Shown: positions 1 to 32,401 of the stretch, piece by piece
Layout: every line of letters starts with the position of its first letter
Numbering within the stretch: the first letter of the stretch is position 1
Source of the DNA: Lachnospiraceae bacterium
Lineage (GTDB): Bacteria > Bacillota > Clostridia > Lachnospirales > Lachnospiraceae
NCBI GenBank assembly: GCA_015057835.1
Contig: SVDL01000014.1
Location: forward strand, 1-32,401
Reading direction: 5' to 3'
Length of the DNA: 32,401 nucleotides
Translations under genes and position numbers: made by a program
The notes under the pieces: generated by a model
Database searches by the model: none
What the model saw: the letters and a program-made list of their open reading frames with translations, nothing else
What the model was told of the DNA's origin: nothing

Positions 1-30
1 CCATTTCAGACGGTATCTTTCCTTAATGGC

Positions 31-58
31 AAAACAAAATCCAGAGCAAATGCTCTGG
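31..58 (-). terminator. Rho-independent terminator downstream of the lipoprotein gene
   Basis: Positions 41-58 form an 8-bp palindrome (CCAGAGCA / TGCTCTGG). On the minus strand it is followed by ATTTTGTTTT (31-40). It lies about 115 bases beyond the stop of the minus-strand lipoprotein gene and would end its transcript. The loop is tight, so the working stem is probably 7 bp with a 4-base loop. Confidence 0.55.
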
Positions 59-76
59 ACTTTGTCTACAGTCTGA

Positions 77-114
77 GGCAGCCGGTATCGTTCCAGATAC
101 CGGCTGCCTTTTTT
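77..114 (+). terminator. Rho-independent terminator of a plus-strand gene left of the window
   Basis: A perfect 13-bp stem (77-89 with 96-108, GGCAGCCGGTATC arm) closes a 6-base loop and is followed by TTTTTT (109-114). The orientation fits a plus-strand transcript entering from beyond the left edge. It sits back to back with the minus-strand terminator at 31-58. Confidence 0.85.
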
Positions 115-174
115 GAGCCATAGGAAAAAGCTCCTTTTTTTATTCCCGATTAAGAGATAGCTATTCAAACAAGC

Positions 175-2175
175 CTATTTCTTTTCCTTATCCTTTTCCT
201 CCTTTTTCTCCGGATGGGACAGGAATCTCACGTACGTTATTTCCGTCTTTGCCTCGTTGATTTTGTAATAAACGAAATCACCCAGCTTCGGCTCATATCC
301 GAGGAGAACATCGATATTTTTAGCGATCGTGTATTTCTGTTTTTCCCCGGTTACAGAAGTGATCGTAACACTGTTGTTATTCTTATCCCATTCCGTGATC
401 CAGCCCGCCAGCGTGTCTCTGTTTTTCCCCACAAGTTCCAGTTTCAGCAGAGACATTTTTCCTGCTTCGTAGGTGAACTTGACGATATCGCCCTTTTCCG
501 GGAGATAACCGCTTGCGATCTGGAATTCCGGATCGATGGTAAATGTAAGTTTCTTGTCCGTATCCGTGTGAATGATGTACTCATCTTTCCACTTTATGAT
601 CTCGCCGGAACCATCAATTTTGATTTCAGGCAGAGGTTCTCCTGTCGGTGTCGGAGCAGGCGTTTCTGTCGGTGTCGGTTCTTCCGTCGGTTCCGGGATC
701 GGCTCTTCTGTCGGTTCCGGGGTTGGCTCTTCCGTGGGCTCCGGCGTCGGTGTTTCCGTCGGTGTCGTAGTCGGTTCCGGTGTAGGTGTCTCTGTCGGTT
801 CCGCGGTCGGCGTCGGTGTCTCCGTCGGTGCCGCGGTCGGTGTAGGAGTTTCCGTCGGTGTCGCCGTCGGTGCCGGTGATTCCGTAGGCGTCGCTGTCGG
901 AACCGGGGATTCCGTGGGTTTCGGCGCCGGTGTTTCTGTAGGCGTAACGGTAGGTGTTGCCGTCGGTGTCGGTGATTCCGTAGGCGTCGCTGTCGGAACC
1001 GGGGATTCCGTGGGTTTCGGCGCCGGTGTTTCTGTAGGCGTAACGGTAGGTGTTGCCGTCGGTGTTCCCGTCGGTGTCGGCGTCGGAAGCGGGCCGCTGC
1101 AGTAAACCGCGACCGCGACCGGATCCTCTTTCAGCTTGCCGTAATAGGTCACCGTTGCCTGCTGTCCGGATGCCAGTTTTTCTCCCTTATAGCTGATCTT
1201 TTCGTAAATCAGGAAGGTGTATGTATTTTCCTTTGTCCGCAGCGTAAATGACTTCTTCTCGACCTTGTCCACCACGCCGTTTATGCTGTGGAAAATGTCG
1301 TCTTCTTCCTTATGTTTCAGAATCGAGAGTTCGATCGCCGTCGGTGTCTCGTCGATCTGGCCGGTAAATGACACAGACACGGTATCCCCGACTGCCGCCT
1401 TGTCCGCAATGCCCGTGATCTTTGTCCCGGAAGAGATCATAATACGATATGCGGTAGCGGAGCTGATGCTGAGCAGGATCGAATCAGCGGCCACTTCCGA
1501 GACCGTACCGGAAATGAGGTAGATCTGGGGCTGAAGATTCTCTGTAATAACGTTCACACTGACCGCATATGGTTCTTCACTGATATCGCCCGTGTAAGTA
1601 ACTTCGACTGTATCGCCTTCGGACAGTTCTCCGTTCACTTTCGTCTTTTTGTCGATGGAAAACTGCGCTGTCATTTCCGTGCCCGTGACGACAAGCTGTC
1701 CGTCGCTGTAACGGTAAACAAGTCCGCCGAAGACAGACTTTTCTTCTTCGTGACGGGTGACAATGACCTGTTCGGCTATATTTTTCCCCTCCACGTCGTG
1801 GTAGATTACGTCCACCGTGTCTCCGAGGGTGAGATTCGAGCCGCCGTTCAGGTTGTAATAGGTATACGCGTCTCTGTAAAATGTCTTCTCCTCCGACTCT
1901 CCGGAAAGGACAAATTCACCATAAGCGAAGTCCGTCAGTTCGCCCTCAAATGTCTCCTTCACGACCGGAGCCGGCGTCAAAGTCGGTTTCGGCGTCTCGG
2001 AGTCCGCATTTTCAGACGCTTCGGAAGCTTCCGCGGAGGAAGAGCTGCCGGAATCGGCGGCATTTTCAGCGCCGCATCCCGCAAGAACGGATGCCAGCAT
2101 CATCAGCAGAGCAATCAAAAGGCAGCTTGTGCGCAGGGGCAGCTTTTTCATTTTCGTGCGTGAAACATGTCTCAT
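175..2175 (-). CDS. Secreted lipoprotein with six beta-type repeats and a Pro/Thr stalk
   Basis: A 666-residue protein of unrecognised function. The chosen ATG at 2175 has GGAGG 8 bases upstream; a further in-frame Met 17 codons upstream lacks a site. Residues 1-34 form a lipoprotein signal: basic start, hydrophobic core, lipobox LAGC with Cys34 as the lipidation site. Residues about 80-360 hold four units of roughly 62 residues with the pattern G-x-V ... GD-x-V-x-V-x-Y ... A-x-x-V, resembling small OB-like or DUF5666-like beta domains. Residues about 362-515 are a TPTETPTP-type stalk, and two more units follow before a Lys/Glu-rich end. I infer a lipid-anchored surface protein whose stalk spans the wall. 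Monocistronic by context, with a terminator at 31-58. The repeat-domain family name is a guess. Confidence 0.85.
875..1066 (-). repeat. 96-bp tandem duplication in the lipoprotein stalk
   Basis: Two adjacent copies (875-970 and 971-1066) differ at only one base that I can find. Each encodes 32 residues of the TP-rich stalk. The near identity, including synonymous positions, points to a recent duplication or to continuing copy-number change within an otherwise diverged TP repeat. Confidence 0.85.
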
Positions 2176-2262
2176 GGAAAGGCCTCCATTTGAAATGATT
2201 TTCAGAATACATAAGAGACTGGTCACAAGCCATTAAATGTAGAAAACGCTCTTATAAACTTA

Positions 2263-2291
2263 TTATTAACACATGTTGTGCCTGATGTAAA
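2263..2291 (-). promoter_or_regulatory. Candidate promoter of the lipoprotein gene
   Basis: On the minus strand, TTTACA (2286-2291) and TAATAA (2263-2268) are separated by 17 bases, about 90 bases upstream of the lipoprotein start at 2175. The match to the SigA consensus is moderate. I saw no equally good plus-strand promoter for tsaD in the same gap. Confidence 0.4.
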
Positions 2292-2341
2292 TGCTGCAAA
2301 AAGTCGTGGACTATTCTTCTTTTTTGGTGTAAAAAGAGAAG

Positions 2342-2423
2342 GCAGACTTACAGTATTTAAAGAAGATATTTCTATAGAGAAAGCAGACTAACAGTATTTA
2401 TGGATAATATTTCTATTATGAAA
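2342..2423 (+). repeat. Imperfect 41-bp tandem duplication spanning the tsaD start
   Basis: The two halves, 2342-2382 and 2383-2423, match at about 33 of 41 positions and both begin GCAGACT-ACAGTATTTA. The second copy contains both candidate tsaD start codons (2400 and 2418). At the equivalent places the first copy reads TAAA and AGAG instead of TATG. Confidence 0.75.
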
Positions 2424-3440
2424 GAATACACTGACATTCTCGCGATCGAGACGTCCTGCGACGAGACCGCGGCCGCGGTCGTCCGGAACGGAAGGGAGAT
2501 CCTCTCCAATGTGATCTACACGCAGATCGCGCTCCACACGGAGTACGGCGGCGTCGTGCCGGAGATCGCCTCCCGCAAACACATCGAAAAGATTAATCCC
2601 GTGGTGCGAAAAGCGCTGGACGATGCCGGGAAGACTCTTGATGAGATCGACGCGGTCGCTGTGACTTACGGACCGGGACTTGTCGGGCCGCTGCTCGTCG
2701 GCGTTTCCGAGGCGAAGGCCATCGCCTGGGCGGCGGGAAAACCGCTGGTCGGCGTCAACCACATCGAGGGGCATATCGCGGCCAATTATATCGCGCATCC
2801 GGATCTGGAACCGCCCTATCTCGGGCTCATTGTCTCCGGCGGACACACTCATCTTGTTATTGTGGAGGATTACGCGCAATTTGAGATCCTCGGCAGGACA
2901 GTGGACGACGCAGCCGGGGAAGTATTTGACAAAGTCGCCCGCGCCATCGGACTGGGGTATCCCGGCGGACCGAAGATCGATAAGGTTTCCAGAGAGGGAA
3001 ATGCGGACGCGATTACATTTCCCAAAGCCAAAGTGAACGGCGCGGAATATGACTTCAGCTTCAGCGGCTTAAAGAGCTGCGTCCTGAACTACCTCAACAC
3101 CGCGAAAATGGCGGGCGAAGAAGTCCCGCAGGCGGACCTCGCGGCGTCCTTCCAGAAGGCTGTCGTCGACGTTCTGTGCGACCACATGCTCCACGCCTGT
3201 CATGAGACCGGCTTCCGGCGCGCCGCGCTCGCCGGGGGCGTCGCCTCCAACAGCACGCTCCGCGCGGAGATGGAACGCCGCTGCGCAGCGGAAGGCGTCT
3301 CGCTGTTCGTGCCGCCGCCAATTCTATGCACGGACAACGCGGCGATGATCGGCGCGGCTGCTTACTATGAGTTCAAGGCCGGACATATTTCCGGTTGGGA
3401 TCTCAACGCGGATCCGAGACTTGGGCTAGGGCAGAGATAA
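2400..3440 (+). CDS. tsaD: tRNA N6-threonylcarbamoyladenosine (t6A) synthase subunit TsaD
   Basis: TsaD transfers the threonylcarbamoyl group to A37 of ANN-decoding tRNAs in the cytoplasm, working with TsaB and TsaE, both encoded at 21.6-22.9 kb here. The 346-residue length is typical. Family landmarks include [16 protein letters not shown] near the start, [13 protein letters not shown] at about 89-101, the metal-binding HIEGH (His121, His125) and the GGVASNS segment near the C-terminus. The start is uncertain: ATG 2400 and ATG 2418 (giving [11 protein letters not shown]) both lack a clear Shine-Dalgarno sequence, and both lie in a 41-bp tandem duplication. Monocistronic, ending in a terminator at 3500-3540. 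Confidence 0.95.
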
Positions 3441-3449
3441 TAAGGTGGG

Positions 3450-3474
3450 GCCAAGGAGGACGGTTCTCTTTGGC
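3450..3474 (+). repeat. GGACGGTTCTCT palindromic element, copy A
   Basis: The arms GCCAA (3450-3454) and TTGGC (3470-3474) enclose GAGGACGGTTCTCT. Related copies occur at 6415-6441, 18533-18561 (inverted) and 19927-19950, always just outside genes. This copy begins the composite repeat that precedes the HTH cassette. Confidence 0.65.
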
Positions 3475-3499
3475 GCATCCGATTTTGAGCCACAATTTT

Positions 3500-3540
3500 A
3501 GGACGAAGAGACTCTTTTTTGTTCTCTTCGTCCTATTTTT
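3500..3540 (+). terminator. tsaD terminator
   Basis: A 12-bp perfect stem (3500-3511 with 3523-3534, AGGACGAAGAGA arm) is followed by ATTTTT. Its right arm and T-tract, TTCGTCCTATTTTT, are also the start of the first 64-bp repeat unit, so the arm is effectively repeated five more times downstream. Confidence 0.8.
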
Positions 3541-3880
3541 CCGCCGCTGCCATCTTGCTTTCTCAGTCGATCGGCTCTGTTCCTGCCCGTTCGTCCTACT
3601 TTTCTGTCGCTGCCATCTTGCTTTCTCAGTCGATCGGGCTCAGTTCCTGCCCGTTCGTCCTACTTTTCTGCCGCTACCATCTTGCTTTCTCAGTCGATCG
3701 GGCTCTGTTCCTGCCCGTTCGTCCTACTTTTCTGCCGCTACCATCTTGCTTTCTCAGTCGATCGGGCCATGTTCCCGACCATTCGTCCTATTTTTCAGTG
3801 TCGGACATCTTGCTTCCTCAGTCGATCGGCCCATGTTCCCGACCGTTCGTCCTATTTTTCAGCGTCAGACATCTTGCTCT
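3527..3880 (+). repeat. 64-bp tandem repeat cluster 1 (about 5.5 units)
   Basis: Units start with TTCGTCCTA at 3527, 3590, 3654, 3718, 3782 and 3846, so the period is 64 (63 for the first). Each has two strongly conserved blocks: TTCGTCCTAyTTTTC and CTCAGTCGATCGG. The stretch between is also similar from unit to unit. The last unit decays after about 30 bases. The region is pyrimidine-rich and open in several frames, but 64 is not a multiple of three, so it is not a protein repeat. It fills most of the gene-free stretch 3441-4077. Confidence 0.9.
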
Positions 3881-3904
3881 TTCTCCTTCACCTCGCCGCA
3901 AGGT

Positions 3905-3980
3905 CAATTTATCGTTTTTCGATAAATTTATATTGACATTCGATAACCCAAGGAGTATCCTCTGCTCATGATATATCATG
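3905..3980 (+). promoter_or_regulatory. Promoter and likely operators of the DUF2975-HTH-membrane cassette
   Basis: TTGACA (3933-3938) and TATCCT (3956-3961) are spaced by 17 bases, a strong SigA-type promoter. A 9-bp inverted repeat (AATTTATCG / CGATAAATT, from about 3906 to 3928) lies just upstream. A further CGATAA sits inside the spacer at 3941-3946. A perfect 14-base palindrome, CATGATATATCATG, covers 3967-3980 near the transcription start. I infer that the repeated CGATAA half-sites and/or the palindrome bind the HTH protein encoded downstream. Confidence 0.65.
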
Positions 3981-4077
3981 ATCCTGTCATCGACTTTGTG
4001 TGGATATCCTGCAGACGGCAGAAGAAATCCAGCCTGCAATACGCCGCAAAGCAATGGCAGCCAAGGGACCCGAAACC

Positions 4078-4560
4078 ATGAAAAAACAAACGAATTCAGG
4101 AATATTCAATGAAGAAAACAGCATCCGTCTGACCAAAGGATGCATTTTGCTCCTGTATGCCGCTGCGGCCGTGATGACTTTGACAGGACCGCGGATCGTG
4201 GGGCACTTTATGGAACGCTCGACGCCGTGGCTGACAGGAAACACGCGTTTTGGCGTCATGCTTGGATGCGGGTATGTGTGCGCTGCGCTGGCATTTGTCT
4301 GCCTCACTGACCTTTACCGGCTGCTCGGGCGGATCGGCCGCGGCGACGTCTTTGTCGCGGAAAATGTCGCCTCCCTCCGCAGGATCGGCCTCGAAGTTCT
4401 GGCGGCGGCATTTATGACAGCGGTGATCGGACTGACCTGCTATCTTCCGGTACTGGTTCTGTCTGCTGCGGCGATATTTATGATGCTGATCATCCGGGTC
4501 GTCCGGAATGCGTTCGGAAAAGCGGTCGCCATGCAGGACGAACTCGACTACACGATATAG
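4078..4560 (+). CDS. DUF2975-type four-helix membrane protein
   Basis: A 160-residue integral membrane protein with four hydrophobic segments, at about residues 20-42, 60-80, 102-123 and 126-145. The middle loop reads LYRLLGRIGRGDVFVAENVASLRRIG, and its GDVF-xx-N-x-xx-LR pattern is characteristic of DUF2975 proteins. The start chosen is ATG 4078 (MKKQTNSG), preceded by a weak AAGGGA; the frame is open further upstream but without a ribosome site. It is followed 9 bases later by a small HTH gene. This is the usual partner arrangement for DUF2975, and the membrane protein is suspected of modulating the regulator. The actual function is unknown. Confidence 0.8.
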   Translation: MKKQTNSGIFNEENSIRLTKGCILLLYAAAAVMTLTGPRIVGHFMERSTPWLTGNTRFGVMLGCGYVCAALAFVCLTDLYRLLGRIGRGDVFVAENVASLRRIGLEVLAAAFMTAVIGLTCYLPVLVLSAAAIFMMLIIRVVRNAFGKAVAMQDELDYTI

Positions 4561-4569
4561 GAGGCCGCT

Positions 4570-4803
4570 ATGATCCGTATAAATCTCGACGTCGTCATGG
4601 CGAAAAACCATATCAGTGCAGGCACGCTCGCTCAGAAGATCGACCTCACGCCCGCGAACCTTTCGATCCTGAAGAATAATAAGGCGAAGGCGATCCGCTT
4701 TACGACACTGGAGGCGCTCTGCCGCGAGCTGCACTGCCAGCCGGGTGATTTCATTGAATATGTCCCTGATTCACCGGAGGACACTCAAAATGAATCCATG
4801 TGA
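4570..4803 (+). CDS. Small Cro/C1-type (YozG-like) HTH regulator
   Basis: A 77-residue DNA-binding protein made almost entirely of one helix-turn-helix domain. It begins MIRINLDVVMAKNHISAGTLAQKI, continues with the recognition region LTPANLSILKNNKAKAIRF and ends TLEALCRELHCQPGDFIEY, the standard layout of the YozG/Xre-like group. It lies between the DUF2975 gene and a large membrane protein and overlaps the latter's start by 14 bases, indicating translational coupling. The candidate target is the CGATAA-containing promoter at 3905-3980, by analogy with autoregulated Xre-type cassettes. Confidence 0.88.
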   Translation: MIRINLDVVMAKNHISAGTLAQKIDLTPANLSILKNNKAKAIRFTTLEALCRELHCQPGDFIEYVPDSPEDTQNESM

Positions 4804-6382
4804 TCTGACAAATAAAAAAAACATCCGCCTTTTCCGCATCGCTGCCATCATCAGCTACGGTATCGGCTACATATATGCAGCAAATTTCTGGGACGATCCG
4901 AACTGGGTCTCCGGCTTCCTCTTCTTCAGCATCCTGTTCATTATCTGCACGGAATGCTTCGCATATTTTTCCGGCCGGACATTTTCTGCCCTGAAAAGCG
5001 CCGGGCATACCGTATGGGAAGGCATTTTCTTTGCGGTCTGTGCTCTTGCGCAGGCTGCTGCGCTGTATATTTACGGACTGCATAAGGATATGGAACCCGC
5101 GCAGTTCTTCATGTGGCATGTCACCATGGTCTGTTACGTCATCGCGCGCACCGGCATGCTTATTAACGGCAGGACCGGTCATCTGTTCTGGCTCGACATG
5201 GTGCAGGGCTTTTTTGCTTTGCCTTTCGGAAATATCCACTTGCGGATCGTTTCCCTTTTCAGCAGCGCGAAGAGAAATACCGGCGCGAAAATCGCAGCTT
5301 CCCCGTATCTTCCGAATATGACAAATGCTCCGGTTTCCGAACGTTCGATCATGGCAAATGATCCCGTCCTCGGAGTCCCGAACATACCGAATGCACCGGC
5401 GCCCGCCACTCCAGGCACTCCCCTGCCAGCCGCTCCCTGCACACCAGGCACTCCCCTGCCCACTGCCAAGGGGACTTCCGCACCTGCTGCCCCGGCATCT
5501 CCCGCTCCGCAGAAGCAGCCGGGTCGTTATTCTCAGACCGAGAAATGGCTGATCGCCGTCGGTGTGCTGTTCGGACTCATTCTCACCGCTGTGATCTGGA
5601 ATCTGCTGGCCGGTGTTTCGTCCGCATTTTCTGACCTCGATTTCGGGATTTTTAAATTGCTTCGTTCTTTTGCGGAGATGGTCGAATCCTTTTATGAGAC
5701 TTATCTCGCGAATTTCTTCGACGATTTCATTCCCAAGCTCATTTTCTCGATCCCGGTCGGGGCATGGCTGTTCGGCCTTGTCGGCGGCTCGTTAAAGCGG
5801 AGCAGACCGGTGTTCACCGAAGAGGAGTTTCAGAACGCGACCCGTTCATGGCATGCATTTCCGATCGTAACGCTCTATATTGTGAGCGGCATGCTCTGCG
5901 CGGTGTATACCCTCTTCTTCGCGGTATCCCTCCGGGAACTCATAGGGCTTGTTAACATCACCGCGCCACAGGCTTCAAGGCTGGCTGTGAACGGGTTCTG
6001 GCAGCTTGTCCGGATCGTCATCATCAATATCGGGACTCTCGGTGTATATTCTCTGTTTTTAAAGGATTCGGAAAGAAACGCCGCCGGGACTGCAACCGGC
6101 TGGTCCGGCGTACCGAGGATCCTGCTGACGGTGCAGTTTGCATTTACGACTGCATTTGCTATGCTTGCAGGATGGAAGCTGTTTGGGATCTATATCGGCC
6201 TGTTCGGCCCGACGCCAAGGCGGATGCTCTCCGGATGGTTCCTTCTTGTTCTGCTTCTCGCGTGTATCATGATCCTGGTGCAGCTTTACAGAAAAATCGC
6301 AGCCGCAAGGATCGTGATTCTTACAGCGGCAGCGACATTTACCATTTTGTGCTGCCTTCCGGTTGGGCAGATCTGCGGATAA
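4790..6382 (+). CDS. Large multi-pass membrane protein, possibly DUF4153-like
   Basis: A 530-residue polytopic protein. ATG 4790 has GGAGG (4776-4780) at good spacing and overlaps the HTH gene by 14 bases, so it is very likely translated from the same transcript. About four hydrophobic segments (residues 12-155) precede a Pro/Ala-rich linker at about 175-255, which contains a repeated CTPGTPLP-like motif. A second membrane half (about 260-530) then has six or so segments. The architecture recalls DUF4153-type proteins found beside DUF2975/HTH pairs, but I am not certain of the family. No enzymatic motif is visible. It could be a sensor or transport component controlled by the HTH protein. Confidence 0.75.
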   Translation: MNPCDLTNKKNIRLFRIAAIISYGIGYIYAANFWDDPNWVSGFLFFSILFIICTECFAYFSGRTFSALKSAGHTVWEGIFFAVCALAQAAALYIYGLHKDMEPAQFFMWHVTMVCYVIARTGMLINGRTGHLFWLDMVQGFFALPFGNIHLRIVSLFSSAKRNTGAKIAASPYLPNMTNAPVSERSIMANDPVLGVPNIPNAPAPATPGTPLPAAPCTPGTPLPTAKGTSAPAAPASPAPQKQPGRYSQTEKWLIAVGVLFGLILTAVIWNLLAGVSSAFSDLDFGIFKLLRSFAEMVESFYETYLANFFDDFIPKLIFSIPVGAWLFGLVGGSLKRSRPVFTEEEFQNATRSWHAFPIVTLYIVSGMLCAVYTLFFAVSLRELIGLVNITAPQASRLAVNGFWQLVRIVIINIGTLGVYSLFLKDSERNAAGTATGWSGVPRILLTVQFAFTTAFAMLAGWKLFGIYIGLFGPTPRRMLSGWFLLVLLLACIMILVQLYRKIAAARIVILTAAATFTILCCLPVGQICG

Positions 6383-6414
6383 GTTCAAAGAAGCAGCCTG
6401 AAAAAGGAAGAAGA

Positions 6415-6441
6415 AGCCAAAGGGGACGGTTCTCTTTGGCT
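6415..6441 (+). repeat. GGACGGTTCTCT palindromic element, copy B
   Basis: The arms AGCCAAAG (6415-6422) and CTTTGGCT (6434-6441) form a perfect 8-bp stem enclosing the conserved GGGGACGGTTCTCT core. It lies 33 bases after the stop of the large membrane protein and starts composite repeat 2, mirroring copy A at 3450. Confidence 0.75.
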
Positions 6442-6501
6442 CCTTCTCTTTGGCTCCTTTTCTTTGGCTCCTTTTCTTTGGCTCCTTCTCTTTGGCTCCT
6501 T
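6434..6501 (+). repeat. 14-bp tandem repeat, five copies
   Basis: CTTTGGCTCCTT recurs exactly every 14 bases at 6434, 6448, 6462, 6476 and 6490. The first copy is the right arm of palindromic element B, so the array looks like local expansion of that arm. Any of the five copies could pair with the single AGCCAAAG left arm. Confidence 0.9.
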
Positions 6502-6532
6502 TTATCAGACGAAAATGCTCATTTTAGCGTTG

Positions 6533-6802
6533 CTCGTCCCTTTTTTTGAGCTCTTCTCTCTTCTGTTTTCAGTCGATCAAGCTCTTTTCAGAACTGTTCG
6601 TCCTATTTTTGAAGCTCTGCTCTCTTCTATTTTCAGTCGATCGAGCTCTTTTCAGAACTATTCGTCCTATTTCTGCAACTCTGGTCACTTCTATTCTCAG
6701 TCGATCAAGCTCTTTTCAGAACTATTCGTCCTATTTCTGCAACTCTGGTCACTTCTATTCTCAGTCGATCAGGCTCTTTTCAGCGCTGCTCGTCCTATTC
6801 TT
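6533..6802 (+). repeat. 64-bp tandem repeat cluster 2 (about 4.2 units)
   Basis: Units start at 6533, 6597, 6661, 6725 and 6789, all exactly 64 bases apart, and share TTCGTCCTATTT and TTCAGTCGATCrrGCTC with cluster 1. Between these blocks the sequence differs from cluster 1 but is uniform within this cluster. The first unit is preceded by an AT-rich hairpin (AAAAT/ATTTT around 6512-6525) and reads CTCGTCCC followed by seven Ts, so it could act as a weak terminator for the cassette. It fills the gene-free stretch 6383-6828. Confidence 0.9.
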
Positions 6803-6828
6803 GAAGCTGCCTCCGCCGAAACTTGGTG

Positions 6829-6857
6829 TTGAAACCTCTCCCGAAGAATGCTATAAT
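6829..6857 (+). promoter_or_regulatory. Promoter of tRNA-Ser
   Basis: TTGAAA (6829-6834), a 17-base spacer and TATAAT (6852-6857) preceded by TGC (extended -10). The start should fall near 6864, 40 bases before the mature tRNA. Two perfect 7-bp hairpins, 6862-6878 and 6880-6896, fill that 5' leader. Confidence 0.8.
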
Positions 6858-6904
6858 TTCTCTGCTCTCAAAGAGCAGGCGGATGGACGCCATCCGTTTC
6901 ATAA

Positions 6905-6990
6905 GGAGAGGTATCGAAGTGGTCATAACGAGGCGGTCTTGAAAACCGTTTGTCCGCAAGGGCGCATGGGTTCGAATCCCATCCTCTCCG
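6905..6990 (+). tRNA. tRNA-Ser (anticodon TGA)
   Basis: The acceptor stem GGAGAGG (6905-6911) pairs with CCTCTCC (6983-6989), with discriminator G at 6990. The anticodon loop CTTGAAA gives anticodon TGA, reading UCA and other UCN codons. A long variable arm and a canonical T-arm (ATGGG TTCGAAT CCCAT) complete a class II serine tRNA of 86 bases. CCA is not encoded (TGT follows), so it must be added after 3' processing. Confidence 0.97.
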
Positions 6991-7000
6991 TGTCAAAAAT

Positions 7001-7049
7001 CGGTGCTGTCGCAATTTAATGCTGCGACAGCACCGTTCTTCTTGTCTTT
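7001..7049 (+). terminator. tRNA-Ser terminator
   Basis: A perfect 13-bp stem (7001-7013 with 7023-7035, CGGTGCTGTCGCA arm) is followed by the T-rich tract TTCTTCTTGTCTTT. It lies 10 bases after the tRNA and makes the tRNA a one-gene transcript. Confidence 0.8.
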
Positions 7050-7060
7050 CGGGACAGCTT

Positions 7061-7171
7061 CTCCTAAGGTCAGCCCCTGATAAGGAAAGTCTCTGATAAA
7101 GACATCCTCTCCTAATGCCAGCCCCTGATAAGGAAAATCTCTGATAAGAACATCCTCTCCTAATGCCACCC
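7061..7171. repeat. 48-bp tandem repeat, about 2.3 copies
   Basis: Units starting CTCCTAA at 7061, 7109 and 7157 are exactly 48 bases apart and nearly identical (for example AGCCCCTGATAAGGAAA in the first two). The array directly abuts the stop codon of the minus-strand membrane protein at 7176. It would therefore lie in that mRNA's 3' untranslated region. Confidence 0.85.
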
Positions 7172-7175
7172 CCTG

Positions 7176-7829
7176 CTACCGGAACAGCAGCACGGTTCCG
7201 AGCGCCACGGCGAACTGGCAGACCACATTGCAGCCCTCTATCACCCAGTGGACTTTCGGATCGTACAGATTCGCCTTGATTCCCACGGTACAAAGAAATA
7301 CGAAGAGACAGATCGCCAGCGCAAACAGGAAGATCACGAGCGGGCGTCCGCTTCGGATCGACATCGTAATAAGAGAAGTGTAGATCAGCACATACCCCGC
7401 GGCTCCGATCAGCACGGCGACCGTGTTGAACTTCTTCGATTTGCGGTAGATCATCGCCAGCAAGACCAGCACAACTGCGATAATCACGCCAAAAACAATG
7501 TCGGAAAGCCCCATCACCGTCTTAAACAGTGTTGTTCCAGCAATGAGGATCCCCGTATTGACAAGAAAAACGAGGATGACCGGCATGACAAATTTGATGA
7601 TGCCGAGTCCCACGATCAGTTTTCCCGTCGGGATCACAAATCCGAACACAAGCGAAAGAATCGCCCCGATCATAAAAACGGTATACCACGGACTTCCCAT
7701 GGCCGTCTTCATGTTCTTTGCGAGGGTATAGACCGTTACGCTGTAACAGATAGGATTGATATAATCCAGCAGTCCGAGCGGAACGGAAAATGTCGTCATT
7801 TTTGCAGGTTTATTCTTCTTTTCTTCCAT
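7176..7829 (-). CDS. Multi-pass membrane protein of unknown function
   Basis: A 217-residue protein. The start chosen is ATG 7829 (MEEKKNKPAKM), preceded by GAGGGA; an upstream in-frame Met (7910) has no better signal. After a short Lys-rich cytoplasmic start there are about six or seven hydrophobic segments, including FMIGAILSLVFGFVIPTG, FVMPVILVFLVNTGILIAG, IVFGVIIAVVLVLLAMIY and a C-terminal VCQFAVALGTVLLF. No transporter or enzyme motif is recognised. It is followed on the minus strand by a 48-bp repeat. A small gene at 7940-8089 and a UroD-fold gene lie upstream in the same direction and may be cotranscribed. Confidence 0.75.
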   Translation of the reverse strand: MEEKKNKPAKMTTFSVPLGLLDYINPICYSVTVYTLAKNMKTAMGSPWYTVFMIGAILSLVFGFVIPTGKLIVGLGIIKFVMPVILVFLVNTGILIAGTTLFKTVMGLSDIVFGVIIAVVLVLLAMIYRKSKKFNTVAVLIGAAGYVLIYTSLITMSIRSGRPLVIFLFALAICLFVFLCTVGIKANLYDPKVHWVIEGCNVVCQFAVALGTVLLFR

Positions 7830-7939
7830 ACAGTCCCTCTTCTGTGCTTTTGCTGATGCAGAATGTGCCGGATCCATCTCCGGACAATCTCCCTGCTTTT
7901 CTCTTATCACTTTTTTGCAACACGCTTAAATGCCGCGTC

Positions 7940-8089
7940 TTACTGCCGCACCAGCGTCAGGATCAGGCTTTTGATCAGCTTTTTTCTGAGTTTTGTCAGA
8001 AGGACTCTGGGCAGTCCGAGAACATTCAGCTTCTTCTCCAGATAATCCAGTCCTTCCGGATATTTTGTAATGATATTTTTATTCTCCAT
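7940..8089 (-). CDS. Candidate 49-residue basic protein
   Basis: A short open frame on the minus strand from ATG 8089 to TAA 7940. It starts MENKNIITKYPEGLDYL, continues EKKLNVLGLPRVLLTK and ends with LRKKLIKSLILTLVRQ. The end is a Lys/Arg/Leu pattern that would form a basic amphipathic helix. Codon choice (CTG, AAA, ATC) is like a real gene, and it lies between two minus-strand genes. The upstream signal is weak (GAGAT). It is too short for confident calling and no family is recognised; membrane association is an inference. Confidence 0.45.
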   Translation of the reverse strand: MENKNIITKYPEGLDYLEKKLNVLGLPRVLLTKLRKKLIKSLILTLVRQ

Positions 8090-8160
8090 CGTATCTCATA
8101 TATTCCAATCAGAGGTGAAAGCGATTGGATTTTCCTTTCTCCCGTTTCACCGGGCAAACC

Positions 8161-8202
8161 CTGTTTTAGAAAATCTGTTTTAGAAAATCTGTTTTAGAAA
8201 AA
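8161..8202. repeat. 14-bp tandem repeat, three copies
   Basis: CTGTTTTAGAAAAT occurs at 8161 and 8175, and again at 8189 with the last base changed. A degenerate fourth copy (CTGCTTTTTTAAAA) follows. It sits downstream of the UroD-fold gene on the minus strand, within the mostly gene-free stretch 7911-8250. Confidence 0.85.
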
Positions 8203-8250
8203 CTGCTTTTTTAAAATCAGGCTCCTGTCATCGGCGTCATTTTCCGCTTA

Positions 8251-9423
8251 TTATCCGCGGTATCCCAGCACAAAATCAGAGACGGCTTTCATATTTTCGG
8301 GCTTCGCATCTACTTTGTAAGTCACCATGCCTTCCTGCGTCAGGATCAGTCCGCCGTTAAATGCGTCCAGACCATCGATCAGGGCTTTCACATGTTCCAC
8401 ACACTGCTCCGGCGTGCCCCTGCCGAGCATTTCCAGTTCCATCCCTCCCGCGATCGCGCAGTTCGGGAGCTGCCTGCGGCATTCGAAGGGATCGTCTTTC
8501 TCGAGATGCATCGTGATAATGCCTTTCCTGTAGTCCTGCAGGTGATCCCAGAACGGCTTGCTGCTGCCCTCCATGAAGAGACGGACCGTCATATTCTTAT
8601 CATTCAGGATGTCCAGCTCGTCCTTAAGATCCGGCCAGAGCCAGCGGTCAAACTGTTTCCGATTCAGGATCGTGTGCACGAGCAGGGCGATATCATAGTC
8701 GAAACAGGCTTTCGGATTCGGTCCTTTGCGTTTCTTAAGCGCTGCGATGCCCGGGACCTGGAAAAATTCATTTGTCACAGCCACCGCCTCATCAATTTTC
8801 TCCGGCGCTCTGCGCATGAGGACAGACAGATTCTTAATGCCGAGAATGGAGTTGAACAGAAAGTCGATTCCCGGGTAACAGGGCACGCTCTGTGCCGTAA
8901 ATGTCGGAAGCCCGTACTCTTTCGTCAGTATTTTTTTAATGGATGTGAAATACTTCAGAAATGCTTTCTGCTCGTCAAAGCATTTCTGAAGATCTGCGAC
9001 AGTGATCGTACCGTCCGCCCATTTCGGATACTTCTTTGCCATGCCTCTCTCCCACAGAAACTTTGTGGGATCTTTTAAATAATCATCCAGCTCATTGATC
9101 TCCACAAGCGCATTATCTTTATACTGGATCGCGCCGATCTCATCATTGATAATATAGGTGCCGCCGCCGAGATGATCGACCAGCCGCACGATATTGCGGA
9201 CACCGAGCTCAAAGATGGCGTCAAAATTATATTTTTCCTGATGCATCCGGATCGCTTCTGTCATTTTGTCATAATTCCGAAGCCCTTCCGACAGTTTGTA
9301 CCCTGCATCAAGGATTTTCCACGTCACCGCAAACGAGAAGAAAGGGACGCGATCCACTTTCTCATGCGCTGCCGCCTTCCGGAACAGGTCCGTGCGGTAC
9401 TTCTTCAGATCTGAATGATTCAT
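8251..9423 (-). CDS. Uroporphyrinogen decarboxylase (URO-D) fold protein
   Basis: A 390-residue protein starting at ATG 9423, with AGGAGG just upstream. It has the look of the URO-D/MtaA superfamily: an RTDLFRKAAAHEKVDRVPFFSF start (compare ER-x-x-A-L-xx-E-x-DRVP), a long TIM-barrel body and a C-terminal GTPEQCVEHVKALID segment. That segment is the GTPE-x-V signature near the end of MtaA/CmuA-type methyltransferases. The Cys residues that bind zinc in MtaA (H-x-C and the late PGCG motif) are not visible: the corresponding places read MHLEKDD and LTQEGM. It may therefore act on another substrate or be a diverged methyltransferase partner. No corrinoid protein gene is adjacent. Substrate unknown. 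Confidence 0.8.
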   Translation of the reverse strand: MNHSDLKKYRTDLFRKAAAHEKVDRVPFFSFAVTWKILDAGYKLSEGLRNYDKMTEAIRMHQEKYNFDAIFELGVRNIVRLVDHLGGGTYIINDEIGAIQYKDNALVEINELDDYLKDPTKFLWERGMAKKYPKWADGTITVADLQKCFDEQKAFLKYFTSIKKILTKEYGLPTFTAQSVPCYPGIDFLFNSILGIKNLSVLMRRAPEKIDEAVAVTNEFFQVPGIAALKKRKGPNPKACFDYDIALLVHTILNRKQFDRWLWPDLKDELDILNDKNMTVRLFMEGSSKPFWDHLQDYRKGIITMHLEKDDPFECRRQLPNCAIAGGMELEMLGRGTPEQCVEHVKALIDGLDAFNGGLILTQEGMVTYKVDAKPENMKAVSDFVLGYRG

Positions 9424-9478
9424 AATGACCACCCTCCTTTGCAAGAATGAAGGGAAATGCAATCTTATTCCCCCTTAC

Positions 9479-9507
9479 ACTATACCCTTGTACGCAGGAA
9501 AATGAAA
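9479..9507 (-). promoter_or_regulatory. Candidate promoter of the URO-D fold gene
   Basis: On the minus strand, TATAGT (9479-9484) lies 17 bases from a weak TTTCAT (9502-9507), about 55 bases before the gene start. The -10 match is good and the -35 match is poor. The rest of 9424-9724 holds a plus-strand TATAAT at 9555-9560 without a clear partner, and the promoter at 9668. I see no gene there. Confidence 0.35.
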
Positions 9508-9667
9508 TGTCCCCGTTTGCACAAAAAATACTGAGACGCTTGTGCATTATTGTGTATAATAAAACTGCACAGCGGATTGCGGTAAAAATGCCGGCGGCAT
9601 CGGTTCCGGAAAATAATGCCTCTTCCTGTGCAGCTTTGAAAGCCCTAAAAAAACGGGCATGAAAATA

Positions 9668-9676
9668 TGCTATAAA
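9668..9676 (+). promoter_or_regulatory. Extended -10 promoter upstream of the membrane/coiled-coil gene
   Basis: TGC directly followed by TATAAA. A transcript starting near 9683 would exclude the upstream ATG at 9659 and supports translation from ATG 9725. The pnuC operon downstream has no obvious promoter of its own, so this site could drive it too. Confidence 0.4.
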
Positions 9677-9724
9677 ATAACCGTGACAGGAAAACAGGCA
9701 TTTTCAAAAAGGATCCGTACCGGT

Positions 9725-10762
9725 ATGAGTGAGAAAAATACGCTGAAAGTAACAGCATACGGCGTTTGGGGATTTATTTTCGTATTGTTCGGAACATTTT
9801 TCTTTGCTGTAACTGCTCTTGGTCTGATTCTAAGCATAATCGGCCTGTTCGAGTGCGCTACCGGGAAAAAGCGCGGAATCGGGTGGCCTATCGCGGGACT
9901 TTCCTGGGGAATCATCGAGTTCATTACTTTTATAGGGTCCTGGAGATCTCTTAATGAGATCGATGGCTACTGGGCAATGAACGCCTCCTTTCTGGGCATT
10001 ATTCTCCTGTCCTATCTGTTATTCCGATACAGCAGAAGTAAAAAAGATGCTGTAAAACCCTCTGTTGTTATGACTAATCATCCTTTTCCAGGAACTCCTG
10101 TTAATCCGGGTTCCGCTTCTCCCGCAGGAACTGCTTCCGGTACATCCGCAAGTCCCACCGCTCCTGTGTCCGTAAATCCGGCACCCGGCATTTCCGGAAA
10201 AACAGCAGCTGCTGCGCAGCGCCTGGATCCGGAAACTGTGCGGAATGAAGTGAACAACCGCACCGAGCAGTTAAAAGAAAAACTCCTTGCGCAGGAAGCC
10301 CTCCGGCAGCGTGAGGAAGAAGAATCCAACCGTCAGAAACGGCTGGATGCCTCCAGAAGAAAGGAGTTCCGCGAAAAACTTCTTGCCGATGCAGCGACCG
10401 CGCCTCCGGCAGAGCCGGATCTTCTGACTCTGGACGGGCAGCGTCTTATCTATAAGTATGCGTCGAAAATGTTCCCGCATGCGCAGGATTCCGAGGCAGG
10501 CACATATCTAATGCAGGAAAATATCGGCGACGCGGAAACAATGATCGAGACCGTGAGCAGCGTCATGGGATCCCTGAGCGAAAATATTCTCGAGAGCGGC
10601 AGCGAATTGAAAGAATACTGGGAAACACTGGAACAGCGGGATCTCCTTCTGGGAATCAAAGCGTTCTCTTTCTATAAAGAGATGAGCGTCGGGAGTGAGC
10701 CGTTTGAGATCATCACGGACAACATTATCGATTATCTCTATAATAAAGAGGAACGCAAATAA
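9725..10762 (+). CDS. Membrane-anchored coiled-coil protein, DUF4190-like N-terminus
   Basis: A 345-residue protein of unknown function. ATG 9725 (MSEKNTLKVTAYGVWGF) is preferred over ATG 9659 because of the promoter at 9668 and an AAAAAGGA about 13 bases upstream. Residues 10-110 contain about four hydrophobic segments with a GIGWPIAGLSWGIIEFI motif, reminiscent of small DUF4190-type membrane modules. Residues about 115-160 are a Pro/Ala/Thr/Ser linker. A highly charged coiled coil (about 170-225) follows, then a C-terminal domain (about 230-345) without a recognised family. The protein is probably anchored with its C-terminal part in the cytoplasm. The gene stands 51 bases before pnuC. Confidence 0.7.
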   Translation: MSEKNTLKVTAYGVWGFIFVLFGTFFFAVTALGLILSIIGLFECATGKKRGIGWPIAGLSWGIIEFITFIGSWRSLNEIDGYWAMNASFLGIILLSYLLFRYSRSKKDAVKPSVVMTNHPFPGTPVNPGSASPAGTASGTSASPTAPVSVNPAPGISGKTAAAAQRLDPETVRNEVNNRTEQLKEKLLAQEALRQREEEESNRQKRLDASRRKEFREKLLADAATAPPAEPDLLTLDGQRLIYKYASKMFPHAQDSEAGTYLMQENIGDAETMIETVSSVMGSLSENILESGSELKEYWETLEQRDLLLGIKAFSFYKEMSVGSEPFEIITDNIIDYLYNKEERK

Positions 10763-10813
10763 CTGCCGCGGATCATTTCACGGAGCAGAAAACATCATCG
10801 GGGAACTCAATAT

Positions 10814-11545
10814 ATGCATAGAGAACAGAGAATCCGCGATCTCATTAAAGAAGAATTCACCGGCTGGAAGAAATGGGAAGTGACCTGGCTGCTCACGGCG
10901 TGCGCGGTCATTTTCGCGCTTTCCGTATATTGGAAGGACACAGCGACGGGAATCGTGTCCGCGGTGACCGGCGTCGCCTGTGTCGTCTGCACGGGGAAGG
11001 GAAAGCTTTCCGCGTATTTCTTCGGTCTGATCAACTCGATCCTCTACGCATGGATCTCCTGGAAGGCTAAATACTACGGCGAAGTGATGCTGAACGCGCT
11101 CTACTATGTTCCCATGCAGTTCTGGGGCTTCATCGTCTGGAGCCGGCACATGAGCCGGGAAACGCACGAGGTGGAAAAACGCCGCATGTCCCTGCGGGGT
11201 CTCGTTTTGCTGATTCTGGCAGTAGCGGGCGGAACCGCTCTGTACGGCAAAATACTGGCGATGCTCGGCGGCAGTCTTCCCTTTGTGGACGCTCTCAGCA
11301 CCGTAGTATCCGTCATTGCGATGGCGGTCTCGGTCTATATGTATATGGAACAGTGGCTGCTCTGGATCGCCGTCGACGTCGTGACCGTCTTTATGTGGGC
11401 GGTACACTTCGCGAAAGGCGGCGAGAGCATGGCGACGCTCCTCATGTGGATCGTATATCTCGGAAATGCAGTGATCATGCTCATCAAGTGGAACCGGGAA
11501 TCGAAAGGATCCTCCTCTTCAAAACACATGGAACATGCTTCGTAA
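10814..11545 (+). CDS. pnuC: Nicotinamide riboside transporter PnuC
   Basis: PnuC imports nicotinamide riboside (or related pyridine nucleosides) across the membrane by facilitated diffusion, with trapping by phosphorylation. The 243-residue protein has the family pattern: an amphipathic N-terminus, seven or so transmembrane segments, GKGKLSAYFFGLINSILYAWISWKAKYYGE at about 56-85, and YYVPMQFWGFIVWSRH at about 95-111. The late WIAVDVVTVFMWAVHF is also a conserved PnuC substrate-pocket region. It is followed 53 bases later by nadR, which encodes the NR kinase that would trap the substrate. No NAD-linked regulator site is evident. Confidence 0.93.
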   Translation: MHREQRIRDLIKEEFTGWKKWEVTWLLTACAVIFALSVYWKDTATGIVSAVTGVACVVCTGKGKLSAYFFGLINSILYAWISWKAKYYGEVMLNALYYVPMQFWGFIVWSRHMSRETHEVEKRRMSLRGLVLLILAVAGGTALYGKILAMLGGSLPFVDALSTVVSVIAMAVSVYMYMEQWLLWIAVDVVTVFMWAVHFAKGGESMATLLMWIVYLGNAVIMLIKWNRESKGSSSSKHMEHAS

Positions 11546-11598
11546 ATAGAAACGCCGGACAGGTCACAGTGAAAACACAAAAGAAAGGAACCGGGCAA

Positions 11599-12717
11599 AT
11601 GCGGTATCAGACAGGCATCTTCGGCGGCGGCTTTGACCCGCTGCACCTCGGACACGTACACACCATCCTGCACGCGGCGGCGATGTGCGGAGAATTAAAT
11701 ATCATCCTGTCCTGTTCGGAGAGCAGAGACCGCATTCCGGTCAAGGAACGGTACCGCTGGCTGCTCGCCCTGACAGGCCATCTTCCGAATGTGAAGATCC
11801 GCCTGCTCCCGGACGAATGCGCGACAAAGGAAGAGTACGATTCCCGGGATTACTGGGAGGAGGGCGCTGCCCGGGTCCGCGCTATGCTCGGCAAGCCGGT
11901 CGACGCCGTTTTCTGCGGATCGGATTATAAAGGGCAGGACCGCTGGGAAAAACTGTACCCGGAGGCAGAGGTCATTTATGAAGACCGCTCCCTGATCCCG
12001 GTCTCCTCGACACAGATCCACGCCGATCCGTTCCGGTACTGGGAATACATTCCGGAGACTGTGCGGCCGCATTACGTAAAAACAGTCCTGCTTGCCGGCG
12101 GTGAGAGCACAGGAAAATCCACCCTCACGGAGAATCTCGCCAAATGCTTCAACACGGTTTTTGTTCCGGAGGCGGGCAGAGATTTCTGCGCGGAAGCCGG
12201 CGGCGAGGACTGGATGACCGCGGAAGATCTGCAAAAATGCGTACTCTATCAGAAAACAGCGGTCTGGGAAGGCATAAAAAAGGCAAATAAGATCCTGTTT
12301 ATCGACACGGACGCGCTCACGACGAAATTTTACATTCAGTTTCTGATCGGGAATAAAGCAAAAGAAAAACCTGATTTCAGCCCGGAGGGTACCGCAGAAG
12401 CTGACGGCAAAGCGCGGAAACAGTCGAAAAAAGCGGCGGACGACACCGTAAAAACCCTCGCCCTCGCCGACGCAGTGGACGCCGTCAATACCTTTGATCT
12501 CATTCTTTTTCTTGAGCCGGACGTCCCGTACATAGATGATTCCACGAGATCCGGTACGATCCGCTCCGACCGGGAGCTTTACAGTCAGCAGCTGAAAAGC
12601 CTCTTCGATGAGAGCGGGTACCGGTACCACTGTCTGTCCGGCGATTATGAGGATCGCTTTACAGCTGCCGAAACCCTCGTGCAGGCACTGATGAGAGGAG
12701 AATCGGAAAACCTATGA
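11599..12717 (+). CDS. nadR: NadR-like NMN adenylyltransferase / ribosylnicotinamide kinase
   Basis: A 372-residue bifunctional NAD salvage enzyme. The start is ATG 11599, with AAAGGA 9 bases upstream; the frame is open further upstream but without coding character. Residues 1-150 form a nucleotidyltransferase domain with GIFGGGFDPLHLGHV (H-x-GH: His16, His19) and the late SSTQI motif. Residues 160-372 form a P-loop kinase, GESTGKST at 168-175, that phosphorylates nicotinamide riboside. It lacks the N-terminal repressor HTH of enterobacterial NadR. A Lys/Ala/Glu-rich insertion at about 252-286 interrupts the kinase domain. Partner of PnuC upstream; overlaps the next gene by 4 bases (ATGA). 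Confidence 0.93.
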   Translation: MRYQTGIFGGGFDPLHLGHVHTILHAAAMCGELNIILSCSESRDRIPVKERYRWLLALTGHLPNVKIRLLPDECATKEEYDSRDYWEEGAARVRAMLGKPVDAVFCGSDYKGQDRWEKLYPEAEVIYEDRSLIPVSSTQIHADPFRYWEYIPETVRPHYVKTVLLAGGESTGKSTLTENLAKCFNTVFVPEAGRDFCAEAGGEDWMTAEDLQKCVLYQKTAVWEGIKKANKILFIDTDALTTKFYIQFLIGNKAKEKPDFSPEGTAEADGKARKQSKKAADDTVKTLALADAVDAVNTFDLILFLEPDVPYIDDSTRSGTIRSDRELYSQQLKSLFDESGYRYHCLSGDYEDRFTAAETLVQALMRGESENL

Positions 12718-12998
12718 ACGACAAAAGAATCCTTCAGATCATCCATCAGATCCTGCTGCGCGCCGGAACGGAAAACAGCGGACTGATCCTGTCAGAGCTC
12801 AGAGATATCCTCAGAAGAGACGGCGCGCCGGCCTCCTGCATTGACCTCGTCGATAAAGCCATGAACAATCTGCCGGAAGCCTGTTCCCTCGCGCAGGAGA
12901 ATGAAAAACTCACCCCGGAAGATATGGCCGTCGCGAAGCAGCGCGGAGATGTGCGCCGGCAGCGGGAGGAAGAAGCTGCGCGGATGGGGAGGTGCTGA
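12714..12998 (+). CDS. 94-residue protein of unknown function
   Basis: A small soluble protein, mostly helical by eye, beginning MNDKRILQIIHQILLRAG. A charged, Arg/Glu-rich end (VRRQREEEAARMGRC) looks flexible. The start overlaps the nadR stop in an ATGA arrangement and its stop is one base from the next start, so it is clearly translated as part of the operon. No family is recognised. A regulatory or adaptor role within the radical SAM / MoxR block is only a guess. Confidence 0.75.
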   Translation: MNDKRILQIIHQILLRAGTENSGLILSELRDILRRDGAPASCIDLVDKAMNNLPEACSLAQENEKLTPEDMAVAKQRGDVRRQREEEAARMGRC

Positions 12999-12999
12999 G

Positions 13000-13953
13000 A
13001 TGTTCAGCTATTTTGACAAGTACTTCACCCTCGTGGACGACACGCTTCTCATGTGCACCGGGGAGGAGACAGAACTCCTGATCCCCTCTTCCGTACACGG
13101 ACGCCGGGTCCGGAAAGTCGGGGATAATGCCCTTTTGAAAAATAAGGCCGTAAGCTCCGTCCGGTTCGAGGAAGGCATAGAGGAACTCGGTTCCTACCTC
13201 TTCTACCTGTGTCCTTCCCTGAAGCGGATCGTGATTCCCTCTACGGTTAAAACGATCGGTGCCTTTAACCGCCCGGGCAAAGCGGACGAGATCATTATCA
13301 CTCTGAAGATGTCCTCTGAGGAAATAAAAGCGCTCCGGGAAAGCTCCTTCCGCACGGATTCCGGCAGATATCTGGTCCCCCCGCCCTGTCTTCCTAAAGA
13401 GGCAGCGGCGAAAATATCCGCGCTCCAGATCGCGCTGACGCCACTCCTCTCAGACACCGTGCCTCTGTTCTCGGAGAAGGAATTTATCCTGCAGCCCGGT
13501 GAAGACCGGAACAGTCCCCGCATCTGGCAGAAAGCCGGGGGCACAAGAATAAAAAGTGAGCGGGAAGGCGTTGTCCGTGAGATCCGTCAGAAGTCGGCCG
13601 CTCTGTTCAGCCCGGCGCAGGAAGCGGATGCGGACTGGTATTTCAAAAATCCGAAGAAAAGCCAGACGCTCCCCGAGAAGCAGGCTCTCGCCTATTTTGA
13701 CGACAGGGACCTCACCCCGGACGGATGGCATTTTCTGGTCAGTCTGCATTTTGCGTGCGCATTTTATTTCCGGCAGAATGTGCAGGGCATCATGCTCGGA
13801 AATCCGTACTATGTTTACAGCCGGTACTATGCATTTCCAAGCGGAACGCTCCGGGTCGACCTCGCCGTATTGAACGCGCAGGGCGGCCTCGTCAACGATG
13901 AAAAAACAGTCAGTGAAGTTTATGGAAAATACAAGCTCCCGTTCGTATTCTGA
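13000..13953 (+). CDS. Protein with BspA-like leucine-rich repeat N-terminus
   Basis: A 317-residue protein from ATG 13000, preceded by GGGGAGG. Residues about 1-90 contain one or two LRR_5 (BspA-type) units, with the signatures VGDNALLKNKAVSSVRFEEG and LGSYLFYLCPSLKRIVIPSTV. The rest (about 100-317) has no recognised domain. It includes a YFKNPKKSQTLPEKQALAYF segment and several aromatic-rich stretches, for example GNPYYVYSRYYAFPSG. There is no signal peptide, unlike most BspA-type surface proteins, so it is probably cytoplasmic. It sits between the 94-residue gene and the radical SAM gene. Confidence 0.75.
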   Translation: MFSYFDKYFTLVDDTLLMCTGEETELLIPSSVHGRRVRKVGDNALLKNKAVSSVRFEEGIEELGSYLFYLCPSLKRIVIPSTVKTIGAFNRPGKADEIIITLKMSSEEIKALRESSFRTDSGRYLVPPPCLPKEAAAKISALQIALTPLLSDTVPLFSEKEFILQPGEDRNSPRIWQKAGGTRIKSEREGVVREIRQKSAALFSPAQEADADWYFKNPKKSQTLPEKQALAYFDDRDLTPDGWHFLVSLHFACAFYFRQNVQGIMLGNPYYVYSRYYAFPSGTLRVDLAVLNAQGGLVNDEKTVSEVYGKYKLPFVF

Positions 13954-13972
13954 GGAGGTCAGAAGCCCGAAA

Positions 13973-14914
13973 ATGCGTATTTGCGAAGAAGCGCCCGCAG
14001 TCCGGGAAATAGAGATTTTCGGAAAAACGATCCCCGTGAAGGATTATATCTGCTCACGGGACGGCGGCCCCTACCCGCGGAAACCCGAACCGAACAGGCT
14101 CCAGCTCTCGATCTGCCTTACGTCCTTCTGCAGCGCGTCCTGTCCGTTCTGCATCGCGAACAACACAAGGGAGAAGCGGTTTATCGATCTGCGGAAGCTC
14201 GAAATGGTGCTCCGCGGCCTTAAGGATATAGATATCGTGCGGGGGATCTCGATCACCGGCGGGGAGCCGTTTACGGACGTGACACTGCTCGACGAGACGA
14301 TCCGTCTCCTGTTTGAGATTTTCGGATACGGGATGGAAGTGACCGTATCCACCAACGGGACATCGCTCCGGGACATGCACAGGCTCCGTGACCTGTCCCG
14401 CCTTGATGTGATCCATGTGAGCCGCCATCATTATAATGACGCATTGAACAGGATGATCTTCAGCATCCGCGTCCCGGACGCGGAGGAGCTGCGGGAGATC
14501 ATCGCTTCCGTGAGCTATCGCGATCTCTTTGTTTTTAACTGCATGCTGCAGCGCAGCTATATCGGCACGCCGGAAGAGGTCCGCCGGTATCTGGATTTCG
14601 CGATCCGTATGGGCGTTCCGAAAGTCGCTTTCATTTACGGCGCGAAGATCAATGCTTACGCGGAGCGGGAGCTCATGGATTATGAGGAAGTGCTGCGGCC
14701 GGAAGACGAGAATCTTCTTTTTACGAGAGGATACCGGGATTACGGGATCTGCCGCTGTCAGGACGGCGTCTATATTAACCCGGAAGGCAGGATCATTTCC
14801 TTTTACGGGCGCTGTGCGAGGACAGATAAAGTCCCCTATGCGCGGGGGCTGGTCTATGACGCGGAGAACTGCCTCCGCACCGGTTTCGGCGGAGATGTGA
14901 TCATTCAGGCGTAA
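13973..14914 (+). CDS. Radical SAM enzyme
   Basis: A 313-residue radical SAM protein when started at ATG 13973, 14 bases after AGGAGG. Alternative in-frame starts at 13922 and 13898 would overlap the previous gene. The [4Fe-4S] motif C-x3-C-x2-C is at Cys53, Cys57 and Cys60 (FCSASCPFC), followed by the SAM-contacting ITGGEP at 94-99 and VTVSTNG about 25 residues later. No second cluster domain (SPASM) is evident; scattered late cysteines (ICRCQDG, GRCART) could serve as ligands. The substrate is unknown. Its position directly before HExxH/VWA and MoxR genes suggests that it works with them. Confidence 0.88.
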   Translation: MRICEEAPAVREIEIFGKTIPVKDYICSRDGGPYPRKPEPNRLQLSICLTSFCSASCPFCIANNTREKRFIDLRKLEMVLRGLKDIDIVRGISITGGEPFTDVTLLDETIRLLFEIFGYGMEVTVSTNGTSLRDMHRLRDLSRLDVIHVSRHHYNDALNRMIFSIRVPDAEELREIIASVSYRDLFVFNCMLQRSYIGTPEEVRRYLDFAIRMGVPKVAFIYGAKINAYAERELMDYEEVLRPEDENLLFTRGYRDYGICRCQDGVYINPEGRIISFYGRCARTDKVPYARGLVYDAENCLRTGFGGDVIIQA

Positions 14915-14942
14915 ATACGGTACTTCAGCGGAGATGGTATCT

Positions 14943-16241
14943 ATGAATGACAATAACATGGAAGAACGGCTGACAGCATTTAAAATGCTTCTGCTCCGAA
15001 AAATGCCTTTTTACGGTGACATTCTCACCAATGTCCCCATCGTCAGCGACCTGTCGATCCCCACTGCGTGCACGGACGGGCGCACGATCCGCTTTAATCC
15101 GGTATTTTTCCGGTCCCACAAAGAGGGAGAACAGCATTTTATTATTATGCACGAGGTGATGCATATGCTGATGCTCCACTGCGTGCGGGGCATTGGGAAG
15201 GACCCGCGCATTTTCAATACCGCGGCGGATATCGTGGTCAACACGGAGCTGATGCGCCTTCGGGGAAGCATGCAGGCGGCCGGAATCAGTTTTGAGGCTC
15301 CGAAAGACGGCGTTTTCCACCCGGAATACAGCATGAACACCGCCGAAGAGGTGTATGAGCGCCTCCTCAAGGTGAACCGGGAGCAGAAGGGCAGGAAGAC
15401 AAAAAAGAAGATCGCGATACTGAAGGGCTATGGCAAGGGGCAGCACACAATTCACATTGATTCTCCCGACGATCTTATTATTCTCCTTCCGGGAGAGGGC
15501 CCTGCGCAGGCGGGAATCCCATTGGAGACAGGCCTTGTACCGCCGGGGATCCCGGGGGAAGACAGTGCGGAATCGCTCGAAAAGCATATCGCCGCCATTA
15601 TCCGCCACGCGGAGGAAGCAGCCAGTAAAGGACGCAGTCCTTACGGCAGCTACTACGTCCCCCAGCTGCTCCATTCGCTCGCGGAATCCAGATATATCCC
15701 CTGGAAGCGGCTGCTTAAGGATTATCTCATGGATAAAGCGAGCGAGGACGTCTCTTACGCGACGCCGGAGAGAAAATACCTGCACATGGAACTCATTCTG
15801 CCGGGCCACGGAGAAAGGGAGGAGACTCTCGAAAATATCTGGGCATTTGTCGACAGCTCGGGCTCGATCAGCCAGGAAGAGATGGGAGAATTTCTGACCC
15901 AGCTCTACCGGATCATGAAAGAATTCCACTGTAAAATGAATCTCGCCTACTGGGACACGAAGGTGACCGATATTTATAAAAATATCAAAGGAGAGAAGAA
16001 TATCCTGAATTCCCTTCCCCATCACACCGGAGGCACGGATATCAACTGTGTCTACCGATGGATCGCGGAAAACAAAGTGAAACCGGATGTGATGGTCATC
16101 CTCACGGACGGATATTACGGCTCGCTGCAGGAGTCGAACCGGATCCCGTCTCTCAGAAAAAAGACGATCCTCGTGATCTCCAAAAACGGCGCGGTTATCA
16201 ATGATGCAATGAAAGTACTCGGAAAGGTGACAAGATTATGA
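14943..16241 (+). CDS. DUF2201-like protein with HExxH and von Willebrand A domains
   Basis: A 432-residue cytoplasmic protein. ATG 14943 is chosen because GGAG lies 9 bases upstream; ATG 14934 would abut it. The N-terminal part has the metallopeptidase-like helix IIMHEVMHMLMLH (HEVMH at 70-74), followed by NTAADIVVNTEL, typical of DUF2201/VMAP-like 'putative metallopeptidase' domains. A basic, low-conservation middle follows. The C-terminal part from about residue 300 is a VWA-type domain with the MIDAS motif DSSGS (Asp304, Ser306, Ser308) and a later ILTDGYYG. Such proteins pair with MoxR ATPases, as encoded here with a 4-base ATGA overlap. The target is unknown. Confidence 0.85.
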   Translation: MNDNNMEERLTAFKMLLLRKMPFYGDILTNVPIVSDLSIPTACTDGRTIRFNPVFFRSHKEGEQHFIIMHEVMHMLMLHCVRGIGKDPRIFNTAADIVVNTELMRLRGSMQAAGISFEAPKDGVFHPEYSMNTAEEVYERLLKVNREQKGRKTKKKIAILKGYGKGQHTIHIDSPDDLIILLPGEGPAQAGIPLETGLVPPGIPGEDSAESLEKHIAAIIRHAEEAASKGRSPYGSYYVPQLLHSLAESRYIPWKRLLKDYLMDKASEDVSYATPERKYLHMELILPGHGEREETLENIWAFVDSSGSISQEEMGEFLTQLYRIMKEFHCKMNLAYWDTKVTDIYKNIKGEKNILNSLPHHTGGTDINCVYRWIAENKVKPDVMVILTDGYYGSLQESNRIPSLRKKTILVISKNGAVINDAMKVLGKVTRL

Positions 16242-17392
16242 CGATCAAAGAATTCCAGCAGTGTGTGGAATACAACATTGAACACGGACTCCGGCACGCG
16301 ATCCTGGGTCTTGGCGCGCCGGGCGTCGGCAAGAGTCAGGTGATCCGCCAGATCGGCGATAAATACGGCTACAAAGTCATTGATATCCGGCTCGCGCAGA
16401 TGTCGGAAGTCGAGATCGGCGGCCTCATTTACCCGAATGAGACGAGGACCAAGACCGTGTGGCTCGCGCCGGATATTCTCCCGAATGAGGAGAGGGACGG
16501 AAAGAATACGATCCTGCTTCTCGATGAGATCACCTCCTGCAACAAGCGGGTTCAGGTCGCCGCCTACCAGCTGATCCTCGACCGCAGGATCGGTCAGTAC
16601 CACCTTCCGGAGGGCACCTTCGTCATCGCGCTCGGCAACCGGGAGGACGACGACGGCGTTTATATCCAGCTCGCCGGACCGCTCGCGGACCGCTTTGAGA
16701 TCCACTACATCGAGCCCGATTTTCCGGGCTGGAAAAATGATTTCGCGATCCCGCACGGCATCCACCGTATGGTGATCAACTACCTGACCTTCAAGCCGAC
16801 GGCGCTGCATTCCCAGAAGGCGGAGGAGGGGAAAATGGTATTTGCGACGCCCCGCTCCTGGGAGCGCGTGAGCGATATCCTGCAGTTTAACGATAATATT
16901 TACGACCCGGTCATCCAGTACAAGATCATCGGAAATGTCGGCGAGATCGAAGGACATCAGTTTATCGAGTACTGCAAAAAGCACGCGGACGCGGTGGGAC
17001 CGGAGGAGTTCCTGCGCGGTAAGGCAATGCCGCCGTCCAGTCCCGAGGATCTCTCCGTGCTGATCGGCGGACTCGTCGACCTGAGCGGCTTCGTGAAAGA
17101 CGCCCGGTCGGAGGACGATCTCTCCCCGGAACAGAAAGATACGGTCAGCGCTGTGATCCGGGCACTCTTCCGACTTCCGAAAGCGGAGTACACGGTCGTC
17201 GGGCTGAAACAGCTGCTGGATCTCAACCGTCCCGTCGTCAAACAGATCTTCTATCTCCTGAAAGACGAAAGGATCCTGAATTTCATCCACAATAACCGCT
17301 ATTCCCTCGGTATGGATGACAGCGATTCCGCGGGGCTCATCAAAGGGGACATAAAGAGCCGGTGGATGGAGGCATGGAATAAAGGAAAATGA
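16238..17392 (+). CDS. MoxR-type AAA+ ATPase
   Basis: A 384-residue ATPase. The Walker A motif is GAPGVGKS (26-33), Walker B is ILLLDE (92-97), and a sensor-1 type stretch, IALGNREDDDG, follows. Downstream is the winged-helix/lid part. MoxR ATPases act as chaperones that remodel or insert cofactors into partner proteins, usually with a VWA-domain protein. The VWA gene is immediately upstream and overlaps by four bases (ATGA). It is the last gene of the apparent operon; no convincing terminator follows before the next promoter at 17436. Confidence 0.9.
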   Translation: MTIKEFQQCVEYNIEHGLRHAILGLGAPGVGKSQVIRQIGDKYGYKVIDIRLAQMSEVEIGGLIYPNETRTKTVWLAPDILPNEERDGKNTILLLDEITSCNKRVQVAAYQLILDRRIGQYHLPEGTFVIALGNREDDDGVYIQLAGPLADRFEIHYIEPDFPGWKNDFAIPHGIHRMVINYLTFKPTALHSQKAEEGKMVFATPRSWERVSDILQFNDNIYDPVIQYKIIGNVGEIEGHQFIEYCKKHADAVGPEEFLRGKAMPPSSPEDLSVLIGGLVDLSGFVKDARSEDDLSPEQKDTVSAVIRALFRLPKAEYTVVGLKQLLDLNRPVVKQIFYLLKDERILNFIHNNRYSLGMDDSDSAGLIKGDIKSRWMEAWNKGK

Positions 17393-17435
17393 CCGGGATC
17401 ACGCGTTATGTGATAAAGAAAGGGACCAGGGAGAA

Positions 17436-17465
17436 TTCACATATCATTTCCCGCCATGTTATAAT
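17436..17465 (+). promoter_or_regulatory. Promoter of the 3-hydroxyacyl-CoA dehydrogenase gene
   Basis: TTCACA (17436-17441), an 18-base spacer and TATAAT (17460-17465). An inverted repeat ATCAC-N7-GTGAT (17398-17414) lies just upstream and could be an operator. The start codon is about 60 bases downstream. Confidence 0.65.
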
Positions 17466-17527
17466 CAAGGCAAAGCAGGTTGACAACTCCGTTTGTGGAT
17501 TCATTTGCAGCTCAGGGAGGATTGGAT

Positions 17528-18466
17528 ATGGCAGATAAGAAATTGAAAGTCGTCGTTATCGGCGGCGGACTGATGGGCACAGGCATGGCGGCCATGAGCG
17601 CTCTCGCGGGAAATGAGACCGTTCTCGTCACGCACCGCGAATCGAGCATTCCGGGGGCGCTGGCGACCGCAAAGGAGTTCGCGGCGTTCCGGATCGAAAA
17701 TGAGCTCGGGTATGAAACGGCGGATTACGATGCGCTGATCAGCGCGACAGCCGATCTTCCGAAGGCTCTTGAAGGCGCGGACCTCGTCTTCGAGGCGATC
17801 AATGAAGTTCTTTCCGCAAAACAGGAACTTTTTAAAGAAGTGGAAAAATACGTGCGCCCGGACATTCCGGTCTGCAGCAACACCTCCGCCCTGCCGATCA
17901 CGGAGATCTGCGAGGGCATGGAACACCCGGAGCGAGCATTTACCACCCATTTCTGGTTCCCGGCCTATCTCACCCCGCTGGTTGAGATCATCATGCATGA
18001 AGGCGCGGATCTCACAATGGCGGAATGGATCAAGGCTGAACTGACCCGCTGGAGAAAGACCCCGGTCATCCTGAAAAAAGACATTCCGGGACAGCTGGGC
18101 AACCGCCTGCAGCACGCCATGATGCGGGAAGCCCTGTATATGGTGGAAAATGACATCGTCTCCCCGGAAGACGTCGATATCGCCCTTGAAAACAGCTTCG
18201 GCGCAAGACTGGGCGGCTGGGGGCTCTTTAAGCATATGGACGCCGTCGGCCTCGAGCTCATTAAGGCGACGCAGAAAACGATCATTCCCTATCTGGCGGA
18301 TAATAAGGAACCGGCTGCCATCCTCGACAGGAAAATGGAGGAAGGCTGCTCTGGCTTTGCGTCAGGGAAAGGTTTCTATGACTGGTCTGAAAAATCCATG
18401 GAAAAGCAGAAAGCATTGCGGGACAGGACCATTATTGCGGTACTGCGGGCGAGGATGGAAGAATAA
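17528..18466 (+). CDS. 3-hydroxyacyl-CoA dehydrogenase family protein
   Basis: A 312-residue NAD-dependent dehydrogenase, translated from ATG 17528 with GGGAGG upstream. The N-terminal Rossmann fold shows VVVIGGGLMGTGMAA. The SNTSALPITEI motif (compare SNTS-x-L in 3-hydroxybutyryl-CoA dehydrogenases) and a conserved THFWFPAYLTPLVEII follow. The latter corresponds to the catalytic His-containing GxHFFxP segment, with His replacing the usual position in a diverged form. The C-terminal helical domain includes GQLGNRLQHAMMREAL. The length matches monofunctional HAD enzymes. With no acyl-CoA pathway genes nearby, the substrate (short-chain acyl-CoA or another 3-hydroxy acid) is undetermined. Confidence 0.88.
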   Translation: MADKKLKVVVIGGGLMGTGMAAMSALAGNETVLVTHRESSIPGALATAKEFAAFRIENELGYETADYDALISATADLPKALEGADLVFEAINEVLSAKQELFKEVEKYVRPDIPVCSNTSALPITEICEGMEHPERAFTTHFWFPAYLTPLVEIIMHEGADLTMAEWIKAELTRWRKTPVILKKDIPGQLGNRLQHAMMREALYMVENDIVSPEDVDIALENSFGARLGGWGLFKHMDAVGLELIKATQKTIIPYLADNKEPAAILDRKMEEGCSGFASGKGFYDWSEKSMEKQKALRDRTIIAVLRARMEE

Positions 18467-18532
18467 TATCCTTCACAAAAAAATCACATTTTTTCCATGA
18501 TATCCTCTCTGTAACAGATAACATTGAGAGCC

Positions 18533-18561
18533 GTCGGGGTCCGGAGAAAACCGTCCCCGAC
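18533..18561 (-). repeat. GGACGGTTCTCT-type palindromic element, copy C (inverted)
   Basis: The arms GTCGGGG (18533-18539) and CCCCGAC (18555-18561) form a 7-bp stem. Read on the minus strand it contains GGGGACGGTTTTCTC, one base from the core of copies A, B and D. It lies 27 bases before the start of the secreted CHAP-like gene, within its probable 5' leader. Confidence 0.6.
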
Positions 18562-18587
18562 AGCTCCGGCCATAAAGGAGCGATATC

Positions 18588-19913
18588 ATGAAAAAGAAAT
18601 GTTGGATCAAAAAGGCAGCCAGAGTTTTTGCAGGTCTTCTGCTGCTGGTAACTATGCTGGCCTCTGTGCCGTTGGAGGCGCAGGCGGCGTCCAATGCGAT
18701 CTACAGCTATGGCAGTGCTGTCAGCGTGCCGGGGAGCGGGGCGCAGATCACGGCGGACACATTTACCTTTAACGGCAAGAAGGTCAGCGCGGTCTACAAA
18801 AAATACGGCACGTATACAAAGAGCGACAAGACGTACTGCTGTGCGGCATACGTCACAAAGTTCTATAAAACGGTGTACGGGGTAAACGTCAGCAGTCTCG
18901 ACAGTATCAAATCCGTTCCGAAATGCAATTCCGGATCCTTCTCTTCCACGAAGAACCCGGTGCCCGGCGACATCGTCCGCTGGAACAAGAGCGTCCACTG
19001 GTCCATCGTCAAATCCGTGAGCGGCGACAGAGTCACCCTGATCCAGCAGAACTACTGGAACAGCGCGCACACAGCCGCCCTGAAAAACGTGGTGATCAGC
19101 AAAACGAACGGGAGCTTCACCTTCTTCCACTGGTCCGGGTACTACTGCTCCGATATTCCGAAGGCGTCCGTGTCCTTCAATATTGCTGCTTTCACCTATG
19201 ACAGAACAGCTCATAAGCCTGCTGTTACCGTAAAAGAAGCTTATACGGGCAAGACGCTTGCCGCCAATACCGACTACACCGTCTCTTTCCCGGGCGACCA
19301 GATCAACGCCGGTACGAAGACCGTCACCATCAAAGGTAAAGGAAGATATTCGGGAACGATCAGCAAGACCTACAGGATCACTCCCGCATTCATCGGCGGC
19401 TGCACAAGCACTCTCAAGGCACAGACCTATACCGGGAAGGCCAGAAATCCGGTATTTGCCGTCAAAGACGGAAAATACACTCTGAAGAAAGACGTCGACT
19501 ACACCGTTACCTATGAGAACAGCAAAAACATCGGCTACGCAAGAGCAGTCGTCGTCGGCAAAGGAAATTACGCGGGAACGACCGTATTTGCCTACGCCGT
19601 CAATCCTGCCGCAATGGCAGCGCCGACGCTGAAGACGACCGCTTCCGCCAAGCGGACCACGATCACGGTGACCTGGAAAAAGGCTCCCGGCAGCGTCTCC
19701 GGTTATGAGATCAGCTACCGGAAGAGCGGAAGCGGCTCCTGGAAGACCGTGAAAGTCTCCGGCGGCAGCAAGACGAGCTATCAGATCACTTCCGGACTGT
19801 CGAGACTGACCAAATACGACGTCCGCGTGAGAGCTTACAAAACGGTCGGAAACGCGACCTTCTACGGCAGCTGGTCCGGCACGAAGACCGTGCGGACACC
19901 GGTCCTGAAGTAA
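18588..19913 (+). CDS. Secreted CHAP/NlpC-like protein with Ig-like repeats and FN3 domain
   Basis: A 441-residue exported protein; ATG 18588 follows AAGGAG. The signal peptide (residues 1-33) ends ...EAQA|ASN. A catalytic-type region at about 80-160 has YCCAAYV (Cys84/85), VPGDIVRW, VHWSIVKSV (His137) and QQNYW (Asn155). This is the Cys-His-polar pattern of CHAP or NlpC-like amidase domains that cleave peptidoglycan or act on amides. Two repeats of about 65 residues follow (YDRTAHKP...YRI and YTGKARNP...YAV, each with G-x-YSGT/YAGT), like bacterial MBG-type beta domains. A fibronectin type III domain covers about 345-441. No LPxTG or SLH anchor is present. Enzyme activity is inferred from motifs only. 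Confidence 0.8.
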   Translation: MKKKCWIKKAARVFAGLLLLVTMLASVPLEAQAASNAIYSYGSAVSVPGSGAQITADTFTFNGKKVSAVYKKYGTYTKSDKTYCCAAYVTKFYKTVYGVNVSSLDSIKSVPKCNSGSFSSTKNPVPGDIVRWNKSVHWSIVKSVSGDRVTLIQQNYWNSAHTAALKNVVISKTNGSFTFFHWSGYYCSDIPKASVSFNIAAFTYDRTAHKPAVTVKEAYTGKTLAANTDYTVSFPGDQINAGTKTVTIKGKGRYSGTISKTYRITPAFIGGCTSTLKAQTYTGKARNPVFAVKDGKYTLKKDVDYTVTYENSKNIGYARAVVVGKGNYAGTTVFAYAVNPAAMAAPTLKTTASAKRTTITVTWKKAPGSVSGYEISYRKSGSGSWKTVKVSGGSKTSYQITSGLSRLTKYDVRVRAYKTVGNATFYGSWSGTKTVRTPVLK

Positions 19914-19926
19914 TTCAGGTTCTAAT

Positions 19927-19950
19927 GGGGACGGTTCTCTATGGTTCCCC
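19927..19950 (+). repeat. GGACGGTTCTCT palindromic element, copy D
   Basis: GGGGACGGTTCTCT followed by ATGG and TTCCCC: GGGG/CCCC ends around the same core as copies A and B. It begins 14 bases after the CHAP-like gene and is opposite in orientation to copy C, so this gene is bracketed by inverted copies. Confidence 0.6.
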
Positions 19951-19963
19951 GGGCAGAAATTTA

Positions 19964-19989
19964 AAAAAGCGGGCAAGCGCCCGCTTTTT
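19964..19989. terminator. Bidirectional terminator
   Basis: AAAAAGCGGGC (19964-19974), loop AAGC, GCCCGCTTTTT (19979-19989): a perfect 11-bp stem with a T-tract on each strand. It lies between the convergent CHAP-like gene (plus) and rnz (minus) and would serve both. Confidence 0.9.
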
Positions 19990-20000
19990 CGCATCTTCTT

Positions 20001-20915
20001 CTATTTTTCGTCCTTGAACCGCAGTTCTGTGCTCTGTCCGTCTTTCGGAAAAAGGGTATTGGGGAAAATGCCGCGAATCTCCTTCGCAAATATCTCCGGC
20101 TTCACACACGCCGGGCTGTAATGCGTCAGCCACATCTCCTTCGGCTGTGCCGCGGCAGCGATCTCCGCCGCCTCCTGCATGGTCATGTGTCTGTGTTCGA
20201 TGGCCTTCTTCTGTTTGTCCGCCTCTCCGTACATGCCCTCGCAGATGAACAGATCCGCGTTCTCCGCGTACTTCCCGATCAATGGCACCGGCCTCGTATC
20301 CGTACAGTAAACGAGTTTCAGTCCCCTGCGGGGCGGCCCGAGGACCATGTCCGGAGTGAAAATGCGGCCGTCCTGTTCGATCGTCTCCCCTTTCTGCAGA
20401 CGGCTCCAGAACGGCAGGGGGATCCCCTGCTGTTTTGCAGCTTCCGCGTCAAATCTGCCCTGCCGGTCCAGTTCCAGGGCGTATCCGTAGCAGACCATGT
20501 TGTGAGCAAGGCGGAATGCGCTGATTCGGAGGCCGTTTTCACTGAACGCCTCTTCTTTTTCCGCGATCTCCTTCGTCTCGATCGGGAACGGCAGTCCCGG
20601 AGCCATTACGCGCACGGCGTCGATGATCCTTCCGATCCCTTTCGGTCCATAGATCCGGACCGGTTCCGTGCGCTCCGCATTTCCCATCGTGAGAAGCAGT
20701 CCCGGCAGTCCGCTGATGTGGTCCGCGTGGAAATGCGTGATCAGGATCGTGGAAATGTCATGGCTCGACCAGCCGCGCCTTCGCAGCGCGACCTGGGTCC
20801 CCTCTCCGCAGTCGATGAGAATGCTCTCGCCGCCGCACCGAACCATAAGGGAGGTGAGGTGCCGGTTCGGAAGCGGCATCATGCCGCCTGTGCCGAGCAG
20901 ACATATATCAAGCAT
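20001..20915 (-). CDS. rnz: Ribonuclease Z
   Basis: RNase Z is the endonuclease that removes the 3' trailer of tRNA precursors, especially those lacking an encoded CCA, such as the tRNA-Ser in this window. The 304-residue protein has the metallo-beta-lactamase fold: LGTGG near the start, LIDCGEGTQ (33-41), the zinc motif HFHADH (His61, His63, Asp65, His66), later histidines in AHN and EHRH, and a final LTHYSPA. Length and motif order fit the long-form RNase Z of Firmicutes. AGGAGG precedes ATG 20915. It is the last gene of the tsaE-tsaB-rimI-rnz operon, with a terminator at 19964. Confidence 0.92.
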   Translation of the reverse strand: MLDICLLGTGGMMPLPNRHLTSLMVRCGGESILIDCGEGTQVALRRRGWSSHDISTILITHFHADHISGLPGLLLTMGNAERTEPVRIYGPKGIGRIIDAVRVMAPGLPFPIETKEIAEKEEAFSENGLRISAFRLAHNMVCYGYALELDRQGRFDAEAAKQQGIPLPFWSRLQKGETIEQDGRIFTPDMVLGPPRRGLKLVYCTDTRPVPLIGKYAENADLFICEGMYGEADKQKKAIEHRHMTMQEAAEIAAAAQPKEMWLTHYSPACVKPEIFAKEIRGIFPNTLFPKDGQSTELRFKDEK

Positions 20916-20985
20916 TTTCCGTTTCCTCCTGTTCCGCTGTTACGCCCTCTTCCGCTGCTTCGTTCTGTTTAGTCTGTTTTTCACA

Positions 20986-21531
20986 TCAGCGGGCAGAATT
21001 TTCTTTATCTTCCCACAGCATGACCAGCGCGTCTTCCACCGGATCGCTGTAGTATTTCTTCCGCTCGCCGACCTGCTCAAATCCGCAGGACTCATAGAGA
21101 CGGATCGCGGCCGCATTGCTCACGCGAACCTCGAGAAAGATCTTCCGCACGCCGTGCTCCGGCATTTTTGCCTGCAAAGCCTTAAGAAGAGCTTTTCCGA
21201 TCCCTTTTCGCCGCTGGTCCGGCCGGACGGAGATCTTCGTGATATCCGACTCATCCGGCACCATCAGCACGCCGGCGTACCCGAGGATGTCGGGGTCCTG
21301 CCATTCCCCGTCCGAATCGTCCGGGGCCGGCTGTTTTTCTACGCCTGTCGAAGGCTCCGCTTCCGCGACCAGATACAACGCGTCCTCCCGCAGAAGATGC
21401 GTCAGGAAATCGGTACCCGACCAGACTTCCGGAGCGCTGAAATTTACTTTTTCCATATCGGCGATCGGGGAAATATCGTCAAACGCCATCTCCCGGATCA
21501 CATACGAAGCTGTAACATCCATATTTTGCAT
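20986..21531 (-). CDS. rimI: Ribosomal protein S18 alanine N-acetyltransferase RimI
   Basis: A GNAT-family acetyltransferase of 181 residues. The acetyl-CoA binding motif A is ITKISVRPDQRRKGIGKALL, followed by IFLEVRVSNAAAIRLYESCGFEQVGERKKYY, the RimI-type C-terminal motif. RimI genes classically sit between tsaB and tsaD; here tsaB is immediately upstream and tsaD is remote. The protein carries a Pro/Asp/Glu-rich insertion (about residues 60-83) before motif A, longer than usual. The start codon is uncertain: ATG 21531, or ATG 21522 three codons later. A perfect palindrome (TCCGGATATCCGGA, 21543-21556) lies in the gap to tsaB. Confidence 0.9.
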   Translation of the reverse strand: MQNMDVTASYVIREMAFDDISPIADMEKVNFSAPEVWSGTDFLTHLLREDALYLVAEAEPSTGVEKQPAPDDSDGEWQDPDILGYAGVLMVPDESDITKISVRPDQRRKGIGKALLKALQAKMPEHGVRKIFLEVRVSNAAAIRLYESCGFEQVGERKKYYSDPVEDALVMLWEDKENSAR

Positions 21532-21558
21532 ATTCCCGGATCTCCGGATATCCGGATC

Positions 21559-22365
21559 TCAGTTCTCCGCCGCTTTTTCAGCGGCTTTCGCCGCCCTCTC
21601 CTTCTCCTGCTCCGCCTGGGATTTTCTCAGGTAGAAGGGAGAGTGTTCGTCCGCATTTTCGATCACGCCCTGCTGCATAAGGCGCATGGCGAGCGCTCCC
21701 ACCGCGCCGGCCCGCTGCCGGTTCTGGTGTGCGGGGGCAAATGTGTACGGGACGCGGATATTTGCCTCGATCATCTCCCGGTATACCGGCACGCCGTCGC
21801 CGAGGAAAATGACTCTTTTCGGGTTCCCGTTCTTTTCCCTTCCGGGCTGTCCTTCTGCGTCCGCTTCCGGGGAAGCTTCTTCCGGGTCCTGCTTTCCGCC
21901 GCAGATCGCATTGACCTCTTCGATCACGTCTTTCATGTAGATCGGGCGCTGCTCCGTGAGCGCGATCATTTCATTGCCTTCGAACCGATACAGGGCGTTG
22001 TAGACCTGCTCGCGGCGGGCGTCCATGATCGGGCAGATGAGCGCATCACTCCCGCACAGACCGTACGCGAGGGCGGACAGCGTCGGCACCGGAATGATGG
22101 GCTTATCCATGGCAAGTCCGAGGCCTTTTGCCGTCGCGGAACCGATCCGGAGCCCCGTGAAGGAGCCGGGACCCGCCGTGATCGCGATGGCGTCGACGGT
22201 ATTTAAGTCCAGCTGAACCAGCTTCGCCGCGTAGTCGATCAGCGGCAGAAGGGTCGTACTGTGCTTCATTTTGTAGTTAACGGTGCACTCCGAAAGGAGC
22301 TGGTCATTTTCGAGGATCGCCGCCGAGGCGACGGGTCCGGAGCTGTCGATCGCAAGTATTTTCAT
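21559..22365 (-). CDS. tsaB: t6A biosynthesis protein TsaB
   Basis: TsaB is the inactive ASKHA-fold partner that scaffolds TsaD in t6A synthesis. Landmarks in the 268-residue protein: MKILAIDSSGPVASAAIL at the start, KHSTTLLPLID at about 34-44, and ITAGPGSFTGLRIG at about 62-75. The middle has DARREQVYNALY. A low-complexity insertion of about 27 residues (roughly 157-183, rich in Glu, Pro and Gly) and a charged Ala/Glu/Lys tail lengthen it relative to the family's usual 220-240 residues. In an operon with tsaE upstream and rimI and rnz downstream. Confidence 0.93.
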   Translation of the reverse strand: MKILAIDSSGPVASAAILENDQLLSECTVNYKMKHSTTLLPLIDYAAKLVQLDLNTVDAIAITAGPGSFTGLRIGSATAKGLGLAMDKPIIPVPTLSALAYGLCGSDALICPIMDARREQVYNALYRFEGNEMIALTEQRPIYMKDVIEEVNAICGGKQDPEEASPEADAEGQPGREKNGNPKRVIFLGDGVPVYREMIEANIRVPYTFAPAHQNRQRAGAVGALAMRLMQQGVIENADEHSPFYLRKSQAEQEKERAAKAAEKAAEN

Positions 22366-22397
22366 AACCTGTTTCCTGTCTGGTGTTTTCTTCTCTA

Positions 22398-22421
22398 TTG
22401 GAGAGTGGGATTCGAACCCAC
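22398..22421 (-). other. tRNA T-arm-like hairpin / tRNA 3' remnant
   Basis: On the minus strand, GTGGG TTCGAAT CCCAC (22405-22421) is a perfect T-arm with the universal TTCGAAT loop, followed by TCTCCAA, which resembles a tRNA 3' acceptor strand. No matching 5' acceptor or anticodon arm is found upstream, which is the end of tsaE. It lies in the 61-base gap between tsaE and tsaB, in sense with the mRNA. Either a leftover of a tRNA (for example an old attachment site) or a tRNA mimic. Confidence 0.6.
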
Positions 22422-22426
22422 GCGCT

Positions 22427-22867
22427 TCAGTTCAAAAGTTCTGCCACGATTCCTTCTATCGTGATCCGGCGGGCGTCGGGCTCTTCCATAAGCCGCTCGA
22501 TCGTGATCCGGGCAGTATTCGCGGGAAGAAGTTCTTCGATGCGCTCCGCCCACTCGATCACGGTCACCCCGCCGCCGTACAGGCAGTCGTCGAGGCCGAT
22601 CTCTTCCATCTCGTCGGGATCGTCGATCCGGTAGACGTCGAGATGATGCAGCGGAAGGCGGCCGTCCTCCGCGGTCTGGAGGATGGTGAACGTCGGGCTC
22701 GTGATCATTCCCTGAATGCCCAGTCCCCGCGCAATGCCTTTGGTCATGACGGTCTTGCCGGCGCCGAGGTCGCCGTAAAAGGCGATCACAAGGCCGGGGG
22801 CCGCATTTTCCCCTATCTTTTTTCCTATTGAGAAGGTCTCTTCCGCGCTGTGCGAAATGATTTCCAT
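22427..22867 (-). CDS. tsaE: t6A biosynthesis ATPase TsaE
   Basis: A 146-residue P-loop ATPase that powers turnover of the TsaB-TsaD complex. ATG 22867 has AAGGAG at ideal spacing; an in-frame Met 10 codons upstream is not needed. The Walker A is GDLGAGKT (32-39); SPTFTILQ (switch region) and HHLDVYR follow, with VIEWAERIEELLP as the late family motif. It is the first gene of the operon, with its own promoter at 22974-23002. Its stop lies immediately before the tRNA T-arm-like element. Confidence 0.93.
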   Translation of the reverse strand: MEIISHSAEETFSIGKKIGENAAPGLVIAFYGDLGAGKTVMTKGIARGLGIQGMITSPTFTILQTAEDGRLPLHHLDVYRIDDPDEMEEIGLDDCLYGGGVTVIEWAERIEELLPANTARITIERLMEEPDARRITIEGIVAELLN

Positions 22868-22973
22868 TGGTTTCTCCTTAAATATGCCATCCGGCAAACA
22901 GATCCTGATTGAAAAAACTCACTTGAAAAAGCTCACCGGGAAAATATTATTTTCACTCTGTATTCATCGAGTT

Positions 22974-23002
22974 AGTATAGCTTTGAAACGGGATTTTGAC
23001 AA
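22974..23002 (-). promoter_or_regulatory. Promoter of the tsaE-tsaB-rimI-rnz operon
   Basis: On the minus strand, TTGTCA (22997-23002), a 17-base spacer and TATACT (22974-22979), about 107 bases upstream of tsaE. It is divergent from the cyclophilin promoter about 80 bases away. I see no gene in 22868-23157. Confidence 0.65.
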
Positions 23003-23078
23003 GCGGGACGGCGCATTCATACTTCGGGGAAGCAGACGTTTCATGAAATGCTTTCGGAAATGGATTCCTCTGATTTCT

Positions 23079-23106
23079 TTGAGTACCGGAGATTATATGC
23101 TATAAT
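23079..23106 (+). promoter_or_regulatory. Promoter of the cyclophilin gene
   Basis: TTGAGT (23079-23084), a 16-base spacer and TATAAT (23101-23106) with TGC in front (extended -10). The start codon is about 50 bases downstream, with AAAGGAG as the ribosome site. Confidence 0.75.
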
Positions 23107-23157
23107 CTTTCACAGCACGACGGCGCCGCAGCGCCGAAAACCGAAAGGAGAACTTTT

Positions 23158-23676
23158 ATGCCGAACCCAATCGTAACCATCGAAATGGAAAACGGCGGCG
23201 TCATCAAAGCGGAACTCTATCCGGAGATCGCGCCGAATACCGTTAATAACTTTATTTCTCTTATCAAAAAAGGATACTATGACGGACTGATCTTCCACCG
23301 CGTCATCCCCGGCTTCATGATCCAGGGCGGATGCCCGGAAGGCACCGGCCGCGGCGGCCCGGGCTATGAGATCAAGGGCGAATTTGCCGCCAACGGTTTC
23401 CCGAATGACCTGCGCCACACAGAGGGCGTCCTCTCGATGGCCCGCACGATGATCCCGGATTCCGCGGGAAGCCAGTTCTTCATCATGCACCGCAATTCAC
23501 CGCATCTTGACGGCCAGTACGCCGCTTTCGGAAAAGTGACCGAAGGGCTTGACGTTGTCGATGCCATAGCACGCGTAAGGACCGGCTGGGGCGACAAGCC
23601 CGTAGAACCGCAGAAAATGAAGAAAGTCACGGTCGATACATTCGGCGTGGAGTATCCGGAGCCGGAGAAGATGTAA
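23158..23676 (+). CDS. Cyclophilin-type peptidyl-prolyl cis-trans isomerase
   Basis: A 172-residue cytoplasmic isomerase with no signal peptide. Canonical blocks: GGVIKAELYPEIAPNTVNNFISL, then FHRVIPGFMIQGG at about 46-58 with the active-site Arg. SMARTMIPDSAGSQFFI at about 99-115 and HLDGQYAAFGKV at about 121-132 follow. It catalyses proline isomerisation during protein folding. It is a single-gene transcript with its own strong promoter and a good ribosome site; no clear terminator is seen before the convergent yigZ. Confidence 0.95.
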   Translation: MPNPIVTIEMENGGVIKAELYPEIAPNTVNNFISLIKKGYYDGLIFHRVIPGFMIQGGCPEGTGRGGPGYEIKGEFAANGFPNDLRHTEGVLSMARTMIPDSAGSQFFIMHRNSPHLDGQYAAFGKVTEGLDVVDAIARVRTGWGDKPVEPQKMKKVTVDTFGVEYPEPEKM

Positions 23677-23746
23677 CGCTTTGCCGGACACCGGGAAGCC
23701 GGCTGCGTAATGCGAATTGCAGCAATACACGCTGCTTGCGGCGGAT

Positions 23747-24472
23747 TCAGTCCAGCAGCGCTTCCCCCGTCAGCACCGTTCCGTCAAGGACGGCGTACTC
23801 GATGGCATTTCCGGCACTCATGCCGGCTTTGCCGCCGGTGAGCTGTGTAATTTCATTTTGAACCTGTGAGAGGCGTTCCTCAGGGATGAGGAGCGTCTCT
23901 TTTACATTTTCCCCGTACTCTTTGCTGAGAGCGGGGAGTTCTTCTTTTGCGAAGAAATACTCCAGTTTCCCGATCGCCGTGTAATCCGCGGTGACGGTCA
24001 ACGGGATGCCGTTTTTCCGCTCTATAATGATGCTTTTTTCAAGAGCGTCCTGCAGCGCCTTTGTGTAGCTGCGCACAAGGCCCCCGGTCCCGAGAAGCGT
24101 TCCCCCGAAGTAACGCGTCACTACAGCGAGGACATTGACAAGCCCGGCACTTGTCAGAACGTCCAGCATCGGGTGGCCGGCCGTCCCCTGCGGCTCGCCG
24201 TCGTCGCTGGAGCGCAGGATCATCTGACTTCCCGGAGAGGGTGCATTTCCCTGCGCTTTCTTCTGCGCGGCACCGGCTTCCGCTGCAGCGGCGTCATTTT
24301 TCCGGCTGATAATAAACGCGCTGCAGTGATGCCTTGCATCGTAAAACTCTTTCCGGACGCGCGCCAGGGCAGCTTCCGCCTCCTCTTCGCTCTCAATATA
24401 GAAAAGATCCGCTATGAATCTTGATTTCTTTTCCGTATATTCGCCTCGTACGGCTCTGTAGACTGTGCGCAA
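23747..24472 (-). CDS. yigZ: YigZ / IMPACT family protein
   Basis: A 241-residue protein of the YigZ/IMPACT family, proposed to interact with translation or nucleic acids; its biochemical role is not settled. It starts at TTG (24470-24472), supported by CAGGAGA 9 bases upstream and no better ATG. The family core is present: KKSRFIADLFYIESEEEAEAAL, DARHHCSAFII, SSDDGEPQGTAGHPMLDVL and VTRYFGGTLLGTGGLVRSY. The usually short link between ISRKN and SSDDGEP is expanded by an Ala/Gln/Pro-rich insertion of about 25 residues. Convergent with the cyclophilin gene; own promoter at 24569-24598. Confidence 0.92.
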   Translation of the reverse strand: MRTVYRAVRGEYTEKKSRFIADLFYIESEEEAEAALARVRKEFYDARHHCSAFIISRKNDAAAAEAGAAQKKAQGNAPSPGSQMILRSSDDGEPQGTAGHPMLDVLTSAGLVNVLAVVTRYFGGTLLGTGGLVRSYTKALQDALEKSIIIERKNGIPLTVTADYTAIGKLEYFFAKEELPALSKEYGENVKETLLIPEERLSQVQNEITQLTGGKAGMSAGNAIEYAVLDGTVLTGEALLD

Positions 24473-24568
24473 ACCGGATTCTCCTGTATTATTTGTTTTT
24501 TTGCTCTGTTACTGCAGGCCACGTTTGTTCATTCAAATGGTTTTGACCACTTTTATTTCTTCCAATTC

Positions 24569-24598
24569 ATCATAAAGGATAGGACACACTTTTTTCAA
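24569..24598 (-). promoter_or_regulatory. Candidate promoter of yigZ
   Basis: On the minus strand, TTGAAA (24593-24598), an 18-base spacer and TATGAT (24569-24574), about 97 bases before the TTG start. Its -35 region lies next to the divergent PBP promoter. Confidence 0.5.
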
Positions 24599-24618
24599 TG
24601 TTCATTTATTTTGTTTTA

Positions 24619-24627
24619 TGGTATACT
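24619..24627 (+). promoter_or_regulatory. Candidate promoter of the class A PBP gene
   Basis: TGG followed by TATACT (24622-24627), an extended -10 with only a weak -35 (TGTTCA at 24599). The leader to the start codon is about 110 bases. Confidence 0.5.
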
Positions 24628-24742
24628 GCATTATATATGTCCAATGATAAGAGAATGGATGACTGCGCTGTAAAGGGCTTGCCCCCTCGCAAGGCCGTCC
24701 GGCATATAAAACCTGAATTTTATCTATAAGAAGGCAAATTCT

Positions 24743-27394
24743 ATGAATTACGGCAGACGAAGTATAGACCGGGAATATGAACAGCTGCACACCTCCTACG
24801 AAGCGTTCAACAACAAGGTGCGCGCCTACATTGCGCGCGGCATCTTCTTCGCGTTCATCGCTCTGATCGTGGCAGGTGTCTGCGGCGGCGTCGGCATGGT
24901 CCGCGGCATCATCGCGGATTCTCCCAGTATCAGCAGCATCAATATCGCCCCCAGCGGTTTCGCGACCATCATTTATGATACGGAGGGCAATGAACTGCAG
25001 AAGCTGGTCTCCCCGAACTCGAACCGTATGGCGGTCTCCATCGACCGCGTTCCGGAGAGCATGCAGCAGGCGTTCATCACAGCGGAAGACGAGCGTTTTT
25101 ATAAGCACAACGGCGTCGATCCCCGCTCTCTTGCCCGTGCATTTGTCTACATGGTCCGCCACCGTTTCCAGGAGACGCAGGGCGCCAGTACGATTACGCA
25201 GCAGCTTCTGAAGAACAACGTATTTACCGAGTGGACGCAGGAAAAGACGATGATCGAGCGCGTGAAGCGCAAACTGCAGGAGCAGTACCTCGCGATCACA
25301 CTTGAAAAGCGTCTCAACAACAAGAAACTGATCCTGGAAAATTACCTCAACACGATCAACCTCGGCGCCGGCACCTACGGCGTGGAAGCCGCGTCGAAGA
25401 AATATTTCAATAAAGACGTGTGGGACCTGAATCTGTCCGAGGCGACCGTGCTCGCGGGCATCACACAGAACCCCTCGAGGTACAACCCGATCCGCCACCC
25501 GGACCGCAATCAGGAGCGCCGGGAGCGTATCCTCTCGAGAATGGTCGAGCTCGGCCAGATCACCGAGCAGGACAAGACAGCCTGCCTTGAGGACAATGTC
25601 TACGACCGCATTGCCGAAGCCCAGGTAGCCGAAAAAGAACAGAATGCCGTCTATTCCTACTTCATCGACGAGCTGACCGAGCAGGTCGTAGCGGATCTCA
25701 TTGAAGTCAAGGGCTACACGGAGACCCAGGCCTATCAGGCTCTGTACAGCGGCGGCCTCCGCATTTACACGACGCAGGACAGCGCGATCCAGCGGATCTG
25801 CGACGAAGAATTCCTCAATGACGCGAATTATCCGAACGCGACGGAATATGAGCTCGACTGGGCGCTCTCCGTGACGGACGCCTCCGGCCAGACGATCAAC
25901 TACAGCAAGGAAATGCTGGAAGCCCACTTCAAGCAGAATGACCCGGAATTCGACCTGAAATTCACCAGCGTCGAGCAGGCAAAGAACTATGTAGAGCGCT
26001 ATAAGAAAGAGCTCCTCGCCGAGGACGACCGCATTATCGCGGAGCGCGTCTCCTACGTTCCCCAGCCGCAGGCCTCCCTGGTCGTCATGGACCAGAGCAC
26101 CGGCTACGTCAAGGCCATCGTCGGCGGACGCGGCGAAAAGACCGCTTCCCTGACCCTGAACCGCGCGACCAATACCTACCGCCAGCCCGGCTCCACATTC
26201 AAGGTCCTGGCCGCTTACGCGCCGGCTCTTGACAGCGGACGCATTACTCTGGCGACGACCTACAAGGATGAGCCCTACCAGTACGCCAACGGTCAGGATG
26301 TCCACGACTGGCTGACCAACGACTATCTCGGAACCATTACCGTCCGCGAGGCGATCGCGAACTCCGTCAATATTCCGGCGGTCAAATGCATTACCGACAT
26401 CACCCCGAAGGCCGGTTACGAGGAACTGCTCCGGTTTGGATTTACCACCCTCTCCGAGGCAAATGACGTCTATCAGCCTCTCGCCCTCGGCGGTATTTAC
26501 AACGGCGTCTCCACACTGGAGCTCACGGCGGCCGACGCGGCCATTGCCAATAACGGCGTCTATACAAAGCCGATGTTCTACACCAAGATCCTGGATCAGT
26601 ACGGCAATGTCATCCTCGACAATACGCCGGAGACCCGGCAGGTCATCAAGGACTCGACCGCTTATCTCCTGACCAGCGCAATGCAGACCGTTGTAGGACG
26701 CGGTACCGGAACCGCCTGCAATCTCGACAATATGCCGGTAGCCGGAAAGACCGGCACGACATCCGATTACAGAAATATCTGGTTCGTCGGATATACGCCG
26801 TATTACACCTGCGGCGTATGGGCCGGCTACGACAATAACCAGTCCCTGCCGAAAGAGGGAACGTATCACGATTACAACAAGATGCTCTGGAAAGCCGTTA
26901 TGGCCAGACTGAATGACGGTCTCGAGTACAAGGATTTCATCCGCCCGGCCAGCGTTTCCGCCGCGACGGTCTGCGAGACCACCGGCCTCATCAACGTCGG
27001 CAGCTGCCGCAAGGCGATCACGGAATACTTCTCCAATACGACGCTCCCGACCGGACGCTGCGAGAAGCACGCCCACGGAACCATCGACGCCGACGACTAC
27101 GCTTACTACCACGGCTACGGCTCCGGCGGCAACGGAACCATGCCGGGCGAATACGCCCTGGGCGTCGCCGATCTCGGCCGCTTCAACCTCGCGCAGAGCG
27201 AACGCGCTTACAATTCCTATCTTGCCGAAGTCCGCGAGAGGGCCCGCCGCAGAGAGGAAGAGAGAAAGCGCAAAGAAGAGGAAGAGCGCAAGAAAGCGGA
27301 AGAAGCTGCCCGCGCCGCGGAGGAAGCCAATAACGCCGAAGAAGGCGGAGGAGGCGGTGAAGAAGGCGGCGGCGAAGAGGGCGATGACGATTAA
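24743..27394 (+). CDS. Class A penicillin-binding protein (PBP1A-like)
   Basis: An 883-residue bifunctional peptidoglycan synthase. A short cytoplasmic N-terminus is followed by one membrane anchor (about 32-55). The glycosyltransferase domain (GT51) has EDERFYKHNGVD with the catalytic Glu, GASTITQQLLKN and a later RKLQEQYLAI-x-LE. The transpeptidase domain has all three penicillin-binding motifs: STFK (Ser484-Lys487), SVN (541-543) and KTGT (669-672). The tail (about 820-883) is a long Arg/Glu/Lys coiled stretch ending in a Gly/Glu-rich, acidic segment not needed for catalysis. It polymerises and cross-links the wall on the outer face of the membrane. A single gene with a strong terminator at 27430. 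Confidence 0.95.
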   Translation: MNYGRRSIDREYEQLHTSYEAFNNKVRAYIARGIFFAFIALIVAGVCGGVGMVRGIIADSPSISSINIAPSGFATIIYDTEGNELQKLVSPNSNRMAVSIDRVPESMQQAFITAEDERFYKHNGVDPRSLARAFVYMVRHRFQETQGASTITQQLLKNNVFTEWTQEKTMIERVKRKLQEQYLAITLEKRLNNKKLILENYLNTINLGAGTYGVEAASKKYFNKDVWDLNLSEATVLAGITQNPSRYNPIRHPDRNQERRERILSRMVELGQITEQDKTACLEDNVYDRIAEAQVAEKEQNAVYSYFIDELTEQVVADLIEVKGYTETQAYQALYSGGLRIYTTQDSAIQRICDEEFLNDANYPNATEYELDWALSVTDASGQTINYSKEMLEAHFKQNDPEFDLKFTSVEQAKNYVERYKKELLAEDDRIIAERVSYVPQPQASLVVMDQSTGYVKAIVGGRGEKTASLTLNRATNTYRQPGSTFKVLAAYAPALDSGRITLATTYKDEPYQYANGQDVHDWLTNDYLGTITVREAIANSVNIPAVKCITDITPKAGYEELLRFGFTTLSEANDVYQPLALGGIYNGVSTLELTAADAAIANNGVYTKPMFYTKILDQYGNVILDNTPETRQVIKDSTAYLLTSAMQTVVGRGTGTACNLDNMPVAGKTGTTSDYRNIWFVGYTPYYTCGVWAGYDNNQSLPKEGTYHDYNKMLWKAVMARLNDGLEYKDFIRPASVSAATVCETTGLINVGSCRKAITEYFSNTTLPTGRCEKHAHGTIDADDYAYYHGYGSGGNGTMPGEYALGVADLGRFNLAQSERAYNSYLAEVRERARRREEERKRKEEEERKKAEEAARAAEEANNAEEGGGGGEEGGGEEGDDD

Positions 27395-27429
27395 GTCCTC
27401 TCCCGATTCCGCTCAATACCTGACATTGA

Positions 27430-27463
27430 AAAACCGGAGGGAAAGGTTCCTCCGGTTTTTTTT
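27430..27463 (+). terminator. Terminator of the class A PBP gene
   Basis: AAAACCGGAGG (27430-27440), loop GAAAGGTT, CCTCCGGTTTT (27449-27459) and a run of eight Ts. A perfect 11-bp stem 36 bases after the stop codon. Confidence 0.92.
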
Positions 27464-27484
27464 CATGTTCTTTATGCAGTTCCT

Positions 27485-27548
27485 GTGAATGGCGTTACAC
27501 TGTTTTCGCCTCTTTAGTGAATGGCGTCACACCGTTTTCGCCTCTTTA
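27485..27548. repeat. 32-bp tandem duplication
   Basis: Two copies (27485-27516 and 27517-27548) beginning GTGAATGGCG and ending TCGCCTCTTTA, differing by two T/C changes. It lies between the PBP terminator and the 3' end of hprK, so it falls in the 3' untranslated region of the minus-strand hprK transcript. Confidence 0.9.
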
Positions 27549-27576
27549 AGCAGCCGTCAGGCTGTCTGTCCTTCTC

Positions 27577-28515
27577 TCAGAACATCGCCGGGCCGCCGGT
27601 GGACATATTTTCCTGAATGCGGCGGTAAAGCTCCTGCGCGGCGTTGTAGCCCATCTTCTTCTGGCGGTGGTTGACCGCTGCCGTCTCCGCGATGATCGCG
27701 AGGTTCCGGCCGGGACGGATCGGGAGCGTATGGCACACGACCTTGTTTCCGAGGAATTCGGTGTACTCCTCCTCAAGACCCAGGCGGTCGTATTCTTTAT
27801 CTTTGTCCCATTCCTCAAGGCGGATGACAAGGTCGATGGCTGTGGAAGATTTGACGTGCTCTACGCCGTACAGCGTCTTGACGTCGATGATCCCGATGCC
27901 CCGCAGTTCGATCAGGTGCCGTGTCACCTCCGGAGCGCTTCCCACCAGGGTCTGATCGGATACTTTCCGGATCACGACCACATCGTCGCTCACGAGGCGG
28001 TGTCCGCGGTGGACGAGCTCCAGAGCCGCCTCCGATTTACCGATGCCGCTCTCGCCCATGATCAGGACGCCCTCACCGAAAATATCCACCAGCACGCCGT
28101 GCACAGAAATGCTGGGAGCCAGTTCTACGGCCAGCCACCGGATGATCTCCGACATGAACCCACTGGTCGTTCTCTCCGTCACAAGAGTGGGGACGCCGTA
28201 TTTTCTCGCAAGACTGATCATCATGTTGTCCGGTTCGGTCAGCGTCGTGAAAATGACGCAGGGTATGCCGCTCGAGACAAACCTCTCATAGCTCTCCTGT
28301 CTTTTCTCCGGATCCAGCTGCATAATATAGCTGTATTCCGCGTATCCGACGATCTGCAGGCGCTCTTTGACGAAATTGTCATAGTAGCCCACGAGAGCAA
28401 GTGCCGGCCGGTTGATTTCAGGTGTCGTGACAACGACGTTCGCAAGATCAATATCCGGCGACAGATTCTGCAGATTCATCTGCTGGGCGATCTTTTCTAC
28501 TGAAACGGTCTTCAT
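27577..28515 (-). CDS. hprK: HPr kinase/phosphorylase
   Basis: HprK phosphorylates and dephosphorylates Ser46 of HPr, controlling carbon catabolite repression and sugar uptake in Firmicutes. The 312-residue length is typical. The N-terminal regulatory domain (1-130) is followed by the kinase domain with SVHGVLVDIFG, the P-loop GESGIGKS (154-161), HRGHRLVSDDVV (169-180) and the HprK signature IELRGIGIIDV. GGACC-type spacing upstream of ATG 28515 includes AAGGAGG. In many Lachnospiraceae hprK is followed by murB; here a repeat and a convergent PBP gene follow. uvrC lies upstream, 230 bases away. Confidence 0.96.
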   Translation of the reverse strand: MKTVSVEKIAQQMNLQNLSPDIDLANVVVTTPEINRPALALVGYYDNFVKERLQIVGYAEYSYIMQLDPEKRQESYERFVSSGIPCVIFTTLTEPDNMMISLARKYGVPTLVTERTTSGFMSEIIRWLAVELAPSISVHGVLVDIFGEGVLIMGESGIGKSEAALELVHRGHRLVSDDVVVIRKVSDQTLVGSAPEVTRHLIELRGIGIIDVKTLYGVEHVKSSTAIDLVIRLEEWDKDKEYDRLGLEEEYTEFLGNKVVCHTLPIRPGRNLAIIAETAAVNHRQKKMGYNAAQELYRRIQENMSTGGPAMF

Positions 28516-28606
28516 TCGGTCCTCCTTGCCTGAGCAGCTCTTTATTGGATTTCCGCGCCGCTGCGCGGCCGTATTTCATCCGTTTTTAGTACAATGCTGT
28601 GCGTTG

Positions 28607-28635
28607 ATTATATCTTATCCGCTTCGGAATCGCAA
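28607..28635 (-). promoter_or_regulatory. Candidate promoter of hprK
   Basis: On the minus strand, TTGCGA (28630-28635), a 17-base spacer and TATAAT (28607-28612), about 92 bases before hprK. The remainder of the gap up to uvrC carries several degenerate AGGAAAC repeats on the minus strand with no regular period. Confidence 0.55.
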
Positions 28636-28745
28636 CCGGCTGTCCGGCAGTTTCCTCTCATGAAATCCACTGTTCTGCCGTTTCCTCCCGTGCTGCAGTT
28701 TCCCTTCCGGAACATCAGCTGTCCTGCTGTTTCCTTTTCAGGGCA

Positions 28746-30593
28746 TCAGCTTTCCTTCTGTTTCTCCGCATCGGGATGGAAGAATTCATACACCTTCTGC
28801 GCGGACGCCCGGTTCATGGACGGCACCTCCGCCAGCGTCTCCGCATCCGCCGCGCGGATCTCGTCGATCCCGCCAAACGCTCTCATAAGCGCTTTTCTTC
28901 TGGCCGGACCGACGCCTTCGATCTCATCCAGTACAGAATGCACCTGGCCTTTAGAGCGAAGCAGGCGGTGATATTCAATGGCAAAGCGGTGGGCCTCATC
29001 CTGGACTCTCGTGATCAGCTTAAACCCCTCGCTGTTCTTCTCGACCGGCAGTTCCACGTTGTTGAAATACAGTCCGCGTGTACTGTGCGTATCATCCTTC
29101 ACCATGCCGGCCACCGGGATCGACAGTCCCAGCTCCTCCAGCACTTCCAGCGCGATGTTGACCTGTCCCCTGCCGCCGTCCATAAGGAGCAGATCCGGCA
29201 GTCTTTCAAAGCCCGCCGACTCCTCTTTCGCGCGGACAAAGCGTCTTGTGAGCACTTCCTTCATGGAAGCGTAATCATCGGATCCGACGACCGTTTTGAT
29301 GCGGAATTTGCGGTAATCCGTCCTCTTTGGCTTTCCTTTCTCAAAGACGACCATAGATCCCACCGACTCAAAGCCGCTGATATTGGAAATATCGTAGGCC
29401 TCCATCCGCTCGATCCCGGAGAGTCCCAGCCATGACGCGATCTCTTTCACCGCGCCGATGGTCCGCCCCTCTTCTCTCTTGATGCGCTCTCTGTCCCGCC
29501 AGAGGACGGTAATGGCATTTTCCCTCGCCATTTCCACGAGTTTTTCCTTCATTCCGCGCCGCGGCACCAGGATCCGGACTTTCCGCCCTTTTCTCTTTTC
29601 GAGCCAGGATTCAATGAGTTCCATGTTCTCAATGGGGATCGCCAGCATCAGTTCTCTCGGGATAAACGGAGTCCCGGCGTAATACTGGGTTATAAAATGC
29701 TCCAGCACCGCCGCGTCGGAATCGTCCGCAGAGGCTTTCATATAGAAATGCTCCCGCCCGATCAGCTTGCCCTCACGCACGAAAAATACCTGCGCCACAG
29801 CGTCCGTATCGTCCCTTGCGACCGCGATCACGTCCCGATCATTGCCGTCCATGCCGGTGATCTTCTGCCGCTCTCCGACGGCCTCGATGGACAGGATGAG
29901 ATCCCTGTATTCGATGGCTTTTTCATATTCCATATTTTCGGAGGCTTTTTCCATTTTTTCCCGGAGCTTTGCGATCTCCGCCTTCACATTTCCGTTCAGG
30001 AAATCGATGGCGGCGGCGACATTTTCCGCATACTCCTCCTCCGGGATCAGTCCCGCGCAGGGCGCCGGGCACTCCCCGATATGGTAGTAGAGGCATGGCC
30101 GCTCCTCTTTTCCGGAAGGCAGTTTTTTCTGACAGGTGCGGATCCCGAAAAGCTTCCTCGTGAGATCGATCACTTCCCGGACCGCCGTGGAATTGGTGTA
30201 AGGCCCGTAATATTTCGCCTGGTCCTTTTTCATCGAGCGCACCAGCAGCACCCTCGGGAACGCCTCTCCCTGCGTCACTTTGATATAGGGATAGGTCTTG
30301 TCGTCCTTGAGCATCGTGTTGAATTTCGGCCGGTGCTCCTTGATGAGATTATTCTCGAGGACCAGCGCTTCCAGCTCCGAATCCGTGACGATATACTCAA
30401 ATCGTTTGATCCGGGGCACCATATTCGCGATCTTGACGCTCTTTCCGCGGGACGACTGGAAATACTGCCGGACGCGGTTCTTCAGGCTGACCGCCTTTCC
30501 GACATAAATGATCTCGTCCTGCGCGTCGTGCATAATATAGACGCCGGGCTTTGCGGGGAGTTTTTTCAGTTCTTCCTGGATATCAAATGCCAT
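28746..30593 (-). CDS. uvrC: UvrABC excinuclease subunit C
   Basis: UvrC makes both incisions around DNA lesions in nucleotide excision repair. The 615-residue protein has the full set of domains. The GIY-YIG nuclease is at the N-terminus ([19 protein letters not shown], 15-33). Next come a Cys-containing linker (CPAPCAGLI), a UVR motif at about 200-235 that contacts UvrB, and the RNase H-like second nuclease domain (YDISNISG and [11 protein letters not shown]). Tandem helix-hairpin-helix motifs ([22 protein letters not shown]) close the protein. The ribosome site is weak. A perfect ATCTGA/TCAGAT inverted repeat (30607-30624) lies just upstream of the start. Downstream of ftsH and upstream of hprK. 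Confidence 0.96.
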
Positions 30594-30643
30594 AGCCGTG
30601 TTTTTTATCTGAAATATCTCAGATCCTTCGGTGTTTCTTTTCT

Positions 30644-30670
30644 AAAAAAGCCGCCGCATAAAGCGGCGGC
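30644..30670 (-). terminator. ftsH terminator
   Basis: A perfect 8-bp stem (GCCGCCGC 30650-30657 with GCGGCGGC 30663-30670) followed on the minus strand by TTTTTT (30644-30649). It is 12 bases after the ftsH stop codon and separates it from uvrC. Confidence 0.88.
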
Positions 30671-30681
30671 CTCAGCTGCTC

Positions 30682-32401
30682 TTACAGTTTTTCAATATGA
30701 TCCCGAATATTCAGATTCCGGGAATCCTGTTCCGGTCTTTTCGGCGTTCCGGGAATATTCCCGTTCGGAAAATACGCCTGTCCGACCTTCTGGTCCACCA
30801 TTCTGCCGGGGGCTTCCGGGCTGCCGTATCCCGGAGTGCCGGAATTTCCGCTTCCCGGAGCGGTTGGATTCTGATTCTGCTGCGGTCTGTTTTCCGGCGC
30901 AGACGGATTCTGATTCGGCTGCGGGACACTATTCGGCGCGGGATAAGCCGGCTTTCCTGCCTGCGCGTAAGCCTGCTGTGCGGCCTCCGCCGTCTCCTTC
31001 GCCGCTTCATCGATCGCCTCTCCGCCCTCGATTCTCGGAGCGTTTGCGGCGGTCACGGCGTTGGGATCGATCCCTTCGGCCTGATAGTACAGATCCATGA
31101 ATTCCTTGCCGGTGATCGTCTCTTTCCGGATCAGGAAGTCAGCGATCTTATCCATCGCCGCCCTGTGATCGGACAGAAGCCGTTTGGCCTCTTCATAGGA
31201 GGCTTTCAGCATCTTCATGACCTCGTGGTCGATCTCGGTCGCGGTCTCATCGCCGCAGTTCAGCATCGCCCTGCCGTCAAGATATTCGCTCTGCACCTCC
31301 GCGAGGCCCATAAGGCCGAAGCGGTCGGACATGCCGTACTGGGTGACCATCGCTCTCGCGATCCTGGTGGCCTGCTCGATATCATTTGCCGCGCCGGTCG
31401 TGACGGTGTCAAATACCAGCTCTTCCGCGGCACGACCGCCGAGCGAGACGACCAGCCGGGCTTCCAGTTCTTTCTTTGTATTCAGGTATTTTTCTTCTTC
31501 CGGAACCTGCATCACGTATCCCAGAGCACCCATGGTGCGGGGGATGATCGTGATCTTCTGGACCGGCTCGGCATTTTTCTGAAGCGCGGAAAGCAGCGCG
31601 TGGCCGACTTCGTGATAGGACACGATCTTCCGCTCTTCGGCGCTCAGGATCCGGTCTTTCTTCTCCTTGCCGACGAGGACCAGTTCCACCGCTTCCAGAA
31701 GGTCCGACTGGGAGACGGCGCGTCTTCCGTGCTTGACGGCGTTGATCGCCGCCTCATTGATCATGTTGGCGAGATCGGAGCCCACGGCACCGGAGGTAGC
31801 CAGCGCGATCGCCTCCAGATCGACGGTCTCATCCATCGCGACGTCTTTTGAGTGGACTTCCAGGACGGCGATACGTCCCTTGAGATCCGGACGGTCGACG
31901 ATGATCCGGCGGTCGAAACGGCCCGGTCGCAGAAGCGCCGGATCCAGTACTTCCGGACGGTTCGTCGCGGCGAGGATCAGCATCGCCTTGGTGGGATCAA
32001 ATCCGTCCATCTCCGCGAGCAGCTGATTCAGGGTCTGCTCCCGCTCGTCATTGCCGCCGAAACGGCCCGAGTCACGGGTCTTTCCGATGGCGTCGATCTC
32101 ATCGATGAAGATAATGCAGGGAGCGGATTTTTTCGCTTCGTCAAAAAGGTCTCTCACGCGGGATGCGCCGACGCCGACGAACATCTCGACAAATTCCGAG
32201 CCGGAGAGCGAGAAAAACGGTACTTTAGCCTCACCGGCCACAGCTCTCGCAAGAAGCGTCTTGCCGGTACCGGGCGGTCCCACGAGAAGCGCGCCCTTCG
32301 GGAGCTTCGCGCCGATCGCCGTATATCTTCCCGGATTGTGCAGGAAATCCACGACTTCCTGCAGGGATTCCTTCGCCTCATCCTGTCCGGCCACATCCCG
32401 G
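30682..32401 (-). CDS. ftsH: ATP-dependent zinc metalloprotease FtsH (partial)
   Basis: The C-terminal part, about 572 residues, of a membrane-bound AAA+ protease that degrades misfolded membrane and regulatory proteins. The 5' end, with the two transmembrane segments, lies beyond the right edge; the visible part opens in frame with [13 protein letters not shown]. The Walker A is GPPGTGKT, Walker B is IIFIDEID, and an SRH with the NRPE-x-LD motif is followed by the zinc site HEVGH and its later Asp ligand region. The last 115 or so residues form a Pro/Asn/Gln/Ala-rich tail (repeats like NQNPSAPEN and NQNPTAPGS), longer than usual. It ends in KL with a terminator just after. Confidence 0.96.

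Follow-up and report, generated by a model that had tools for sequence, protein, structure and literature searches.

A three-gene operon and the dispersed 64-bp tandem repeats on either side of it probably settled separately between tsaD and tRNA-Ser in a Lachnospiraceae genome

MIRU/VNTR-type minisatellites of mycobacteria consist of tandem units that occur at many loci of one genome. The yoaS-yozG genes of Bacillus are a DUF2975 and HTH_26 gene pair, and no functional study of such a pair was evident by title among the literature matches listed. The closest known kind to the repeats described here is the REPIN. In Pseudomonas fluorescens SBW25, tandem clusters of near-identical REPINs that include their flanks are described (PMC3116915). 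In related Pseudomonas, most REPs are arranged in opposed pairs whose spacing is uniform and typically 60-70 bp, and one genome, Pf0-1, had no RAYT (PMC3390384).

The window, meaning the whole stretch of 32,401 nucleotides analyzed here (Lachnospiraceae bacterium, contig SVDL01000014.1), carries a three-gene operon on the + strand between tsaD (2400..3440, +; Pfam TsaD, 1.4e-96) and a tRNA-Ser (TGA) gene (6905..6990, +; tRNA search), which is the only known RNA family found at gathering score and is preceded by a promoter-like TTGAAA-17-TATAAT (6829..6857, +; promoter scan). The operon encodes a DUF2975 membrane protein (4078..4560, +; Pfam PF11188, 6.7e-16, on a longer ORF at 4000-4560), an HTH_26 (Cro/C1-type) regulator (4570..4803, +; PF13443, 2.9e-21) and a DUF4153 membrane protein (4790..6382, +; PF13687, 5.4e-20, on a longer ORF at 4745-6382). 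Among NCBIfam models, the HTH protein reached VanU and HipB only far below cut-off and the other two proteins matched nothing; in the plasmid collection, the DUF4153 protein matched one plasmid (25% identity over 46%). In G276, a genome of another genus, homologues of all three genes are found with gene order kept (49%, 72% and 33-36% identity), and upstream of them ATTTATCGTTTTTCGATAA and TTGACATTCGA are conserved, with the operator and -35 region kept. From this conservation and the promoter scan (2 sites; shuffles averaged 3.1), the inverted repeat TTATCG-TTTTT-CGATAA followed by TTGACA-17-TATCCT (3906..3961, +) is likely the operator and promoter of the operon, through which the HTH protein may regulate its own expression.

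Each side of the operon carries, in the same order and all on the + strand, an GGACGGTTCTCT hairpin, a terminator-like hairpin and a 64-bp tandem array, which confirms both the hairpins and the period-64 arrays of the two-part, same-orientation repeat reported in the preliminary description. On the left, a REP-like hairpin with the form GCCAAGG..GGACGGTT..CTCTTTGGC (copy 1, 3450..3474, +; read off the sequence) is followed by a hairpin with a T run 3' of tsaD (~3499..3540, +; folding, -21.1 kcal/mol), which doubles as the head unit of array A1 (3527..3880, +; tandem-repeat search). The 64-bp units of A1 belong to family I (CAGTCGA ... TTCGTCCTATTTTT), and in Tandem Repeats Finder their period is 64, with 5.5 copies over 3527-3878 and 90% matches. 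On the right, hairpin copy 2 (6415..6441, +; pattern search and folding) is joined by a 14-bp unit, equivalent to its right half, that repeats five times in tandem (6430..6501, +; tandem-repeat search), then by a hairpin with a T run 3' of the operon (~6508..6545, +; folding, -11.6 kcal/mol) that heads array A2 (6533..6802, +; tandem-repeat search), likewise of family I (period 64, 6551-6799, 3.9 copies, 91% matches). The start of each array falls within its terminator-like hairpin. None of 200 shuffles folded as well as 6500-6545 (z -3.65) or as 3440-3545, which includes the copy-1 REP-like hairpin (z -5.7). A consensus terminator scan reported neither head hairpin (3499-3540, 6508-6545), because it takes loops of 3-8 and plain stems. 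Within each window array the whole 64-bp unit repeats at ~90%, unlike the constant repeats and unique spacers of a CRISPR array.

Both repeat types are dispersed. The hairpin core was found at 109 genome sites at up to 3 mismatches, copy 1 being one of them, and a reversed-pattern control gave 0 sites; as a short extragenic palindrome in many copies it behaves as a REP/REPIN, and a literature search with the core string returned only papers off-topic by title. The window copies fold and other genomic copies vary, and 36 of 75 sampled sites lie inside gaps called by a crude gene caller. Seven other contigs hold 64-bp arrays, at eight places in all (two on C120, and one each on C150, C135, C24, C104, C97 and C8). 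At C150, a composite of hairpin, terminator-like head and array, with a head unit nearly identical to that of A1, lies directly behind a peptidase M24/creatinase-type gene (Pfam). Array A1 DNA had a match in 0 of 41 other genus genomes. The left composite matched nothing in the plasmid and phage collections, and an origin from either was rejected on that basis. A hairpin lies within 100 bp of 6 of the 14 listed arrays, more than the raw density of 75 hairpins in 942,650 bp predicts, in sampled stretches chosen partly for hairpins or arrays, so that association and array density are biased upward. Both repeat types tend to intergenic positions, which inflates their association. Against a gap baseline that is itself crude, the gene caller having assigned no more than 6 of the 14 to gaps, one of those 6 shares its gap with a hairpin, compared with 7 among the 127 gaps that reach 250 bp. 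Hairpin and array may nevertheless be more of a unit than the term independent repeats implies.

The interval itself was compared across 34 genus relatives for which the 3' side of tsaD was fetched. In 33 of these loci ispD adjoins tsaD on that side, and in none does the operon follow it; tRNA-Ser (TGA) lies within 4.5 kb 3' of tsaD in 15, on the same strand in 9 of the 15. The DUF4153 protein occurs in 1 of 42 genus genomes, the window genome itself, and in 2 of 397 family genomes, the window genome counted. Because ispD fills the slot almost throughout and both operon and DUF4153 protein are so rare, the operon was probably gained in the window lineage. Models for ispD and ispF found no match in the window genome, so loss of that pathway may have left the slot empty, although absences from an assembly that is 91% complete carry little weight.

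The 64-bp length is held closely: across 12 stretches and at least two arm families, 36 of 37 unit spacings are exactly 64 bp. The TCGTCC and ATGCC types of arm adjoin at two loci, and a ATCTTGNTTT linker is common to several arm families. This linker gave 35 matches, against 4, 17, 13, 2, 26, 15 and 5 for seven altered patterns, and 24 of the 35 are array copies; since the other 11 do not exceed controls, it is only the presence of the linker in several arm families that is suggestive. One system with a built-in ruler, in which dedicated copying or binding machinery sets the length across arm families, seems to us quite improbable. Other hairpin-array periods, chosen by eye (75, 85 and, in a distant relative, 53), lie with 64 near whole turns of DNA, and arrays of periods 51, 55, 58, 92 and 100 are also present. 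The resultant length at 10.5 bp is 0.56 over 24 noncoding arrays, a value driven by nine 64s and so not independent evidence; a rough rule had classed the other 24 of the 48 genome arrays as coding and so excluded them, among them the 48-bp array behind the tRNA, the one of 75 bp on C6 and the one of 64 bp on C104. The periods thus hint only weakly at helical phasing, which was set aside because the 64s drive the signal.

The operon had been proposed to be a cassette that recombination between its two arms could have brought in, duplicated or removed. The arms do lie in direct orientation with two matching parts per side, and there are relatives without the operon. As copies of one composite, however, the two sides agree in parts, order and strand and not in near-identity of their arrays: A1 and A2 are 69% alike over 220 bp (77 bits), with a longest exact match of 17 bp, while the left composite matches that of C150 at 80% over 310 bp (269 bits), and the nearest kin of the left arm, C150 and C120a, are on other contigs. 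The end repeats are therefore neither specific to the operon nor near-identical, as those of a direct-repeat cassette would be. Between units of one array there are exact matches of 61 and 64 bp, so that recombination would favor changes internal to an array over exchange between arms. In the 11-kb region of the G276 operon, neither a 64-bp array nor, with up to 1 mismatch allowed, a GGGGACGGTTC motif was found. Of the earlier proposal, gain of the operon thus stands; recombination between the arms was rejected on arm identity and kinship and is very unlikely, and the repeats are probably not what moved the operon. The sign named beforehand as speaking against a cassette, arrays at unrelated sites with the operon kept in all relatives, was found in its first half, at the eight other places, and not in its second.

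The alternative offered in the preliminary description, a 3'-end element behind two adjacent transcripts, fits better than the cassette. A1, A2 and the C150 array lie 3' of a same-strand gene and open with a terminator-like hairpin, after which come T-rich units; the C24 array lies behind an open frame of 131 residues on the same strand, with an overlapping ORF on the opposite one. The C120a and C135 arrays, however, are oriented against both neighboring genes, so a pure 3'-end rule fails. That the arrays act as strings of weak terminators or spacers insulating one transcript from the next is unlikely for the same reason, and also because most measures show no hairpin kept in the inner units. 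Folding of the A1 unit is no better than that of shuffles (z +0.67), and strong folding is confined to head units and some C120 units. In family I arms outside head units, 69.2% of cells are paired, versus 67.7% in shuffles (72 of 500 as high), counted on 20 of 28 listed hairpins with near-duplicates and an indel-bearing unit omitted; the exception is cells changed on both sides (11 versus 6.3, reached by 25 of 500 shuffles). Strings of RNA hairpins under selection were accordingly left mostly unsupported by the pair counts. It is possible, though still the less probable case, that the 64-bp units are REPIN-like mobile elements, which a transposase working in trans copies to new intergenic sites and which gather in tandem clusters. 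Their inverted arms, fixed spacing, many sites in either orientation and tandem clusters with flanks agree with this, as do the clusters of SBW25 as described (PMC3116915) and the 60-70 bp spacing and RAYT-less Pf0-1 genome in related Pseudomonas (PMC3390384). A profile search for Y1_Tnp (PF01797) finds matches in 22 of 42 genus genomes, including G018 (8 hairpin sites). Against it, family I arms are poorly paired beyond head units, and Y1_Tnp was found neither in the window genome (91% complete) nor in G038, which with 14 hairpin sites ranks second among the 42. Mobilization by a resident Y1 transposase was accordingly rejected for the window genome; given the RAYT-less Pseudomonas genome already described (PMC3390384), the missing Y1 lowers REPIN membership without excluding it.

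We favor, with good though not full confidence, the reading that operon gain and repeats are two separate things side by side. A three-gene operon with its own operator and promoter would have entered the tsaD-tRNA-Ser interval, in the slot that ispD holds in the genus, and dispersed intergenic repeats would have settled independently after tsaD and after the operon. The arrays probably spread as composites copied from site to site, after which unequal exchange or slippage may have enlarged and homogenized each of them in place, 64 bp at a time. A REPIN-like route of array spread is compatible with this separate-arrival reading. Direct repeats that flank a gained operon need not be mobility arms, which corrects a tempting interpretation, and a Lachnospiraceae genome whose REPIN-like tandem arrays keep one exact length, with no transposase in sight, could serve for asking what fixes unit length.

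Like REPINs, the repeats are numerous, have inverted arms set a constant distance apart (typically 60-70 bp in the P. fluorescens group; PMC3390384) and lie partly in tandem clusters; unlike REPINs, they come with no Y1 transposase found, their arms are mostly mismatched, and they form long strings with a period of exactly 64 in at least two arm families. They resemble the MIRU/VNTR of mycobacteria in having tandem units of similar size and one length at several intergenic loci of a genome, and differ in their unrelated sequence and in the terminator-like form of some head units. As in yoaS-yozG of Bacillus, a small membrane protein gene adjoins a Cro/C1 regulator gene; unlike that pair, the operon here has a third gene, DUF4153, and a conserved operator.

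The hairpins, tandem arrays and three-gene block located in the preliminary description were confirmed in the window. The left hairpin, GCCAAGGAGGACGGTTCTCTTTGGC (3450-3474, read from the sequence), is followed behind tsaD by a terminator-like hairpin with a T run (about 3499-3540) and the left 64-bp array (A1, 3527-3880). An extended copy of the hairpin (6415-6441), a second terminator-like hairpin with a T run (about 6508-6545) and the right array (A2, 6533-6802) lie behind the operon, which encodes a DUF2975 membrane protein (4078-4560), an HTH_26 Cro/C1-type regulator (4570-4803) and a DUF4153 membrane protein (4790-6382), all on the forward strand. Each array begins inside its terminator-like hairpin, so that the first unit is also the 3' arm of that hairpin. 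Neither head was listed by a consensus terminator scan, which covered loops of 3-8 and plain stems only. Spacing was exactly 64 bp in 36 of 37 anchor-to-anchor intervals from 12 array stretches, the exception (63) being in A1. Between the right hairpin and its terminator-like head, a 14-bp unit repeating the hairpin's right half occurs five times in tandem (6430-6501), and a third tandem array (7053-7175; period 48 bp, 2.6 copies) lies behind a hairpin 3' of tRNA-Ser. Elsewhere in the window, a predicted protein (175-2226, reverse strand) has extended repeats of the TPTPTE type, and its match to DUF5666 falls short of the cut-off.

Hairpin and array repeats are not specific to the tsaD/operon place. 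Arrays at other sites, named in the preliminary description as part of what would count against a repeat-bracketed cassette, were read on contigs C120 (two), C150 (two pieces about an N run), C135, C24, C104, C97 and C8. The hairpin core was found at 109 genome sites at ≤3 mismatches (52 forward, 57 reverse), with 0 matches to the reversed pattern in the same genome at the same threshold; at ≤2 mismatches there were 81 sites in this genome, and 8 of 41 other genus genomes had 1 to 14 each. A1 used as a BLAST query gave eight matches in its own genome, itself counted, and none in the 41 others. Tandem Repeats Finder was applied to 61 stretches (942,650 bp of the genome, window included, partly chosen for hairpins or arrays), and 24 noncoding arrays of period ≥38 were kept, nine with period 64; one with period 128 was the 64-bp array on C97. 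In three other genomes, no array passed this filter in 200 kb of G001, one did in 71 kb of G018 and none in 52 kb of G038; a further 6 passed in 1.31 Mb of relatives' tsaD and other loci, and none of these seven had period 64. Three contigs open with a 64-bp array or reach one within 160 bases (fetched stretches L241, 1-141; L224, 119-246; L226, 159-558) and the C150 array contains an N run (L225), so it is probable that such arrays interrupt the assembly and that their number is underestimated.

By alignment, the left and right arms are not copies of each other. The left arm matched the right at 69% over 220 bp (77 bits), C150 at 80% over 310 bp (269 bits, hairpin and terminator-like head included) and one C120 array (C120a) at 79% over 328 bp (268 bits); the C150 composite stands immediately behind a gene for a peptidase M24/creatinase-type protein. 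The longest exact match between the arms was 17 bp, inside the hairpin, versus 61 and 64 identical bases shared by units within each arm, so recombination would act mostly inside one array, and the duplication or loss of the block by recombination between arms proposed earlier was not borne out.

Comparison of tsaD loci indicates that the operon was probably gained, as had been suggested; it would have arrived independently of the repeats. TsaD was matched in 35 of 42 genus genomes, this one included, and the tsaD 3' side was fetched from the other 34; ispD followed within 1.5 kb in 33 and the operon in none, and tRNA-Ser(TGA) lay within 4.5 kb in 15 (9 on the same strand, 6 opposite), several contigs ending sooner. 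Nor was the operon found at any of 80 TsaD loci of more distant relatives, collected by a scan from which very near genomes may be missing; 51 of these loci had >1.5 kb of sequence downstream, and in 45 of the 51 ispD lay within 2.5 kb. No match to the models of ispD or ispF turned up in the 2.66-Mb assembly, and the slot may thus have been emptied by loss of this pathway, a weak suggestion because the assembly is 91% complete. In many distant relatives tRNA-Ser(TGA) is followed by tRNA-Ser(GGA), a gene that the window lacks (its TGA gene is at 6905-6990); one distant relative has, just behind tsaD, tRNA-Ser(TGA) and tRNA-Ser(GGA), a hairpin array with a 53-bp period and 5.9 copies (L129, 11475-11786).

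Among 42 genus genomes the DUF4153 protein occurs in one, this genome, and among 397 family genomes in two. The second of these (G276, of another genus) has homologues of all three operon genes in the same order, and its 11-kb operon region contains no 64-bp array, no tRNA gene and no GGGGACGGTTC motif at ≤1 mismatch. Both operons are preceded by ATTTATCGTTTTTCGATAA and then TTGACATTCGA, which in the window gives TTGACA-17-TATCCT. This conserved stretch holds a putative operator, to which the Cro/C1-type regulator encoded by the operon would bind.

The 64-bp arrays comprise at least two arm families, TCGTCC-type (family I, that of the window) and ATGCC-type (C24, C104, C97 and C8); two TCGTCC-family units stand beside the ATGCC-type array on C24, and a single CAGTCGATC sequence adjoins that on C104. 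On average, 33-47% of positions differ between family I arrays, yet the length of 64 bp is kept, as it is in the ATGCC-type arrays. Common descent with rapid arm turnover would explain the shared 64 bp and is hinted at by a ATCTTGNTTT linker that arrays of both types have in common with one 85-bp array; a length-measuring process would also explain it. Hairpin-bearing arrays of period 75 (L216, 5273-5470; L228, 12800-12995) and period 85 (L205, 9219-9475; L219, 7055-7241) also occur in this genome, each pair alike in arm sequence by eye.

A passive origin is best supported, in which composites would have been copied from site to site and the arrays afterwards expanded and homogenised locally. 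Strings of terminators fit poorly, since C120a (between tuf and the next gene) and the C135 array are oriented against both neighbours, and paired cells were 69.2% versus 67.7% after shuffling (20 of 28 listed hairpins); cells changed on both sides were somewhat high in the same hairpins (11 versus 6.3; 25/500 shuffles). The arrays do have the look of REPIN-like mobile units, composed of paired inverted REP repeats, but the associated Y1_Tnp transposase was not found in this 91% complete assembly; it was matched in 22 of 42 genus genomes, and one Pseudomonas genome without a REP-associated transposase is on record (PMC3390384). The tandem clusters of 64-bp units resemble those of P. fluorescens, described as near-identical REPINs, flanks included (PMC3116915), and opposed REP pairs in related Pseudomonas have a uniform distance, typically 60-70 bp (PMC3390384). 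A REPIN-like arrangement was found in G038, where the hairpin motif forms inverted pairs whose starts are separated by 65-68 bp (contigs C87, C171, C237 and C244); in most, the same GGGGACGGTTC is followed by the stem half TTTTTGAC.
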